NCBI RefSeq assembly: GCF_025997995.1
Contig: NZ_AP026683.1
Location: 1,240,501-1,304,500 of the forward strand
Length of the DNA: 64,000 nucleotides
Source: Sediminibacterium sp. TEGAF015
GTDB taxonomy: Bacteria > Bacteroidota > Bacteroidia > Chitinophagales > Chitinophagaceae
Direction: 5' to 3'
Of the stretch, positions 1 to 64,000 are shown piece after piece. The translations under genes and the position numbers were made by a program. Under the pieces are notes generated by a model. It did not search any database, was not told the DNA's origin, and worked only from the letters and a program-made list of their open reading frames with translations. The first letter of the stretch is position 1. Each line of letters starts with the position of its first letter.

Positions 1-462
1 CACGTATAATAAGAGCTTACCTTCCTTTTTTAGACTCAGATACATATTTTTCAGCGCAAGTTCATCTTCGGAGATATACTGCAAAACCCCAACACATAAA
101 CCAATATCTACCATATGAGCTAGTTGATCAGTTTCAAGATTAAAGAGTTGCCCAGAAAGGTTAGCAATCCCAAACTGATTCATCAACTCAACAGAAGGCA
201 AATGATAATCGGCTCCAATAAAAGTAGCACTGTTAATTTGTTTCGTAAACGGAACAATATACTGCCCTTCTCCACATCCAAAATCTACAATTGTACATGG
301 CGCCTTTTTACTCAATAAAAGCAACCTCCACTCACGCATCACATACCATTTGCGTAATTGAGTCAAATAATGGAGCCCATACACCCATCGCAACAATTGG
401 GGATTATTTCTAATAAAAGAAGGATATTGATACTGAAGCGTAAGGGATTTTAGCTTAGGCAT
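1..462 (-). CDS. SAM-dependent methyltransferase, C-terminal part cut by window edge
   Basis: Reading the minus strand from ATG at 462 gives 154 uninterrupted codons that run off the left edge. A class I SAM-binding motif I is visible at about residues 58-67 (IVDFGCGEGQ), followed by an acidic position after strand 2 (GADYHLPS, about 84-91) and a motif IV-like segment (IGLCVGVLQYI, about 120-130). This fits a small-molecule or sugar/lipid methyltransferase of the Methyltransf_11/25 type. The start overlaps the stop of the rhamnose reductase gene by 8 bp, so it is probably translated in the same operon, and a role in modifying a surface glycan or its lipid carrier is likely. The exact substrate cannot be told, and the C-terminus is missing. 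Confidence 0.8.
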   Translation of the reverse strand, partial: MPKLKSLTLQYQYPSFIRNNPQLLRWVYGLHYLTQLRKWYVMREWRLLLLSKKAPCTIVDFGCGEGQYIVPFTKQINSATFIGADYHLPSVELMNQFGIANLSGQLFNLETDQLAHMVDIGLCVGVLQYISEDELALKNMYLSLKKEGKLLLYV

Positions 463-1327
463 GTAATTGCTCCATACAGTTTTTCAAACTACGTTTCCAT
501 TCTTTCAATTCAACACCGAATACGGTGGTAATACTTTGTAGGTCCAACACAGAATACGCTGGTCTTTTTGCAGGTGTAGGAAAAGCTTCGGTAGGAATTG
601 GCAAAACAGAACAAGTAAGGCCTGCAAATTCTTTAATTGTAGAAGCAAAATCAAACCATGTGGTTGCGCCAGTGTTGCTGTAATGGAAAATCCCTACAGC
701 ATTGTTACCTTTTTGAGCAGCAGATATAATTTGCATAATGGCTTCTGCTAAATCAGCAGCATAAGTAGGACATCCCTGCTGATCGGCTACCACCTTAATC
801 TCAGGTCTTTCTTTCATCAAACGCAACATGGTTTTCACAAAATTATTCCCATGCGTACTGTACACCCAGGAAGTTCTGATGATTACCGTGTTAGGGTTAT
901 TCTCCAAAGCTTTTTGTTCCCCTATGGCTTTGGTATTCCCATAATAATTAACCGGGTGGGTTGGCGTAGTAGTTGAATAAGGAGCTGTACCTTGTCCGTC
1001 AAAAACATAATCCGTGGAAATGGTAATCAGCTTTGTCTGAAACCTAGCACAGCAGGAAGCAATTTCACCAACCGATGTAGCATTAATAGTTAATGCAAGT
1101 TCTTTTTCCACTTCAGCTTTATCTACTGCAGTATAGGCGGCACAGTTTATAAAAAACTGAGGCCTTATCTTTTCAAAAAATGGAGCAATGCTTTCCGGTG
1201 CTGCTAAATCAAGCATCGTTCTGTCCGTAAAAACAAACTCGTACCTGTCTTGAAAAGAAGAAGCCAACTGTTGTAACTCCCATCCAAGCTGACCATTCTT
1301 TCCAGTAACAACAACAATTGGCTTCAT
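455..1327 (-). CDS. rfbD: dTDP-4-dehydrorhamnose reductase
   Basis: 290 aa, full length for RfbD/RmlD. It catalyses the last step of dTDP-L-rhamnose synthesis, NADPH-dependent reduction of dTDP-4-dehydrorhamnose, in the cytoplasm. The N-terminal Rossmann motif is GKNGQLGWEL (residues 9-18) and the SDR catalytic pair is Y129/K133 in YYGNTKAIGE. STDYVFDG (about 104-111) is the usual RmlD segment. It is the fourth gene of a minus-strand polysaccharide operon (aminotransferase, ugd, uxs, rfbD, methyltransferase). The 14 bp gap to the uxs gene and the overlap with the next gene support co-transcription. The other rml genes (A, B, C) are not in the window and presumably lie further left or elsewhere. 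Confidence 0.9.
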   Translation of the reverse strand: MKPIVVVTGKNGQLGWELQQLASSFQDRYEFVFTDRTMLDLAAPESIAPFFEKIRPQFFINCAAYTAVDKAEVEKELALTINATSVGEIASCCARFQTKLITISTDYVFDGQGTAPYSTTTPTHPVNYYGNTKAIGEQKALENNPNTVIIRTSWVYSTHGNNFVKTMLRLMKERPEIKVVADQQGCPTYAADLAEAIMQIISAAQKGNNAVGIFHYSNTGATTWFDFASTIKEFAGLTCSVLPIPTEAFPTPAKRPAYSVLDLQSITTVFGVELKEWKRSLKNCMEQLHA

Positions 1328-1341
1328 ATAAAATGTAATAA

Positions 1342-2325
1342 CTATTTTCCTGAATAAAACTCCTTCGGTTGTTTAGACCATTCTTCCTTAGGCAAAGACT
1401 TAAAGTAGTCATAAGTTTTCTTCAAGCCTTCTGCCCTGTCTACTTTTGGTTCCCATCCCAATATGCTTTTAGCCTTGGAAATATCCGGCTTTCTTTGCTT
1501 GGGATCATCAACAGGCAATGGCTTGTATACAATCTTAACAGAAGATCCTGTAAGCTTTAATACTTCTTCAGCAAAATCTTTCAAAGTAATTTCATGCGGA
1601 TTACCAATGTTTACTGGCATAGTGTAGTCGCTCATCAATAATCGATAAATACCTTCAATTAAATCATCCACATAACAAAAAGAGCGTGTCTGGCTACCAT
1701 CCCCGAATACAGTTAGGTCTTCTCCTCTTAAAGCCTGACCAATAAAAGCAGGTAAAGCACGGCCATCATTCAGGCGCATTCTCGGACCATAGGTATTAAA
1801 AATTCGCACAATTCTTGTTTCTACTCCGTGGAATGTATAATACGCTCTTGTGATAGACTCCATGAATCTTTTGGCTTCATCGTAAACACCTCTAGGTCCT
1901 ACTGGATTTACATTACCCCAGTATTCCTCAGTTTGCGGATGCACCATAGGATCACCATAAACTTCACTGGTAGATGCTACCAACATACGAGCTCCCTTTG
2001 CTTTGGCAAGTCCAAGGCAATTATGTGTTCCCAATGCGCCTACTTTCAGGGTTTGAATTGGGATTTTTAAATAGTCAATAGGGCTTGCAGGTGAAGCAAA
2101 ATGCAGGATATAATCAATAGGACCTGGTACATGGATAAACTTGGATACATCGTGATGATAGAACTCAAATTCCTCCAGTTTAAATAAGTGTTCAATATTT
2201 CTGAGGTCTCCAGTAATAAGGTTATCCATCCCGACTACCTTATATCCTTCTTTAATGAATCGGTCGCATAAATGAGATCCGAGGAATCCGGCAGCGCCGG
2301 TGATTAATACTCGTTTTTGAGACAT
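1342..2325 (-). CDS. uxs: UDP-glucuronate decarboxylase (UDP-xylose synthase)
   Basis: 327 aa extended SDR. It converts UDP-glucuronate to UDP-xylose with bound NAD. The dinucleotide motif GAAGFLGSH is at residues 10-18 and the catalytic Y148xxxK152 lies in [21 protein letters not shown] (about 117-126) and [10 protein letters not shown] are typical of UXS rather than of plain UDP-glucose 4-epimerase. It sits directly after ugd, which makes its substrate, so the two genes form a UDP-Glc to UDP-GlcA to UDP-Xyl pathway. The 10 bp gap to ugd indicates one transcript. The product is probably a xylose donor for exopolysaccharide or O-antigen. Confidence 0.9.
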
Positions 2326-2335
2326 AATGATTTTT

Positions 2336-3637
2336 TTAAGGTCTTCCTACACTTTCGTAATGGTAGCCCATGTCAGTAATATATTTAACTTCAAATAAGT
2401 TTCTTCCGTCAAATATGGCTTTGCCCTTTAACAAGCTATCAATCACTTCAAAGTCTGGCGTTCTGAACTCACTCCACTCTGTTGCAATAACCAGTGCATC
2501 TGCATTCTTTAGCGCCCCGTATTGGCTATCGGCATATTTGATTTTATCTCCGATGGTATTTTTTACATTCGGCATTGCTTCTGGGTCATAGGCCGTTACA
2601 GTTGCACCAGCAGCTACCAGTGCGTCAATTAAGTACAAAGCAGGAGCTTCGCGGATATCATCCGTATTGGGTTTGAATGCCAATCCCCAAAGGGCAAAAT
2701 GCTTCCCTTTTAAGTCGCCTTTGAAATAACGTTCAATTTTGGGAATCAAGTGTAACTTCTGTGCTTCGTTTACTTCTTCTACCGCTTTCAAAATCTTGAA
2801 GTCGTAATTCACTTCTTCAGAAGACATAATCAAAGCTTGTACGTCTTTAGGAAAACAGCTACCGCCATATCCGATACCAGGGAAAAGAAAACGCTTTCCA
2901 ATTCTGTCATCAGAACCAATCCCCCTTCTAACCATGTCTACATCGGCACCTACTTTTTCACATAGTTGAGCTATTTCATTCATGAATGAAATTTTGGTAG
3001 CCAAAAAAGAATTGGCGGCATATTTGGTTAACTCAGCAGATTTTTCATCCATGAAAATCACCGGATTACCCTGACGAACAAAGGGTGCATATAAATCTGA
3101 CATTAATTTCTTGGCTCGCTCAGAACGGGTACCTACCACTACACGATCTGGTTTCATGAAGTCATCTACCGCAACCCCTTCTCTTAAAAATTCGGGATTA
3201 CTTACTACATCAAACTCCCCTTTATAATTTTCAGCAACTGCTGCATGTACTTTTTCAGCTGTTCCAACAGGAACAGTGCTTTTATCAACCAGTACTTTAT
3301 AATCGGTCATGATTTTTCCTAGATCTTTTGCTACGCCTAATACATAACGCAAATCAGCAGCGCCTCCTTCACCCGGAGGTGTGGGCAATGCAAGAAAAAC
3401 AATCTCAGCATCTTTTACCCCTTCTGCCAAATTGGTGGTAAATACTAATCTTCCTTCTCTTAAATTTCTCAGAAAGATTTTTTCCAAACCTGGCTCGTAG
3501 ATGGTAATCTCTCCCTTGGATAGCTTATCTACTTTGTTCTGGTCAATGTCTATACAGGTTACTTTATTTCCTGTTTCAGAGAAACAGGTACCTGTTACCA
3601 AACCAACATACCCTGTTCCTACAACGGCAATTTTCAT
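2336..3637 (-). CDS. ugd: UDP-glucose 6-dehydrogenase
   Basis: 433 aa, usual length. It oxidises UDP-glucose twice to UDP-glucuronate using NAD. The N-terminal Rossmann motif [10 protein letters not shown] is at residues 7-16. The central domain carries the catalytic cysteine C261 in [20 protein letters not shown] (about 120-126) and NPEFLREG (about 147-154) are family signatures. It lies 5 bp from the upstream aminotransferase stop and 10 bp before uxs, giving a tight operon. The product feeds the next enzyme and can also be used directly as a glucuronate donor. Confidence 0.95.
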
Positions 3638-3642
3638 ATAAA

Positions 3643-4773
3643 TTATTTATTGATAAAGTTTAAAACATGCGTACATATATAGTTCAATTGATCTTCCTCC
3701 ATCTCACTATGAATAGGAAGAGAAATTACGGAATTTGTTAATAAATCGGTCACCAGAAGCTCAATTTCTTTTAATCCAAAGCTTGAAAACATATCCTGCT
3801 TATGTCCGGGCACTGGATAATAAATCATGGAAGGGATTTTATGTTCTGCCAAATAGGCTACTAAACCATCTCGGTCAACCCCGTTAAGTTGTAGGGTGTA
3901 TTGATGATACACATGTGTGCTATAAGGTGCTACAAATGGAGTGGTAATAGCAGAAATACCTGCAAAAGCCTTATTATAAAAAGCAGCAACCGCTTGTCTG
4001 GCTGCATTGTACTGATCCAGTTTTTTCAGTTTGATATTCAATACTGCTGCCTGAATGGAATCGAGTCTTGAATTACAACCCACCACTTCATGATAGTATC
4101 TTTTTTGCTGTCCGTGATTGGCAATCATTTTCATTTGATGAGCAAGGGCATCATCGTTGGTAAAAATGGCTCCCCCATCCCCATAGGCACCCAGATTTTT
4201 TGATGGATAAAAACTAGTGGCTCCAATGGTGCCAATGGTTCCAGTCTTTTTCTTTGTTCCATCGGAAAAAGTATAGTCACACCCGATTGCCTGGGCATTG
4301 TCTTCAATTACATAGAGTCCAAACTCTTTGGCAATTGCCATAATTTCTTCCATGGGCGCAGCATGTCCATACAAATGAACAGGCACAATGGCTTTTGTTT
4401 TAGGGGTAATGGCTTTTCTAATTGCGGCAGGATCGATACAAAAAGTTTTGGGGTCAACTTCCACAAAAACAGGTGTAAGCTTTAATAAAGCCACCACTTC
4501 TGTTGTTGCTATATAAGTGAATGAAGGGGTGATTACTTCGTCTCCTGGCTGCAATCCCAATGCCATCATGGCAATCTGAAGGGCGTCTGTACCGTTAGCA
4601 CAGGGAATGGTATGTTTTACCTGTAGATAAGCACCCAGATCGCGGGTAAACTCCTGTACTGCTTTTCCATTAATATAAGCTGCGGTATCTAACACTTCGT
4701 GGATGGCAGCATCCACCTCGTTTTTTATTGCTAAATACTGAGAATGGGTATCCACCATCTGTATAGGACGCAT
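3643..4773 (-). CDS. DegT/DnrJ/EryC1/StrS-type sugar aminotransferase
   Basis: 376 aa PLP enzyme that transfers an amino group to a nucleotide keto-sugar. The PLP-binding lysine is K192 in SFYPSKNLGAYGDGGA. The cofactor-binding IEDNAQAIG (about 156-164) and the segment NGTDALQIAMMAL (about 60-72) are characteristic. It is the first gene of the minus-strand polysaccharide operon, with a TAnnTTTG promoter (4790-4797) 16 bp upstream. No matching nucleotide-sugar dehydratase or oxidase other than ugd is visible, so the substrate (for example a 3-keto or 4-keto sugar) is unknown. WecE-, WbpE- and ArnB-type roles cannot be separated from sequence alone. Confidence 0.9.
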   Translation of the reverse strand: MRPIQMVDTHSQYLAIKNEVDAAIHEVLDTAAYINGKAVQEFTRDLGAYLQVKHTIPCANGTDALQIAMMALGLQPGDEVITPSFTYIATTEVVALLKLTPVFVEVDPKTFCIDPAAIRKAITPKTKAIVPVHLYGHAAPMEEIMAIAKEFGLYVIEDNAQAIGCDYTFSDGTKKKTGTIGTIGATSFYPSKNLGAYGDGGAIFTNDDALAHQMKMIANHGQQKRYYHEVVGCNSRLDSIQAAVLNIKLKKLDQYNAARQAVAAFYNKAFAGISAITTPFVAPYSTHVYHQYTLQLNGVDRDGLVAYLAEHKIPSMIYYPVPGHKQDMFSSFGLKEIELLVTDLLTNSVISLPIHSEMEEDQLNYICTHVLNFINK

Positions 4774-4789
4774 ATGTAAAATTTAAATG

Positions 4790-4797
4790 CAAAATTA
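4790..4797 (-). promoter_or_regulatory. TAnnTTTG promoter motif for the polysaccharide operon
   Basis: On the minus strand the sequence reads TAATTTTG, an exact match to the Bacteroidota -7 consensus. A TTTG element lies 15 bp upstream (minus strand, near 4813-4816) and could be the -33 box. The predicted transcription start is near 4783, giving about a 10 nt leader before the aminotransferase ATG at 4773. It is divergent from the waaA promoter. Confidence 0.6.
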
Positions 4798-4825
4798 CTA
4801 TAAAATCAACAACAAAGATTTGAGT

Positions 4826-4833
4826 TACTTTTG
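4826..4833 (+). promoter_or_regulatory. TAnnTTTG promoter motif immediately upstream of waaA
   Basis: TACTTTTG matches the Bacteroidota -7 consensus exactly. The final G is 8 bases before the ATG at 4841, so the predicted start of transcription is at or next to the start codon. This argues that the in-frame ATG at 4787 is not the real start, and it suggests a leaderless or nearly leaderless mRNA. Confidence 0.55.
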
Positions 4834-4840
4834 TTCTATT

Positions 4841-6100
4841 ATGAAATGGGCATACCTGTTGTTTATCAAATTATACCCACTGATTGCATGGTTCATTTCT
4901 CCGTTCAATCGGAAAGCTGCCCTATGGGTAAGCGGCAGGAAAAATTTGCTGGAAAAAATCAGAACAGCATTTTCCAGTAACCAGGATCCTGTTATCTGGA
5001 TACATGCAGCATCATTGGGAGAATTTGAACAGGGATTGCCCATTGCAGAACAACTAAAAAAAGAATATCCCGGCCATCGCATATTAATTACTTTTTTTTC
5101 GCCCTCCGGTTACGAAAACAAAAAAAATCATCCGGTTGCCGACTGGGTCTTTTATCTGCCAATGGACAGTGCTCGTAACGCAAAATTGCTGATTGAATAT
5201 ACACGCCCTAAACTGGCCATTTTTATTAAATATGAATTCTGGTACTACTATTTAAAAACACTGCATAATCATAACATTCCTGTGTTGTTGGTGTCCGGCA
5301 TTTTCAGGCCTACCCAGCTTTTCTTTAAACCCTTTGGAGGATTTTACCGCTCCCTCTTACAATATTTCAGGCATTTGTTTTTGCAGGACCAGGGATCAGC
5401 AACGCTGCTAAAACCTTATTTAGCTGCAGTACGCATGCAGGTATCGGGAGATACCCGCTTCGACAGGGTTATCGCCATTGCTGCAGCAGCAAAATCATTT
5501 CCCGAAATTGTTCAATTTGCCGATGGCCTCCCTTTAATTATCGCAGGTAGTACCTGGAGTGAAGACGATAAAGTGTTGCACCATTTTGCCATCAGCCATC
5601 CTGAAGTAAAATGGATTATCGCCCCGCATCATATTGAAGAAGAAAGACTCAGCGAATGCTTACGTTTTTATCCATCCGCTGTTTTATATTCTGCTTTTAC
5701 CAAAGCAAAAAAGGAAGAGCAACAAGAGACAAAAACCATTGTTATTGACAATATTGGAATCCTTAGTCAATTGTACCAATATGCAACCATTGCATTTATC
5801 GGAGGCGGCTTTACCAGTCAGGGAATTCACAACACCATTGAGGCTGCTGTATTTGGTAAACCAATCATTTTTGGACCAGTTTATGACAAATATCTGGAAG
5901 CAATTGAGCTGATAGAAACTGGAGGAGCCGTTTCAGTTGAGAATACGCTGCAACTGGAACAAATATTCCATATTTTACTACAGGAGAAGGAGAAAAGGTA
6001 TAAAATGGAGAATGCTTCGTTGGATTATGTAAAGGCAAAAGCAGGTGCCACAGCACAAATTATAAGCTATATTCAGGAAAAACGTCTCTTAATCAACTGA
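4841..6100 (+). CDS. waaA: 3-deoxy-D-manno-octulosonic acid (Kdo) transferase
   Basis: 419 aa from the chosen ATG. The inner-membrane-anchored enzyme adds Kdo from CMP-Kdo to lipid IVA during lipopolysaccharide core synthesis. An N-terminal membrane anchor (WAYLLFIKLYPLIAWFI, about 2-18) is followed by WIHAASLGEFEQGLP (about 56-70), the family signature that carries the catalytic glutamate. The C-terminal nucleotide-sugar domain contains AFIGGGFTSQGIHNTIEAA (about 324-342). The in-frame ATG 54 bp upstream would add 18 residues not seen in the family and would place the promoter motif inside the gene. The 3' end overlaps the convergent unknown gene by 28 bp. lpxB, also a lipid A gene, lies far away at 44 kb. 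Confidence 0.93.
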   Translation: MKWAYLLFIKLYPLIAWFISPFNRKAALWVSGRKNLLEKIRTAFSSNQDPVIWIHAASLGEFEQGLPIAEQLKKEYPGHRILITFFSPSGYENKKNHPVADWVFYLPMDSARNAKLLIEYTRPKLAIFIKYEFWYYYLKTLHNHNIPVLLVSGIFRPTQLFFKPFGGFYRSLLQYFRHLFLQDQGSATLLKPYLAAVRMQVSGDTRFDRVIAIAAAAKSFPEIVQFADGLPLIIAGSTWSEDDKVLHHFAISHPEVKWIIAPHHIEEERLSECLRFYPSAVLYSAFTKAKKEEQQETKTIVIDNIGILSQLYQYATIAFIGGGFTSQGIHNTIEAAVFGKPIIFGPVYDKYLEAIELIETGGAVSVENTLQLEQIFHILLQEKEKRYKMENASLDYVKAKAGATAQIISYIQEKRLLIN

Positions 6101-6768
6101 TCAAATAATTTCACCGTTGCATTGTCCTCCAACCAGCCTAGTTTAACCTTTAATTCCCGTTGAATCCAGTACTGTGCTTCAGGAAAAATATTAAACCCAT
6201 TTATTGTTTTAATGCTTCTTTCGTACATGTTTTCATCACCTCTGAACAAGTGATTGATAAAAAGGTATCTGTCATTGATACTAATGGCTTTTTTAAGGTC
6301 CCTAACAGGCGTTTCGTCTAGCATATTGGCTACTTCAACCGTATATTCCTTTAACTGCTCATTTAATTCCGGTATATCATTAACTAAAAGTTCATTTACT
6401 TCCTTTACCAGCACTTCTTCTTTGGGTGCAGGGGCAGGAACCGGCTGGTGTATCAGCGTTGGAATGTCTACGTAAGATTCAAACAAGGATTTTCCTATGG
6501 CAGCTTTATCTTCTTTGGCAGGTTGTTTGGGCGTAATTCCGGGAATTGCTGATTCACTTTCATTATTGCTAATAGCTACAGAAGGCATAACTACCGCAAC
6601 TTTTGATGTTGAATTATTGGCTGGTTTCTGCATCTGCAGCTCTGCTAATAATAGCTGAGCAGTGATGGCCAATTTATCAACCGCTTCCTTACGGTTAAAT
6701 TGTTCTTGTAATTTATTAATTAAAGTGCCTACTCTTTCCATAGGAAGCAATACTTTTGGGTTATCCAA
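6073..6768 (-). CDS. conserved hypothetical protein with low-complexity linker
   Basis: 231 aa, no signal peptide or membrane segment, so probably cytoplasmic. The N-terminus (about 1-50) is a predicted helical segment. Residues 50-150 are a variable, Pro/Ala/Glu-rich linker. The last 80 residues (from [16 protein letters not shown], about 163 on, ending [19 protein letters not shown]) look like a compact conserved domain that I recall as common in Bacteroidota proteins of unknown function. It lies between waaA and tdk on the opposite strand, and its 3' end overlaps waaA by 28 bp. I do not recognise a function. Confidence 0.65.
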
Positions 6769-6817
6769 AGAAGCAACTTATCAACCTAAAACGAATTTTA
6801 AGCTATTTTATTGTTAC

Positions 6818-7381
6818 ATGTTTATTGAACCCAATTTATCAGGAGAAAGAAGAGGCTGGATCGAAGTGATCTGTGGTAGTATGTTTAGTGGCAAAACGGA
6901 AGAATTAATCAGAAGATTGAAAAGAGCCAAAATTGCCAATTTAAAAGTAGAAATTTTTAAGCCAGCTGTAGACAAGCGATACGATGAAAATGACGTGGTA
7001 AGCCACGATTCAAATACTATTACTTCTACCCCCATCGAAAATTCACAGACCATTCTATTAATGGCCCAGGATGTTGATGTGGTAGGCATTGATGAAGCAC
7101 AGTTTTTTGATGCAGAAATCGTTACGGTTTGCGAAAAACTTGCACTCAGAGGCGTCAGGGTAATTGTTGCAGGACTGGATATGGATTACCTTGGAAAACC
7201 TTTTGGCCAAATGCCCTTTCTACTGGCTACGGCCGATTATATAACCAAGTTGCACGCCATCTGCATGAAATGTGGCAATATTGCGAATATTTCCTATCGT
7301 AAAACCAGTGACGAAGGGCAGGTTTTATTAGGTGAGAAAGAAACCTATGAGCCCCGATGCAGAAATTGTTTTCATGAATAA
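6818..7381 (+). CDS. tdk: thymidine kinase
   Basis: 187 aa, normal for type II thymidine kinases. It phosphorylates thymidine to dTMP with ATP in the salvage pathway. The P-loop GSMFSGKT is at residues 20-27. The Walker B-like GIDEAQFF is near residue 90. A C-terminal zinc site is formed by CMKCG and CRNC. The ATG at 6818 was chosen because everything further upstream in frame is antisense to the neighbouring gene and does not resemble the family. The stop overlaps the start of ccmB by 8 bp, so the two genes are probably translated together. Confidence 0.93.
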
Positions 7382-8033
7382 TTTTCGCCTGATATCAGCC
7401 CTTCTCAAAAAAGACATATTACTGGAAACCCGCCAGCAATATAGCTTTTACGGAGTCCTTTTATATATAGCTTCCAGCACATTTGTGGTATATCTAACAA
7501 TGGGGCAACCTGAAGAGAAAGTATGGAACGGACTTTTCTGGGTATTGCAATTGTTTATTTGCATCAACGCCGTTGCTAAAAGTTTCTTACAGGAAAACAG
7601 GGGCAGAATGCTGTACTATTATAGCCTGAGTTCACCTGTGCATTTTGTATTGGCTAAGCTTCTGTTTAATGCCATTCTGATGTTATTCATGACCTTACTT
7701 AGCATTGGCATCTTCAGTTTGCTGCTGGGCAATCCTACTGTCCGTTTCATAGAATTCATACTGGTTAGTCTGCTAGGGGGAATCAGCTTAAGTATGGTTT
7801 TTACTTTTCTTGCAGCGATAGCAGCCAAAGCGCAGCAGCAGGCTGCTATGATGGCTATTATGGGTTTTCCCATCATCATACCTCAATTACTCTTACTGAT
7901 GAAAGTGTCAGGAGCTGCATTCACTTCTGCTATACAAAACGGATGGTGGCAAATGATAGCTTTGCTGTTTATACTAGACTTACTGGTACTTGCCTTGTCC
8001 GTAATATTATTTCCTTTTCTCTGGAGGGATTAG
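7374..8033 (+). CDS. ccmB: haem exporter subunit CcmB
   Basis: 219 aa from ATG 7374 with six predicted membrane segments. CcmB is the membrane subunit of the CcmABCD haem-handling ABC complex of cytochrome c maturation. Family features are the N-terminal amphipathic stretch ([16 protein letters not shown]), [16 protein letters not shown] (about 67-82) and the final hydrophobic helices. A longer in-frame start (7332) would lie wholly within tdk. ccmB is separated from ccmC and ccmD, which lie at 10.9-11.8 kb on the other strand, and ccmA is not in the window. The stop shares the 4 bases TTAG with the stop of the convergent amn gene. Confidence 0.85.
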
Positions 8034-8800
8034 AACCGCAGATGTCTTACAGTTAATCCATTATTAATAAGCTGCTTTAAGGAGTCAATACCAATTTTAA
8101 GGTGTTTGTCTACAAACTGAGCAGTTACTTTGGAATCACTTGCTTCTGTTTTAACTCCTTCAGGAATCATTGGCTGATCGCTTACCAGCAACAATGCTCC
8201 GGTTGGAATTTTATTAAAGAATCCTACGGTGAAAATAGTAGCTGTTTCCATATCAATGGCATAGGCCCTTACTTTTTGCAAGTAAGTTTTGAACTCTTCA
8301 TCGTGTTCCCAGACTCTGCGGTTGGTTGTATAAACGGTACCTGTCCAATAGTCAACTTCATAATCTCTAATGGTTGTTGAAATTGCTTTCTGTAATGCGA
8401 AAGCAGGCATGGCTGGAACTTCCGGCGGGAAATAGTCGTTTGAAGTACCCTCACCCCTTATAGCTGCAATCGGCAAAATCAAATCCCCGATTTTATTTCT
8501 TCTTTTTAAGCCTCCGCACTTTCCTAAAAACAGCACCGCTTCAGGCTCAATGGCAGTTAACAAATCCATAATAGTGGCTGCACCAGGGCTTCCCATTCCA
8601 AAATTGATAATGGTAATCCCATCTGCAGTAGCGCACTGCATTGGACGATCTAATCCAACGATAGGAACATTGTTCCATTCTGCAAACATTTTTACATAAT
8701 TGCTGAAATTGGTTAACAGGATATATTTTCCAAAATTTTCCAGCTTTTCTCCTGTATAGCGGGGCAGCCAGTTGTTTACTATTTCCTCTCTTGTTTTCAT
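8030..8800 (-). CDS. amn: AMP nucleosidase
   Basis: 256 aa from ATG 8800; a TTG 9 bases further upstream is less likely. It hydrolyses AMP to adenine and ribose 5-phosphate. This is the short Bacteroidota form, with only the catalytic phosphorylase-like (PNP/UDP) fold and without the N-terminal regulatory domain of the E. coli enzyme. GMGSPGAATIMDLL (about 69-82), GKCGGLKRRNKIGD (about 95-108) and DMETATIFTVGFF are diagnostic; the glutamate in DMETAT is the nucleoside-binding residue. Its short upstream region is shared with the divergent HsdR-N-like gene. Other nucleoside phosphorylases of the same fold are alternatives but fit less well. Confidence 0.85.
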   Translation of the reverse strand: MKTREEIVNNWLPRYTGEKLENFGKYILLTNFSNYVKMFAEWNNVPIVGLDRPMQCATADGITIINFGMGSPGAATIMDLLTAIEPEAVLFLGKCGGLKRRNKIGDLILPIAAIRGEGTSNDYFPPEVPAMPAFALQKAISTTIRDYEVDYWTGTVYTTNRRVWEHDEEFKTYLQKVRAYAIDMETATIFTVGFFNKIPTGALLLVSDQPMIPEGVKTEASDSKVTAQFVDKHLKIGIDSLKQLINNGLTVRHLRF

Positions 8801-8867
8801 ATTCAACAATTTAACTTGTAAATATACAAATTAGCCCTGATTTATAGAGTAATCTTAAATTGCGTCT

Positions 8868-9299
8868 ATGAATATCCTTTTTCCACCTTATGAGCCAAGG
8901 TTACAAAAAGAAGACAATCAGCTTTTCACCTGGTGTCTCATCCGAAAAAAATGGGTACTTTTTACCAAAGAAGAATGGGTTAGGCAAAACTGGTTGAATT
9001 ATTTATTACAAGAGTTGAAATATCCATCATCAATGATTGCAGTTGAAAGAGGAATTCAACTAGGAGAATTAAAAAAGAGAGTAGACATTCTGGTATTTAA
9101 GAACAGTATGCCCTGGCTATTGATTGAATGTAAGGAACAAGATGTTCCCTTAACTGAAAAGACTGTACAGCAAATTTTAGGTTACCAAACTGTATTGCAA
9201 ACAGGCTATTTAATTATCAGCAACGGAAATGAATCCAGGGGTTTTGAAATAAAAAGTGCGGCAATTTCTGAAATGGTTTCAATCCCCCCCTATGCCTGA
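8868..9299 (+). CDS. orphan HsdR-N-like PD-(D/E)XK protein
   Basis: 143 aa matching the N-terminal nuclease-like domain of type I restriction R subunits (HSDR_N_2 type). The PD-(D/E)XK core is visible: an early glutamate in IAVERGIQLGELKKRVDILVF with Asp about residue 77, followed by LLIECKEQ about residues 88-95. No helicase domain, HsdM or HsdS gene is nearby, so it is not a restriction system as it stands. Such stand-alone proteins are widespread in Bacteroidota and their role is unknown; nuclease activity is plausible because the acidic and lysine residues are intact. A terminator follows at 9356-9393. Confidence 0.75.
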   Translation: MNILFPPYEPRLQKEDNQLFTWCLIRKKWVLFTKEEWVRQNWLNYLLQELKYPSSMIAVERGIQLGELKKRVDILVFKNSMPWLLIECKEQDVPLTEKTVQQILGYQTVLQTGYLIISNGNESRGFEIKSAAISEMVSIPPYA

Positions 9300-9355
9300 A
9301 TTTTGCGATTCTGATTGTAAAAATGAGTTTGTGAAATTCATGTAATCTGGTTAAT

Positions 9356-9393
9356 AAAAAAATCCCAGCCTTTATAAGGACCGGGATTTTTTA
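9356..9393. terminator. bidirectional intrinsic terminator
   Basis: A stem of AAAAAATCCC pairing with GGGATTTTTT, with a further inner pairing of CCTT with AAGG. A-runs and T-runs flank both sides, so it can end transcription of the HsdR-N-like gene (plus) and of gdhA (minus), which converge here. Confidence 0.8.
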
Positions 9394-9408
9394 TAATGAA
9401 GTAACTTA

Positions 9409-10830
9409 TTAAGGGAAAATTCCTAATTCAGTGTAAGAAGTACCTACTTTGTTGATTGCGCATACATAAGCAGCTGTTCTCATATCAGGAATAGCAGGAT
9501 TCTCTTTCCAGATAGCCATGATTTCTCTGGTTGCAGCAATCATAGACTCTTCCAATCCACTATGCACCAAATCCACTTCTTCCGGACCATGAAGAATAAT
9601 ATTACGTTCTGCTGTACTTACTGTTTTACCAGTTAATTCTTCCAGCTGGGTAAGGATTTTGGTATTCAGATTTTCAGTGAATCTTTTTTCCATTCTACCG
9701 TATCTTACGTGACTTAGGTTCTTTAACCACTCAAAATAAGAAACAGTTACACCACCTGCGTTCAAGTACATATCAGGAACAACTAAAACACCTTTTTTAG
9801 CAAAAACTTCATCAGCTTCAGGAGTCAATGGGCCATTGGCAGCTTCACCTATTATTTTTGCTTTTACGCGTGGTGCATTTTCGCCATTGATTACATTCTC
9901 TAATGCCGCAGGAATCAAAATATCGCACTCCATTTCCAGTGCTTCCACACTCTTGGCAATATTGGTTGCACCTGGGAAATTAAGAATTGACCCTGTCGCT
10001 TTTCTATGTTGGAAAACTTCTTCCTCATTTAATCCGTTCGCATTGTAAATAGCTCCTTCATATTCAGCAATAGCAATTACTTTAGAACCATTCTCACGGA
10101 AAAATTTGGCTGTATGGTAACCCACATTACCTAATCCTTGTACAATTACTGTTTTTCCTACAACACCAGTAGTCAAACCTAATTTTTCCATTACATCAGG
10201 CATATTACACACTTCGCGAATACCAAAGAAAACGCCCAGACCAGTTGCTTCCTTTCTTCCGCGAACGCCACCCTGCGTTACTGGCTTACCAGTTACACAA
10301 CCAGCAGCATCAATTTCGCCTGGCTTCAATGAAGCATAGGTATCAACAATCCATGACATTTCACGTTCGCCGGTACCATAATCCGGTGCAGGCACGTCAA
10401 TACCAGGTCCAATAAAATTTTTCTTTACCAATTCGCTGGTATAACGTCGTGTAATTTTTTCCAACTCGTATACAGAATACTTTCTTGGATTAATTTTAAT
10501 TCCACCCTTACCTCCGCCAAAAGGAACATTTACAATTGCGCACTTATAAGTCATTAAAGAAGCAAGCGCCATTACTTCATCCTGATTCACTTCATCACTA
10601 AAGCGAATACCTCCTTTACAAGGAGACTTGTGCTGAGAGTGTTGTACTCTATATGCTTCAATCACTTCAATTCTTCCGTCATCCATTTTCACTGGAAAAC
10701 GCATGCTGTAAATACTGTTACAAGCCTTAATTTGTTCTAACAACCCCTTTTCCCATTTGGTAAAACTGGCTGCTTTATCAAAGCTTCTTTCAACACTTTG
10801 AAAAAAGCTGTACGGTTGATGATTCGACAT
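9409..10830 (-). CDS. gdhA: glutamate dehydrogenase
   Basis: 473 aa, somewhat longer than the common 410-450 aa bacterial form. It interconverts glutamate with 2-oxoglutarate and ammonia. The catalytic lysine region SPCKGGIRFSDEVNQDE (about 68-84) and PFGGGKGGIKINPRKYS (about 102-118) are the Glu/Leu/Phe/Val dehydrogenase signatures. The NAD(P)-binding GLGNVGYHTAKFF is near residue 230. It lies 38 bp after ccmD on the same strand and ends at the bidirectional terminator. Cofactor preference cannot be decided by eye. It links nitrogen metabolism to the 2-oxoglutarate dehydrogenase genes found at 22.7-26.8 kb, but it is a separate transcription unit. Confidence 0.92.
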   Translation of the reverse strand: MSNHQPYSFFQSVERSFDKAASFTKWEKGLLEQIKACNSIYSMRFPVKMDDGRIEVIEAYRVQHSQHKSPCKGGIRFSDEVNQDEVMALASLMTYKCAIVNVPFGGGKGGIKINPRKYSVYELEKITRRYTSELVKKNFIGPGIDVPAPDYGTGEREMSWIVDTYASLKPGEIDAAGCVTGKPVTQGGVRGRKEATGLGVFFGIREVCNMPDVMEKLGLTTGVVGKTVIVQGLGNVGYHTAKFFRENGSKVIAIAEYEGAIYNANGLNEEEVFQHRKATGSILNFPGATNIAKSVEALEMECDILIPAALENVINGENAPRVKAKIIGEAANGPLTPEADEVFAKKGVLVVPDMYLNAGGVTVSYFEWLKNLSHVRYGRMEKRFTENLNTKILTQLEELTGKTVSTAERNIILHGPEEVDLVHSGLEESMIAATREIMAIWKENPAIPDMRTAAYVCAINKVGTSYTELGIFP

Positions 10831-10868
10831 GGCAATCGTTTTATTGGTTAAAATCGAAAAATTTAAAA

Positions 10869-11096
10869 TTATTTTTTAAGCCCCTCTTTTTCAAGACGGG
10901 TAATTTTTTTATCAATGCTGATAATGTAAGTAAACAATCCAGCTAAAATAGTAAGCACTACAGCCATTACCACAAAAATTTTTCCGTTGCTTCTCATTAG
11001 ACCTGCATCAGGATTGGAATCTTGGGCCATTGCCTGAGCTGCTAACAGAAAAACAGCGATTAATAATAAGCCGCTATATTTAATCAGTTTAGTCAT
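10869..11096 (-). CDS. ccmD: CcmD-like small membrane protein
   Basis: 75 aa. An N-terminal signal-like hydrophobic segment (about 7-24, ending AMAQ) is followed by one transmembrane helix (about 40-60, IFVVMAVVLTILAGLFTYII) and a basic, lysine-rich tail. This is the layout of the alternative CcmD family of Bacteroidota. It overlaps the 3' end of ccmC by 8 bp, which supports the assignment: CcmD tethers haem-loaded CcmE to CcmABC during cytochrome c maturation. Sequence conservation in such short proteins is weak, so the call rests largely on context. Confidence 0.75.
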   Translation of the reverse strand: MTKLIKYSGLLLIAVFLLAAQAMAQDSNPDAGLMRSNGKIFVVMAVVLTILAGLFTYIISIDKKITRLEKEGLKK

Positions 11097-11769
11097 TATT
11101 CTCCAGTTTATCTTTTAATAGGGAAAATCTTATTTGAAGGGTACTTATCCAGGTCCCCAATAATGTCCATCCAATTACTGCCGGATAAAAAACAATTCGC
11201 ATTTGCGCATCCATGTCTTTCCCATTTATACCTGGATTACCTTCTGCACCTTGTCCTCCGGGATGTAGAGATTCGGTAAGTCTTGGCAAGATCCACAGGG
11301 TGGGGAAAAGCATAAAAAATGCAAATATGTTATATACTGCTCCAATTCTACCCTTTTTATCGTCTTCTTTTAAACTACCCCTCAATACAAAATAAGCCAG
11401 GTAAATAAGCATAGCGATGGCCGCGCCATTTTGTTTGGGGTCACCACTCCAGGGGCTTCCCCACTGATAATTGGCCCAGATGGAACCTGTAACCAAACCC
11501 AATATTCCATAAATAACTCCTGTAACAGCAAATGCCACAGCATAATGGTCATTTTTAGCAATTGGATTTCTCAGGTACCTGATAGAGTAAATCAATGAAA
11601 CCAGCAGCAAAATCATCATGGTGAACCACATAGGAGCATGGAAGAAAAAGTTACGTATGGACTCTTTCATGCGGTCATCCAGCTTTGGCACTTTTACGTA
11701 AAATCCGTAGGTGCACGTATATACCAATAAAAGAATTGACAATATTTTCCACCAGTATTTGCGAATCAT
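11089..11769 (-). CDS. ccmC: cytochrome c assembly protein CcmC (CcsA family)
   Basis: 226 aa with six predicted membrane helices. CcmC delivers haem to CcmE. The tryptophan-rich haem-handling motif appears as WANYQWGSPWSGDPKQNGAA (about 103-122), a variant of the WWD loop. Conserved histidines sit in FFFHAPMW (about 42-49) and before the loop near residue 165-170 (SLHPGG). A TAATTTTG promoter motif lies about 47 bp upstream. ccmC is followed by ccmD with an 8 bp overlap and then gdhA. ccmA, ccmE and ccmF are absent from the window. Confidence 0.85.
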   Translation of the reverse strand: MIRKYWWKILSILLLVYTCTYGFYVKVPKLDDRMKESIRNFFFHAPMWFTMMILLLVSLIYSIRYLRNPIAKNDHYAVAFAVTGVIYGILGLVTGSIWANYQWGSPWSGDPKQNGAAIAMLIYLAYFVLRGSLKEDDKKGRIGAVYNIFAFFMLFPTLWILPRLTESLHPGGQGAEGNPGINGKDMDAQMRIVFYPAVIGWTLLGTWISTLQIRFSLLKDKLENND

Positions 11770-11815
11770 TGAATACAGTTTTGCCCGAAGTTGACCCCCT
11801 GGGTTTGAATTGCTG

Positions 11816-11823
11816 CAAAATTA
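11816..11823 (-). promoter_or_regulatory. TAnnTTTG promoter motif for ccmC-ccmD
   Basis: The minus strand reads TAATTTTG. The predicted transcription start is near 11809, leaving about a 40 nt leader before the ccmC ATG. Confidence 0.5.
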
Positions 11824-11960
11824 GGTGAAAGCAACCCAATAAACCTTGTCATTGTGTAAATTTTACCTATCCTTAGCATTCTGCGCAGGCCTCCAGAACA
11901 AACCAATAAAGAAATCAACTTCTCACTGGAAACAATGATGGAAAAACCACCGATTTTCGT

Positions 11961-11968
11961 TAGTTTTG
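11961..11968 (+). promoter_or_regulatory. TAnnTTTG promoter motif for queA
   Basis: TAGTTTTG followed by C matches the Bacteroidota -7 consensus. The start of transcription should be near 11975, so the queA leader would be about 90 nt, long for this window. The leader contains a short GC-rich inverted repeat (CCGCCCAGGCGG, 12010-12021). The rest of the 11770-12064 gap shows nothing recognisable. Confidence 0.5.
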
Positions 11969-12064
11969 CACACTTTCAAATTCATGCCGTAACATGAAGT
12001 TATCCTATTCCGCCCAGGCGGATTGAACAACTTGCTGTGGCTATCATCTTAAAAGATTAGTTAC

Positions 12065-13114
12065 ATGAAATTATCTCAGTTCAAGTTTGACCTCCCGTTA
12101 AACTTAATTGCACAAAATCCAACCAAGAAAAGAGAAGACAGCCGCTTAATGGTTGTAGACCGCAAGAGCGGACACATGGAAAACAGACAATTCAAAGACA
12201 TCCTTGATTATTATGACGATAAAGATGTTTTTGTAGTGAACAACACCAAGGTATTTCCTGCCAGAATGTATGGTCGGAAAGAGAAAACCGGCGCAAAGAT
12301 CGAAGTTTTCCTTTTACGCGAATTAAACAAGCCCAACAGACTATGGGATGTAATTGTTGATCCCGCAAGAAAAATCAGGGTTGGGAATAAACTGTACTTT
12401 GGAGACAATGAAGAATTAGTAGCGGAAGTTATTGACAATACTACCAGCCGTGGAAGAACCATCCGTTTTTTATGGGACGATGATGATGAAAGTTTCAAGA
12501 AAATGCTTGAATTTTTAGGAGAAACCCCACTTCCAAAATACATTAAGCGCAAGCCAGACGAAGAAGACAAAGAAAGATACCAGACGGTTTATGCTAAACA
12601 CGAAGGGGCAGTTGCTGCGCCTACGGCAGGGTTGCACTTTAGCAAAGAATTGATTAAAAGATGTGAAATACAGGGTATTCGCTTTGCAGAAGTTACCTTA
12701 CATACAGGACTAGGTACTTTCAGACCTATTGAGGTTGAAGACCTTAGTAAACATAAAATGGATGCAGAGTATTATCAGATTGACGAACAAGCCTGCGCTA
12801 TCGTAAATAAGGCAAAAGAGAATGGCAAACGAATCTGTTCTATTGGCACTACAACAATGCGTGCAATGGAAAGCAGTTTCACCGCTCAACAAATGTTGAA
12901 GCCAAGTGAGGGATGGACCAACCATTTCATTCATCCTCCTTATAATTTCAATGTTGCTGACAGCCTTGTTACCAATTTCCATTTACCTAAAACCAGCTTA
13001 TTAATCATGACCTGCGCTTTCGCCGGTTACGATTTAGCAATGGAAGCTTATAAAAAAGCAATTAAAGACAAATACAGGTTCTTCAGCTATGGTGATGCGC
13101 TGTTGATTATTTAA
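12065..13114 (+). CDS. queA: S-adenosylmethionine:tRNA ribosyltransferase-isomerase
   Basis: 349 aa. It transfers and isomerises the ribosyl part of SAM onto 7-aminomethyl-7-deazaguanine in tRNA, giving epoxyqueuosine at the wobble position. Family motifs are [20 protein letters not shown] (about 8-27), [16 protein letters not shown] (about 180-195), [18 protein letters not shown] and [18 protein letters not shown] near the C-terminus. It appears monocistronic, with its own promoter motif and a strong downstream terminator (13152-13187). Confidence 0.95.
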
Positions 13115-13151
13115 CGCATTCTAATTGAGCTAAACTTAATTGTAAAATATT

Positions 13152-13187
13152 AAAAGCCAGTAGAGGTAAAATCCTACTGGCTTTTTT
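13152..13187 (+). terminator. intrinsic terminator of queA
   Basis: A 12-bp perfect stem (AAAAGCCAGTAG with CTACTGGCTTTT), a 10 nt loop and a following T-run. The A-run on the left arm may let it also act on the convergent DUF1801 transcript. Confidence 0.85.
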
Positions 13188-13212
13188 ATTCGAAAAAGAT
13201 TCGCTTACAGTT

Positions 13213-13683
13213 TTATTTTTTCTTTCGATTGTTCTTATACAAATTCTCATATATAGAAATCCATTCTTCAGGTGTCATTTTCTGCACAAGCTCCCCTATT
13301 AGTGCATTAGGAACCTGGGCTGTTTTTTTAAACCTTATACAACTTTTGCCCATATCCAACTTTGTAGGTGTAGCCATCTTATAGGCTTGGGTAAACCATT
13401 CAAGTAAGGATGGCTGGGCATAGATACCCATATGATAGAATGCAATAAAATTCTTTTGTGCAGCCAATGCCATAAACGGCAGGGGTAGTTTAGGATCACA
13501 GTGATACCCATCCTTATACAGGCTATGTGGCACTACATATCCGATCATGCCATAACTGATGCACTCTTCAAATCCTGCAGGTAAATTTCCGGTTATGGCA
13601 TCCCGAATCTGAGAGAAAACTTCTTTTTGTTCATCAGGAATTTGTTTCAGATACTCCTTAACTGTTTTGGCACCACTAATCAT
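13213..13683 (-). CDS. DUF1801 (YdhG-like) protein
   Basis: 156 aa from ATG 13683; an upstream in-frame codon would extend it into the neighbouring gene. Residues VKEYLKQIPDEQKEVFSQIRDAI near the N-terminus and GFEECISYGMIGYVV (about 40-54) are typical of the DUF1801 family, as are the later FYHMGIYAQPSLLEWF and KSCIRFKK segments. The family shares an SHS2-like small alpha/beta fold and has no established activity. The start overlaps the stop of the Pr6Pr gene by 8 bp, so it is the last gene of that transcript. Confidence 0.8.
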   Translation of the reverse strand: MISGAKTVKEYLKQIPDEQKEVFSQIRDAITGNLPAGFEECISYGMIGYVVPHSLYKDGYHCDPKLPLPFMALAAQKNFIAFYHMGIYAQPSLLEWFTQAYKMATPTKLDMGKSCIRFKKTAQVPNALIGELVQKMTPEEWISIYENLYKNNRKKK

Positions 13684-14323
13684 TAGTATACGTTTTAATT
13701 TTTTGAGATCGCTTATTGGCAATAAAACTCAAACTCAGAGAGAGAAATGTGAAAACTAATAAAACAAGCAAACTATTTCCAAATGCCTGGAGAAAACTTA
13801 TTTTATTTAGATCCAGAAACGGATATGGATAAAAACCTGAAAAATTTCCTCTGATAATTGTGTATACAAAGTATACTGCAGGATATATTAACCAATAAGG
13901 TATTGATTGATATTGAATTGTTCTTTTTGAAGTAAATAGTATCCAATATACAATTGAAAGTATTGGCGAAAAACTATGCAGACCATGATCCGCCCAAAAA
14001 GCCAGACCCAGTGGATTATGTAATTGACTTAAAATAGCATGATATACAATTCCAACCACTAGAATATAAACTGTTATTGCCGTGCCTGTTTCTGGCTTAT
14101 GCCAAAAACTTGCATCACTATTTCGTGACAATAAAAGGTTAAGGAAATAAATAAAAACCAGCGTGTTACTTAAAATCGTGAAATAGCTGAAGAACCGAAT
14201 AACAACATCCACTACATCCTTGTTGGCAGGATTGTGGAGCATGATTGATAACTGAAGTATTAAACTTGAAAAAACAAGTATTACAATGAACGGTTCCAAT
14301 AATTTTTTGAGCCTAAGGGACAT
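13676..14323 (-). CDS. Pr6Pr-family membrane protein
   Basis: 215 aa with about six transmembrane helices. HNPANKDVVDVVIRFFSYFTILSNTLVF (about 31-58, quoted here in part: RFFSYFTILSNTLVF) is the family hallmark; later features are the histidine in ADHGLHSFSPIL and the YPAVYFVYTIIRG segment. The family is related to the AIG1/FAR-17a membrane proteins, some of which are serine/threonine hydrolases of lipid esters, but bacterial members are uncharacterised. It is followed by DUF1801 with an 8 bp overlap and preceded by a YitT gene on the same strand. Confidence 0.75.
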   Translation of the reverse strand: MSLRLKKLLEPFIVILVFSSLILQLSIMLHNPANKDVVDVVIRFFSYFTILSNTLVFIYFLNLLLSRNSDASFWHKPETGTAITVYILVVGIVYHAILSQLHNPLGLAFWADHGLHSFSPILSIVYWILFTSKRTIQYQSIPYWLIYPAVYFVYTIIRGNFSGFYPYPFLDLNKISFLQAFGNSLLVLLVFTFLSLSLSFIANKRSQKIKTYTND

Positions 14324-14360
14324 ATCATTTAATTATCCATTGAATTTAATCAAAAAATAA

Positions 14361-15338
14361 TTAATGCCCTACCCCCCTTCGTTTAATCATCCCGCCTTTG
14401 GTATCTTTAATACTACTCATGACAACAAAAGCATTGGGATCAATTTTCTCCAATTCAGTATTTAATTTGTTGATTTCTAAGCGGGTAATTACCGTATATA
14501 CTATATCCATGTCTTTAACATCGCCACTTTTACCATACCCTCTCTTTCCTTTATAAACAGTAACACCACGACCAAGAATATTTATAATCATCGCCCTAAC
14601 TTCATCGTTATGAACGGAGATAATGGTAACCCCTGTATATTCTTCTAAACCTTCAATAATGAAATCTAGGGTTTTAGAAGCACTTAAATAGGTTAGCAAT
14701 GAATACATCGCAATTTCAACAGATAAAAAATAAGCCGCTGTAGAAAAAATCAACACATTAATGACAATAATAACATCCCCTATGGTCATACCTGATTTTC
14801 TGCTAACAGCAATCGCTAATACTTCAGTACCATCTAAAACGCCTCCGCCTCTAATGGAGAGTCCGATTCCTGCTCCTAAAAAGAATCCACCGAATACAGC
14901 GACCAACAGATTGTCTTTTGTGATATCTGGAAATTCTACAAAGTGAACCGTTAAGGATAGTAATAAAATAGCTATGGCAGACTTTATGGCAAATTGTGTC
15001 CCCAAAATTCTGTATCCAAATAAAAGGAAGGGTATATTAACCAACAAAATTAGTAACCCAACGGGCACACCGGATAAGGCAGAAATTAAAAGAGAAATAC
15101 CTGTTGCACCACCATCAATAAAATGATTGGTTAACAAGAACCCTTTTAATCCAAACGCAGCTGAAAGTACACCTAAGAAAATTAGCAGCGCATCTTTTAA
15201 ACCGGCAAAAATAGTCACCCTAAAAATTCTAAGTCCCTTTGCAATCTGATAAGCACTATATACACCTTCCTGACTTTTATTTTTCTTGTCAGGATTTAAA
15301 ACACTACGTACAATTAAATTTTTGAGAAATTGATGCAT
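14361..15338 (-). CDS. YitT-family membrane protein
   Basis: 325 aa. A soluble N-terminal stretch of about 35 residues is followed by five or six membrane helices, then a C-terminal DUF2179 domain (about 240-320: EYTGVTIISVHNDEVRAMI and GRGVTVYKGKRGYGKSGD). YitT proteins are widespread inner-membrane proteins of unknown substrate; the DUF2179 domain resembles PII-like folds. Glycine-rich helix pairs such as FIDGGATGISLLISALSG and IRGGGVLDGTEVLAIAVS are typical. The gap of 12 bp to the upstream carboxypeptidase-like regulatory protein suggests one transcript. Confidence 0.85.
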   Translation of the reverse strand: MHQFLKNLIVRSVLNPDKKNKSQEGVYSAYQIAKGLRIFRVTIFAGLKDALLIFLGVLSAAFGLKGFLLTNHFIDGGATGISLLISALSGVPVGLLILLVNIPFLLFGYRILGTQFAIKSAIAILLLSLTVHFVEFPDITKDNLLVAVFGGFFLGAGIGLSIRGGGVLDGTEVLAIAVSRKSGMTIGDVIIVINVLIFSTAAYFLSVEIAMYSLLTYLSASKTLDFIIEGLEEYTGVTIISVHNDEVRAMIINILGRGVTVYKGKRGYGKSGDVKDMDIVYTVITRLEINKLNTELEKIDPNAFVVMSSIKDTKGGMIKRRGVGH

Positions 15339-15350
15339 ACTTGCAAGTTA

Positions 15351-16478
15351 CTAATACTTATACTCAAGTGGCAACAAGTTTGACAATTTTTCAGACCATG
15401 CCCAATAATCCAGCGTGAGTATATCCTTGCCAAAAAAATAACTTCCATTAGCAAGCACCGAAACAATTTTAGAAGAATCAGGCATAAACAATTTAGCTGT
15501 TAGCGGATCTCCTAAACTTACATTTCGCTTAGATTTTATATACAAGGAAGACATTAATTTGTCTTTATACACTACTTGCAAATAGTCATTAAATTTCAAT
15601 CCCGCCGTATTGTCGTCAATAGCAAAAGCTATACTATCACCGTTTAAGGGAGTATTTATCAACACATCCACTTCTTCCATAATTGGCTCTCCATTAATTT
15701 TAATAGTGGCGCTTGGGACTTTCTGTCTTATTACCCTCCTTAATTCAAAACCTTCCTCCAGTATTTTATTCCGAAAAACACTGCGCATAAAATGCATTAG
15801 AGAACCTTTATATGTTTCTTTTCTGGTTTCAGTCCACTTTTGTTTTTGCCTATTGTTTTTAGATTGCTTTTCCGCAAATAAAGGATATCCCTGATAATAG
15901 AATATGCGGGTTTTATAATTGTGTTCAAATTGAGTAAGGGTGTAAGTTAAATCGAAGCCCAGCGCATTGTTTTCAAGTTTGAGAGGCTCTGTTGCGTAAG
16001 CTCGAAGAATATTTTCCTTTTTGCTATAATTAAATTTAACTGCACCCTTATTCAACAACCTGCATTTCATAGCATTAGGTGTGTTCCCAATCAACATTTC
16101 CATAAAGAAGTCGCCCCATTTCTCCCATCCGTTTTTATCGTAATTTCCAACAATTACTTCTTCCAATTCAGCAACCCGTGGCTTTAGTTCAATAATCAAT
16201 CCTGTTAGATTTTCCTGTAAGCTTACTTCCCTCGCATAGGTTTCATACCCAATCATGGCAACTACAAGATTGAATCGACCATTTCCTGTTATTTCCAGTT
16301 TAAACGCACCAGCACTATTTGTACTAGTTCCAATAGATGTATTGGCAAGAAACACACTTGCTGAAGACAATGCTTGCTTTGAATGAATATCAATGATGTT
16401 ACCAGTAATAATTCTCTGAGCAGGCAAGAGCTGTGCAAATGCCATCCAGAGAATCATTAAAAGGAATTTGATATTCAT
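15351..16478 (-). CDS. secreted protein with carboxypeptidase-like regulatory domain
   Basis: 375 aa with an N-terminal signal peptide (about 1-20, ending LLPAQ). Residues about 22-107 form a CarboxypepD_reg-like beta-sandwich (ITGNIIDIHSKQALSSASVF, then STNSAGAFKLEI). The remaining 265 residues are a conserved but uncharacterised beta-rich region that often follows this domain in Bacteroidota envelope proteins. No TonB plug or barrel is present, so it is not a SusC-like receptor. It lies 14 bp after lysC on the same strand. Location is periplasm or outer membrane. Confidence 0.75.
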   Translation of the reverse strand: MNIKFLLMILWMAFAQLLPAQRIITGNIIDIHSKQALSSASVFLANTSIGTSTNSAGAFKLEITGNGRFNLVVAMIGYETYAREVSLQENLTGLIIELKPRVAELEEVIVGNYDKNGWEKWGDFFMEMLIGNTPNAMKCRLLNKGAVKFNYSKKENILRAYATEPLKLENNALGFDLTYTLTQFEHNYKTRIFYYQGYPLFAEKQSKNNRQKQKWTETRKETYKGSLMHFMRSVFRNKILEEGFELRRVIRQKVPSATIKINGEPIMEEVDVLINTPLNGDSIAFAIDDNTAGLKFNDYLQVVYKDKLMSSLYIKSKRNVSLGDPLTAKLFMPDSSKIVSVLANGSYFFGKDILTLDYWAWSEKLSNLLPLEYKY

Positions 16479-16492
16479 TAGTCTCTCTCATT

Positions 16493-17812
16493 TTACAAAC
16501 CAAACAAACCCGCATTCAACAATTGCAAAGTTCTGGTTTTGTACGTTTGAGGTAGAAGTAAGGAAATATTATGAGGACTTCCGCCATAGCTCACCATTGT
16601 TGTAGGTATTTCACTAAGGGCATCAAATAATTTTTGCAAAACATGATCAGTTTGGGCAATTTCATTACCAACAATCGAAACAATTGTCTGCCCTTTTTCC
16701 ACGTCCACACTTCCAAATGGTTCTAATTCCCTTACAATTTCATTTAAGAAGGTGTCAGAATCAATGGTTACAGAAACAGCCACTTCAGAAGTGGTAATCA
16801 TATCGATTGATGTTTTATATTTTTCAAACACCTCAAACACTTTACGTAAGAAACCATAGGCAAGTAACATTCGGCTACTTTTAATTTTAATTGCTGTAAT
16901 GCCATCCTTAGCTGCTACCGCCTTAACACCTACGCTACCTGCTTCTTTTGTAATAACTGTTCCTACAGCATCAGGCTGCATTGTATTCAATAATTTTACA
17001 GGTACATTTTCCTGTTGAGCTGGCCAAATACAAGTTGGATGTAAAATTTTTGCACCGAAATAAGCAAGCTCTGCTGCCTCATCAAAACTCAATTGTTCTA
17101 TGGCAACAGTTTTGTTAACAATTCTAGGATCATTGTTGTGCATGCCATCAATATCAGTCCAGATTTCGCATACTTCTGCATTACATGCTGCAGCAATTAA
17201 TGATGCAGTATAGTCGCTTCCACCACGCTTCAAATTATCTACTTCACCCTTTGCATTCTTACATATATATCCCTGAGTCACGAAAATACCTGTACCATTA
17301 TGCTTTGCCAATAAATCATTCAGCTTGGTTCTAATGAGCGGAAGTTGAGGTTCTTCGTTGGCATCAATACTCATAAATTCTAATGCAGGTAATAATTCGT
17401 GCTGAACACCAATTTCAGAAAGATATACAGAGAACAATTTAGTGCTCATCAGTTCTCCTTGAGCCAAAATATCTTTGTTCAATGCTTCACTGAAAGAAAT
17501 GCGAAGTATAATATTGAGAAACTCAAAATGTTCTGCAATAATCTGACGGGCTTTTTCCTGATTCTCCTCTTTTGCAACCAATTGATTTATGAAGCCCAAA
17601 TAATGTTGATGTAAATGCTGAATGGTTTCTTTTGCAGATTCCCTCTCACCTTTTGCCAGTAAATCACTGATTTGAACAAGCGTATTGGTTGTACCGCTAA
17701 GTGCACTCAATACAACAATTTTATGTTTAGAATCTCTGGTAATTAATTTTGCTACTTCGTGCATTCTTTCTGGCTTACCAACACTGGTGCCTCCAAATTT
17801 CATTATTTTCAT
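16493..17812 (-). CDS. lysC: aspartate kinase
   Basis: 439 aa monofunctional aspartokinase, first step of the lysine, threonine and methionine pathways. KFGGTSVGKPERM (about 4-16) is the N-terminal signature. The central NLKRGGSDYTASLIAAA (about 193-209) binds aspartate and ATP. Two C-terminal ACT domains (about 300-435: SSRMLLAYGFLRKVFEVFEK, then QTIVSIVGNEIA) indicate feedback control by an amino acid. A promoter motif TACATTTG lies 18-25 bp upstream of the ATG, giving a short leader. The methionine genes metX/metZ are at 48 kb. Confidence 0.93.
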   Translation of the reverse strand: MKIMKFGGTSVGKPERMHEVAKLITRDSKHKIVVLSALSGTTNTLVQISDLLAKGERESAKETIQHLHQHYLGFINQLVAKEENQEKARQIIAEHFEFLNIILRISFSEALNKDILAQGELMSTKLFSVYLSEIGVQHELLPALEFMSIDANEEPQLPLIRTKLNDLLAKHNGTGIFVTQGYICKNAKGEVDNLKRGGSDYTASLIAAACNAEVCEIWTDIDGMHNNDPRIVNKTVAIEQLSFDEAAELAYFGAKILHPTCIWPAQQENVPVKLLNTMQPDAVGTVITKEAGSVGVKAVAAKDGITAIKIKSSRMLLAYGFLRKVFEVFEKYKTSIDMITTSEVAVSVTIDSDTFLNEIVRELEPFGSVDVEKGQTIVSIVGNEIAQTDHVLQKLFDALSEIPTTMVSYGGSPHNISLLLPQTYKTRTLQLLNAGLFGL

Positions 17813-17829
17813 TGCTGCCTAATTTACAG

Positions 17830-17837
17830 CAAATGTA
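17830..17837 (-). promoter_or_regulatory. TAnnTTTG promoter motif for lysC
   Basis: The minus strand reads TACATTTG. The predicted transcription start is near 17823, leaving about 11 nt before the lysC ATG at 17812. It marks lysC as the head of a transcript that probably runs on into the carboxypeptidase-like regulatory protein and YitT genes. Confidence 0.55.
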
Positions 17838-17852
17838 ACGCTAACAAATGAA

Positions 17853-18710
17853 TCACATGCCATATGGCTTCTGTCCATCGCAGCTCAGATTTTCTCCCGG
17901 GTTCACTCCCAGTTTTTTACAAAAAGCAAGATAATACTGCAACCGGAACTTATTTCTGATAGAGTATACACCGCCACACTCAAGTCCACCATTCACAATA
18001 TTCATAACCGCTCCAAAGCCTGGTTTTCTACCCAAAAGTGAATCCTGTTGATTGGGAATCCATTTGCCAGACATCACTTCGTGACACGAAGGTTTAGGTT
18101 CCTGCGGAGTAATCCAAAACCAAATTGCAGATGCAAAACTTAATTCAGCATCATTTACCAATAATTCTGGTTTTTTAAGGAGGCTATCTTTGTTACCTAA
18201 TACCTGTTCACTAAACAACCCGTAATTATAATTCCAGCTTAATTGAATTGGACCTCTGCCATGATATGATTTACCGTTAACGGGCGGAAAATAGGTATTT
18301 GTTGTATCGCTGTAGTGATCACATCCTTTTAAACAGGTTAACTCCTCTTTATAATACAATCCATAATCATAAAAGCTAGCCATTTCTTTTTCATTTCCTC
18401 CACCTGTTTCATGAGAGATGGTTGCCAGGAATGCCGCAAGTTCTCTTCGCTGAAGTTCCGTAGATGTATTCGAAAGAAAGGTTGGAAATCGCTTCGTTGC
18501 AGCAACAAATGCCTCATAATTATAAAATGGAGTAGACACACTATCCCCCCCATTGATATGCGGAAACAATGCATCCCATTCCACCTTGCTCAATATTTTA
18601 AAACCATCCCGACGATCCTGTTTAGCAGATAAACAAGAAATAAATAGCAATGGCAGAATAATCCTAATCAGAATAGATAATGGTGATTGCATAGTAGAAT
18701 AATTAGGCAT
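17853..18710 (-). CDS. GH19 chitinase-like lipoprotein
   Basis: 285 aa (279 if the ATG at 18692 is used). A signal peptide ends in a lipobox with cysteine in LLFISCLSAK, so it is likely a lipoprotein. The GH19 fold is shown by FLATISHETGGG, carrying the catalytic glutamate, YYKEEL with the probable second acid, GRGPIQLSWNYNYG and FASAIWFWITPQ. GH19 enzymes cut chitin or, in some families, peptidoglycan; the lysozyme-like architecture leaves both possible. It starts 3 bp after the stop of the Ldh-type dehydrogenase gene, so the two are cotranscribed, though no functional link is obvious. Confidence 0.85.
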   Translation of the reverse strand: MPNYSTMQSPLSILIRIILPLLFISCLSAKQDRRDGFKILSKVEWDALFPHINGGDSVSTPFYNYEAFVAATKRFPTFLSNTSTELQRRELAAFLATISHETGGGNEKEMASFYDYGLYYKEELTCLKGCDHYSDTTNTYFPPVNGKSYHGRGPIQLSWNYNYGLFSEQVLGNKDSLLKKPELLVNDAELSFASAIWFWITPQEPKPSCHEVMSGKWIPNQQDSLLGRKPGFGAVMNIVNGGLECGGVYSIRNKFRLQYYLAFCKKLGVNPGENLSCDGQKPYGM

Positions 18711-18712
18711 TA

Positions 18713-19789
18713 TTATAATCTGATACCGAATAAGTCTCCAGCAGCAATTAAATCATCAACAACAACAGGCAATAGCGGGATGCCTGTTTTCATTCGTTCT
18801 GCCTCCATTATACGTTCTGGATCCCCTGGTATTAAAACAGGATTAACAGGGTCAATAGGTTTTGCACTCCGGAAGCGGCCAATCCAGTTATCCATATGTC
18901 TTTTAAAAGTTGCTGCAGGTCTGAAGGCATCAATACGCATTGCGCCAACAAAATGACCAAGACCTTCACCCGGCATATTATCGGGCATAGGAATATAAGC
19001 CGGGAAAGGTGGTGCCCACGGACCATAAGAAGCGCCACTTAGTACAGCAGAAAAAATATCTACAATACTACCTAGTGCATATCCCTTGTGACTACCATGC
19101 GTTTTATCAGATCCCAATGGAAGAAGGGATCCATTTTTTTTCAAAATATTTGCATCATTTGAAGGCACCCCATTTTCATCCTGCACCCATCCTTCCGGGG
19201 TATCCTGCTGTTTTCTTTGTAATATTTCCAACTTACCATTGGCGGCTGTTGTCGTTGCAAAATCTGCAACAAAAGGAGGTTCGTTTCCTGCCGGTATGGC
19301 TACTGCAATTGGATTGGTTCCAAGCATTTTTTCTTTAGAAAATGTAGGAGCAACCAGTGCACTGGCATTTGTCATTGCCATACCAATCATGTCTTTTGAC
19401 AAAGCCATCATAGCATGATATCCTGCTATACCAAAGTGGTTGGAATTTTGCACAGCAACCCATCCTGTGCCAACTTTTTCAGCTTTTTCCATGGCAAGCT
19501 TCATTGCAAAAGGAGCTACAACTAACCCAAGCCCCTGACCACCATCTACTACTGCAGTTGAGGGTGTTTCGTGAATCACCTTAATCACAGGCTGCGCATT
19601 TATTCGCTTTGCCTGCCACAATCGGATATACCCGCTTAGTCTAGCTACTCCATGACTATCAATACCTCTTAAATCCGCTGAAAGCAAAACTTCAGCTGCA
19701 ATGGAAGCATCTTCTTCCGAACAACCCATTTGCCGGAATACCTTATGTGTAAAGGATAGTAACTGAGCGTATGGGAAAAATTTTTCCAT
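18713..19789 (-). CDS. Ldh-family (malate/L-lactate-type) NAD(P) dehydrogenase
   Basis: 358 aa from ATG 19789; an in-frame ATG 27 bases upstream is less family-like. This is the Ldh_2 family, unrelated to the classical Rossmann malate and lactate dehydrogenases; members oxidise malate, sulfolactate, ureidoglycolate or similar 2-hydroxyacids. Signatures are ADLRGIDSHGVARL (about 47-60, with the catalytic histidine), NSNHFGIAGYHAMMA (about 123-137), MTNASALVAP and TNPIAVAIP. Substrate cannot be assigned. The gene heads a pair with the GH19 lipoprotein. Confidence 0.88.
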   Translation of the reverse strand: MEKFFPYAQLLSFTHKVFRQMGCSEEDASIAAEVLLSADLRGIDSHGVARLSGYIRLWQAKRINAQPVIKVIHETPSTAVVDGGQGLGLVVAPFAMKLAMEKAEKVGTGWVAVQNSNHFGIAGYHAMMALSKDMIGMAMTNASALVAPTFSKEKMLGTNPIAVAIPAGNEPPFVADFATTTAANGKLEILQRKQQDTPEGWVQDENGVPSNDANILKKNGSLLPLGSDKTHGSHKGYALGSIVDIFSAVLSGASYGPWAPPFPAYIPMPDNMPGEGLGHFVGAMRIDAFRPAATFKRHMDNWIGRFRSAKPIDPVNPVLIPGDPERIMEAERMKTGIPLLPVVVDDLIAAGDLFGIRL

Positions 19790-19858
19790 ACCGCAATGTA
19801 CGAAGCAAAAGGGCAATACCGAAGTATTGCCCCTCTAATAAGATGATTTCAAATTGCA

Positions 19859-20302
19859 TTAAAATGGCAGATCATCAAAAGCTTCTGTAATTTCTGATGA
19901 TGGTGTCATAGGCGAACTGGCAGCAGCAGGGGCAGATTGATAACCACCAGAAGCATATCCTCCGGTATTGGGAGAAGATTCTCCGCTTCTGCTTCCCAAA
20001 AGTTGAACGCTACTAACCCTTAATGTTAAGGTTGCACCATTTGTGCCGTCTTTAGTGGTATAGGTTCTAACATCAGGCTGACCTTCAACATATACCTGTG
20101 TACCTTTCTTTAAATAAGGGGCAATTCCTGTTCTTTCAGTCCAATAAGCACAATCCACCCAGGTTGTTTTGTCTTTCTGATTACCCTGAGCATCTCTATA
20201 TCTTTCCGTATGGGCAACGGTAAAATTGATTACATTTTTTCCGTTTACATTATTCAACATGGCATCTTTTCCCAGATTACCGATAGCTGTCATTTTAATC
20301 AT
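19859..20302 (-). CDS. ssb: single-stranded DNA-binding protein
   Basis: 147 aa. The OB fold covers about 1-105 (MTAIGNLGKDAMLNN, then VEGQPDVRTYTTKDG). A Gly/Ser/Ala-rich linker follows and the protein ends with the acidic tip EAFDDLPF that recruits repair and replication proteins. It coats single-stranded DNA. It is a monocistronic minus-strand gene, divergent from mnmA across a 146 bp gap. Confidence 0.93.
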   Translation of the reverse strand: MIKMTAIGNLGKDAMLNNVNGKNVINFTVAHTERYRDAQGNQKDKTTWVDCAYWTERTGIAPYLKKGTQVYVEGQPDVRTYTTKDGTNGATLTLRVSSVQLLGSRSGESSPNTGGYASGGYQSAPAAASSPMTPSSEITEAFDDLPF

Positions 20303-20422
20303 AGTGTATTTTTTTTCAATTTCTAAAAAATGAAATTAAGTAAAATGCGTAATTCCCGTACAGCCAATTTGATTTTAACGGTTCTCGAAAGTGCAAATCT
20401 GCCTTATTTGCCTTCATTGTTC

Positions 20423-20430
20423 TAATTTTG
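20423..20430 (+). promoter_or_regulatory. TAnnTTTG promoter motif for mnmA
   Basis: TAATTTTG followed by C. The predicted transcription start is near 20437, about 12 nt before the ATG at 20449. The rest of the ssb-mnmA gap (20303-20422) shows no other clear element. Confidence 0.55.
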
Positions 20431-20448
20431 CAGAAATAAAGGGCAATT

Positions 20449-21564
20449 ATGAGTCGTAAGGGGAAAGTTTTGGTGGCAATGAGCGGTGGTATTGATAGTA
20501 CTGTTACTGCACTTATGTTGCATCATGAGGGTTATGAAGTGATTGGGATCACTATGAAAACCTGGGATTATGCCAGCAGCGGAACCAGCACCAAAGAAAC
20601 TGGCTGTTGTAATATTGATTCTTTCAATGACGCAAGACAGGCTGCAGTGCATCATGGCTTCCCCCATTTCATATTGGATATCAGGGATGAATTTGGAGAT
20701 TTTGTTATAGAAAACTTCGTAGAGGAATACCTTGCCGGAAGAACGCCCAATCCCTGTGTAATGTGTAACACCCATATTAAATGGAAAGCATTACTAAAAA
20801 GGGCCAATGCGCTGGAATGTGATTTCATTGCAACAGGTCACTATGCTTCCATCAGAAATCACACCAATGGCAGATATGTTATTAGCAAAGGATTAGATGA
20901 AACAAAAGACCAGAGCTATGTTTTATGGGGATTAGATCAGGAACTACTGAGTAGAACAATTATGCCATTAGGGGGATATCGTAAATCTGCCATCAGACAA
21001 ATGGCTATGGATATGGGCTATCCAGAACTTGCCAAGAAAAGTGAGAGTTATGAAATTTGTTTTGTTCCGGACAATGACTATCGGGGTTTTCTGAAAAGAA
21101 GAGTAGAAGGTTTGGAAGATAAAGTAGCCGGAGGCTGGTTTGTAGACAAGACAGGTAAAAAACTGGGGCAACATAAAGGATATCCATTTTATACAATTGG
21201 ACAAAGAAAAGGTCTTGAAATTGCAATGGGGCATCCGGTATATGTAACATCCATTGATCCCGATAATAATATTGTTGTTCTGGGCGATGAAGCAGATTTG
21301 GAACAAAATGATATGATGGTGGGGAAATTGAATTGGGTTAAATACGATGGCATAACCGATGGCATGGAATCCATTACCCGTATTAGATACAAGGATAAAG
21401 GAGCGCTTAGTAACTTATACAATGAGCCAAACGGAATTATCAGAGCCCGCTTTTATGAGAACGTAAAAAGCATTGCTCCAGGGCAGAGCGCCGTTTTTTA
21501 TGAGGACAACGATGTAATTGGAGGAGGTATTATTCAAAGAGGGGAACTAATCCTAAACCCTTAA
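20449..21564 (+). CDS. mnmA: tRNA-specific 2-thiouridylase
   Basis: 371 aa. It forms 2-thiouridine at the wobble position of Lys, Glu and Gln tRNAs. The PP-loop is AMSGGIDSTVTALML (about 7-21). The first catalytic cysteine lies in GRTPNPCVMCNTHIKW and the second in SESYEICFVPDNDYRGFL. ATGHYASI and GQRKGLEIA are further MnmA signatures. The stop codon shares TTAA with the stop of the convergent rsmB-like gene (4 bp overlap). Confidence 0.95.
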   Translation: MSRKGKVLVAMSGGIDSTVTALMLHHEGYEVIGITMKTWDYASSGTSTKETGCCNIDSFNDARQAAVHHGFPHFILDIRDEFGDFVIENFVEEYLAGRTPNPCVMCNTHIKWKALLKRANALECDFIATGHYASIRNHTNGRYVISKGLDETKDQSYVLWGLDQELLSRTIMPLGGYRKSAIRQMAMDMGYPELAKKSESYEICFVPDNDYRGFLKRRVEGLEDKVAGGWFVDKTGKKLGQHKGYPFYTIGQRKGLEIAMGHPVYVTSIDPDNNIVVLGDEADLEQNDMMVGKLNWVKYDGITDGMESITRIRYKDKGALSNLYNEPNGIIRARFYENVKSIAPGQSAVFYEDNDVIGGGIIQRGELILNP

Positions 21565-22760
21565 TCCTGTTTTCTGATTAAAGCTGCAAACATTGAGTCC
21601 GCACGATGCCGGAAACCAGCAATCAATTGTTGATTCATTAATTCTGTGGAAGGAATCGTTTGCAGAATATAATTCACCACAGCTTCATTCTCTGCTTCAA
21701 ATACTGAACAGGTAATATAAAGAAAATAGCCACCAGGTCTTAACTTGGTGAACACCGATTTAACAATGGCTTGTTGAGTTTGCTGAAATTCCAGAATACT
21801 TTCTGTCTTAAAGAATGATAATTGTTCCGGTGTTCTTCCCCAAGTACCGCTACCTGAACAAGGTGCATCACAAATTATCAAATCAAAAGTCTTATGCTGT
21901 AATTCCGGAGATTGCAGCGGTTCACTTAGGTTAACTATTACAGAGTCAAACTGCCGGATGCCCGCTCTCTGAAACCTGCTGATTAAATTCTGAATGATGG
22001 TTTTGCGAAGGTCAGAAACGGTCAAATTGATATTACCCAGGACATCTCTGGCTAAAATAGATTTTCCACCACTGGCTGCACAACAATCCCAGATATCAAT
22101 GGATGCATCTTTCCCTTTTCGTAATTTTTTAGCAGGCTCCATTAATACAGCTGTTTGTTGAGAACTGAAATCCTGTATCACAAAATCCTTATCTACTTCT
22201 CCTATGCCCTCCAATTTTGTTCCATTGGCCAAAGCGAGGCAAGTTTCACTTATTGCTGTATAGGCAATATTGGCTTTGTCTAATGCTTTTAAAACGTTTT
22301 GCAATCTACCGGGTCTAATCCTGACAAATAAGTAGGGTTGTATTAAATGAGATTCACTGAATGAACTAAATTCAATTGATTTTCCAACACTGTCTTCAAA
22401 TGGAAAAATCATTGATATAGCAAAGGAGGGAACTTTCTGCTGAACAAAAGACACCCTCTCCGTTACTTCAGGAGACCATGCTTCCATCCATTCTTCACTG
22501 AAAAGTATTTCCCAATCATTAGGTTGTTCATTGCATAAAAAGATGGCAACCTGAATTGCTTCATCTAACGGCAAATTGGCTAAAGACTTTCCAGTTCTGA
22601 AATATTGGTAACAAAGCTGACCAATAAATCTACGATCCTTGGAACCGAATTTTTTATTCGCAGCAAAATAGGCTTTCAGATAAATCGAAAATGGCGATTC
22701 ATTCTTAAAGGAGCTTAGTATTGCGGCAGCTGATTTTACATAATTGGCTGCGTATTTCAC
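21561..22760 (-). CDS. RsmB/NOL1-type RNA (cytosine-5) methyltransferase
   Basis: 399 aa. The NusB-like N-terminal region (about 1-100) is degenerate, and the C-terminal half is the SAM-dependent m5C methyltransferase. The SAM motif is WDCCAASGGKSILARDVL (about 224-241). The two catalytic cysteines lie in ICDAPCSGSGTWGR (motif IV) and YITCSVFEAENE (motif VI). It probably modifies 16S rRNA like RsmB/RsmF, but the target cannot be fixed by sequence. The start base overlaps the stop of odhB by one base, so it is translated from the sucA-odhB transcript. Confidence 0.85.
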   Translation of the reverse strand: MKYAANYVKSAAAILSSFKNESPFSIYLKAYFAANKKFGSKDRRFIGQLCYQYFRTGKSLANLPLDEAIQVAIFLCNEQPNDWEILFSEEWMEAWSPEVTERVSFVQQKVPSFAISMIFPFEDSVGKSIEFSSFSESHLIQPYLFVRIRPGRLQNVLKALDKANIAYTAISETCLALANGTKLEGIGEVDKDFVIQDFSSQQTAVLMEPAKKLRKGKDASIDIWDCCAASGGKSILARDVLGNINLTVSDLRKTIIQNLISRFQRAGIRQFDSVIVNLSEPLQSPELQHKTFDLIICDAPCSGSGTWGRTPEQLSFFKTESILEFQQTQQAIVKSVFTKLRPGGYFLYITCSVFEAENEAVVNYILQTIPSTELMNQQLIAGFRHRADSMFAALIRKQD

Positions 22761-23983
22761 TATAATTCCAATAAAGCTTTAACAGGATCTTTTCCTATCA
22801 ACAATAATGCAGGGTTCTCCAATAATTCTTTCACGCGAACAAGGAAGCTAACACTCTCTCTTCCATCAATAATACGGTGATCATAACTCAATGCCAAATA
22901 CATCATTGGACGAATTACAACCTGCCCATTGATTGCCATTGGACGTTCCTGAATTTTATGCATCCCAAGAATAGCACTTTGAGGAATATTGATAATTGGT
23001 GTACTCATTAAGCTACCGAAAACACCACCGTTGGTGATGGTAAAAGTTCCACCCTGCAATTCATCAGCAGTTAACTTGCTATCTCTTGCTTTTGCTGCCA
23101 ATTCTACTACTTTCTTCTCAATGTCTGCCATACTGAGGCTCTCTACATTTCTCATAACAGGAACAGTAAGACCTCTTGGTGTACTTACTGCGATACTGAT
23201 ATCCGCATAATCATGATACACAATCTGATCACCGTCAATGTACGCATTCACAGAAGGCCACTCACCTAAAGCAATTGCACATGCTTTAGCAAAGAAGCTC
23301 ATAAATCCAAGATTAACTCCGTGTCCTTCTTTAAATTTATCTTTGTACTGCTTTCTGATCTCCATGATTTGCGTCATGTCCACTTCATTGAATGTGGTTA
23401 GCATAGCAGTTGTATTCTTAGATTCAACCAATCTTCTACTAATGGTTCTTCTTAATGCACTCATTTTTTCCTGACGTACATTTCTGCTGAACAATGCCCC
23501 ATCTGAAACAAATGATTTTTTACCTGGATTATTGATCGCATCCAATACATCCTGCTTCATTATTTTCCCCCCTGTTCCTGTAGGAGTGATTGATTTAGTA
23601 TCTACTTTCTTGTCAGCAATAATAGCAGAAGCCACAGGGCTTGCCTTGATGTCATTGGATATCGCTGTAACCGGAGCCTGACTCACGGCAGCGGGTTGAG
23701 CTGATGTAGTAGCTACGGGTGCAGGAGCCGCAATACCTTCAGGCTTTGGCGCTGCATCATCAATATTTGCCAATACATCTCCAATATTTAAAGTATCTCC
23801 CTCTTTACCAACAGTTTTTAAAATTCCAGCCTTCTCCGCATTTACTTCAAATGTAGCTTTTTCACTTTCTAACTCAGCAATCACTTCATCGCGTTCCACC
23901 CATTCTCCATCTTTTTTAGTCCACTTCAAAAGTGTTACTTCATTGATTGATTCTCCTACTGTTGGTACTTTTATTTCGATCAT
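22760..23983 (-). CDS. odhB: 2-oxoglutarate dehydrogenase E2 (dihydrolipoyl succinyltransferase)
   Basis: 407 aa. Domains in order: a lipoyl domain (about 1-75, lipoyl-lysine in [12 protein letters not shown]), an Ala/Pro-rich linker, a peripheral subunit-binding domain (about 113-150, [19 protein letters not shown]) and the catalytic acyltransferase domain with the active-site histidine in [12 protein letters not shown]. It transfers the succinyl group to CoA in the TCA cycle. It follows sucA with a 33 bp gap. The E3 subunit is not in the window. Confidence 0.93.
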
Positions 23984-24016
23984 AACGAGAGATTAATAAG
24001 GTATATAGATTGACTA

Positions 24017-26758
24017 TTAAATATTAAATGCTGTTTCAATTATTTCCAATTGTTCCTGCGCATGTACTTTAGCATATCCTGTAGCTGTTGCTGCGCTGGC
24101 ATTTCTGCTGATAACTCCAAAATTGATAGTTTTCAAATTGGTTTGAAGGAAACCAGCTGCGCCCATATTCAAAGGCTCTTCCTGAACCCAGAACCAGGTT
24201 GCTTTGTTGTATTTTTTATACAAGGCATCTAATTGCTGAAGTGGCATCGGATAAATCTGCTCTAATCTAACAATGGCAATATCCTTTCTGTTCTCTTTAG
24301 CTTGTTTATCGGCAAGTTCAAAATATAGTTTGCCTGAGCAGAATAAAACTTTTTTAACTGAAGCAGGATCTTGTACAAAAGCATCATCAATTACTTCTTT
24401 AAATCCGCCAGAAAGGAAATCCTCTTTTGAACTGTATGTGCCAGGATTACGCAGATTGGCTTTTGGAGAGAAATTAATCAATGGCTTGCGGAAATTCCAG
24501 GTAGTCTGTCTTCTGAAAGCATGAAATAAATTAGCTGCACTGGTTATATTGGTCACAACCATATTTAATTCAGCACACATTTGCAGGAAGCGTTCCATTC
24601 TTGCACTACTATGCTCTGGACCTTGTCCTTCATAACCATGCGGCAACAACATAACAAGACCATTTTGTCTTTGCCATTTTTGTTCGCCTGCTGCAATGAA
24701 CTGATCAATCATTGTTTGTGCACCATTACAAAAATCACCAAATTGTGCTTCCCAAATTACCAAAGCATTTGGATTTGCCATAGCATATCCATATTCAAAT
24801 CCTAATACCCCATATTCACTAAGCAAAGAGTTATAAATTCTGAATTGCTCTTGCTTCTCCTGAAAATGGTTTAGTCGATTGTATTCTGCATTGCTTTCTT
24901 CGTCTCTCAATACTGCATGACGATGACTGAAAGTTCCTCGCTTCACGTCCTGTCCACTCATACGTACAACATTCCCATCAGTCAGAATAGAACCATATGC
25001 CATCAATTCGGCAGTAGCCCAATCTATTTTACCTTCAGTTTCATATAATTTTACTTTATCCTGAATTAATTTTTCAATCTTCTTAAGTGGCTTGAAATCG
25101 CTGGGCCATTTCATTAATCCATTGAAAAGCAGATTGAATTTTGCATCGTCAATTGCCGTGACAGGAGAAAATTCAAAATCATCGGCCGTTGCTTTTACAA
25201 ATGATTTCCAAATTAACTCCGGCGGCTGATATTTGTATGGAAGCGGATTCTGCTTTACTTCATCTAAACGCTCCTGCAAGTCGCTCCAGAATTTCTTTTC
25301 CATCGACTTAGCCAGTTCCTGTGCATCGCTTGTTCCACTCTGGATAAGATACTGCGTGTATATTTCTCTCGGGTTCTGGTGTTTATCAATTAAAGCATAT
25401 AACTGTGGCTGGGTATATTTAGGATCATCTCCTTCATTGTGACCATGTTTGCGATAGCAAACCATGTCTATAAATATATCCGATTTAAATTCTTGTCTGT
25501 AACGGGTTGCTATTTCAGCACATTTCACTACTGCTTCTGCATCATCCCCATTCACATGTAATACTGGTGCCTGTACCATTGCTGCAACAGAAGTTGAGTA
25601 ATCGGCACTGCGAGCATCATCAAAATCAGTTGTAAATCCAATCTGATTATTGATTACAAAGTGTATTGTTCCTCCAGTATAATAACCACGGAGTTTGCTC
25701 ATCTGCAAAACCTCATAAACAATACCCTGTCCTGCAACAGAAGCATCTCCATGAATCAATATGGGTAGAATTTTTTCAAAATGACTTTCAGATATCAAAT
25801 CTGCTTTTGCTCTTGCAAAACCAACTACTACCGGATCAACCGCTTCTAAATGGGAAGGGTTCGGCATTAGTTTCAAATGAATGGTTTTATCATCCAGGGT
25901 CTTCACTTCACTTCCATATCCCATATGGTATTTAACATCCCCGCTTCCCATGGTCTGATCAATGGTTGCTGTTCCTTCAAATTCACTAAAAATTTGTTCA
26001 TAGGTCTTTCCCATAATATTGGCCAGCACATTCAATCTTCCTCTGTGTGCCATACCAATCACCACTTCCTGTACTTGTTGATTGGCTGCTGTATTGATGA
26101 TTGCATCTAAAGCGGCGATAGTGGTTTCGCCACCTTCCAGTGAAAACCTTTTTTGTCCGATATACTTGGTATGCAAGAATTTCTCGAACATGACACCCTG
26201 ATTTAGTTTCTCAAGGATTCTCTGCTTCTTATTTAACGGTAGTGGCTGGGCAAAATTTTGCTCCATTTCTGCGGTCAGAAAATCAACTTTTTTCTGGTCG
26301 CTGATATATTTGAACTCTATACCAACATGATTGGCATATGCGTTTTGCAAGTGTGCCAAAATTTGTTTCAGCGGAGCAGGTCCTAATCCAATCAGATTGC
26401 CTGTCTGGAATACGGTATTAAGATCTTTATCTGATAAACCGAAAAAGCTCAGGTCTAGATTAGCACCTCTATCTTTTCTGGTTCTGATCGGATTTGTTTT
26501 TGCAATTAAATGCCCCTTATTTCTGTATCCAAGAATCAATCTGTACACTTTGATTTCCTGCATCCAATCTATAGATCCAGCATCAACGGCTCCTGGTGCA
26601 GCCTGTCCGGCCGCATAATTTCCATTGACAGCAAAGTCAAATCCTTCAAAAAACTTTCTTAAATCGGGGTCAACCAGCGTTGGATCAGTTAAAAAGTCCT
26701 TATAGAGACTCTCAATGAATGCCGGATGTGAATGGGTGATGTACGAAAAATCCTTCAT
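24017..26758 (-). CDS. sucA: 2-oxoglutarate dehydrogenase E1
   Basis: 913 aa, usual length for the large E1. It decarboxylates 2-oxoglutarate with thiamine diphosphate and loads the lipoyl group of E2. Typical features are the N-terminal FIESLYKDFLTDPTLVD segment that binds the core, GMAHRGRLNVLANIMGK (about 237-253), HGDASVAGQGIVYE with the TPP/Mg site, YRKHGHNEGDDPKYTQP and, in the pyrimidine-binding half, FGDFCNGAQTMIDQF and LPHGYEGQGPEHSSARMERF. It heads the sucA-odhB-rsmB transcript. The 205 bp gap to rpsT (26759-26963) holds the divergent promoters and nothing else I can identify. Confidence 0.95.
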   Translation of the reverse strand: MKDFSYITHSHPAFIESLYKDFLTDPTLVDPDLRKFFEGFDFAVNGNYAAGQAAPGAVDAGSIDWMQEIKVYRLILGYRNKGHLIAKTNPIRTRKDRGANLDLSFFGLSDKDLNTVFQTGNLIGLGPAPLKQILAHLQNAYANHVGIEFKYISDQKKVDFLTAEMEQNFAQPLPLNKKQRILEKLNQGVMFEKFLHTKYIGQKRFSLEGGETTIAALDAIINTAANQQVQEVVIGMAHRGRLNVLANIMGKTYEQIFSEFEGTATIDQTMGSGDVKYHMGYGSEVKTLDDKTIHLKLMPNPSHLEAVDPVVVGFARAKADLISESHFEKILPILIHGDASVAGQGIVYEVLQMSKLRGYYTGGTIHFVINNQIGFTTDFDDARSADYSTSVAAMVQAPVLHVNGDDAEAVVKCAEIATRYRQEFKSDIFIDMVCYRKHGHNEGDDPKYTQPQLYALIDKHQNPREIYTQYLIQSGTSDAQELAKSMEKKFWSDLQERLDEVKQNPLPYKYQPPELIWKSFVKATADDFEFSPVTAIDDAKFNLLFNGLMKWPSDFKPLKKIEKLIQDKVKLYETEGKIDWATAELMAYGSILTDGNVVRMSGQDVKRGTFSHRHAVLRDEESNAEYNRLNHFQEKQEQFRIYNSLLSEYGVLGFEYGYAMANPNALVIWEAQFGDFCNGAQTMIDQFIAAGEQKWQRQNGLVMLLPHGYEGQGPEHSSARMERFLQMCAELNMVVTNITSAANLFHAFRRQTTWNFRKPLINFSPKANLRNPGTYSSKEDFLSGGFKEVIDDAFVQDPASVKKVLFCSGKLYFELADKQAKENRKDIAIVRLEQIYPMPLQQLDALYKKYNKATWFWVQEEPLNMGAAGFLQTNLKTINFGVISRNASAATATGYAKVHAQEQLEIIETAFNI

Positions 26759-26934
26759 TTGGCTTAATTATGCAGCTTTTCAATCTAAATTGGGGCAAAT
26801 ATCGGGCATTGGAGGCAGAAAATAAACCAAAAATTAAGCTAAACCTAGGTTAATTATACACAGCCCAATTTTGGACCGATTTGGCTTTTTTTGATTTTTT
26901 TTATTTAAAATTTTCAAATTTGCCTGAAAGCTAT

Positions 26935-26942
26935 TACCTTTG
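26935..26942 (+). promoter_or_regulatory. TAnnTTTG promoter motif for rpsT
   Basis: TACCTTTG followed by CC. The predicted transcription start is near 26949, about 15 nt before the ATG at 26964. A TTTG lies 12 bp upstream, closer than a normal -33 box, so only the -7 element is claimed. Confidence 0.6.
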
Positions 26943-26963
26943 CCGTCCCGAAAAAATTAGAAA

Positions 26964-27218
26964 ATGGCAAATCACTCAGCTACAAAGAAAGACGTTAGAC
27001 AAGCCGCTAAGCGCCGTGACCGTAACCGTTACTATGGTAAAACCACTCGTAACGCTATCCGTGACTTAAAAACAAGCGCAGAGAAAAAAGGATACGAAGA
27101 AAAACTACCTGACGTTATTTCTATGATTGACAAATTGGCTAAGCGTGGAATTATCCATAAGAACAAAGCTGCCAATCTGAAGAGCAAATTAGTGAAGAAA
27201 GCAGCAAACTTAGCTTAA
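26964..27218 (+). CDS. rpsT: 30S ribosomal protein S20
   Basis: 84 aa, very basic, all-helical small-subunit protein. The start ANHSATKKDVRQAAKRRDRN and the segment KRGIIHKNKAANLKSKLVKK (about 63-82) are standard for S20. It appears monocistronic with its own promoter motif and a strong terminator (27246-27276). An overlapping longer frame starting at 26881 is a shadow in another frame. Confidence 0.95.
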   Translation: MANHSATKKDVRQAAKRRDRNRYYGKTTRNAIRDLKTSAEKKGYEEKLPDVISMIDKLAKRGIIHKNKAANLKSKLVKKAANLA

Positions 27219-27245
27219 CTGAGACTGCTCTCCTGAAAATACCTG

Positions 27246-27276
27246 AAGCCAATCAAAATTTGATTGGCTTTTTTTA
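27246..27276 (+). terminator. intrinsic terminator of rpsT
   Basis: Perfect 10-bp stem AAGCCAATCA with TGATTGGCTT, 5 nt loop, followed by seven T. There is no T-run on the other strand, so it is directional. Confidence 0.88.
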
Positions 27277-27306
27277 TTGCAGTGTTTTTACAGGAGTCAA
27301 CTGATA

Positions 27307-28683
27307 TTATATCAAAGATTCTATAGGGAATTCAACTTTAAACTGATTCAGATTATCTCCCTTGGCAGAGTAACTTAATTTGCCCTTGTGAATTTGTATG
27401 ATACGTTCAATAATGGCCAGTCCAAGCCCGAAACCTTTTTTACTTTCTGCATTGGCGCCTCTGAAAAAAGGAAGAAACATTTTGGAGACTTCCTCCGACG
27501 TCAACTGTTTTCCCTTATTCTGAAATACAATAGAAAGCTTTTGGTCACCTGTATGAATGATAATTTGTACCGATTTGTCAACAGAATATAAATATGCATT
27601 CTTAATCAGATTAACAAATGCTGACCGTAGTAAAGAGTCATTTCCTTTTACCATTAATTCTACATCGTCTTTGGGCAAATTATCATAACTGATATCAATT
27701 TTGCCGTCAGGAAAGCTCTTATTAAAGTAAGCAGCAGTATCATATAAAAGCTCATCCACCCTTAGTGCTGGCCAGTTCTCCACAAACTCAAGCTGCTCAT
27801 TTTGAGAAATCTGTAACAAGGCATTTGTCAATTCAATCAAATGCTGCTGATCTTCCTTTAATGATAAGAGTACTTTCCGGAATCCTTCCACATCATTTAC
27901 ATTATTAAGAGCTGCTTCTGTTTGGGAAAGCATTACTGCAAGGGGCGTTCTTAGTTCATGCGAACTGTGCTGTACAAAGCTCTTCCGGTACTCAAAGCCG
28001 GTTCTAATTCTTTCCAGCATCGCATTAAAGTTCTTGGCAATAGCGTAGATTTCATCCTTTGCAGGTTTTACAGTAATTCGTTCTGATAAGTTAAAGACAT
28101 TTGTACGCTGCATCTGGTCACTTAATTCAACAATCGGCTTGATTGCTTGCTGTACAAACAAAAAAGAAATAACAGCTGTCAGCAATAAAGACCCTCCGAA
28201 AACACCCGACAGAATTATACTCATTGTATACACTTTTTTTAAGCCTACCCTATCATATGCTTCCGTAATTAAAAACTCTTTTTGTTCAGGCTTATAAGTA
28301 GCAACAATCTGATTCTGAGCTGAATCCATAATCTCGAGCTTGCCCTGTTTCTTAACTTTTTCAAAGTTGATTTTGGGAATGTCTACGGCGGTATTAACAC
28401 CCAAACTAAAGATCAGGGATTGATTAGAATCCAATACAAAAAGATGTTCGTTAATCAATGCAATCCTGTGTAATTCCAACACATCATCCTGTTGCACATT
28501 CGCATTTTTATTGGAGAGCGATTGGTAAATTTCATACAAGTCCTCTCCTTCTAATTCTACCCGATTAAAATAGTCCTCCTGCCTGTAAGATGCATACAAA
28601 AAATAAATACTAGCGCAGGCTATTAAGAGAATTCCTGCTACAAAACTGGAAAATAGTAAAGCAAATCGGAGCTTTAAATTCAT
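27307..28683 (-). CDS. HAMP-domain sensor histidine kinase
   Basis: 458 aa. Two membrane helices (about 8-31 and 153-176) enclose a periplasmic sensor of about 120 residues of unknown fold. HAMP follows (about 178-230). The phosphoacceptor is H242 in FVQHSSHELRTPLAVM. The ATPase domain has the N-box FVNLIKNAYLYS and GLGLAIIERI (G2). It is cotranscribed, 3 bp after the response regulator gene, and should phosphorylate it. The signal is unknown; the first gene of the operon encodes a GIN-domain lipoprotein, hinting at an envelope signal. Confidence 0.92.
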   Translation of the reverse strand: MNLKLRFALLFSSFVAGILLIACASIYFLYASYRQEDYFNRVELEGEDLYEIYQSLSNKNANVQQDDVLELHRIALINEHLFVLDSNQSLIFSLGVNTAVDIPKINFEKVKKQGKLEIMDSAQNQIVATYKPEQKEFLITEAYDRVGLKKVYTMSIILSGVFGGSLLLTAVISFLFVQQAIKPIVELSDQMQRTNVFNLSERITVKPAKDEIYAIAKNFNAMLERIRTGFEYRKSFVQHSSHELRTPLAVMLSQTEAALNNVNDVEGFRKVLLSLKEDQQHLIELTNALLQISQNEQLEFVENWPALRVDELLYDTAAYFNKSFPDGKIDISYDNLPKDDVELMVKGNDSLLRSAFVNLIKNAYLYSVDKSVQIIIHTGDQKLSIVFQNKGKQLTSEEVSKMFLPFFRGANAESKKGFGLGLAIIERIIQIHKGKLSYSAKGDNLNQFKVEFPIESLI

Positions 28684-28686
28684 CTG

Positions 28687-29367
28687 CTATTTGATGTAAT
28701 AACCAAAGCCTGGTTTTGTATGAATCAATTTTTTTTCAAAAGGCTTATCAATTTTATTTCTTAAGAAACTGATGTACACTTCAATTGTATTTGTTCCGGT
28801 ATCAAAACTCAGGTCCCAGACTTTTTCCAATATTTCCTGTTTAGAAATTACCCGCTCAGGTGTTCGCAGCAATAAAGTCAAAAGCGTAAACTCTTTGGAA
28901 GTAAGATTAATAACAACCCCAGACCTGGTTACACTTTTTTGTTTAAAATCTATCTCCAAATCTTCATATACCAGCTTTTCCTGACTATCAGTTGTATCTA
29001 TCCTTTTAAAAAGTACTTTTAATCTTGCAAATAGCTCATCAAAATGAAATGGTTTAACCAGATAATCATCTGCTCCAACATCAAAAGCTTCCACTTTATC
29101 ATGAATTTCTCCCATGGCGGTAAGCATAACTATCGGCAATTTTGCACTGCTTTTTCTGAAATCCCGGCAAAGGTCAACACCGGATTTTCCCGGCATATTA
29201 ATATCCAGCAATGCAAGAGAGTAATTGTTTTCCTGAAATAATTTTTCAGCTGCCAATCCGTCTTTAGCAACATCTACATCATATCCAACGCGGGTTAGCT
29301 CTTCCTTAATTGCAGTAGCCAACTTTGCTTCATCTTCTGCTAAAAGAATTCTATATTTTTTTTCCAT
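28687..29367 (-). CDS. OmpR/PhoB-type response regulator
   Basis: 226 aa. The receiver domain (about 1-120) has the phosphoacceptor D55 in ALLDINMPGKSG, acidic residues E11/D12 and the lysine in YLVKPFHFDEL. The C-terminal winged helix (about 130-226) shows LTSKEFTLLTLLLRTPERVI and TNTIEVYISFLRNKID. The start codon overlaps the stop of the GIN lipoprotein gene (TAATG), so the two are translationally coupled. Partner kinase is the next gene. Targets are unknown; the upstream lipoprotein is a likely autoregulated target. Confidence 0.93.
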   Translation of the reverse strand: MEKKYRILLAEDEAKLATAIKEELTRVGYDVDVAKDGLAAEKLFQENNYSLALLDINMPGKSGVDLCRDFRKSSAKLPIVMLTAMGEIHDKVEAFDVGADDYLVKPFHFDELFARLKVLFKRIDTTDSQEKLVYEDLEIDFKQKSVTRSGVVINLTSKEFTLLTLLLRTPERVISKQEILEKVWDLSFDTGTNTIEVYISFLRNKIDKPFEKKLIHTKPGFGYYIK

Positions 29368-30086
29368 TAGTCTATTTTTTTAACGTTGCCGGCACCAACA
29401 ATTTTCTGACTGACTTCTGCATTGCCTTTGTAAAAGACGTCACCGGATCCCATTATTTTAATATCTAGTTGCACATCAGCAAATACTTTAACATTGCCAT
29501 TGCCCGCAATTTTAATGGAAGAAATTTCAGACTTTAACGCTTCTGCATTACAGTCTCCCGTTCCGGCAATATCAAATTTGGCTTTCTTGGTTTCACCCGC
29601 TAATGTTACATTTCCTGAACCTGCAATTTCCACTTCAATCTGAGGGGTATTTACATCCAGATTAACATCACCCTGACCTGCAATATCTATTTTAAGTTCT
29701 TGGGAACCAACAAACTTACCCTTACCGGTAATATTCCCAGATCCGGCCAAGTGCACACCTGACAACTTAGGAGTAGTAATGATAATTTTTATTCCATGAT
29801 CCGATTTAATATTGAATTTCCTTTTGGTTTTAAAAACCAGTTCATCATTGCTCTCCGACATTAGCACAAGATGCTGCAAATTTTCGTCGGTTTCCACAAC
29901 AACGGAAGTTTCTGCCCCAGGAATCAATACAATATCAAAATTCCCTTTAATGACTATTTTTTCGGCCTTTTTTACATTTCTCTTTTCAGAAACGATATTT
30001 CCGTCACCGTGAACGGTTTTACCTATCCAATTGCAGGAAGTAATGATAGCCGCCAGTAGCAATAAAGCAAAAGCCCGAAGTTTCAT
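29367..30086 (-). CDS. GIN-domain (DUF2807) lipoprotein
   Basis: 239 aa. The signal peptide ends at a lipobox cysteine (LLLAAIITSCNWIG, Cys18). The rest is a repetitive right-handed beta-helix of the putative auto-transporter adhesin head GIN type: GSGNITGKG, GQGDVNLDV, GSGNVTLAG, GTGDCNAEA, GNGNVKVFA and GSGDVFYKG recur about every 18-20 residues. It is probably exposed in the periplasm or on the outer membrane. It is first in an operon with the response regulator and kinase, suggesting it is either their main output or an accessory sensor. Function of the family is unproven. Confidence 0.88.
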   Translation of the reverse strand: MKLRAFALLLLAAIITSCNWIGKTVHGDGNIVSEKRNVKKAEKIVIKGNFDIVLIPGAETSVVVETDENLQHLVLMSESNDELVFKTKRKFNIKSDHGIKIIITTPKLSGVHLAGSGNITGKGKFVGSQELKIDIAGQGDVNLDVNTPQIEVEIAGSGNVTLAGETKKAKFDIAGTGDCNAEALKSEISSIKIAGNGNVKVFADVQLDIKIMGSGDVFYKGNAEVSQKIVGAGNVKKID

Positions 30087-30154
30087 ATACTAATAATTTA
30101 CGTATGTGAAAGGTAGCAAAAAAGGCATTACTAGCAGCAGAAGTAAATTTGGAT

Positions 30155-30162
30155 TAACTTTG
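30155..30162 (+). promoter_or_regulatory. TAnnTTTG promoter motif touching guaA start
   Basis: TAACTTTG followed by CC. The ATG of guaA begins 5 bases after the last G, so the expected transcription start falls on the start codon itself. This suggests a leaderless mRNA, or a start of transcription slightly closer to the motif than the consensus spacing. Confidence 0.5.
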
Positions 30163-30166
30163 CCAC

Positions 30167-31702
30167 ATGACAGAAAAAATACTAATTCTCGATTTTGGCA
30201 GTCAGTATACTCAACTAATTGCCAGGGCTGTTCGTGAGGCAAATATTTATTGTGAAATCATCCCTTTTCACAAGGAATTTACGATAGATGCTACGTTAAA
30301 AGGAATTATCCTCAGCGGTTCTCCCTTTAGTGTTAATGAAGAAAACGCCCCTGTAGTTGATATTGCTGCCTTCAATGCAAAATTACCCGTATTGGGGGTT
30401 TGCTATGGAGCCCAGCTTACTGCCAAAGTTTTCGGAGGAAAAGTTGACAAGTCTAACAAAAGAGAATACGGAAGAGCGCAACTGGAAATTACTAAAGCTG
30501 ATAAGCTATTTAATGGTATTCCTGCTAAATCACAGGTTTGGATGAGCCACAGCGACTCCATTAAGGATTTACCGGCAGGCTACAGCATACTTGCTACTAC
30601 AGAAAGCATTCCTGTTGCGGCATTTAAAAAAGACGATACAAGCGGATACCCATTATATGGTTTTCAATTTCACCCCGAAGTTTACCATTCAACAGAAGGC
30701 AAGAAAATGATTCGCAATTTCTTGGTAGATATCTGTGGTTGTAGTCAAAGCTGGACCCCGGCCTCATTTGTAGAAGAAACGGTTGCTAAACTAAAAGAAG
30801 AAATTGGCGACAAAGAAGTAATCATGGCTTTAAGCGGTGGTGTAGACAGCACGGTTGCCGCTACGCTGATTGCACGTGCAATAGGAACCAGATTACATGG
30901 CATTTTTGTAGATAATGGCGTTTTAAGAAAAGATGAATTTGAACAGGTACTGGCTACTTATAATAGTATTGGATTAAATGTGAAAGGAATTGACGCCAAA
31001 GAAATATTTTATGCAGCCCTAAAAGATCAGACAGATCCAGAAGCCAAAAGAAAAGCTATTGGTAAATTATTTATCGATGTTTTCCAATCAGAATCACAAA
31101 AACTGAATAATATTTCTTTCTTAGGTCAGGGTACCATTTATCCCGATGTGATCGAAAGCGTTAGTGTTCACGGACCGTCGCAGACCATCAAGAGTCATCA
31201 CAATGTGGGAGGCCTTCCTGACACCATGCATCTTTCCCTAGTAGAGCCTTTGCGCTATTTGTTTAAAGACGAAGTTAGAAAAGTAGGGCTTGAGCTTGGC
31301 ATACCGGCAGATATGATCAACCGACACCCCTTCCCCGGACCAGGACTAGCCATCAGAATCCTTGGAGAAGTAAATGCAGAAAGAGTAGATCTTTTGCAGA
31401 AGGCTGATGCTATTTTTATCAATGGGCTTAAAAAAGCAGGACTCTATACTCAGGTATGGCAGGCAGGCACGATTTTGCTCCCTGTGAAAAGTGTTGGGGT
31501 AATGGGAGATGAAAGAACTTACGAATTCACCGTTGCGCTAAGAGCCGTAACATCTGTTGACGGAATGACAGCCGACTGGGCACATTTACCTTATGAATTT
31601 TTAGCTGATATTTCCAACGAAATCATTAATAATGTAAGAGGAATTAACCGGGTTGTTTACGATATCAGCAGTAAGCCACCGGCAACTATTGAATGGGAAT
31701 AA
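30167..31702 (+). CDS. guaA: GMP synthase (glutamine-hydrolysing)
   Basis: 511 aa, complete two-domain enzyme converting XMP to GMP. The N-terminal class I glutamine amidotransferase (about 1-195) has the nucleophile cysteine in [13 protein letters not shown] and [10 protein letters not shown] with the catalytic His and Glu. The ATP pyrophosphatase domain has the PP-loop [15 protein letters not shown] (about 223-237). The C-terminal dimerisation domain shows [17 protein letters not shown] and ends TIEWE, as expected. Its last codons overlap the next gene if that gene uses the ATG at 31693. Confidence 0.96.
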
Positions 31703-32871
31703 CCAATGCTATTATCTTGAAAAAAGGCTTTGTCATATTGTTACTGATTTTTGCGATTGCTATTAATAAAAGCACTTATGCGCAAACAGCTGGCCCTCTT
31801 AAGATAGCGGTATTTGCACCTGTTTACTTAGAAGAAGCATTTAATGAAGGTATTTATTCGCTTGGTAACAATAATATTCCTAAGAATATTCTGCCCGGTC
31901 TCGATTTCTACAATGGAATTCAACTGGCCATAGATTCCTTGCAAGCAGAAGGGCAACAATTGGAAATTTTATTCTTCGATATAAAAAGCAAACAGGAATC
32001 CATTGACGGGATTATACAAAGTGGTAAATTAAATGGCACTTCCTTACTCATTGCTTCTTTCAACAACAGGGCAGATATCAAGCCACTTGCCGACTATGCC
32101 AAATCAAAGCAAATCCCTTTAATATCTGCCACTTATCCCAACGACGCAGGTATTCGCTCGAACCCTTTTTTTGCATTGGTGAACCCAACATTACTAACCC
32201 ATATTGAAGGAATATTCAAATATTTACAGAAGAATCATCCAACAGAACCTATCCTTTACGTAAAAAAGGCAGGTGCACTGGAAGACATGATTGAGCAGAC
32301 ATTCCAGGAATTGAATAAAAAAACACCAGCGCTACCATTAAAACTGAAAACCATTTCAGTAAGTGATAGTATCAATATTGCTCAATACAATTCACTGCTA
32401 GACAGCACCCGAACCAATATTATTTTATGTGGCACGGTAAATGAAGTATTCGGTATTAATCTGGTAAAATCTGTTGCAGCCAACAAATCTTATAAATCTG
32501 TTTTGCTAGGAATGCCCACCTGGGATGCTATTAAAGATTTGGGAAAAGGCACTGAAATTATTTACTCTACTCCTTTCAATTACAATAGAACCGACAAACT
32601 CTTACAAAGAATTTCAACTCAATACCGCAACAAGTTGCAAGGAAGGCCTTCTGATATGGTTTTCAAAGGATTCGAGTCCTTGTATCATTTTGGCAGACTT
32701 TTAATAAAGCACCAGAAAATGATTGCCACCCAACTATCAGATAATAGTTTTAAAATTTTTAATGAGTTTGACTTTGTTCCCGTTCAACAAAACGGAGAAA
32801 TTAGTTACTTAGAAAATAAAAAGCTCTATTTCGTAAGGAAATCAGACGGAATAATTAAATCTGTACAATAA
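31693..32871 (+). CDS. orphan LivJ-type periplasmic binding protein
   Basis: 392 aa with a signal peptide (hydrophobic [11 protein letters not shown], ending STYAQ). The body is a type I periplasmic binding-protein fold (Peripla_BP_6): [24 protein letters not shown], a nucleotide-free hinge and [14 protein letters not shown] near the end. No ABC permease or ATPase is nearby, and there is no fused LysM domain, unlike some related Bacteroidota proteins. It may bind an amino acid or peptidoglycan fragment in the periplasm, or act as a scaffold. The ATG at 31693 overlaps guaA by 10 bp; a TTG at 31717, just after guaA, is an alternative start that fits the signal peptide equally well. Confidence 0.75.
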
Positions 32872-32901
32872 ACCCTTTTACTTTCCTGTTGTTTTAACTT
32901 C

Positions 32902-33063
32902 ATGTCTAACTTTAAAGGGAACAAATCCTATCTACCTCAAAAAAACTGCATTACCTGCGGCAAGCCTTTTTCCTGGAGAAAAAAATGGGCTAAAAACTGG
33001 GAAGAAGTAAAATATTGCAGTGACAAATGCAGGAATGCAAAGAAAAGCAATGCAAGCCAGTAA
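32902..33063 (+). CDS. DUF2256 zinc-ribbon miniprotein
   Basis: 53 aa. From ATG 32902 the frame reads through to TAA at 33061. The sequence has the complete DUF2256 signature: [13 protein letters not shown] (about 11-23), [16 protein letters not shown] (about 25-40) and CRNAKK, so a CxxC...CxxxC zinc site is intact. The family is a tiny conserved protein of unknown role, often found near photolyase or DNA-repair genes. Here the start of the DEXH helicase gene overlaps its last 14 bases, so the two are probably translationally coupled. Confidence 0.85.
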
Positions 33064-35497
33064 AGGATTTCAAATTGTAACCAATTGGCTGGAGCAACAA
33101 GAACTCAAGCCCTTCCCCTTTCAGGAACAAACTTGGAAGGCAATTTTAGCGGGAGAAAGTGGTCTGGTAAATGCGCCTACCGGATGCGGTAAAACCTATT
33201 CTGTTTTTTTGGGTGCCATCATGCAGTTTATCAACGAAAATCCAGCTGATTGGCCAAAACAAAAAAACATTGGTTTACAATTACTTTGGATAACTCCTTT
33301 GCGTGCACTCGCAAAAGATATTGGCAGGGCCATGGAAGAAGTGATTGATTCACTTGGAATGCAATGGAAAGTGGCTATCAGAAACGGAGACACCAGTACA
33401 GCCGATCGTGCAAAGCAGAAAAAGCAAATGCCGGAAATTTTAATCATCACTCCAGAGAGTCTGCAGTTACTGCTGACACAAAAAAATTATCCAACTTTTT
33501 TTTCATCACTTAAAATACTGGCTGTAGATGAATGGCATGAATTACTGGGAAGCAAACGTGGCGTACAAACAGAACTGGCCATCAGCAGATTGGTAAATTG
33601 CAGTGAATCTTTACAGGTTTGGGGAATCAGCGCCACCATTGGCAATTTGGAAGAAGCAAGAGAAGTTCTTTTAAGCCCTTTGAAAAAAAATGGAATAACC
33701 GTTCAGGCTTTAATTAATAAGCCGCTTGAGATACACACTATTATTCCTGATGAAATTGATTCTTATCCCTGGGCAGGACACCTGGGAATAAAACTTGCCT
33801 ATACGCTAATCCCAATTATTGAGAATAGCAACACTACGCTGATTTTTATTAATACCAGAGGCATGAGTGAAACCTGGTATCAGACACTATTGACACTTGC
33901 TCCTTCCCTAGCCGGTGCCATAGCACTTCATCATGGTAGTATTGAGCAGGAATTAAGATTATGGGTAGAAGAAGCACTGCATACACAGAAACTGAAAGCA
34001 GTGGTTTGCACTGCCAGTCTAGATTTGGGTGTAGACTTTCGTCCTGTTGATACCGTTATACAAGTGGGGTCCCCAAAGGGTATTGCACGCTTTTTACAAA
34101 GAGCCGGAAGAAGCGGACATCGTCCGGGAGAAATTAGCAGAATTTATTTTTTGCCGACACATAGTTTAGAATTGGTGGAAGCTGCAGCTTTAAAAACGGC
34201 TGTAACAGAAAATGCCATTGAAAGCAAGGATCCATTGGTCTTATGTTTTGATGTGCTGCTTCAATATTTGTGTACGCTTGCTACAGGTGAAGGATTTGAG
34301 CCAAAAAAGATTTATCAGGAAGTAAAGTCTACCTATTGTTATGCAGACATGCAGGAAGCCGAATGGCAGGAAATTCTAAGGCATATTACAACAGGAGGGC
34401 AAGCTTTGCAGGTATACGATGAATTTAGAAAAGTGGAGATTGGAAATGGTATTTACAAAATCAACAGCCGCAAAGTAGCTATGCGACATCGTATGCATAT
34501 TGGAACGATTGTAAGTGATGCCATGTTAAAAGTAAAATTTCTAAGCGGAGGGTATATAGGCGTAATAGAAGAATACTTCATAAGTAAACTGGAACCAGGA
34601 GATGTTTTTACGCTAGCTGGCAAGAACCTGGAGCTCATCATGATAAAAGACATGAATGTGCTGGTTAAAAAATCTAGTGCAAAAAAATCACTGATTCCTT
34701 CTTGGCTGGGGGGCAGAATGAGTTTAACGGCCAATCTGGGAGAAGTCTTAAGAAGAACTTTTTCAAAAGCACTACAAAAGAATGCCGGCTTAGAAATGGA
34801 TAGCCTGCACCATTTATTTTCCATTCAACAAAGCTTATCTCATATTCCACAGCCAGACGAATTGCTCATAGAACAAATTGAAACCAAAGACGGATATCAT
34901 CTGCTGGTATATCCTTTTGAGGGAAGGCAGGTGCATGAAGCATTGAGTGCAATACTCGCTTTTAGAATTGCACAGATTCAGCCTATGAGTTTTTCTATAT
35001 CTATGAATGATTATGGCTTTGAATTATTGAGCGACACCCCAATACCGGTTGATGACAGTAATGTATATGAATTATTGAGCAATAAAAATTTGTTGACTGA
35101 TATCCAGCAAAGTGTCAATAACACAGAAATGGCCAAAAGAAAATTCAGGGATATTGCAGTGATTGGAGGACTCATTTTTCAGGGTATGCCTGGCGAAAAA
35201 ACCAAGGCCAGACATTTACAATCGACTGCCTCTCTCCTGTTCAAGGTTTTTGAAGAATACGATCCAGGCAACCTATTGTTGAAGCAAGCCTATAACGAAG
35301 TACTGACGCAACAAATGGATGAAGTGCGCCTAAGATTGGCATTACAACGTATTGCAAAAAGCAAAATCGTACTGACCTATCCGGCTAAACTAACACCACT
35401 TTCCTTCCCGATAGTGGTGGATGGATTGAACAGAAATAACCTGAGTTCAGAAAGACTGGAAGATCGGGTGAAAAAAATGCAACAACAATTATCTTAG
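33050..35497 (+). CDS. ligase-associated DEXH-box DNA helicase (Lhr-like)
   Basis: 815 aa from ATG 33050. The RecA-like domain 1 has the Walker [17 protein letters not shown] (about 43-58), a DEWH box in [15 protein letters not shown], and the SAT motif [13 protein letters not shown]. Domain 2 ends in [12 protein letters not shown] (motif VI). A winged-helix and a large C-terminal Lhr-type domain complete it. In other Bacteroidota and Proteobacteria this helicase is encoded with an ATP-dependent ligase, an exonuclease and PdeM; here only PdeM follows. An earlier in-frame ATG at 33020 lies inside the DUF2256 gene. It probably unwinds DNA during damage repair. Confidence 0.9.
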
Positions 35498-35502
35498 CAA
35501 GT

Positions 35503-36195
35503 ATGAAAGGAGATCAATTGTTACTATGCAAGGAACAGCACCTGTGGCTTTCAACAAACAGAACTATATTCTGGGAAGAAGAAAAAACAATGATACTTTC
35601 AGACACCCATTTCGGAAAAACCGGACACTTCAGAAAAAACGGGATAGCTGTTCCACAAAATATTTATAAAGAAGATCTTCAAAGATTTTTTAGCATTACA
35701 CAATTTTACAAAGCTCAGAGAGTACTCGTGGTGGGAGATTTTTTTCACAGCTATGCCAATGAAGAACTGGATTGGTTTCTGAAATGGAAAAGAGATTTTA
35801 CGCAACTACAAATTACATTGGTAAGGGGCAATCATGATGTATTACCTTCAGCATGGTATGAAGCTGCAGCCATTGAAATTGTTCCGGAAACCTTGCTTTT
35901 AGGCCCATTTCAGTTTCAACACAATTACGAGGAGAAATTGGAAAAAGATAAAGACAACAAGGTATTTCAACTTAAAACCGACCAATCGGCTTATATTTTC
36001 TCAGGTCACCTTCATCCCGGAGTTACCATTAAAGGCCTGAGTAAACAAAGCTTACGATTTCCTTGTTTTTACTTTGGCAAAAAACACTGCATCTTACCTG
36101 CATTCAGCAAATTCAGTGGATTAGCAACCATTAAACCGAAAAAGGCAGACCAGGTATTTGCCATCGTAAATGACAACTTGATTCAGACCCAATGA
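35503..36195 (+). CDS. pdeM: ligase-associated DNA-damage-response phosphoesterase PdeM
   Basis: 230 aa metallophosphoesterase. The metal-binding motifs are ILSDTHFGKTGHFRK (about 31-45), VVGDFFHSYANEE (about 76-88), RGNHD (about 108-112) and SGHLHPG (about 167-173). The spacing and the C-terminal KKHCILPAFSKFSGL match PdeM, annotated in this family as a repair-linked endonuclease. The 5 bp gap from the helicase and the 4 bp overlap with the HDAC-like gene show a three- or four-gene operon. The nuclease substrate is not established. Confidence 0.9.
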   Translation: MKGDQLLLCKEQHLWLSTNRTIFWEEEKTMILSDTHFGKTGHFRKNGIAVPQNIYKEDLQRFFSITQFYKAQRVLVVGDFFHSYANEELDWFLKWKRDFTQLQITLVRGNHDVLPSAWYEAAAIEIVPETLLLGPFQFQHNYEEKLEKDKDNKVFQLKTDQSAYIFSGHLHPGVTIKGLSKQSLRFPCFYFGKKHCILPAFSKFSGLATIKPKKADQVFAIVNDNLIQTQ

Positions 36196-37094
36196 TACAC
36201 ATCGCCTTTGACAGCATATATGCACACCCATTACCGGAAAACCATCGTTTTCCTATGCTTAAATATCAATTGATTCCTGAACAATTGATGCATGAAGGCA
36301 CTTATACTTCAACCCATTTTTTTAGTCCTGCATCATGTTCAACAGAAACAGTTTTACGAACACATGAAACCGAATACCTGAATAAACTACTCAACCAAAC
36401 ATTATCAGCCTCTGAGCAAAGAAAAATCGGCTTTCCGCAATCACCTGAATTAACCCAACGGGAATTAATTATAACACAAGGCACCATTGATTGTGCGCTT
36501 TCCGCACAAAAAAACGGAGTGGCTTTAAACATAGCTGGTGGTACACACCATGCATTTGCAGAAAGAGGTGAAGGCTTTTGTCTGCTCAACGATATGGCAG
36601 TAGCTTCCAACTATTTACTTGATAAAAATTTAGCGGCTAAAATCCTGATTATTGACCTGGATGTACATCAGGGAAATGGCACAGCCAAACTTATGGAGAA
36701 TGAACCTAGGGTTTTTACCTTCAGCATGCATGGCGCACACAACTACCCTTTTCATAAAGAGAAATCAGACTTAGATATTGGCTTATTGGATGGTACAGAT
36801 GGTCCAACTTACTTGAAACTCCTTACCGAAAATTTGTCCAAACTGATTGATGAGTTTCAACCCGACTTTGCTTTCTACTTATCAGGGGTAGATGTACTGG
36901 ATACTGATAAATTTGGGAAATTAAAACTCAGCATTGCCGACTGCAAGCAAAGAGATAAAATTGTTTTTGAAGCCCTAAAGAAGAATACTATTCCTGTTGC
37001 GGTTGCATTAGGAGGAGGCTACTCACCAGATATCAAAACCATTGTGGAAGCACATTGTAATACGTTTCGACTGGCTGGAGATTTATGGGGTTAA
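36192..37094 (+). CDS. histone-deacetylase-like amidohydrolase
   Basis: 300 aa arginase/deacetylase-fold zinc enzyme. The two active-site histidines are in GGTHHAFAERGEGF (about 115-128). The zinc ligands are in IDLDVHQGNGTA (about 154-165) and LSGVDVLDTD (about 233-242). GGGYSPDI (about 275-282) supplies the transition-state tyrosine. Bacterial members deacetylate polyamines, acetoin-utilisation proteins or other small amides. It overlaps pdeM by 4 bp (ATGA), so it is translationally coupled to the DNA-repair genes. Whether it takes part in repair is not known. Confidence 0.88.
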   Translation: MIHIAFDSIYAHPLPENHRFPMLKYQLIPEQLMHEGTYTSTHFFSPASCSTETVLRTHETEYLNKLLNQTLSASEQRKIGFPQSPELTQRELIITQGTIDCALSAQKNGVALNIAGGTHHAFAERGEGFCLLNDMAVASNYLLDKNLAAKILIIDLDVHQGNGTAKLMENEPRVFTFSMHGAHNYPFHKEKSDLDIGLLDGTDGPTYLKLLTENLSKLIDEFQPDFAFYLSGVDVLDTDKFGKLKLSIADCKQRDKIVFEALKKNTIPVAVALGGGYSPDIKTIVEAHCNTFRLAGDLWG

Positions 37095-37130
37095 ATACTG
37101 AACTAATTAGGCCAATGCAATAATCGAATA

Positions 37131-37601
37131 CTATCCTATACTATACACTGCCTGGTGTTTTACAGGAAAATTACAACTGCGTGCAATGAAACAAAAGGCA
37201 TTGGCTTTCTCATGTAAGGCATTGGCTTGATCCATCATCTGCATATTGGCCAGAGAAATCTTTGGTTTAAGAACTACTTCCGTAAACTGACCAGCGCCAG
37301 AGGGTTCTACAGTCATGATCCCTTCGGCATTATCCTGATAAGACGTTACTATGATTCCCGCATCCGCACAAAAATGCAGATACCAAAGCATATGGCAAGA
37401 CGATAAAGAGGCCACCAACATTTCTTCCGGATTGTACCGATTAGGATCTCCTCTGAACAGCGGATCAGAACTTGATTCTATGGACACTTTTCCTTCCACT
37501 TGAATGATATGATTCCTGGAATAGGATTTATAATTGGAAGTTCCTGTTCCAAGATTACCCGTCCACTTTAGGCCTACCCGATAGAAATGCTGGTGAGACA
37601 T
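37131..37601 (-). CDS. OsmC/Ohr-family peroxide-reducing protein
   Basis: 156 aa. The two redox cysteines are in LSSCHMLWYLHFCADAG (the first) and ARSCNFPVKH (the second), the normal OsmC arrangement. The family reduces organic hydroperoxides using thiols in the cytoplasm. The Tyr-Asn-Pro-Glu segment RYNPEEMLVASL precedes the first cysteine as usual. It is followed by nothing on its strand and is preceded by the XRE/S24 regulator, 27 bp away on the same strand; whether they share a transcript is uncertain. Confidence 0.85.
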   Translation of the reverse strand: MSHQHFYRVGLKWTGNLGTGTSNYKSYSRNHIIQVEGKVSIESSSDPLFRGDPNRYNPEEMLVASLSSCHMLWYLHFCADAGIIVTSYQDNAEGIMTVEPSGAGQFTEVVLKPKISLANMQMMDQANALHEKANAFCFIARSCNFPVKHQAVYSIG

Positions 37602-37628
37602 TATTGATTCAATTAATTGGTCCGATTT

Positions 37629-38381
37629 TTAATTCAGTTTCTTCTTCAAACTGCTAACCTGTTCTTGCAAATTATTCACCATACCCGCCAACTGATTTAC
37701 ATCCCAAACAGGTGCAGCATTCGCTTTCTGTAAAATGTAAACCGCTTTCCAGATTTCCAGAACATCTTCAGCACTTACATTGTATGGCTCGTATTGAGGA
37801 TTGTCGCTAATCAGCGTAATCTTATTTTTGAGTCGATTGTTTTTCACTACTCGCTTGTAAGCTACCCCTTCATTTTTGGAAAGAACAATATAGGTATTGC
37901 TATTTTTTAAATCATCCAGGTCCTCCACTTTTTCCCCTACAATGACACTGCCACTTGGCGTTGGCAACATAGAATCCCCCATGATTTCAAAAGCCCTGTA
38001 TTGACCCGGAGCCAGCATGGGTAAAGTAAACGTATTCAGCTCATCTACAAATTCTGGGTCTGCATACCCTGTCATATAACCCGCTGCAGCTTTAACGGGA
38101 ACAAATCTGATTTCAGCAGATTCACTAATCATTTTTAATTGGCGTCTTCTGTCTAAATAAGAACCGCCCTTGCTTTCGGATAAATCTTTAAATAAAAAAT
38201 CTTCCAGACTTAATTTGAAAATAGCGCATACCTGCTCCATTACCTCGAGCTTGGGTTCTGCCCTCTCTTCTTCATAAGCGCCCACTAGGGAACGTTTGAT
38301 TTTTAGCTTGTTGGCAAACTCTTCCTGGGTCCAGCCCCGCAGTTTGCGCAGATACTTCAGATTTCTTCCAGCGTTTGACAT
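37629..38381 (-). CDS. XRE regulator with S24/LexA-type C-terminal domain
   Basis: 250 aa. The N-terminal HTH (about 5-62: LKYLRKLRGWTQEEFANKLK) is followed by an S24 peptidase-like domain (about 90-215). The catalytic dyad is intact: S137 in EIMGDSMLP and K176 in GVAYKRVVKN. A candidate self-cleavage site is A100-G101 in VKAAAGYMTGY. The C-terminus ends in a short coiled coil (LAGMVNNLQEQVSSLKKKL). Similar proteins are common in Bacteroidota chromosomes and may respond to DNA damage by autocleavage. No other phage gene is nearby. A palindrome at 38405-38419 lies directly upstream. Confidence 0.87.
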   Translation of the reverse strand: MSNAGRNLKYLRKLRGWTQEEFANKLKIKRSLVGAYEEERAEPKLEVMEQVCAIFKLSLEDFLFKDLSESKGGSYLDRRRQLKMISESAEIRFVPVKAAAGYMTGYADPEFVDELNTFTLPMLAPGQYRAFEIMGDSMLPTPSGSVIVGEKVEDLDDLKNSNTYIVLSKNEGVAYKRVVKNNRLKNKITLISDNPQYEPYNVSAEDVLEIWKAVYILQKANAAPVWDVNQLAGMVNNLQEQVSSLKKKLN

Positions 38382-38404
38382 AACTAATTCTTTTAGCGCA
38401 ATTT

Positions 38405-38419
38405 ACTAAACTTTTTAGT
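38405..38419. promoter_or_regulatory. palindrome upstream of the XRE/S24 gene, candidate operator
   Basis: ACTAAA-CTT-TTTAGT, a 15-bp inverted repeat with six-base perfect arms and a three-base centre, 24 bp upstream of the XRE/S24 start. The arms resemble those of the BlaI-like sites at 44.2 kb, but the centre is one base longer. Candidate autoregulatory site. Confidence 0.4.
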
Positions 38420-38503
38420 TTTTCCAAATTTATTTTGATTTTTATTTTAGCGGGCCAATTCTACGACCCGATTGAAGTACTTTTCAGCTTGTAATATTAA
38501 GCC

Positions 38504-40156
38504 ATGAAAAAACTATTCCTATTTGCCTTATTGGGTTCATTAACACAACTGAAAGCCCAGTCTGTTGCAAGCTTTCCCGCATCACTTCAGTTAACGCCTG
38601 AAAAATCCAACTTTGAAAAAACTTCTTCTTACGCAGACGTCATGCAGTTTTTGCAAACCATCAAAAGCATGAGTCCGCTTATCCAAACAGGATCCATCGG
38701 GAAAAGCACACAAGGAAAAGATATTCCTTATGCAGTACTGGCCAATCCGGCTATCAGCACTCCGGAAGAAGCTAGGAAATCCGGGAAGCCAGTTGTGTAC
38801 ATTCAAGGCAATATTCACGGTGGCGAAGTGGAGGGTAAAGAGGTATCGATGATGCTGATGCGCGATATTTTATTAGGCAATTTATCTAATCTTCTCAGCC
38901 ATCAAATCATTGTATTTGTCCCCATTTATAATACAGATGGGAATGACCAGTTTGCAAAGGGATTAAGACCGTCGCAAGAGAATAGCCCGCTCGAAACCGG
39001 TATCCGCGAAAACGGACAGGGCCTCGACCTAAACAGAGATGGTATTAAAATGGAGACTCCAGAAACCAAAGCGATGGTAACGAATATTCTTAATAGCTGG
39101 GACCCGCAGATGGTGGTGGATTTACATACCACCAACGGCACTTGGCATGGGTATGATTTAACCTGGGCACCGGGTTATTTATCTGCGGGAGAACCAGGCC
39201 CATATCATTATACCAACAGCACCATACTTCCTTTTATAACCGATAAAGTAAAAAAAGAAAATGATTTATTGTTTGGGCCATTTGGTGATTTCTATACCAG
39301 AGAAGGCTGGCCAGTAAAAAATTTTTATACCTATAACCACCACCCACGCTATATCATTAATCAGATTGGTCTGCGCAACAGAATGTCCATACTAAGTGAG
39401 TCTTTTGCACACGAGCGCTTTTATCAGCGTATCAATAGCACTTATCACTTTGTAAAAGAAATACTGGCCTATTGCAATAGCAATGCAGCAGAAATTATGC
39501 AGATCAACCAACAAGCAGAAAAAAATGCGATAGAAGTAGTAAAAAACAATGCAGGAAAAATCAGCAAGGGAGTAAGATTCAAAATGGTACCCACTGCCAA
39601 TGGAATTCGGGATTTCAGAACCTATGATTATATACCATTTAAAAGAGAAGATGGCACAACTACATTTACGAAAACCGGTAGAATCATCCACTTAGACAAA
39701 GTAAACTACTTCGCTGATTTTAAAGATACGGTTAGTGCAACCTTACCTAGAGGTTATATTATCCCAGCCTCATTGGATAGTATTGCCGAACATTTAAAAC
39801 GTATGGGGGCCAAAGTAGAGAAGCTGGAGAAAAAAACGGAGTTCCAGGGAGAGGGTTTTCTGATAGAAAAATTTACCATAGCCAGCAGAAAATTTGAAGG
39901 TCACCAAATGGCTGCTGCGGAAGGAAAATTTGTTGCGAAAACATTCACTGCGGAAAAAGGAGATTATCTGATAGACTTGGCACAACCGTTGGCTAACTTA
40001 ATTTTCTATGCACTGGAACCTCAGTCCGATGATGGATTATTAACCTGGAATTTCTTTGATCAGTATTTAACAGAAAAAGGCATCAACAATCAAGCAGTGG
40101 AGTATCCAGTTTTGAAATTTTTTAGCACAAATACAACACCCAAAAAGAAGCGTTAG
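38504..40156 (+). CDS. secreted M14-family zinc carboxypeptidase
   Basis: 550 aa with a signal peptide (about 1-19, ending LKAQ). The M14 zinc site is H105 and E108 in GNIHGGEVEGKE, with the third ligand histidine in VVDLHTTNGTW (about 204-214). DLNRDGIK supplies the substrate-binding arginine region. A non-catalytic beta-rich C-terminal part of about 200 residues follows. The catalytic glutamate cannot be placed with certainty by eye (probably within LSESFAHE). Such secreted enzymes degrade peptides or peptidoglycan stem peptides. The stop is 25 bp before surE, which is probably cotranscribed. Confidence 0.87.
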   Translation: MKKLFLFALLGSLTQLKAQSVASFPASLQLTPEKSNFEKTSSYADVMQFLQTIKSMSPLIQTGSIGKSTQGKDIPYAVLANPAISTPEEARKSGKPVVYIQGNIHGGEVEGKEVSMMLMRDILLGNLSNLLSHQIIVFVPIYNTDGNDQFAKGLRPSQENSPLETGIRENGQGLDLNRDGIKMETPETKAMVTNILNSWDPQMVVDLHTTNGTWHGYDLTWAPGYLSAGEPGPYHYTNSTILPFITDKVKKENDLLFGPFGDFYTREGWPVKNFYTYNHHPRYIINQIGLRNRMSILSESFAHERFYQRINSTYHFVKEILAYCNSNAAEIMQINQQAEKNAIEVVKNNAGKISKGVRFKMVPTANGIRDFRTYDYIPFKREDGTTTFTKTGRIIHLDKVNYFADFKDTVSATLPRGYIIPASLDSIAEHLKRMGAKVEKLEKKTEFQGEGFLIEKFTIASRKFEGHQMAAAEGKFVAKTFTAEKGDYLIDLAQPLANLIFYALEPQSDDGLLTWNFFDQYLTEKGINNQAVEYPVLKFFSTNTTPKKKR

Positions 40157-40181
40157 ACTTAGTCTTATCGTACATTGCAAT

Positions 40182-40985
40182 ATGGCAAAAGTGAAAGCAA
40201 AATCAAGCAAGAAGAAAGAAGAGCCCATTATCTTGGTTACCAACGATGATGGCTATACAGCACCCGGCATTCATGCTTTGGTAGAAGCCGTGAAAGGATT
40301 GGGTAAAATAGTAGTTGTTTCTCCGGATAAGCCACAAAGTGGTATGGGACATGCCATTACCATCGGCGAACCTTTGCGATTACACAAAGTGCATAATTTT
40401 GGCGATGTAGAAGCTTACAGCTGCAGCGGAACGCCTGTAGATTGCGTAAAACTGTCGGTAGACAAAGTGTTGCACAGAAAACCCGATATCTGCATCAGTG
40501 GCATTAATCATGGCGCCAACCACTCTATTAATGTAATTTATTCTGGAACCATGAGTGCGGCACTAGAGGCTTCCATTGAAAGTATACCAAGTATTGGATT
40601 CAGCTTACTAGATTTTAGCATTGAAGCCGATTTTACAGGGGCCAAACAATATGCAAGAATCATTGTAGAACAACTGCTATCCAGCAAAAAACTAGACAAG
40701 CATATTTGCTTAAACGTGAACATACCTAAAGTAAAAGCAGAATTGATCAAAGGAATTAAAATTTGTTCTCAAGCTTACGCAAAATACCAAGAGAAATTTG
40801 ATGAACGAAAAGATCCGCATGGTCGTAAGTATTATTGGTTAACGGGAGAGTTTGTCAATTTTGATAAAAGCAAGGAAAGTGATGTATGGGCCCTAAAGAA
40901 CAATTATGTAAGTGTGGTTCCTGTTCAATTTGACCTGACCAATTATACTTTGAAAAAACAATTGGAAAAGGATTGGAAGTTTTAA
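40182..40985 (+). CDS. surE: 5'/3'-nucleotidase SurE
   Basis: 267 aa. It removes the phosphate from nucleoside monophosphates and helps survival in stationary phase. The metal-binding signature ILVTNDDGYTAPGIHALVEA begins at about residue 17, with the two Asp in NDD, and SGTPVDCVKLS and SGINHGANHSINVIYSGTMSAA complete the active site. A lysine-rich N-terminal extension of about 15 residues precedes the domain. A small membrane-protein gene follows 18 bp downstream. Confidence 0.93.
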   Translation: MAKVKAKSSKKKEEPIILVTNDDGYTAPGIHALVEAVKGLGKIVVVSPDKPQSGMGHAITIGEPLRLHKVHNFGDVEAYSCSGTPVDCVKLSVDKVLHRKPDICISGINHGANHSINVIYSGTMSAALEASIESIPSIGFSLLDFSIEADFTGAKQYARIIVEQLLSSKKLDKHICLNVNIPKVKAELIKGIKICSQAYAKYQEKFDERKDPHGRKYYWLTGEFVNFDKSKESDVWALKNNYVSVVPVQFDLTNYTLKKQLEKDWKF

Positions 40986-41003
40986 CCTGCTCAAGTCATC
41001 ATC

Positions 41004-41300
41004 ATGTTATTCAATAAAGATTCAATTCCTTTCGGCCTTTTGTTGGGATTTATTGCGCCCGTTTTTGGATTGTTTGGTTATTACTACTGGAAGTTCAGCT
41101 TATTCAGTTTGAATGAATTCTTTCAGGTACTAATGATGCAGAAATCTTTATTGAGTGGCATTATCAGCATTGCTTTAATTGCCAATGCCATAGTCTTTAC
41201 CGTTTATATCAACAAACAAAAAGATAAAACAGCCAAGGGAGTATTCATCGCAACTTGTATTTATGCGTTAATTTCCCTTGGTTTTAAATGGTTTGTTTAA
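41004..41300 (+). CDS. small three-helix membrane protein
   Basis: 98 aa, three predicted membrane helices (about 10-30, 48-69, 78-97), no recognised family. It follows surE by 18 bp, so it is probably in the same transcript. In the absence of the blaI-blaR1 genes it would lie directly before lpxB, which may reflect an ancestral surE-membrane protein-lpxB order. Its stop codon abuts the stop of the convergent blaR1-like gene with no intervening base. Confidence 0.7.
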   Translation: MLFNKDSIPFGLLLGFIAPVFGLFGYYYWKFSLFSLNEFFQVLMMQKSLLSGIISIALIANAIVFTVYINKQKDKTAKGVFIATCIYALISLGFKWFV

Positions 41301-43814
41301 TTAATCTTCGCTAACCATAAAAGTAATTGATTGCTTTACTCTAGAAGTAACTGCTTTTCCTTTCTGTTTAGCAGGAACCCATTTAGGCCCTTTAACGATT
41401 ATTCTAACAGCTTCTTCTGCCGTTTTATATCCGGGATCATTATCCGCTTTTATATTACTGATACTCCCGTCGGATGCAACGATAAATGAAACAATAACAG
41501 TGTATTTTCCTGGAGGTCCTCCATTAATTACTGGCAAATCTATATTCAAGTTTCTTTCTAAATATTTTTGCCAAGCTTCTTTACCGCCTGGGAATGAGGC
41601 AGGAACTTCTGCTTGAGTAAATACTTTATTATAGCTTTCTTCTTTTAATTGATTAGAACGCTCTATAACAGGAGGTGGCGGTGGCGCAGGTATAGGGAGT
41701 TTCCCATATTTTTCTTCAGCCCCTCTCATACTAGCTGAATTATTGAGCATATATTTTTCTTTAGTTCCATCCTTTAATAAGATTTCCATAGTTTTTAATT
41801 GATGGTTCCAAGAAACATTAGCAACTCCAGTATTACGCTTCATAAATGATTTTATACCAGACCGATCATTCTTATCTTCTTCATGAAATGGATTAATATT
41901 TTTGAGATTAGCATCTTTAGTTACTACCTCTAACACACCATTAATTCCTTCTGTCCCGTATTTAGAGGTAGCTGCTTCCTTTTTAAGCACATTTATTGAT
42001 ACAATTTCATTGGGATTCATCTCGTTCAAACTTTCATAATCTACTTGTTTTCCATTTAATATAACAAGTGGCTTTTGTCCGTTTTTTGCAAATAATTTTA
42101 AACCACTACCCAAACCTTCAGCACTTTTACTAAAAGAAAATGACCTTACAGAATCAAAAGTTAGTTTACCTGGCGCAGATTCAATTTTCTTAACTAAGAG
42201 TTGAACTGTATCTTTTTCTGCTTTTATAAAATCATCATTTTGTTTTGTAAGAGTGGGCTTTTGACTGTACTCAGTCTCCGCCAGATATTTTTGAACACCA
42301 TTCAAAATGGCAACTGCCAATGATTCTCTGAAACTGGATGAAGTGATTATTTCCAAATCACTAGGATTTGATAAGTAGCCAGCCTCAACAAGAATACTTG
42401 GACAGTTAACATTTTGCAATACATATATCCCATCTTTCCTGCTCTTGATTCCATTAAAGGGCAAATTCAAATCATCCACTTGATTAGCCACCTGGTTGGC
42501 AAACTGTAAATGACTATTGTAACGATCGGTTTTACCCGGACTGGCTATATAAATTTCAGTTCCGGAAAGGGTTGCATTATTGGATGCATTATAATGCAAA
42601 GACAAAAACAAATCCGGGTTAGATCTATTGGCTTTTTGAGCAATTTCCATAACGGAATGTGTTTCATCTTCTGTACGCGTGAAAACTAGATTCAATCGGC
42701 TATTCTGGTTCATAGATTGGATGGTTTTGGCCAGCTCAAGTGTCAATTGGGATTCAAAAGATTTACCATCCACACCTACACTTCCCTTATCTGCCCCACC
42801 ATGTCCTGCATTGATGACAATGGTGTAGTCTTTTTTCAAACTAACTGTCATAGGTGAAATGGGAGTAACAGGGCTGCCGGCAACATCTTTATAAATGGTT
42901 TTTACAAATGTTTCAACAGATATAGGCTCTGTGGGTGGTGCATTTCTAAATGCCACTAATACAATAATTACAGCCAGCAAGGGCAATACAATCAATCTTC
43001 TTAAATAGCTGAACCTTGTGTTGGATTTACTTAACATGGCAATACGTCTTTTGATGGGTGAAAAAAAGAAGGGATTGGTTAAATGGAAGCTTTGTTGAGG
43101 GTAGGCAGCAGTCAATAACATATGTGCCAATGATGCTGTATCTCCACTCTCAACAGATTTTTTATCTGCAATGAACTCATGAATCATGTGCAGCTCTTTT
43201 TGAATCCACCAGAAAATTGGATTCAGCCAACCTACAATCAAAACACTTTGCATCAATAGTTTATCAAATGAGTGCTTTTCTTTTACATGCGTAATTTCAT
43301 GTTGCAAAATTTGTTGGCCGGTTTTACTGCTTAAATCAATGGCTTCATTCCAGAATATAAAACGGAAGAAAGAATAAGGAGTGCCTTTTGCATTGGTCAT
43401 GATTAGATCTATGGTACCCATTTTTTTAGCACTACTCCGCTTTAGTAGCTGAAAAATGCGAATCAGTGACACTATCAGACTGATGAATAAAAGAAGTGAT
43501 CCTCCAATATATAGCAGTTGTAATCCCCTCTGCCAAGAAATGGAATACCAATGCTGACTGAAACTGGTTTCTAATTCAGAATTGTTGGTGGCTACAGCTG
43601 AAAGCAAATAATATATTTGGGCATCATTGGCATCATTGTAATCGTTCCACTGTATTTTAATCAAAGGAACCAGCCAGGAAAGTAGTGTAATCGCCAACAA
43701 ATAGAATCGGTTGTATTGATGAAATTTATTATCGCGCAACACAAGCCAGTAATATCCCATCATTATGGCAGAACAAAAAACTACTTGTAAAAAATAATAA
43801 AGGGTGGTTTGCAT
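41301..43814 (-). CDS. BlaR1-like M56 protease fused to peptidoglycan amidase and TonB domains
   Basis: 837 aa multidomain protein. (1) Residues 1-290 are a BlaR1/MecR1-like M56 part with four membrane helices (about 5-25, 37-53, 98-120, 271-290), the zinc motif HEITH at 172-176 and E213 in IHEFIADKKS. (2) Residues 328-512 are an N-acetylmuramoyl-L-alanine amidase (Amidase_3): zinc ligands H338 in NAGHGG, E354 and H407 in LSLHYNA, and catalytic E477 in ILVEAGYLSNPSD, all present. (3) Residues 553-634 resemble a TonB-receptor plug (VILNGKQVDYESL). (4) A Pro-rich linker (711-715) precedes a TonB C-terminal domain (728-834). Parts 2-4 would lie in the periplasm, where BlaR1 normally carries its beta-lactam sensor. 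The blaI-like partner lies 4 bp upstream. Confidence 0.85.
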   Translation of the reverse strand: MQTTLYYFLQVVFCSAIMMGYYWLVLRDNKFHQYNRFYLLAITLLSWLVPLIKIQWNDYNDANDAQIYYLLSAVATNNSELETSFSQHWYSISWQRGLQLLYIGGSLLLFISLIVSLIRIFQLLKRSSAKKMGTIDLIMTNAKGTPYSFFRFIFWNEAIDLSSKTGQQILQHEITHVKEKHSFDKLLMQSVLIVGWLNPIFWWIQKELHMIHEFIADKKSVESGDTASLAHMLLTAAYPQQSFHLTNPFFFSPIKRRIAMLSKSNTRFSYLRRLIVLPLLAVIIVLVAFRNAPPTEPISVETFVKTIYKDVAGSPVTPISPMTVSLKKDYTIVINAGHGGADKGSVGVDGKSFESQLTLELAKTIQSMNQNSRLNLVFTRTEDETHSVMEIAQKANRSNPDLFLSLHYNASNNATLSGTEIYIASPGKTDRYNSHLQFANQVANQVDDLNLPFNGIKSRKDGIYVLQNVNCPSILVEAGYLSNPSDLEIITSSSFRESLAVAILNGVQKYLAETEYSQKPTLTKQNDDFIKAEKDTVQLLVKKIESAPGKLTFDSVRSFSFSKSAEGLGSGLKLFAKNGQKPLVILNGKQVDYESLNEMNPNEIVSINVLKKEAATSKYGTEGINGVLEVVTKDANLKNINPFHEEDKNDRSGIKSFMKRNTGVANVSWNHQLKTMEILLKDGTKEKYMLNNSASMRGAEEKYGKLPIPAPPPPPVIERSNQLKEESYNKVFTQAEVPASFPGGKEAWQKYLERNLNIDLPVINGGPPGKYTVIVSFIVASDGSISNIKADNDPGYKTAEEAVRIIVKGPKWVPAKQKGKAVTSRVKQSITFMVSED

Positions 43815-43818
43815 ACAA

Positions 43819-44181
43819 TTATTTTTTAGATTTTTTCATTTCCTGCAACAATAACTCTAGCTCTTTTACACTGATGTCTTTCTGTTTTACCATAAAGGAA
43901 ACTGCATCGGCAAAAGACCCCTCAAAATACCCTTCTACTAAATTTCGAATGGTACTGGAAGAATATTCCTCTTTAGTTACCATTGGATAATATTGATGCA
44001 CTCTTCCAATTGGAGTAATGCCCACAAACTTTTTTTCTACCAATATTTTCACAATAGTCGCAACCGTGTTACTATGTGGTTTTGGTTCAGGCTGTGCTTC
44101 AACAATATCTTTTAGGAAAGCGGTTTCCAGCTTCCAGATGGTTTGCATTATTTGCTCTTCTGCTTTGGTTAATGGTTTCAT
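43819..44181 (-). CDS. BlaI/MecI/CopY-family repressor
   Basis: 120 aa from ATG 44181 (an ATG 9 bases upstream also exists). The winged helix occupies about 1-75: PLTKAEEQIMQTIWKLETAF, then NTVATIVKILVEKKFVG, then RVHQYYPMVTKEEY; the C-terminal dimerisation helices cover about 80-120. In the classical system BlaI blocks its own operon until the M56 protease cleaves it. The cleavage site in BlaI is an Asn-Phe bond; here the corresponding region is not clearly conserved. It is the first gene of the operon with the fusion protease, with three palindromic operators directly upstream. Confidence 0.9.
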   Translation of the reverse strand: MKPLTKAEEQIMQTIWKLETAFLKDIVEAQPEPKPHSNTVATIVKILVEKKFVGITPIGRVHQYYPMVTKEEYSSSTIRNLVEGYFEGSFADAVSFMVKQKDISVKELELLLQEMKKSKK

Positions 44182-44199
44182 GATGTACATTTACAGGAG

Positions 44200-44230
44200 T
44201 AAACTTATAACTAAATTTTTAGTTTAACAA
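44200..44230 (-). promoter_or_regulatory. promoter of the blaI-blaR1-like operon
   Basis: On the minus strand a TTG (44230-44228) is followed after 20 bp by TAAGTTTA (44207-44200), one base off the TAnnTTTG consensus and with the right spacing. The predicted transcription start is near 44193. The first palindromic operator (44209-44224) sits in the spacer between the two boxes, where a bound repressor would block polymerase. Confidence 0.5.
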
Positions 44231-44264
44231 CTAAATTTTTAGTTATTTAACTATTTTTTTAGTT
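44209..44264. promoter_or_regulatory. three palindromic operators, probable BlaI-like binding array
   Basis: Three 16-bp sites start at 44209, 44229 and 44249, exactly 20 bp apart. Sites 1 and 2 are identical, AACTAAA-TT-TTTAGTT (7-bp perfect arms); site 3 is AACTATTTTTTTAGTT (5-bp arms). The 14-bp core ACTAAATTTTTAGT lines up base for base with the BlaI/MecI/CopY operator ACTACAnnTGTAGT, with C to A and G to T changes. They lie between the divergent blaI-like and lpxB genes; site 3 ends 8 bp before the lpxB ATG. Confidence 0.75.
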
Positions 44265-44271
44265 ATTCGCC

Positions 44272-45375
44272 ATGAAATACTATGTAATTGCAGGAGAAGC
44301 CAGTGGGGATTTGCATGGCAGCAACCTGATAAAACAATTGAAAGTTCAAGACCCTTCAGCTCAAATAAAATGCTGGGGAGGAGACCTAATGCAAGCTACA
44401 GGAGCCCATCTGGTAAAGCATTACAGAGATCTGGCATTCATGGGTTTTACAGAAGTTATCAAAAACCTACCGACTATATTGGGCAATTTGAGATTCTGTA
44501 AAGAAGATATTATCAGCTATCAACCCGATGCAATCATCTTAATTGATTACCCTGGATTCAATCTTCGAATTGCCGAATGGGCCAAGAAACAAGGTATTAA
44601 AGTGATATACTATATTGCACCGCAGGTTTGGGCCTGGAAAGCCAACAGGGTAAAAAAAATGAAGACATGCATTGATCTGATGCTTTGCATTTTACCCTTT
44701 GAAAAAGCGTATTTCAAAAACAATTGGAATTGGGATGTGCATTATGTTGGACATCCACTTATTGAAGTCATTGAAAAATTCAAATCGGCCAATCAGTCCG
44801 ATATAAAACCAATCATTGCTTTATTACCAGGAAGCCGCAAACAGGAAATTGCCAAAAAACTTCCCATCATGCTTAGTGTTGCAGATAAGTTCCCGCAATA
44901 TGAATTTGTAGTAGCACAGGCACCAGGCCAAGATGATGCATTTTACGAACCGTTCTTAGAGGGGCAGCAAAATGTAAAAGTGGTAAAAGATGGTACGTAC
45001 CATTTATTATCAGCATCTACTGCTGCATTGGTTACTAGTGGCACCGCCACGCTCGAAACGGCTTTATTTGGGGTACCTGAAATTGTATGTTACAAGGGAA
45101 GTGCCATTAGCTACCAGATTGCCAGGCGATTGATCAAAATTAAATTCATCTCACTTGTGAATTTAATCATGGACAAAGAAATTGTAAAGGAATTGATTCA
45201 GGATGAACTTAACACTGCTAACCTGGCGAGGGAGTTGCAATTTATCACTAGCAATCCACAAAAAATCAGCGAACTAAAATCGGAGTATCAACAACTTTAC
45301 AAAAAATTAGCAGAAGGAGGTCATGCATCAAAAAATGCAGCATCCCTGATTTCAAATCTTCTTCAAAATAAGTAG
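44272..45375 (+). CDS. lpxB: lipid-A-disaccharide synthase
   Basis: 367 aa GT19 enzyme joining UDP-2,3-diacylglucosamine with lipid X at the inner membrane. KYYVIAGEASGDLHGSNLIK (about 2-21) is the N-terminal signature; DYPGFNLRIAEWAKKQG (about 97-113), YYIAPQVWAWK (about 118-128) and LVTSGTATLETALFGVPEIV (about 248-267) are the rest. Upstream lie the BlaI-like operators, the nearest only 8 bp from the ATG, so lpxB expression might be affected by the repressor. No clear promoter of its own is visible. Confidence 0.95.
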   Translation: MKYYVIAGEASGDLHGSNLIKQLKVQDPSAQIKCWGGDLMQATGAHLVKHYRDLAFMGFTEVIKNLPTILGNLRFCKEDIISYQPDAIILIDYPGFNLRIAEWAKKQGIKVIYYIAPQVWAWKANRVKKMKTCIDLMLCILPFEKAYFKNNWNWDVHYVGHPLIEVIEKFKSANQSDIKPIIALLPGSRKQEIAKKLPIMLSVADKFPQYEFVVAQAPGQDDAFYEPFLEGQQNVKVVKDGTYHLLSASTAALVTSGTATLETALFGVPEIVCYKGSAISYQIARRLIKIKFISLVNLIMDKEIVKELIQDELNTANLARELQFITSNPQKISELKSEYQQLYKKLAEGGHASKNAASLISNLLQNK

Positions 45376-45402
45376 GAAATTACTTCCATTAAATTAAGAA
45401 AC

Positions 45403-45416
45403 ACTTGTTAACAAGT
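45403..45416. repeat. 14-bp perfect palindrome between convergent genes
   Basis: ACTTGTT-AACAAGT, perfect dyad with no loop and no following T-run, between the 3' ends of lpxB and the small membrane protein. It might be a weak transcript-end structure or a protein site, or nothing. Confidence 0.3.
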
Positions 45417-45431
45417 AGCCTTACAAAAATG

Positions 45432-45608
45432 TTATCGGAAGAGTGGAATGATGACTTGTTTAATCAAGATAAAAATAACTGCCAGCAAAAACATTACCAG
45501 GGAAACACGATTCATCCCATGCATATACTTCATCCACTGAGATTTGGGAGCGTTTGGATCTGCTTTCTTAATAAATAAGTATTGTTGAATTTGATTCCAG
45601 ATACCCAT
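45432..45608 (-). CDS. small single-helix membrane protein
   Basis: 58 aa from ATG 45608 (64 from an earlier ATG). A charged N-terminal half (WNQIQQYLFIKKADPNAPKS, about 4-23) precedes one C-terminal membrane helix (about 35-56, VSLVMFLLAVIFILIKQVII). It has the look of a short conserved Bacteroidota protein of unknown role; I cannot assign a family with confidence. It is convergent with lpxB and divergent from the penicillin-acylase gene. Confidence 0.6.
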   Translation of the reverse strand: MGIWNQIQQYLFIKKADPNAPKSQWMKYMHGMNRVSLVMFLLAVIFILIKQVIIPLFR

Positions 45609-45671
45609 ATTGGTAATTTTATACAAAGATAACAGGGGTAAACCAATTTAGTTCAATCAACCTTATCCCCT

Positions 45672-45679
45672 TAGATTTG
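45672..45679 (+). promoter_or_regulatory. TAnnTTTG promoter motif for the penicillin acylase gene
   Basis: TAGATTTG, an exact consensus match. The predicted transcription start is near 45686, about 14 nt before the ATG at 45700. Confidence 0.55.
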
Positions 45680-45699
45680 TTATCCTTAAAAAAAGCTGC

Positions 45700-47769
45700 A
45701 TGCGCAAACTATTCTCCATCGTTTTCTTTCTAATTTATTCCGTAAACCTTACTGCTCAAATAAAGATTGAGCTGGAAACCTATAGAGACCCCAATCAAAT
45801 TGATATTATCCGTGATAAATGGGGCGTGCCGCATATTTTCGGCAAAACTGATGCAGATGTTGCCTATGGGCTGGCTTGGGCACATGCAGAAGACGACTTT
45901 GAAACCATTCAACTTTCCTTGATGGCTGGCAACGGGATGCTTGCCAGATACAAGGGAAGAGAAGGAGCCCAGGTGGATTATATAGTTCGTTTACTCAGAA
46001 TTCCTGAACTAGTGGAAGACCGTTATGAGAGAGACCTTTCAGCCGATTTCAAAAAAGTATTGCAGGGATATTGTGAGGGCCTAAATGCCTATGCAGAAAA
46101 ACACAATAATGAAGTTTTATTAAAAAACCTATTCCCGGTTACTCCTAAAGCAATGATTAGATATTCTGTATTGCAATTGTGCATTTTATCAGGAGCCGAC
46201 AAAGCATTGTCTTCCATTTTTGGGGGAACTGTTCCCTTATTGGAAAATTTTAAAACGCAGGGCAGTAATGCTTTCGCCTTTAATAGTAAAAAAACAACAG
46301 ATGGAAATACCTATCTGGCCATCAATGCCCATCAACCTTTAGAAGGACCCGTGGCTTTCTATGAAGCGCATTTAAACAGTGAAGAAGGATGGAATATACT
46401 CGGTGCCAATTTTCCTGGCGCCCCCAGTATTTTACATGGCGTAAATGAACACCTAGGATGGGCTCATACGGTAAATGAGCCAGACAAACTAGATGTATAT
46501 CAATTAGAAATGCATCCCAAAAACAAGAACCAATATTTATTTGATGGAAACTGGGAAACCCTTGAAGTAAAAGAGACGAGAATTCCAGTAAAGTTTAAAT
46601 TAATGACACTTAGTGCAATTAGAGATCTTCATTGGAGCAAATACGGCCCAACCATCATAACAAAAAGAGGCACTTTCTCCATCCGTATGCCGGCGCAAAT
46701 GGATATTCGTGGATTAGAACAATGGTATCGTTTTAACAAAGCCAAAAACTTTACTGAATTCAAAGCAGCATTAGAAATGCGCGCCATTCCAGGATATAAT
46801 ATTGTGTACGCAGATAAATACGATACCATTTATTATATTAGTAATGGTAGAATACCCGTACGTCCTAAAGGATACAATTGGAAGTCTACCCTGCCTGGCA
46901 ATACCAGCAAGACCTTATGGAATGAATTACATCCCATTAGTGCATTACCGCAAGTATTACAGCCTTCCTCAGGATTTGTATACAATACCAACCACTCTCC
47001 TTTTCATTCTACAGAGGGAAAGGAAAATCCAGTGATTACCGACAGCACTATGGGATATGAGACACTGGAAAACAATCGCAGCAAAAGATGGGAAGCATTG
47101 GTACAGCCATTGAATAAAGTGAGCTATGAAGATTTTAAGCGAATCAAATTTGACCGGCAGTTTCCCTCCACCTTTTATTTCCCCTATAATATTGACAGCT
47201 TATTTCTCTTAGATGAAACGACATATCCTGACATTGCAGATTTGATTGTGCAACTTAAAAACTGGGATAAAAAAGGCGACGCAACCAATATAGGAGCAGG
47301 TACTTTCTTTATGGTGTATCATGATATCGTTCCCAAACGAAGTGTGTTTATGAAACAAGGTTTTATAGGATTAGAAGATGCTGTTGGAATTCTCAGATCT
47401 ACCAAAGCCACTATGTTGCAGCAATTCAACAGAACCAATTTACAATTGGGTGAGGTTCAAAAACTGGTTCGTGGAAATGTAGCTTTACCCCTACCGGGCT
47501 TACCTGATTTGCTAGCGCCTATGTATTCCATTCCCTATAAAGACGGAATGTACAAAGGCAATCAGGGTGATGCATATATAGAATTGGTTAAATTCACGAA
47601 AGATGGACCGATTATTGAATCTGTAAATGTGTATGGTGCATCTGCTAGAAAAGATTCCCCGCATTATACCGATCAAATGCAAATGTATATTGATCAAAAA
47701 ACAAAGCCTATGACTTTAAATAAGGCTACTGTTTACCAACAAGCGGTTAAAAAATACCATCCACTCTAA
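45700..47769 (+). CDS. penicillin-acylase-family N-terminal nucleophile hydrolase
   Basis: 689 aa, secreted (signal peptide about 1-20, ending NLTAQ). The precursor should be cut autocatalytically before S189 in KTQGSNAFAFNSKKT, giving small and large subunits as in penicillin G acylase and acyl-homoserine-lactone acylases. Later family features are HLGWAHTVNEPDKLDVY and YNTNHSPFH. The real substrate in the family ranges over beta-lactams, N-acyl-homoserine lactones and other amides. It is two genes from the BlaR1-like amidase fusion, though no shared promoter or operator is visible. The gene stands alone with its own promoter motif. Confidence 0.87.
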   Translation: MRKLFSIVFFLIYSVNLTAQIKIELETYRDPNQIDIIRDKWGVPHIFGKTDADVAYGLAWAHAEDDFETIQLSLMAGNGMLARYKGREGAQVDYIVRLLRIPELVEDRYERDLSADFKKVLQGYCEGLNAYAEKHNNEVLLKNLFPVTPKAMIRYSVLQLCILSGADKALSSIFGGTVPLLENFKTQGSNAFAFNSKKTTDGNTYLAINAHQPLEGPVAFYEAHLNSEEGWNILGANFPGAPSILHGVNEHLGWAHTVNEPDKLDVYQLEMHPKNKNQYLFDGNWETLEVKETRIPVKFKLMTLSAIRDLHWSKYGPTIITKRGTFSIRMPAQMDIRGLEQWYRFNKAKNFTEFKAALEMRAIPGYNIVYADKYDTIYYISNGRIPVRPKGYNWKSTLPGNTSKTLWNELHPISALPQVLQPSSGFVYNTNHSPFHSTEGKENPVITDSTMGYETLENNRSKRWEALVQPLNKVSYEDFKRIKFDRQFPSTFYFPYNIDSLFLLDETTYPDIADLIVQLKNWDKKGDATNIGAGTFFMVYHDIVPKRSVFMKQGFIGLEDAVGILRSTKATMLQQFNRTNLQLGEVQKLVRGNVALPLPGLPDLLAPMYSIPYKDGMYKGNQGDAYIELVKFTKDGPIIESVNVYGASARKDSPHYTDQMQMYIDQKTKPMTLNKATVYQQAVKKYHPL

Positions 47770-47784
47770 ATTGAACTCAGCACT

Positions 47785-48801
47785 TTATGGAAGGAATGGC
47801 GCTAGTAAAGAACTGATTTGTTGTGTTTCAATGATGAAGCCATCATGCCCGTATGTTGAGTCAATAATATGAAATTGCGCATCTGGCATATGATTGGCCA
47901 TGAATGCTTGTTCTGCAACAGGACAAAGGATATCAGAATCAATCCCGATAATCAATGTGGGTTGATGAATCTGACTTAATGCTTTTCCCAAATCACCGCC
48001 TCTGCCTCTTGCCAAATGGTGACTATCCATGGCTTTGGTTAGCAGCCAGTAACTGTACGCGTTAAATCGGTTCACTAATTTATCACCCTGATAATTGATA
48101 TAGGACGAAGCTTTGAATCCATCAATCTTTTCCGGATCCGGATCGGTTTGTCTTTCCTGAAAAGTAGCATAATTCCGATAAGTAAGCATGCCAATGGCTC
48201 TGGCCGCTTTTAATCCAGCAGCTCCAGCATTTGGTGCATGGTCTTTCCAGGTACAATCTGCTTCAATAGCCAGTCGTTGTGCTGTATGCACCGCTACCCC
48301 CCAGGCTGACTCGGAAGGAGAAGTAGCGATTAAAAAAAGCTTTTGAATAGCTTCAGGCTCCATCAACGCCCATTCCAGTACCTGATAGCCGCCCATGCTG
48401 CCACCCATCAACAAATCAATGCTATCGATACCCAGATAAGCCCTTAAAGCAATATGGGCTTTTACCATATCTCTAATGGTCACCATCGGGAACTCAGAAA
48501 AATAGGGCGCTTTTGTTGCCGGGTTTATACTCAAGGGACCAGTTGATCCATAACAGGAACCGATGATATTAGCACAAACTATAAAATAATCAGATGGATT
48601 GATGAAAGACTCATTCCCCACCAATCCCTTCCACCAATCTGCTGCATCCGCATTGGCAGTTAAAGCATGACAAATCCAAACCACTTTAGACTTACCGGGA
48701 TGGTAGTTACCGTAAGTATGATAGGCAATTTGTAGTTCCTGGATACTTGATCCACTCTCTAATAAAAAAGCTGCCGTATGGGTAAAAGTCTGTAATGCCA
48801 T
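47785..48801 (-). CDS. metX: homoserine O-acetyltransferase
   Basis: 338 aa alpha/beta hydrolase that activates homoserine with an acyl group for methionine synthesis. The nucleophile is S135 in LMGGSMGGYQVLEWA. The catalytic Asp is in IGIDSDILCP and the His in YGHDGFIIE near the C-terminus. HALTANADAADWW (about 45-57) and NIIGSCYGSTGP are MetX motifs. Whether it uses acetyl- or succinyl-CoA cannot be settled by motif alone. It is divergent from metZ across a 75 bp region with no clear riboswitch. Confidence 0.92.
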   Translation of the reverse strand: MALQTFTHTAAFLLESGSSIQELQIAYHTYGNYHPGKSKVVWICHALTANADAADWWKGLVGNESFINPSDYFIVCANIIGSCYGSTGPLSINPATKAPYFSEFPMVTIRDMVKAHIALRAYLGIDSIDLLMGGSMGGYQVLEWALMEPEAIQKLFLIATSPSESAWGVAVHTAQRLAIEADCTWKDHAPNAGAAGLKAARAIGMLTYRNYATFQERQTDPDPEKIDGFKASSYINYQGDKLVNRFNAYSYWLLTKAMDSHHLARGRGGDLGKALSQIHQPTLIIGIDSDILCPVAEQAFMANHMPDAQFHIIDSTYGHDGFIIETQQISSLLAPFLP

Positions 48802-48876
48802 TTGCCGGAATTCTTACGCAAAATAAAGACAACTGAAGCGTACCTTTATGTAAATTTTTAAAAGTAGCGGCAGCAG

Positions 48877-50037
48877 ATGAAAAAAGAAACAAAAGCCATC
48901 CGAATTCAGACAGAAAGAACCAACGAAATGGAGCACTCGACTCCTATGTTTTTAACCAGTAGTTTTTGTTTTGATAATGCAGAAGAAATGAGGGCTGCTT
49001 TTGCAGATGAATCAGATGATAATATTTATTCAAGATTCAGTAATCCTACTGTTCAGGAATTTATAGACAAACTGGTAGCATTGGAAGGAGCAGAAGCAGG
49101 TTATGCCACAGCATCAGGCATGAGTGCCGTTTTTGGTTCCTTTATGGCGCTGTTAAAACAAGGCGACAGATTGCTATCCTGTAATTCCATTTTCGGAAGT
49201 ACACATACCGTAATCTCCAAGTATCTGCCAAAGTACGGAATTGAATACGGCTATATTGATGCGAATGCAACTGCTGAAGACTGGGAAGCAGCCATTACCC
49301 CCAATACCAAAATGATTTATCTGGAAACACCTACCAATCCGGGACTGGAAATACTGGACTTAGAAATGATTGGCAAGATTGCCAGAAAACACCATATTAT
49401 TCTGAATGTAGACAATTGCTTTGCCACTCCTGTAAACCAGACTCCTATTGATTTTGGGGCTGACCTAGTGGTTCATTCTGCAACGAAATGGTTAGACGGA
49501 CAAGGTAGAGTTTTAGGAGGAGCTATTGTGGGCAAAAAAGAATTGATTAAAGAAATTTATCTATTCTGCAGAAGTACAGGTCCGGCTTTGTCCCCTTTTA
49601 ATGCCTGGGTGCTGAGCAAGAGTTTAGAAACCCTGGATGTAAGAATGGAAAGGCATGCAGCCAATGCGTTGTTCCTAGCAAAAGCTTTGGAAAATCATCC
49701 AGCGATTGCACAATTGAAATATCCATTCCTTACTTCACATCCTCATCATGGTATTGCAGTTAAACAAATGAAAAACGGTGGTGGCATTGTTTGTTTTGAA
49801 TTAAAGGGGGGGATTGAAGCTGGCAGAAAATTTTTAGACCGACTGCAAATGCTCTCACTTACCGCCAATCTGGGAGACACCAGAAGTATTGCTTCTCACC
49901 CAGCAAGCACAACACACGCCAAATTAACAGAAGCAGAAAGACAGGCTGTAAATATTACACCAGGTTTGATACGAATCAGTGTAGGTCTGGAAAACAAGGA
50001 AGATATTCTCGCAGATATATTGCAAGCTTTAGCCTAA
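48877..50037 (+). CDS. metZ: O-acylhomoserine sulfhydrylase (trans-sulfuration PLP enzyme)
   Basis: 386 aa Cys/Met-metabolism PLP enzyme. The cofactor lysine is K204 in LVVHSATKWLDGQGR; the DGQGR sequence is typical of MetZ-type sulfhydrylases rather than cystathionine gamma-synthase. YSRFSNPTVQEF (about 51-62) and ATASGMSAVFGSFMA (about 77-91) are also family motifs. It makes homocysteine directly from acyl-homoserine and sulfide. Divergent from metX, so the two genes form the sulfide-assimilation branch of methionine synthesis. A TACCTTTA element about 30 bp upstream of the ATG is one base off the promoter consensus. Confidence 0.88.
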   Translation: MKKETKAIRIQTERTNEMEHSTPMFLTSSFCFDNAEEMRAAFADESDDNIYSRFSNPTVQEFIDKLVALEGAEAGYATASGMSAVFGSFMALLKQGDRLLSCNSIFGSTHTVISKYLPKYGIEYGYIDANATAEDWEAAITPNTKMIYLETPTNPGLEILDLEMIGKIARKHHIILNVDNCFATPVNQTPIDFGADLVVHSATKWLDGQGRVLGGAIVGKKELIKEIYLFCRSTGPALSPFNAWVLSKSLETLDVRMERHAANALFLAKALENHPAIAQLKYPFLTSHPHHGIAVKQMKNGGGIVCFELKGGIEAGRKFLDRLQMLSLTANLGDTRSIASHPASTTHAKLTEAERQAVNITPGLIRISVGLENKEDILADILQALA

Positions 50038-50066
50038 ATGAAAATTTTTTATTACAAAGTTATCTG

Positions 50067-50552
50067 CTAAGGCTTTTTTGTTCTTATAAAAATCATAGCG
50101 ATGCTGGTGGTGATAAGGCCCATAACAAAAGCAGCAATAGTACCTTGAACGGCATAATTTTTATAATTAAAATTAACAACAGCTTCTTCTGTTGTTTTAT
50201 AGTACCCAATTTCAACAGAACGTTTGATAACGTTGGGAAAATATTCTGGAGTAATAATATACGTAGTAATCCATTGAGTTAATGGGGTCAGTGCAGCAAT
50301 AATCAAAGAGAGGTAGAGTCCAGATAAGAATCCTTGCATATAACTGATATTACCACCATAATCTAATTTCTTTTTTTCTTTTAGTGCCAACACCATTATC
50401 CATATAGCAGGGATGGCAAATAGATTCGTTAAATACATATGGTAATCAATATATTTACCATGTAATCCAGCAACTTTTTCTAATACCATCCAAATCAAGG
50501 TCATTATGGAAAATAAAATGGCCCATTTTACTTCAACTTTAATTGGTTTCAT
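50067..50552 (-). CDS. DUF4199 membrane protein
   Basis: 161 aa with four predicted membrane helices (about 9-28, 42-56, 68-92, 131-155). GGNISYMQGFLSGLYLSLIIA (about 66-86, here in part as SYMQGFLSGLYLSLI) is the typical DUF4199 segment. The family is confined largely to Bacteroidota and has no known function. It lies 14 bp after the TRIC gene on the same strand. Confidence 0.8.
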   Translation of the reverse strand: MKPIKVEVKWAILFSIMTLIWMVLEKVAGLHGKYIDYHMYLTNLFAIPAIWIMVLALKEKKKLDYGGNISYMQGFLSGLYLSLIIAALTPLTQWITTYIITPEYFPNVIKRSVEIGYYKTTEEAVVNFNYKNYAVQGTIAAFVMGLITTSIAMIFIRTKKP

Positions 50553-50566
50553 TGTGTGGGGGATTA

Positions 50567-51211
50567 TTATTTAGGTAATTGAGTGTCTTTGGTTTTATCG
50601 TGTACCGATCTAAGTACAGGCAGATGAATATGAAACTGAATTGCTACCAAGCGAACCAACATCACACTTAATGCTGCAATAGGTGCCGCCGTATCTTTCG
50701 TCATATTCAATTTAAGAAACAGAAAATAAACCAGTCCTCCTATTACACAGGCCATCGCATAAATATCTTTTTGTAACAGTAAAGGCACTTCATTTAAAAG
50801 CACGTCTCTTAATACCCCACCTATTGATCCTGTAATAGTACCCATCACAATACAAACCCAAAAAGGGAAACCTGCATCCATACATTTAGAGATGCCAATA
50901 ATGGTTACCAGACCTAATCCAATTGTATCAAATAAAAAAAGCGTATTCGACCAGCGCATTAATTTTTCTTTGAAAACTAGGGTAGCCAATAAGGCTACAC
51001 CGGTAGTAACAAAATATCGACTATCCAGCATCCAAAAAGGAGTAATATCTAACAACAAATCTCTAACTGTACCGCCACCAATTGCGGTAACCAGGCCAAT
51101 TACAAATGCGCCAAACCAGTCTACATTTTTCTTTGAGGCCATTTTAATTCCACTCATGGCAAAAGCAAATGTTCCTATTAAATCAGGCAGTATGGTAAAA
51201 AGATTATTCAA
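50567..51211 (-). CDS. TRIC-family (UPF0126) cation channel
   Basis: 214 aa, seven membrane helices in two repeats. The paired glycine-rich signatures are IGGGTVRDLLLDITPFW (about 44-60) and GSIGGVLRDVLLNEVPLLL (about 129-147), the conserved kinks of the bacterial TRIC channels that form trimers and pass monovalent cations. The substrate is inferred from the family. It is divergent from the GH13 gene and cotranscribed with DUF4199. Confidence 0.88.
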   Translation of the reverse strand: MNNLFTILPDLIGTFAFAMSGIKMASKKNVDWFGAFVIGLVTAIGGGTVRDLLLDITPFWMLDSRYFVTTGVALLATLVFKEKLMRWSNTLFLFDTIGLGLVTIIGISKCMDAGFPFWVCIVMGTITGSIGGVLRDVLLNEVPLLLQKDIYAMACVIGGLVYFLFLKLNMTKDTAAPIAALSVMLVRLVAIQFHIHLPVLRSVHDKTKDTQLPK

Positions 51212-51276
51212 GTCTTATAAATAATAGGTGCAAACTACACTCAATCTCCATTAAATTTATAGAAAATACCAGTACC

Positions 51277-53004
51277 ATGCGCTCCAGATTTTCCAGCATT
51301 TTAATTCTCTTCATGAGTACGCTTCTTTTTAGTTGCGAAACGAATCCTTCAACTATTACTGAGCATAAAGCGGAAATAAAGGATTGGTGGAAAGAAGCCA
51401 TCATTTATCAGATTTATCCAAGAAGTTTTAAAGACAGTGATGGAGACGGCATTGGCGATTTAAAAGGAATTATTTCCAAACTAGATTATATCAAGAGTCT
51501 TGGTGTTACAGCAGTCTGGATAAATCCAATTTATACTTCCCCCAATGATGACAATGGTTATGATATCAGCGACTATAGAAATATCATGAAGGAGTTTGGC
51601 AGCATGGAAGATTTTGACACCCTGCTGAAAGGATTGCACGAAAGAGATATTAAACTCGTTATGGATTTAGTGGTAAATCATAGCAGTGATGAACACGAAT
51701 GGTTCAAACAAAGCAAAAGCTCCAGAACAAGTAAATACAGAAACTATTACCATTGGTGGGATGCTGAAAGAGGTAAGCCCAATTACCGTTATAGCTTATT
51801 CGATATCAATCACGATGCCTGGATGTATGATTCTACTACTAATGCCTATTACCTGCATTACTTTTCCAGAAAACAACCTGATCTGAACTGGGAAAATCCT
51901 GCACTTAGAAAAGAAGTCTACGATATCATGAAATTCTGGGCCAATAAGGGCATTGACGGATTCAGATTAGATGCTTTTGGATTTGCCGCCAAGGACACTA
52001 CTTTCCCCGCTTTTCCAAAGGGATATGAAAAGAATTTCATGGCTTATTATTCAATGGTTCCCGGAATTCATGATTATTTACAGGAAATGAACCGGGAAGT
52101 ATTAAGCAAATACAATGTTATGAGTGTGGCAGAAGGAGCCGGCAACAGCTTTGAAGATGCGCATAATCTGGTAGATGCTGACAGGAAAGAACTGAATATG
52201 GCATATGCTTTTGAAGGGGTAGATATTGCCAAAGCAGAAGGATACGATTTACTGCATTTTAAAAAGACATTTAGCAAATGGGATAGTGCATTTTCTAAAA
52301 AGGGTTGGATATCCATCTTTTTAGCTAACCATGATCAGGCTAGAATGGTGAGCCGTTTTGGAAATGATAGTGATTCATTTAGGGAAGCGTCTGCAAAAAT
52401 GTTAAACACTTTTATTCTCTCGATGAGAGGAACCCCCTATTTATACAATGGCGATGAATTAGGTATGACCAATGCAGGCTTTACAAGAATTGAAGAATAC
52501 AGAGACATGCCCACTTTAAATGAATACAAAAGTTTAGTAGCCAAAAAAGGAGACATCGTATCATTTCTTAAAAGAAAGCAGTTTGAATGCAGAGACAATG
52601 GACGTACCCCATTCCAATGGGACGCCAGCCAAAATGCGGGATTCACTACAGGAACTCCCTGGATATCGATAAATAAAAATTACTCAAAAATCAACTTTGC
52701 CAATCAGGAAAAAGATGAAAACAGCATCTTAAACTATTGTAAAAAAATGATTGCCCTCAGAAAGAACAACCCAGTGTTGACATATGGGAAATATACCCTC
52801 TTACAAGGTAATCATCCACAAGTGTATGCTTACACAAGGGAATGGAAGGGTAACAAAATACTGGTATTGCTAAATTTTAGTAAAGAAAAAGCAAGCATAA
52901 ATACCGGCTATGATTTGAAAAATCTAAAACCCTTGATACAAAACTACCCTACTGTCAGTGGTAATATATTACAGCCATATGAATCTGTTATATATCAATT
53001 ATAA
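51277..53004 (+). CDS. GH13 alpha-glucosidase lipoprotein
   Basis: 575 aa. The signal peptide ends at a lipobox cysteine (LLFSCETN, Cys20), so it is anchored to the envelope. The GH13 barrel is complete: nucleophile D232 in GIDGFRLDAFGF, acid/base E286 in MSVAEGAGN, stabiliser D353 in FLANHDQARMVSRFG. QIYPRSFKDSDGDGIGDL (about 45-62) is the oligo-1,6-glucosidase/alpha-glucosidase type start, and DGDGIGD is the calcium loop. It probably cleaves maltose-, isomaltose- or trehalose-like glucosides outside the cytoplasm. It converges on the GpgS-HAD gene with a 3 bp gap. Confidence 0.88.
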   Translation: MRSRFSSILILFMSTLLFSCETNPSTITEHKAEIKDWWKEAIIYQIYPRSFKDSDGDGIGDLKGIISKLDYIKSLGVTAVWINPIYTSPNDDNGYDISDYRNIMKEFGSMEDFDTLLKGLHERDIKLVMDLVVNHSSDEHEWFKQSKSSRTSKYRNYYHWWDAERGKPNYRYSLFDINHDAWMYDSTTNAYYLHYFSRKQPDLNWENPALRKEVYDIMKFWANKGIDGFRLDAFGFAAKDTTFPAFPKGYEKNFMAYYSMVPGIHDYLQEMNREVLSKYNVMSVAEGAGNSFEDAHNLVDADRKELNMAYAFEGVDIAKAEGYDLLHFKKTFSKWDSAFSKKGWISIFLANHDQARMVSRFGNDSDSFREASAKMLNTFILSMRGTPYLYNGDELGMTNAGFTRIEEYRDMPTLNEYKSLVAKKGDIVSFLKRKQFECRDNGRTPFQWDASQNAGFTTGTPWISINKNYSKINFANQEKDENSILNYCKKMIALRKNNPVLTYGKYTLLQGNHPQVYAYTREWKGNKILVLLNFSKEKASINTGYDLKNLKPLIQNYPTVSGNILQPYESVIYQL

Positions 53005-53007
53005 AAC

Positions 53008-54384
53008 TTATGCAATAGATAGCAATTCATCAAAACTTAGCTCCGTAATAATAATATCTGCGTGATGATTTAATAGTTCATCCTTAGAACAAAATGCAAT
53101 ACCTAGGCCAGCTTCTTTAATCATGCATAAATCGTTCATACTATCCCCAATGGCAATACAGTTTTCTTTGGGTATTTGATATTTGTCTAACAAACTAATG
53201 ACCGCATTGGTTTTACAAAGTGAATGTCTACAAACACTTTTAGCATTATTGAAAAGAAAAGAAGGGATTTTAACCTCACCAGTACAAATACCTTTGGAAA
53301 ATTCCAGCTCATTAGAAAGAGAAAAATCCATACCTAACTTGTTTTTTATATGATGCGTAATACAATCATAACTATCAGAAATGATACCAATGATATATCC
53401 TTTCGCCTTTAGTTCTTTTATAATTTGGGCAGTTCCTTCCACAATTGGAATTTGATCAACTACATCTATAAGCTCTTGATGAGATTTATCGCGCAAAAGT
53501 GTCGCAATATGCTTGGTCAATAAAATAGGATCTGTGTCAGAGGAACGAATATTCATCAAAGCTGATTTAAAATCAAATCTTTCTGCACAGGCATCTATAA
53601 ATCTTCCTCTCAACAAAGTATTGTCCATATCAAAAACAATCAACTTCTCCATTGAATTCAAATTAGCATGTAAAGCCAAGTCCATTTGAGAACGGATTTC
53701 GTTAAGTACCCCTAGTTCTTCAAAATTATATCTTGGATTATTTGAATTTGCTGCCTTTATTATAATTGTCTGCGCAACTTCTTTACTCATTTTACCGAGC
53801 GCTTGCCAAGGTTTACTTTTATTTTCGATATATCCTATTTCAACCTCTTTCATCTTAGCATTCATTAAATACATGTCTATTAAAATGCCGATATCTACTC
53901 CATAGTCCTCTCTAAATTCTAATTGTTCAAAAAGCTCTTTTTTACCAGCAATCATCCCACTTAAAGGCTGACTAAATTTTAAAAGCTCAGGAAAGAAAAT
54001 ACTTAATAAAGGTTTAGCAGCTAACTCGGTTACTCTTCCTGCATTTCTACTAAATGAGGATTTCACAAAATCAACCTCCCCACTAAGAATTGGCTCAGTT
54101 AATAATTGAACAGTATAATGCGGATATGGATCAATATCGCCATCCAGAAATGCCACAATAGGGTTTGAGGCAAACAGTACTCCATCTTTCATAGATGCAC
54201 CTTTACCCAATTTTGTACTAGTTATTACTTTAGCACCATTTGCAACAGCAATTGCTACAGTAGCATCTATTGACTTATCATCTACTACTACTACTTCAGT
54301 AACATTTGGCTGAGACCATGCAAATTGTATTACATTTTGAATGGTTTCTTCTTCATTTAAAGTTGGAATAATAACCGTTATCAT
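53008..54384 (-). CDS. GpgS-like glycosyltransferase fused to HAD phosphatase
   Basis: 458 aa, two catalytic domains. Residues 1-235 are GT-A glycosyltransferase: IIPTLNEEETI (5-15), VVVDDKSIDAT, GKGASMKDG and the metal motif DGD at 81-83. AGRVTELAAKPLL (115-127), QPLSGMIAGKKELFEQL (139-155) and REDYGVDIGILID (158-170) are strongly GpgS/GT81-like (glucosyl-3-phosphoglycerate synthase). Residues 245-450 are a SerB-type HAD phosphatase: D252/D254 in VFDMDNTLL, S336, K391, and G413-D414 with N417-D418. The pair would make a phosphorylated glycosylglycerate and then dephosphorylate it. Sugar donor and acceptor are inferred. It is followed convergently by the GH13 gene. Confidence 0.82.
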   Translation of the reverse strand: MITVIIPTLNEEETIQNVIQFAWSQPNVTEVVVVDDKSIDATVAIAVANGAKVITSTKLGKGASMKDGVLFASNPIVAFLDGDIDPYPHYTVQLLTEPILSGEVDFVKSSFSRNAGRVTELAAKPLLSIFFPELLKFSQPLSGMIAGKKELFEQLEFREDYGVDIGILIDMYLMNAKMKEVEIGYIENKSKPWQALGKMSKEVAQTIIIKAANSNNPRYNFEELGVLNEIRSQMDLALHANLNSMEKLIVFDMDNTLLRGRFIDACAERFDFKSALMNIRSSDTDPILLTKHIATLLRDKSHQELIDVVDQIPIVEGTAQIIKELKAKGYIIGIISDSYDCITHHIKNKLGMDFSLSNELEFSKGICTGEVKIPSFLFNNAKSVCRHSLCKTNAVISLLDKYQIPKENCIAIGDSMNDLCMIKEAGLGIAFCSKDELLNHHADIIITELSFDELLSIA

Positions 54385-54483
54385 ATGGCTAGTTTTGAAT
54401 TAAAACAAAAAGTCTTAACTCTGAAGCCAATATTGTGCCAGTCTAAAACATAGAAAAAAATAAAATTTCTTTATCGCTATGAA

Positions 54484-54861
54484 TCAGTCTAATAGGCTTA
54501 AATATTTATTCTTATTCTCTAACATAATCCAGCCCAAAATCAGGAATAAACCAATAGCCAATGGCAATCCACTTGGGGCAACTGTGGCATGAATAAGAAC
54601 AATACCAATCATGATTGGGAAAAGTATTATTGCACCGAGAGCTCTGGTTTTTCTAAAAATCAGTAACAAACCACCTAATATTTCTGCAACGGCAACCAAA
54701 GGCATCAACCACGCTATTTCCATAAAAGCAGCATTATCGGCCACTAATGCAGCAGGTAAATCCGTTGGTACTGGAATATAGTTGAACACCTTATTTAAGC
54801 CCCCATTTAAAAAAAGCAACGCACATAAAATGGAAAATATATTCAGTATCTTATTTTTCAT
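54484..54861 (-). CDS. DoxX-like membrane protein
   Basis: 125 aa, four predicted helices. LFLNGGLNKVFNYIPVP (about 16-32) near the first helix and EILGGLLLIFRKTRALGAIIL (about 61-81) are DoxX-type features. Members are small inner-membrane proteins linked to thiol and redox stress or to electron transport, but the function is open. It lies 39 bp after the SbtA-like gene on the same strand, probably in the same operon. Confidence 0.7.
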   Translation of the reverse strand: MKNKILNIFSILCALLFLNGGLNKVFNYIPVPTDLPAALVADNAAFMEIAWLMPLVAVAEILGGLLLIFRKTRALGAIILFPIMIGIVLIHATVAPSGLPLAIGLFLILGWIMLENKNKYLSLLD

Positions 54862-54900
54862 ATAAGTTTTTACTAAATATACCTATACCAGAAGATATTG

Positions 54901-55869
54901 TCAAGTATTTTGTACAACAAAAAAATACAACGGCATTCCTATCGTTATGTTTACAGGAAAGGTAACCGCTAGTGCCATTGGCAGGAATAATCCTGGGTTC
55001 GCTTGAGGAACCGAAATTTTCATAGCTGCTGGCACTGCAATATAGGACGCACTTGCAGCTAATATGGCTATCACAAAGCGATTACTGATGTCATCTGTAA
55101 CCCAGGTACTGAAATAGGCGAATATTACTCCATTAATGAGAGGTATAAAAAAGGCAAATAAGAAAGGAAATAAGCCGAAAGAGAAAAAGGCCTTTAGTTT
55201 CTTACCACTGGTTATACCCATATCAAGTAAAAAAATGGCAAGAAACCCCTTAAATAAATCATTGGTAAATGGCTTGATACCTTCTGCCTGTTTAGCATCA
55301 GCAACAAAACCAATAAATAAACTACCCAAAATCAACAGTACAGATCCATTGGTAAATGAATGCTTGAACACTTCTCTTTTTCTAATAATATTGGACTCTT
55401 CTGTATTAAAGAAATTGATTAATAAAAGTCCCACAATAATGGCAGGAGATTCCATCATGGCCATAATTGCTACCATATGGCCGTGCAAGTTCAACTGATG
55501 TGCTTCTAAATAGGAAACTGCAGTTACAAAAGTAACTGCGCTTACAGATCCGTAGGAAGCTGCAATTGCACCAGCATTGTATATGCCCAATCGCATTTTC
55601 AATATAAAAAAAGTATATGTTGGAATCACAATAGAAATAGCAATCCCTAATAGCATGGTTCCCAATATTTCAAGATTGAATTGCTCATGAGATAATTCCT
55701 GCCCCCCTTTAAATCCAATTGCAAACAACAAATAGAGAGAAATAAACTTCGACGAGTTATTGGGAATTTCCAAATCGCTTTTTACACAAACAGCCACAAT
55801 TCCTAATATAAAAAACAACAGTGCCGGATTGGTTAGATTTTCAAGCAGTAGATTAAAGTCCATAAGCAA
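54901..55869 (-). CDS. sbtA: SbtA-type sodium-dependent bicarbonate permease
   Basis: 322 aa with about ten membrane helices. Sequence and layout match the SbtA family (PF05982 type): FAIGFKGGQEL (about 50-60), SYGSVSAVTFVTAVSYLE (about 104-121), MAMMESPAIIVGLLLINFF (about 136-154) and IAVPAAMKISVPQANPGLFL (about 282-301). SbtA takes up bicarbonate with sodium in cyanobacteria. An ATG 6 bases downstream is an equally good start. It overlaps the 3' end of the upstream gene by 17 bp, so translation is coupled. The finding in a heterotroph suggests supply for anaplerotic carboxylation rather than for Rubisco. Confidence 0.87.
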   Translation of the reverse strand: MLMDFNLLLENLTNPALLFFILGIVAVCVKSDLEIPNNSSKFISLYLLFAIGFKGGQELSHEQFNLEILGTMLLGIAISIVIPTYTFFILKMRLGIYNAGAIAASYGSVSAVTFVTAVSYLEAHQLNLHGHMVAIMAMMESPAIIVGLLLINFFNTEESNIIRKREVFKHSFTNGSVLLILGSLFIGFVADAKQAEGIKPFTNDLFKGFLAIFLLDMGITSGKKLKAFFSFGLFPFLFAFFIPLINGVIFAYFSTWVTDDISNRFVIAILAASASYIAVPAAMKISVPQANPGLFLPMALAVTFPVNITIGMPLYFFVVQNT

Positions 55870-56359
55870 TTTTATAGCGATTCATTCTTTTCAGTTCTTT
55901 TACGAATCTCGCTTCTTTAGAAATTACGATACCTTTTACAGTGACAGATAAAATGGTTGAAGTATGCGTTGAAGTAAAAACAGATCGAATCAGTTGCATT
56001 GATTGTTCTACTATTAATTCAGCCATTTTAAGTGTTTGTTGATATTTAGATAAACCAGCAAACTTTTCCAACCAATATTCCTCTTTAAGATCAGCAACAG
56101 GATTCAAACAAGTAATATCCCGCTTATATTCATTATTGATGATTGATGTAACAATTGGATTCGATACCTCATTCACAACATATATTTCATTAATACAATT
56201 TACAGCTACCATTGCTTTAAGGTTGTCTAGGAAAATATTGTCAGATGCATGAACCAGACCTGCAGGAACAGAAAGAAAAAGTGAATCATTCCCAAATTGT
56301 TGTTTGAGTAAATATTCCAGATTGGCAAAAGGACAAACAATAAACAATCTCCTATTCAT
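55853..56359 (-). CDS. soluble protein of the SbtA operon, possible degenerate beta-carbonic-anhydrase fold
   Basis: 168 aa, no signal peptide or helix. It is in the place where cyanobacteria have the PII-like SbtB, but it is longer and shows no PII features. By eye its order of segments resembles a beta-carbonic anhydrase: an early cysteine in LFIVCPFANLEY (about 5-16), FLSVPAGLV (about 27-35), LKAMVAVNCINEIYVVNEVS (about 46-65) and LIRSVFTSTHTSTILSVTVK (about 123-142). The zinc-binding His and second Cys would be replaced (NEVSN). This is a weak, alignment-free comparison. It may equally be a different regulatory fold. It overlaps sbtA by 17 bp and the small membrane protein gene by 8 bp. 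Confidence 0.35.
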   Translation of the reverse strand: MNRRLFIVCPFANLEYLLKQQFGNDSLFLSVPAGLVHASDNIFLDNLKAMVAVNCINEIYVVNEVSNPIVTSIINNEYKRDITCLNPVADLKEEYWLEKFAGLSKYQQTLKMAELIVEQSMQLIRSVFTSTHTSTILSVTVKGIVISKEARFVKELKRMNRYKIAYGL

Positions 56360-56534
56360 TTGTATTTTCCTTTTTGGGCATTGCTGCCTGATGATGAATG
56401 GTAAAAAGGGCTATAATCACTGATAAAGATGACCAAAGCTGGCTATTAAGGGCATTCTCAGATTCAAATGAAATTATTATTGCGCTTAAAAAAACAATTA
56501 AACCAAGAATAATCTGCCAACCAGCTTTCTTCAT
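56352..56534 (-). CDS. small two-helix membrane protein of the SbtA operon
   Basis: 60 aa with two hydrophobic segments (about 7-23 and 33-48) and a charged tail (MPKKENTNE). No family recognised. It is the first gene of the operon and overlaps the next gene by 8 bp. A CAATTTTG element (56559-56566, minus strand), one base from the TAnnTTTG consensus, lies about 25 bp upstream and is a candidate promoter. It could be an accessory subunit of the transporter. Confidence 0.55.
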   Translation of the reverse strand: MKKAGWQIILGLIVFLSAIIISFESENALNSQLWSSLSVIIALFTIHHQAAMPKKENTNE

Positions 56535-56558
56535 ATAGAGGGTTATTTATGAATGGTG

Positions 56559-56566
56559 CAAAATTG
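56559..56566 (-). promoter_or_regulatory. near-consensus promoter motif for the SbtA operon
   Basis: The minus strand reads CAATTTTG, with C in place of the first T of TAnnTTTG. It lies 25 bp upstream of the first gene of the operon (start at 56534), in the divergent region shared with the LysR gene. Confidence 0.35.
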
Positions 56567-56596
56567 AGGGAAAGCCATTTATATTTTTTATTTATC

Positions 56597-56616
56597 TTTA
56601 TAATATTAATCATAAA
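56597..56616. promoter_or_regulatory. dyad in the LysR-SbtA intergenic region, candidate LysR box
   Basis: TTTAT-N10-ATAAA, 20 bp with 5-bp perfect arms, 8 bp upstream of the LysR ATG and within the divergent region shared with the SbtA operon. It fits the T-N11-A style of LysR sites but is AT-rich, so chance is a real possibility. Confidence 0.3.
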
Positions 56617-56624
56617 CTATTTTT

Positions 56625-57524
56625 ATGAATTATACCTTAAATCAGTTACAGATTTTCTTAAAAATTGTAGAAACAGAAAGTATCACCAAAGCAGCAGAAG
56701 AACTGCACTTAACTCAGCCAGCTGTTTCAATTCAGCTAAAAAACTTTCAGGATCAGTTTGATATCCCCTTAACAGAAATAGTAGGAAGAAAAATTTATAT
56801 TACTGATTTTGGCAAAGAAATAGCTGTTTCAGCAGAAAATATTATTTACCAGGTTAATGCCATCAATAACAAAACACTGGCTTTTAAAGGTCAAATGACC
56901 GGGAAATTAAAATTAGCCGTTGTTTCCACTGGAAAATACCTAATGCCATATTTTCTTACAGAGTTCATCAATAAAAACAGTGGCATTCAATTAAACATGG
57001 ATGTAACCAATAAATCCAAAGTGATTGAAAGTCTCGAAAAGAATGAGGTTGATTTTGCTTTGGTATCTATCTTGCCTGCTGCAATTAATATTGAAAAAAT
57101 AGAATTACTACCGAATAAACTATTTCTTATTGGGAATGAAAAAACAAACAAAAATATAGAAGACCTTCCCTTGATTTTCCGTGAAAAGGGCTCTGGAACT
57201 AGGCAAGCAATGGAACAATTTATCCAAAAGAAAAAACTTTCCGTACTCAAAAAAATGGAACTGAGTACCAATGAAGCAGTAAAACAAGCAATCATAGCAG
57301 GCTTAGGCTATTCCATTATGCCAATCATTGGCATAAAGAATGAATTAATGAATAAACAATTATTTATTATACCAGTTAAAGGCATGCCAGTAAAAACTAC
57401 CTGGAGCTTAATCTGGCTTAAAGGCAAAAAACATTCACCTGTTGCAGAAGCCTATTTAAACTATCTAAAAAAAGAAAAAAATCAAATAGTTAAAGATGCT
57501 TTTAGTTGGAGCGAGCAGTATTAA
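56625..57524 (+). CDS. LysR-family regulator (CbbR/CmpR-like)
   Basis: 299 aa. The N-terminal winged HTH (about 3-62: TLNQLQIFLKIVETESITKA and LHLTQPAVSIQLKNFQ) is strongly of the CbbR/CmpR subgroup, which control carbon-fixation and bicarbonate-uptake genes. The C-terminal effector domain (about 90-295) has a substrate-binding fold (VVSTGKYLMPYFLTEF and FREKGSGTRQAMEQF). It is divergent from the SbtA operon over 90 bp, the classical layout for a LysR regulator and its target. It probably senses a metabolite linked to inorganic carbon, by analogy with CbbR; this is inference. Confidence 0.85.
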   Translation: MNYTLNQLQIFLKIVETESITKAAEELHLTQPAVSIQLKNFQDQFDIPLTEIVGRKIYITDFGKEIAVSAENIIYQVNAINNKTLAFKGQMTGKLKLAVVSTGKYLMPYFLTEFINKNSGIQLNMDVTNKSKVIESLEKNEVDFALVSILPAAINIEKIELLPNKLFLIGNEKTNKNIEDLPLIFREKGSGTRQAMEQFIQKKKLSVLKKMELSTNEAVKQAIIAGLGYSIMPIIGIKNELMNKQLFIIPVKGMPVKTTWSLIWLKGKKHSPVAEAYLNYLKKEKNQIVKDAFSWSEQY

Positions 57525-57550
57525 ATCTTAACTATAAATAGAGGGGACTA

Positions 57551-58228
57551 TCAATTTGCTTTATTCAGCTTGATAATTCTATATCCGTAATAAATGAGCA
57601 AGAGTCCAACAAATTCAGTAACATACAATACTTCAACATAACCCGCTCGAGTAAATGAACCGCCTATTCCTGGCAATAAACCACCAATGGCAATAAAAAT
57701 ATTCCCTTTGAATGGCGCTTCTTTAATCCCTTGCCGATAGTACCTAATAGCAGAAAAAACAGCACCTCCTACCAAAAAGATAAAAGCATATAGATTAATA
57801 AATGGAGAGAAATACCGAACCCACTCCCACTCAAAAACTTTACCCGAAAGTTTATAATCAAAATTTTCTGGAATTGATATGGGCGTGAGAATCACAAAAA
57901 CCGATGCGAGAACAATTAAAAAAATAAATAAACTACTTGTTATATCAGCGAACTTCTTCTTCATCAATAAATAAACACTCCCCTGAGCAAGTGGATATCC
58001 TCCTAATAAAGCACCAACAATATACCAATACCGAACATTGGGAATACTCCAACCTACTAATGCATTAATACTTTCTGCCAACGTTCCCAGTCCAAAAGTT
58101 AGCACACCCAATGACCACCACAGCAGATAAGCAGTTTTCTTATGTTGGTAATGTCCCCAAATTTCTCTGAAAAAATAAATGGAAAATAATGTGGTAAAAA
58201 TGGGAATGTATTCAATGAAACTTTTCAT
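57551..58228 (-). CDS. multi-helix membrane protein of unknown function
   Basis: 225 aa from ATG 58228 with about seven membrane helices: FTTLFSIYFF, AYLLWWSLGVLTFGLGTLAE, YWYIVGALLGGYPLAQG, SSLFIFLIVLASVFVIL, NLYAFIFLVGGAVFSAI, IFIAIGGLLPGIGG, VLYVTEFVGLLLIYYGYRII. I do not recognise the family. Starts further upstream (for example 58240 or 58363) overlap a promoter-like motif or the neighbouring gene. It is convergent with the LysR gene across about 26 bp. Confidence 0.6.
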   Translation of the reverse strand: MKSFIEYIPIFTTLFSIYFFREIWGHYQHKKTAYLLWWSLGVLTFGLGTLAESINALVGWSIPNVRYWYIVGALLGGYPLAQGSVYLLMKKKFADITSSLFIFLIVLASVFVILTPISIPENFDYKLSGKVFEWEWVRYFSPFINLYAFIFLVGGAVFSAIRYYRQGIKEAPFKGNIFIAIGGLLPGIGGSFTRAGYVEVLYVTEFVGLLLIYYGYRIIKLNKAN

Positions 58229-58244
58229 GGTATTTTGCATTGAT

Positions 58245-58252
58245 GCAAAATT
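58245..58252 (-). promoter_or_regulatory. near-consensus promoter motif for the 225-aa membrane protein
   Basis: The minus strand reads CAATTTTG, one base from TAnnTTTG. The predicted transcription start is near 58238, about 10 nt before the chosen ATG at 58228. Confidence 0.35.
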
Positions 58253-58292
58253 GACCCATGAGATTGGATAGAAAGTCAGAAGAATGTAAATT

Positions 58293-58724
58293 CTATTCTT
58301 TTGTAGATTTTTTTTTGAAAATACCATAAATGGCTCCTGCAATAAGCCCAAGAACAAAGCCAATGGGGCCTGTGAAAAATATACCCAATAAAGGTCCTAG
58401 ATTGGCATCAGGTCTAAAAATGATAGGCCCAAAAAATCCAGCGATAAATCCAATCCCACCTAAAAGAAAGGCACCTATAACAGCATAAGAAGCAATACTG
58501 ATATTTACTTTGCTACTTAGTCCCCAGACAAATCTTGCCACTACAATAGCCAATGAAAAAGAGAAAAATGGCTTTACAAAAACAAAACGATTGGGCAATG
58601 AGACTACTGAAAAAACAAAGACATTCATAAAAAAGAATACAACCAGAAATGTAATCGCTGCCAAAATTAACCTAAAGGTAGATGTCGATTTCAATGCCGT
58701 CTTATTCTGCAGTGGTGGGATCAA
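58293..58724 (-). CDS. small multi-helix membrane protein
   Basis: 143 aa if the TTG at 58724 is used; a TTG at 58694 is equally possible, and no ATG is found near the N-terminus (the first internal ATG lies inside a helix). About four helices (18-38, 50-68, 78-100, 110-136), glycine-rich in the later ones. No family recognised. The 5' end overlaps the remnant DUF4242 gene, so this gene may have become adjacent by the same deletion. Confidence 0.5.
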   Translation of the reverse strand: MIPPLQNKTALKSTSTFRLILAAITFLVVFFFMNVFVFSVVSLPNRFVFVKPFFSFSLAIVVARFVWGLSSKVNISIASYAVIGAFLLGGIGFIAGFFGPIIFRPDANLGPLLGIFFTGPIGFVLGLIAGAIYGIFKKKSTKE

Positions 58725-58806
58725 TCATTGTTTTTACTTCGCTAATAGTATCAGCAGGGATATTACCTGCACCAGGGATTTCTCTTTCAATTACATACTT
58801 AGGCAT
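58702..58806 (-). pseudogene. DUF4242 protein with large internal deletion
   Basis: 34 codons from ATG 58806 to TAA 58702. The first 14 residues (MPKYVIEREIPGAG) match the start of DUF4242/SCO4226-type nickel-binding proteins, and the last 20 (NIPADTISEVKTMIDPTTAE) match their C-terminus (which normally ends in a IDPTTAE-like sequence). The middle of about 50-55 residues, including the metal-site region, is gone, and the reading frame is kept. It is therefore a deletion remnant, or a very unusual mini-protein. Family recall is from memory. Confidence 0.7.
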
Positions 58807-58871
58807 AAGAAATTATTGAGTGTTGCATTAAATTAATAATAAATATTATGAAACTCAAACTTTTAAATACT

Positions 58872-59081
58872 TTATTCTTCCTCAACAAATTCAAGTATAT
58901 CACCAGGTTGACAATCAAGGACTTGACAAATTGCTTCTAAGGTACTGAACCGAATCGCTTTTGCTTTGCCTGTTTTCAAAATAGAAAGATTAGACAGCGT
59001 TAACCCTACTTTTTCTGACAATTCATTCAATGACATTTTTCGTCTTGCCATCATTACATCCAAATTAACAATTATTGGCAT
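58872..59081 (-). CDS. small YozG-like XRE regulator
   Basis: 69 aa, essentially one helix-turn-helix (MPIIVNLDVMMARRKMSL, then ELSEKVGLTLSNLSILKTGK, then FSTLEAICQVLDCQPGDILE). This short Cro/C1 family is regularly encoded beside DUF2975 membrane proteins, as here (2 bp after that gene). The pair probably forms an autoregulated unit; twin palindromes lie upstream of the operon. Confidence 0.87.
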   Translation of the reverse strand: MPIIVNLDVMMARRKMSLNELSEKVGLTLSNLSILKTGKAKAIRFSTLEAICQVLDCQPGDILEFVEEE

Positions 59082-59083
59082 AC

Positions 59084-59638
59084 TTAAACAGTTAATTCAT
59101 TTTCAGTTTGTATTTCCACACCACGCTTAACAATAAAAGCAATTACGAATAAAATGGCACACATAAATAACCAGACATCACCTCCGGCCATACGTAAACT
59201 TTGTGATGAAGGAACAGAAATTTCCTTTAGGGTCAACCAATCACAATAGCGAATACCCCATATTGAAAAAAGTCCTATACCAAAAGATAAATAAGCTAAA
59301 TAGGAAATAAACTTATCCAAAATGCGATTAAACGGCTGTGTAAAATGAAAATCAGGATTATGAAACAACTTGATTATTAAATAAAACATCAATGCTTTCA
59401 AAAGAGATACAATGCTCATTAGCACAATGACCACGATAAAATAACCCTTATCTAATGCATAGACATCAGATAAATCCGCCTTCATCCAAAAGTTTTTTGC
59501 TCCAATGGGATTGATAAATACTGTGTAGAAAGCATTGAATATAATACCACCAGATTCAATACATAGGCCAATAAAAATAATCCAAGCAATAATATTAATC
59601 GTTTTCAAAACGTCTTGGGAACCGATTTTAATTTCCAT
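59084..59638 (-). CDS. DUF2975 membrane protein
   Basis: 184 aa from ATG 59638, four helices (about 12-34, 63-86, 112-132, 154-174). FNRILDKFISYLAYLSFGIGLFS and the paired XRE gene support the DUF2975 (YoaS-like) call. Upstream codons in the same frame cover AT-rich operator-like sequence and are not coding. A TATATTTG element (minus strand, 59640-59647) lies directly against the ATG and may be a promoter or a chance match in AT-rich DNA. Function unknown. Confidence 0.8.
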   Translation of the reverse strand: MEIKIGSQDVLKTINIIAWIIFIGLCIESGGIIFNAFYTVFINPIGAKNFWMKADLSDVYALDKGYFIVVIVLMSIVSLLKALMFYLIIKLFHNPDFHFTQPFNRILDKFISYLAYLSFGIGLFSIWGIRYCDWLTLKEISVPSSQSLRMAGGDVWLFMCAILFVIAFIVKRGVEIQTENELTV

Positions 59639-59663
59639 ACAAATATATTTTATACGCAATATT

Positions 59664-59698
59664 AATAAATATTTATTGATAAACAATAAATATTTATT
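59664..59698. promoter_or_regulatory. twin palindromes upstream of the DUF2975-XRE operon
   Basis: AATAAAT-ATTTATT occurs twice, at 59664-59677 and 59685-59698, starts 21 bp apart (two helical turns). Both are perfect 14-bp dyads, upstream of the operon start at 59638. Probable autoregulatory operators for the XRE protein; the AT-richness raises the chance background. Confidence 0.55.
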
Positions 59699-59708
59699 AA
59701 AAATAAAA

Positions 59709-59741
59709 AAATACCTCCAACTCATTGAGAGGGAGGTATTT
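59709..59741 (-). terminator. intrinsic terminator of the RND efflux operon
   Basis: On the minus strand a 10-bp stem (AAATACCTCC with GGAGGTATTT), an inner CTC/GAG pair and a following T-rich run. It ends the operon whose last gene stops at 59756. Confidence 0.85.
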
Positions 59742-59755
59742 ACCAAAATCAAACA

Positions 59756-61192
59756 CTAATTCCAACCACCACCCAAGGATTTATACAAATTCACTTTTGC
59801 TATTCTTTGCTTTAACTGAATTTCATTTAGATCAATTTTAGACTCAATGGCTTCTTTTTGCGTAAGTAAAACTTCTGCATAATCAGCCCTGGCGGCTCTG
59901 TATAAATTATTTGAAATAACTATTGAATTACTTAAAATATTCACTTCCTTCTCTTTGGTCTGAAGGCTTTTTGTATAATTATCAATTCCGTTTAACTGAT
60001 TAACCACTTCAATATATGCTTTTAAAATAGCTCTTTCATAATTGTATACTGCCTGAATTTGTTTAGCACTTGCATTTTGATATGCCGCCTGTATGGCATT
60101 CTTATTAATTACCGGCATCACTATGTCACCAGCCAAATTATACAAAACCGAAGCAGGGCTAATTAAATAAACCGGATTAAAAGATTGAAAACCGATTCCA
60201 GCAGTTAAGCGGAAAGAAGGATAAAAATTTGCCTTTGCCACTTCTATATTCAGCCTGGATGCTTCTACTTCCAGCGCCGCCTGCTTTAAATCTGGACGAT
60301 TTTGCAATAGCTGAGAGGGAATACCAGCAGCGTACTCTTCAGGGAAAACGGGATGAGTTGACAATGCAGCTCTTTCAATTTTAGAAGGAAACTTACCAGA
60401 TAAAAAATGAATCCGATTCTCCGTCTCTACTATTTGCTGTCGTATGGCATAAAGTAGATTTTGTGTATTTAACAACTGGGCCTCAAATCGGTTTACAGCC
60501 AATTGAGTCACTTTTGCTGCTTCCTTTTCTTTACGTATTACTGAAAGCGTATTGTTTTGAATTTCAATGCTACTATTCAATATGCTTAGTAAATTATCTA
60601 AAGTTTGCAATTCATAATATGCACTGGCAATTTCAGCTACCAACTGGGTCACCATAAAATTTCGGCCTTCCACAGATGCCAGATAACTCAAAACGGCAGA
60701 TTTCTTGGCATTTCGTAATTTTTTCCAGACATCCAGTTCCCAACTGGCATTGGCAGCCAAAAGAACATCAGGTAAGGGTTTGGGGAATTTGTGTCCTTCC
60801 TTTATTTCCAATGCTTCATCAACCGCACCGTTTCTTGTGTATTGTCCACTCTTTTCAAACCCTGTAGCAAAACCGGCATTTACAAAAGGCAAATACTCTC
60901 CCCTCCTTGCCTTTATTTCATTTTTGCCCACTTCAATCTCCTGTAAAACAATTTGCAATTCCTGATTATTTTGCAAAGCAGTATCAATCAAACTTATCAG
61001 AAGTGGATCATTAAAATACTTTCTCCAAACAATAGCGCCAGCAGAAGTAGTATCACTGGTAGTAATACCAGAAAAAGTAGATGGCAAAGATGTTCTTGAG
61101 TCTTTGATACTTATAACAGGTAATTTACAAGCACTTAATAAAAGCCATACCGACAATACTATCAGTAAGCTCCGGATATTATTTTTCTTCAT
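59756..61192 (-). CDS. RND efflux outer-membrane lipoprotein (TolC/OprM type)
   Basis: 478 aa. The signal peptide ends at a lipobox cysteine (LLLSACKLP, Cys22). Two OEP repeats follow (about 55-250 and 265-475), each with long helices and short beta strands; SAVLSYLASVEGRNFMVTQL and QNRPDLKQAALEVEASRLNI are typical of the NodT/OprM subgroup. The start overlaps the RND permease 3' end by 14 bp. It forms the exit duct of the efflux pump encoded just upstream. Confidence 0.92.
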   Translation of the reverse strand: MKKNNIRSLLIVLSVWLLLSACKLPVISIKDSRTSLPSTFSGITTSDTTSAGAIVWRKYFNDPLLISLIDTALQNNQELQIVLQEIEVGKNEIKARRGEYLPFVNAGFATGFEKSGQYTRNGAVDEALEIKEGHKFPKPLPDVLLAANASWELDVWKKLRNAKKSAVLSYLASVEGRNFMVTQLVAEIASAYYELQTLDNLLSILNSSIEIQNNTLSVIRKEKEAAKVTQLAVNRFEAQLLNTQNLLYAIRQQIVETENRIHFLSGKFPSKIERAALSTHPVFPEEYAAGIPSQLLQNRPDLKQAALEVEASRLNIEVAKANFYPSFRLTAGIGFQSFNPVYLISPASVLYNLAGDIVMPVINKNAIQAAYQNASAKQIQAVYNYERAILKAYIEVVNQLNGIDNYTKSLQTKEKEVNILSNSIVISNNLYRAARADYAEVLLTQKEAIESKIDLNEIQLKQRIAKVNLYKSLGGGWN

Positions 61193-64000
61193 GCTTTTTC
61201 TTATTTCGTTTTAATAATTTCTTGAGCTTATGCAAGAGTTTGGACTCATTATAACTATGCACATAATGTTCTGATAATGGGCTTTCATCTTCATCTCTGA
61301 TTAGATGTTTACCTTCAGCCATTTTACCAACGATATAATACAATCCCGGAATAATAATTACGCCAAAAATGGTTCCGAATAACATCCCCCCTAAGGCAGA
61401 AGAGCCAATAGTTCTGTTACCAACCGCTCCCGGACCATGAGCTACTACTAATGGGATTAATCCGGCAACAAATGCAAATGAAGTCATTAGAATTGGTCGA
61501 AAACGAACTTTTGATCCCTCAATAGCAGCTTCCAAAACACTGGCACCTTGCTGATGCTTTTGTACAGCAAATTCAACAATCAGGATTGCATTTTTCCCTA
61601 AGAGTCCAACGAGCATAATTAAGCCCATTTGGGCATATATATCATTCGCCAGCCCCATCATTTTCAATAGCATAAATGAACCGAAAACACCTACAGGAAG
61701 CGACAATATCACCGCAATTGGAATAATAAAACTTTCATACTGTGCAGCAAGCAACAGATATACGAAAATCAATACTACTATAAAAATATACAGTGCTTCA
61801 TTACCCCTGTTAGCTTCATCAAATGAAAGACCTTCCCATGCAATATCATAGCCTTGTGGTAAAGTTGCCTTTGCCACTTCACGAATGGCATCAATAGCAT
61901 CCCCACTTGTGTATCCTTTTGCAGGGATCCCTTTGATAGAAGAAGATGTGTACAAATTAAATCTGGTGATTTCATTGGGTCCCTGTGTCTTTTTCATCGT
62001 CATGAACGCAGAATAGGGAACCATTTCATCTTTATCGTTTTTGATAAATAAATTCAAAATATCACTGGGTAACTTTCTGTATTCCGGAGCAGACTGGGTA
62101 TATACTTTAAAGAAGTTTCCAAAACGAATAAACCCTTGTTCATATGTACTACCTAAAAGTATATCCAAGTTATCCATGGCCTTGCCAATGGAGACACCTT
62201 TTTGCATAGCAAGTTCATTATCAATAACCAACTCGTATTGTGGATAATTAGCAGCGAAAAAAGTAAAGAGACCCGTTAGTTCTTTGCGCTTTTGCAACGC
62301 AGCCATGAAATTCTTGTTCACTTTATCAAACTCCTGGTAATCAACAGTTGCATTTTTATCCAACATTCTTAAAGAGAACCCGTCAGAAGATCCATAACCG
62401 GGAACTGCAGGTGGTTCAAAATACTCAATAACCGCTCCAAGGTCTTTTGTTTTTTCTTCTAACTCTTCCACAATCTCTTTCACAGAATGATGTCGCTGAG
62501 ACCAATCTTTCAGATTTATCAAACAGGTTCCTGCATTGGACCCTCTACCTTCAGTTAGAATTTCATACCCTGCTAAAGAAGATACCGATTGTATCCCATC
62601 TACTTCTTCTGCTATTTTTTGAAGCTTCCGTGCAACATCATTGGTTCTTTCTAAAGTTGCACCGGGAGGTGTCTGAATAATCGCGTATATCATACCCTGA
62701 TCTTCATTGGGTATAAATCCTGAGGGCAAGGTTTTATTTACCCAGAAAATTCCGCCACAAAAAGCCAATAAAATAGCATAGGTTACTAGTTGTCGGTTGG
62801 CAATTAATTTCAACAATCCCGTATATCGATTGGTAACAATATCAAATCTTTTATTAAACCAATTGATAAACATTGTTATTGGCGATTTGCTTGGTGGCTT
62901 TCCATGTGTATTCTTTAAAATCATGGCACAGAGTACAGGTGTAAGTGTTAATGCCACAATACCAGACAGCACAATAGAACTGGCCATTGTAATAGAGAAC
63001 TGTCTGTAGAAAATGCCTACTGGACCAGTCATAAATGCCACGGGTATAAAAACCGCAGACATCACTAAAGTAATCGCAATAATGGCCCCACTTATTTCAC
63101 CCAATACTTTCTTAACTGCAGCAAAAGGTGTCATATGTTCTTCATGCATTTTGGCATGAACAGCTTCTACTACAACAATGGCATTATCCACAACTATACC
63201 AATTGCCAGTACGAGTGCAAAAAGCGTAACCAGATTAATGGTTAGCCCAAACATTTGCATGAACAGAAAAGTTCCAACCAGAGATACCGGCACGGCCAGA
63301 ATAGGAATCAGGGTAGATCTCCAATCTCCTAAAAAGATGAATACAACCAGTGCAACCAATAAAAATGCCTCAATCAAGGTATGTAATACTTTATCTATAG
63401 ATGCATTTACAAATTTTGAAACATCATAATTGACTTCATATTCCATGCCTGGAGGAAAGTCTTTTTTCAATTCCTCCAGCTTTACTTTTACCTGCTCAAT
63501 TACTTTACTGGCATTACTTCCGAAATTTTGTTTTAATACAATAGATGCAGCCGGATATCCATCTTTATTAGAGTAAATATCAAAAAACTCACTACCTAAT
63601 TCAACTTCCGCTATATCCTTCAACTTCAAACTTTCCCCATCAGGATTTGCTTTAACAATAATATTCTCATACTCTTCCGGCTTATTAAATCTGCCTTTGT
63701 AAGTAAGCACGTATTCCAATGACTGAGCAGTTTTTCCGGATGCCTGTCCAAGTCTTCCAGGTCTACCAATTACACTCTGTTCATTCATTGCTTCCATCAC
63801 TTCTTCGGTAGAAATATTATAGGCACGCATCCTGTCGGGCTTAAGCCAAATACGCATAGCAAACTGTCTGCTTCCTAAAATTTGGGCTCTACCCATACCC
63901 TTGATTCTCTGCAACTCTGGCAATACGCTAACATTTGCATAGTTGTAGAGAAATTTCTCATCTGCATTTTTATCCTTACTATACAAATTCACATACATCA
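61179..64000 (-). CDS. RND multidrug efflux permease (HAE1/AcrB type), N-terminus outside window
   Basis: About 940 codons in the window; the frame is open at the right edge, and roughly the first 130 residues (TM1 and the start of the porter domain) are missing. PNEDQGMIYAIIQTPPGAT (the second-half porter start), the TM4 segment GIVVDNAIVVVEAV, the TM10 GLLGKNAILIVEFAV and SKVRFRPILMTSFAFVAGLI are HAE1 family features. At the proton-relay pair of TM4 the sequence is VDN instead of VDD, so the second Asp is Asn. The protein ends with a basic 50-residue tail. A periplasmic adaptor gene is expected upstream, outside the window. Confidence 0.92.
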   Translation of the reverse strand, partial: MYVNLYSKDKNADEKFLYNYANVSVLPELQRIKGMGRAQILGSRQFAMRIWLKPDRMRAYNISTEEVMEAMNEQSVIGRPGRLGQASGKTAQSLEYVLTYKGRFNKPEEYENIIVKANPDGESLKLKDIAEVELGSEFFDIYSNKDGYPAASIVLKQNFGSNASKVIEQVKVKLEELKKDFPPGMEYEVNYDVSKFVNASIDKVLHTLIEAFLLVALVVFIFLGDWRSTLIPILAVPVSLVGTFLFMQMFGLTINLVTLFALVLAIGIVVDNAIVVVEAVHAKMHEEHMTPFAAVKKVLGEISGAIIAITLVMSAVFIPVAFMTGPVGIFYRQFSITMASSIVLSGIVALTLTPVLCAMILKNTHGKPPSKSPITMFINWFNKRFDIVTNRYTGLLKLIANRQLVTYAILLAFCGGIFWVNKTLPSGFIPNEDQGMIYAIIQTPPGATLERTNDVARKLQKIAEEVDGIQSVSSLAGYEILTEGRGSNAGTCLINLKDWSQRHHSVKEIVEELEEKTKDLGAVIEYFEPPAVPGYGSSDGFSLRMLDKNATVDYQEFDKVNKNFMAALQKRKELTGLFTFFAANYPQYELVIDNELAMQKGVSIGKAMDNLDILLGSTYEQGFIRFGNFFKVYTQSAPEYRKLPSDILNLFIKNDKDEMVPYSAFMTMKKTQGPNEITRFNLYTSSSIKGIPAKGYTSGDAIDAIREVAKATLPQGYDIAWEGLSFDEANRGNEALYIFIVVLIFVYLLLAAQYESFIIPIAVILSLPVGVFGSFMLLKMMGLANDIYAQMGLIMLVGLLGKNAILIVEFAVQKHQQGASVLEAAIEGSKVRFRPILMTSFAFVAGLIPLVVAHGPGAVGNRTIGSSALGGMLFGTIFGVIIIPGLYYIVGKMAEGKHLIRDEDESPLSEHYVHSYNESKLLHKLKKLLKRNKKKHEEK

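Follow-up and report, generated by a model that had tools for sequence, protein, structure and literature searches.

The 64,000-nucleotide stretch of the Sediminibacterium sp. TEGAF015 genome analyzed here (the window) contains an open reading frame for an 837-residue protein in which a Pfam search recovers M56, Amidase_3, Plug-like and TonB_C segments within one chain, in the order that an earlier sequence-only reading of this DNA had described. According to the list of open reading frames of the window, the gene directly upstream is blaI, which is divergently oriented to lpxB across 81 bp, and three palindromes lie upstream of blaI in 20-bp steps (Table 1). The active-site residues fall at the positions given by that reading, namely HEITH at 172-176 of the M56 part and H338, E354, H407 and E477 of the amidase. 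H172, E173, H176, H338, E354, H407 and E477 are invariant in a 19-row alignment with identities to the Sediminibacterium protein ranging down to 39%.

Table 1. Features of the blaI locus of Sediminibacterium sp. TEGAF015, in positions of the window
Feature	Positions	Strand	Basis
M56 - Amidase_3 - half Plug - TonB_C protein, 837 aa	41301..43814	-	Open reading frame and Pfam domains
BlaR1-like membrane protease part, residues 1-290	42945..43814	-	M56 profile match to BlaR1
HEITH zinc motif, residues 172-176	43287..43301	-	H172, E173 and H176 in 54/54 M56 proteins
ExxxD motif, residues E213-D217	43164..43178	-	54/54 M56 proteins; aligns with BlaR1 E242xxxD246
Amidase_3 domain, residues 332-508; ligands H338, E354, H407, catalytic E477	42291..42821	-	Pfam, structure, residue counts
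C-terminal half of Plug / SusC-RagA signature, residues 568-627	41934..42113	-	Pfam Plug; TIGR04057 below cut-off
TonB_C domain, residues 772-832	41319..41501	-	Pfam E 1.4e-7, 32.3 bits against a cut-off of 24.6
blaI, BlaI/MecI-type repressor, 123 aa	43819..44190	-	Penicillinase_R E 9.5e-27; MecI 1okr E 1e-9
-7-like promoter element of the blaI operon, TAAGTTTA	44200..44207	-	TAnnTTT[G/A] element right after the palindrome pair
Palindrome 1, AACTAAATTTTTAGTT, putative BlaI operator	44209..44224		Genome and locus palindrome counts
Palindrome 2, AACTAAATTTTTAGTT, putative BlaI operator	44229..44244		Genome and locus palindrome counts
Palindrome 3, AACTATTTTTTTAGTT, 7 bp before the lpxB start codon	44249..44264		Genome and locus palindrome counts
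lpxB (lipid-A-disaccharide synthase)	44272..45375	+	Pfam LpxB E 1.8e-92

The arrangement is not unique to Sediminibacterium sp. TEGAF015, as a search of other genomes yielded 37 distinct proteins combining M56 and Amidase_3, which represent at least 12 genera within a single family, and one further such protein from another family. For comparison we collected 54 M56 loci (37 fused with Amidase_3 and 17 unfused) that are the best matches to the query and distinct by M56 sequence, so that counts over them describe the relatives of the query and not M56 proteins at large. The sequence-only reading had allowed that a sequencing error might have merged two separate genes. A frameshift of this kind can be set aside since relatives keep M56 and Amidase_3 in a single open frame, as seen in at least 29 of 396 genomes of the order, and the named isolates S. 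salmoneum NBRC 103935 (L033, whose fusion lacks TonB_C) and S. goheungense DSM 28323 (L039) carry the fusion as well. Nothing in the Sediminibacterium gene itself speaks for an artefact of assembly or annotation; one relative (G341) has the two parts in separate frames. We give this explanation next to no chance. Among close M56 relatives the amidase has been gained or lost repeatedly, with nine changes, at least six of them forced, on an M56 tree in which the program flagged long branches; hence switches of this kind exist with other modules too, which weighs against the reading proposed below. In a tree of the 22 earlier fused rows and three new ones, a support of 92/50 suggests that the fusion in L152 arose independently; the contig-cut L008 was left out of one tree of the relatives. 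The possibility that unfused lpxB-linked relatives retain a degenerate amidase was rejected, as they gave no Amidase_3 match. Five of these unfused relatives carry a different segment without a Pfam name, which by eye is apparently shared. Three long-frame amidase matches from outside the family (G464, G520 and G708) lack an M56 part in their frames.

The membrane half of the protein had been taken for a BlaR1-type protease, and profile searches bear this out. Peptidase_M56 matches residues 161-261 in Pfam (E 3.5e-9; 36.7 bits against a cut-off of 31), and a PDB search with the M56 profile (A4) aligned positions 13-289 with BlaR1 (8exp, E 2.9e-6), which is the sole PDB molecule with E < 1, both such rows being BlaR1. 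The R293/R294 pair of BlaR1 aligns with R256/R257, which are invariant in the 19-row alignment. Long helices are modeled at residues 4-25, 32-56, 94-126 and 267-290, with low confidence (pLDDT) in the M56 part, the half that is poor or of low confidence in both structure models; the fold search used the first model only. By an eye reading of the profile alignment, D210 and Y261 of BlaR1 (numbering of PMC9834060) correspond to H181 and L229 here. The accessible part of that paper terms the two residues near strictly conserved (PMC9834060), and given their replacement the M56 protease may behave differently from BlaR1. No transpeptidase-type match was obtained in the 837-residue protein with Pfam at E up to 1. 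As the penicillin-binding sensor is missing and Amidase_3 is present instead, we class the product of this gene, the one M56 gene of the genome, as an M56 BlaR1-like protein and not as BlaR1.

The module at the position of the BlaR1 sensor had been described as a complete peptidoglycan amidase, a description that holds in domain score, residue conservation and modeled fold. Amidase_3 (PF01520) is matched with E 1.2e-40 (139.9 bits against a cut-off of 27), and the predicted structure of this part matches CwlV (1jwq) with a TM score of 0.92. With a complete fold and active site it looks like a competent enzyme, predicted to be an N-acetylmuramoyl-L-alanine amidase. The beta-lactamase-like domain of BlaR1 became a sensor, and the amidase, likewise an enzyme-like domain, occupies its position; one might suppose from this that it serves purely as a peptidoglycan-binding sensor, its catalytic residues being relics or used for binding, and the Gly at the catalytic Glu position of the fused protein L097 would fit such a role. 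We nevertheless think this unlikely, because the zinc ligands are kept in all 37 fused proteins and the catalytic Glu in 35 of the 36 that are readable there, a set wider than the 19-row alignment.

The C-terminal segments fared unevenly. TonB_C scores over its cut-off; the Plug match is confined to the C-terminal half of the profile (positions 53-107 of 107) and stays under the cut-off (E 1.5e-4; 22.6 bits against 23.9), and Pfam gave no match to a complete plug or to a receptor barrel family in the 837-residue protein. Residues 697-837 share 62% identity with the genome's stand-alone TonB (L161), which adjoins exbB and exbD, so that contact of this C-terminus with outer-membrane receptors is possible. 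The likeness is to the C-terminal domain of TonB and does not extend to its N-terminus: the helix for ExbB/ExbD coupling is absent, the N-terminus being formed by the M56 membrane part. TonB_C is missing in 13 of the 37 fused proteins and the Plug-like segment in 10, L008, which is cut by a contig end, counting among both; TonB_C is present in the full 1131-residue protein of L090. In L073, L086, L088 and L152 the matches over the Pfam cut-offs are Amidase_3 and M56 only, save for eCIS_core in L086. This eCIS_core match overlaps the M56 part of L086. From its absence in 13 of 37 fused proteins the TonB_C part is, on distribution, accessory; of the TonB or outer-membrane coupling proposed earlier, an essential role is thus not supported, a TonB N-terminus for coupling to ExbB is absent, and receptor contact may stand.

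These observations bear on a different view, namely that the main role of the protein is that of a regulated wall hydrolase, in which the amidase would be the output of another trigger and M56 would merely release BlaI; the trigger might be membrane stress, or the state of the outer membrane or of TonB receptors as sensed through the Plug/TonB part. The TonB-like end agrees with this, as do the lpxB-linked loci of 12 M56 proteins without amidase, which retain blaI and the palindromes. Moreover, an insertion of about 80 residues in the other Amidase_3 of the genome is missing here (the same stretch of the profile spans 531 nt in the fused gene and 771 nt in the other), and for this reason the fused amidase may escape inhibition and require tight repression. 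Against it stand the fused proteins that lack TonB_C or the Plug-like segment, including four with neither over the Pfam cut-offs, and we regard it as a minor but real possibility.

The connection to BlaI that had been proposed from the M56 gene is supported by gene neighborhoods: in each of the 54 loci collected, blaI adjoins the M56 gene, and in 53 of them two or more palindromes lie upstream of blaI, as against none of 5400 shuffled stretches. An exact 20-bp palindrome pair occurs in 48 of the 54 loci, and in 36 of these 48 a TAnnTTT[G/A] element comes right after the putative operator pair (shuffle mean 2.4); in Sediminibacterium we take TAAGTTTA at 44200..44207 to be such a -7-like element by the Bacteroidota TAnnTTTG consensus. 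The site at which BlaR1 cleaves BlaI, N101-F102, aligns with F99-M100 of the Sediminibacterium BlaI, and the aligned P1' residue is M, L or F in 76 of 76; it is thus bulky, but in most cases differs from the almost invariant Phe. The genome has one BlaI; an apparent second one (L048), barely over the PF03965 cut-off with 22.8 bits, proved to be a Fur protein (FUR E 8.2e-27).

Across the genome AACTA-N6-TAGTT is found at six places, compared with 31 for a control pattern, and three of the six are at the blaI locus, the only one where the exact palindrome lies outside coding frames. As the remaining three (L091, L092 and L093) are inside coding frames, that of L091 being at least 993 residues long, the likely target is the blaI operon itself; an Rfam search of L091 gave no match. 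A wider regulon was considered and dropped, since the 16-mer with up to two mismatches has 14 genome matches (5 forward, 9 reverse), whereas the control with the pattern reversed gave more (13 and 11). No beta-lactamase or PBP target was seen, there being no further palindrome outside coding frames at the stringency of AACTA-N6-TAGTT, which would miss weaker sites. On the pattern of sites, BlaI probably controls mainly the operon of blaI and the M56-amidase gene, and the divergent lpxB is possibly also a target. lpxB is the divergent neighbor at 23 of the 37 fused and 12 of the 17 unfused loci, a distribution that leaves unsupported the idea of the amidase as the cause of this linkage; three fused loci (L040, L097 and L119) have at most 333 bases upstream, and lpxB is not visible there.

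We propose that the locus encodes a BlaI-repressed, BlaR1-like switch in which the beta-lactam sensor has been replaced by a competent-looking peptidoglycan amidase, a reading that, judged from genes and sites, we hold to have about an even chance of being right. BlaR1 has its N- and C-termini and its sensor outside; the M56 protein would lie in the inner membrane, its protease site on the inner side and its amidase on the periplasmic side. In the resting state, the promoter would be covered by BlaI dimers bound to the 20-bp-spaced palindromes, which would keep the blaI and M56-amidase operon low. When the amidase engages or cuts the wall, the last membrane helix would relay the change to the M56 part, whose protease would inactivate BlaI, so that more of the amidase-protease, and perhaps more LpxB, would be made. 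Sensor and effector would then be one chain, no separate resistance gene having been found as an output. We infer that the system senses the wall itself, and the bacterium may use its wall-cutting enzyme to monitor this wall. The BlaR1/BlaI switch is known for antibiotic sensing; the present locus suggests that it has a parallel use with wall chemistry as the input, and offers for Bacteroidota a connection between cutting of the wall and synthesis of lipid A that can be tested.

It is also conceivable that the amidase makes the signal: released stem peptides, once imported and trimmed, would act as a coactivator of BlaI, with M56 helping inside. A peptide coactivator of BlaI has been proposed for Bacillus licheniformis, and the portion of that report available to us has gamma-D-Glu-diamino acid dipeptides bound by BlaI/MecI and proposes trimming of an L-Ala tripeptide by BlaR (PMC3305447). 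Later work, as far as its accessible text goes, finds direct cleavage of BlaI by S. aureus BlaR1, without the need for another component (PMC9834060), and we consider such a signal quite improbable here. In its fuller form, which we offer as a long shot, the amidase outside would free stem peptides, and M56 and BlaI inside would read the peptide flux, tuning the amidase and perhaps, in this clade, the synthesis of lipid A via lpxB. If true, two zinc enzymes would work in series on opposite membrane sides of one chain, the cell would gauge how fast its wall turns over from what its own sensor produces, and the peptidoglycan-fragment and protease models of BlaI inactivation would be joined in one protein. 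BlaI release has been argued both ways in the accessible texts, by a wall fragment (PMC3305447) and by a direct cut (PMC9834060); with a predicted stem-peptide-releasing enzyme and a protease in one natural protein, both models become testable in a single chain.

In relation to known systems, our preferred reading of a wall-sensing switch places the protein beside BlaR1 and MecR1, with which it shares the M56 membrane protease, the HExxH...ExxxD signature and the arginine pair, and from which it differs by having Amidase_3 where those carry the penicillin-binding sensor and, relative to BlaR1, by the replaced D210 and Y261. As with BlaI/MecI, a BlaI-type repressor is encoded beside the protease and paired palindromes lie upstream, but a beta-lactamase or PBP target is not seen. 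The amidase resembles CwlV, CwlD and AmiA/B/C in its complete Amidase_3 fold and active site, but unlike these it is fused behind a membrane protease, and it is without the insertion of the stand-alone Amidase_3 of the same genome. The BlaI regulons of Clostridium thermocellum, as described in the available part of PMC8457756, are small, regulate themselves and have inverted repeats in pairs, the two BlaI motifs of this species being of the GTCTAT and GACTAT types. The Sediminibacterium locus is similar in its small regulon, its paired repeats before its own operon and its half-site (AACTA here, GACTAT there); the partners there, however, are BlaR1 proteins, and that part of the paper mentions no amidase (PMC8457756). 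Among the matches listed in a search of the freely accessible literature, no paper on an M56-Amidase_3 protein was apparent by title or start of abstract. A related case is M23-M56, given in the accessible text of PMC9662197 as one of the extra catalytic domain combinations that occur in less than 1% of M23 proteins; there too M56 is joined to a peptidoglycan hydrolase domain, but this is an M23 peptidase and not an amidase. Thus, as far as that text goes, the pairing of M56 with a wall hydrolase is already known in the rare M23-M56 proteins (PMC9662197).

Pfam searches recovered an M56, an Amidase_3 and a TonB_C domain in the 837-aa M56-amidase protein, as the sequence-only reading had claimed; the fourth domain that it proposed, a TonB-type plug, was recovered only as a half-length Plug match slightly below the Pfam cut-off, in a segment resembling the SusC/RagA signature. 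Translation of the ORF and alignment placed every residue named in that reading where it had been claimed. Among named relatives the nearest are isolates of Sediminibacterium, the genus to which the window is accordingly assigned. The genome, a single contig of 3.06 Mb, has one M56 gene and one BlaI gene, and two Amidase_3 genes, namely the M56-amidase and a stand-alone 310-aa enzyme. A second PF03965 match, considered as another BlaI, was rejected as a Fur protein. The Amidase_3 domain of the stand-alone enzyme spans 771 nt versus 531 nt in the M56-amidase, and its ~80 added residues fit the AmiA/B/C type, which has a regulatory helix. Separately, surE and the M56 gene flank a 98-aa ORF that is tail to tail with the M56 gene; it has no Pfam family above cut-off and is conserved in many members of the genus and some other genera.

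Features of the M56-amidase locus and of other loci (L, loci; G, genomes)
Feature	Coordinates	Strand	Remark
98-aa ORF	41004-41300	+	
M56-amidase ORF, 837 aa	41301-43814	-	
BlaI-type repressor gene, 123 aa	43819-44190	-	upstream of M56-amidase gene
Penicillin-amidase family gene	45700-47769	+	after lpxB; PF01804, E 3.7e-112
Minimal M56-Amidase_3 protein, 475 aa	L152:1951-3378	-	genome G643, other family of same class; blaI in front
TonB of source genome	L161:2003-2833	+	downstream of exbB and exbD
Downstream M56 gene of tandem (G015:C58)	L014:1498-3393		amidase match
Frame of at least 993 aa	L091:1-2979	-	closes list of genome palindromes

Both putative active sites are conserved. H172, E173, H176, E213 and D217 are invariant across 54 distinct M56 proteins, and H338, E354 and H407 across the 37 distinct proteins in which M56 and Amidase_3 are fused. 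The catalytic glutamate E477 is kept in 35 of the 36 fused proteins with letters at that position (L008 is truncated there); the sole exception, L097, has a glycine, which makes it a possible naturally occurring sensor-only variant. The amidase part of the structure model is of good quality, with blocks mostly at pLDDT 70-93 and one at 63, and within the PDB it matches CwlV (1jwq, TM 0.92 by target length) and other Amidase_3 enzymes best; the M56 part was modeled poorly in two structure predictions.

A profile of M56 plus amidase matched 187 of 396 genomes of the order at E up to 1e-30. Among the matches listed, a single match spans both parts in 18 genomes and the two parts lie within one open frame in 8 further ones; with three genomes added by Pfam (G176, G124 and G166) the fusion is present in at least 29 of the 396. 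Within Sediminibacterium it was seen in 11 of the 14 genomes listed; two (G161, G227) have an M56 gene without the fusion, and one gave no match to the profile at E up to 1e-30. In one genome (G341) the two parts occupy separate frames. A phylum-wide search of 395 genomes yielded, among the matches listed, one fusion outside the family, in G643, and three long-frame amidase matches with no M56 (G464, G520 and G708). One genome has tandem M56 genes (G015:C58, i.e. L014 with its upstream DNA), the upstream one a 554-aa frame with no amidase match, with blaI seen before the downstream one.

Presence of the amidase requires 9 changes on the M56 tree, at least 6 of these changes being forced by well-supported branches, and hence the amidase has been lost or gained often. 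Five lpxB-linked proteins (L043, L078, L081, L082 and L085) have another segment in its place (residues about 300-500, with a motif like YGLWIDGKHV), alike by eye and with no Pfam match; other relatives at lpxB-linked loci have Plug-like parts only. In the amidase tree a branch (94/83; 96% of 200 bootstrap trees) separates the family's 35 fused domains from the insertion-type enzymes and the 390-590-aa ones encoded in the same genomes, which suggests that the fused domains have a single origin. Upon addition of six short amidases (202-233 aa) from another family, f25, the fused group was less resolved, with 3 changes needed and only one in 0% of bootstrap trees. L152 grouped with four of the short f25 amidases (92/50), a placement that hints at a second, independent fusion event.

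TonB_C is found in 24 of the 37 fused proteins and Plug-like segments in 27. The C-terminal 141 residues of the M56-amidase are 62% identical to the TonB encoded elsewhere in the genome and may dock to the same receptors, although TonB's own N-terminus is absent. In L089 the TonB_C is followed by a C-terminal segment (residues 810-869) similar to GldM, a gliding/secretion protein, with a score slightly below cut-off (GldM_4th, E 1.3e-4).

The 81-bp gap between blaI and the divergent lpxB contains three AACTA-N6-TAGTT palindromes in 20-bp steps. In all 54 collected M56 loci blaI adjoins the M56 gene, and the 300 bp upstream contain at least two palindromes with the core ACTA-N6-TAGT in 53 of them, all but L015 with its single one, as against none of 5400 mononucleotide-shuffled stretches. 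A pair at exactly 20-bp spacing occurs in 48 of the 54, followed within 14 nt in 36 of these 48 (mean of 2.4 in shuffles) by TAnnTTT[G/A], an element of the -7 type of Bacteroidota. This arrangement would be the place where the repressor sits. Counting AACTA-N6-TAGTT only, which would miss more degenerate sites, the genome has six palindromes, the three others lying inside coding frames. In the species whose gap measures 81 bp, palindrome 3 comes near the start of lpxB (in the window it precedes that start by 7 bp), and BlaI could therefore also affect lpxB there; other species have longer gaps with palindromes near blaI only, and thus such control is not general. The divergent neighbor is lpxB in 12 of 17 unfused loci and 23 of 37 fused ones, three of the latter having upstream DNA too short to show it. 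Many relatives for which the flanking sequence is long enough also have the penicillin-amidase family gene close to this locus; a pattern search of window and genome found no palindrome of the exact type before it.

The component parts of this protein are already known. A review, in its treatment of M23 proteins, lists M56 among the extra catalytic domains present in under 1% of them, and states that M56 has yet to be shown to act in cleavage of the wall (PMC9662197). No paper on a protein that combines M56 and Amidase_3 turned up in a search of open-licence literature, mostly by title and abstract start. The arrangement is conserved enough to be taken as real, and the protein is worth an experiment.

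Most likely, this is a BlaI-repressed operon whose product would both sense and cut the wall. In the account of BlaR1 signaling in PMC9834060, an enzyme-like sensor domain on the outside relays its state across the membrane to the protease; with an amidase in place of this domain, substrate binding or turnover would become the input. As no other target emerged from the palindrome search, the circuit would chiefly yield its own amidase-protease and thus tune itself. It is also attractive to suppose that the amidase might produce the chemical signal acting on BlaI as well: BlaI and MecI are described as binding a stem-peptide dipeptide, and BlaR has been proposed to trim the tripeptide (PMC3305447). 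This is opposed by the finding that BlaR1 by itself cuts BlaI (PMC9834060).

A profile of 15 M56 parts, run against all PDB sequences, retrieved Staphylococcus aureus BlaR1 (8exp, E 2.9e-6, aligned over positions 13-289) and a second BlaR1 sequence (8exs, E 1.2e-5), and beyond these a single row at E 1.8. The zinc ligands are retained, as are the two motifs, ExxxD and RR, that PMC9834060 describes in BlaR1, whereas, in the alignment read by eye, D210 and Y261 (numbering of that paper) are replaced by H181 and L229. The nearest match of the repressor is MecI (1okr, E 1e-9); the N101-F102 cleavage site of BlaI aligns with F99-M100 here, and all 76 repressors compared have M, L or F at position 100.
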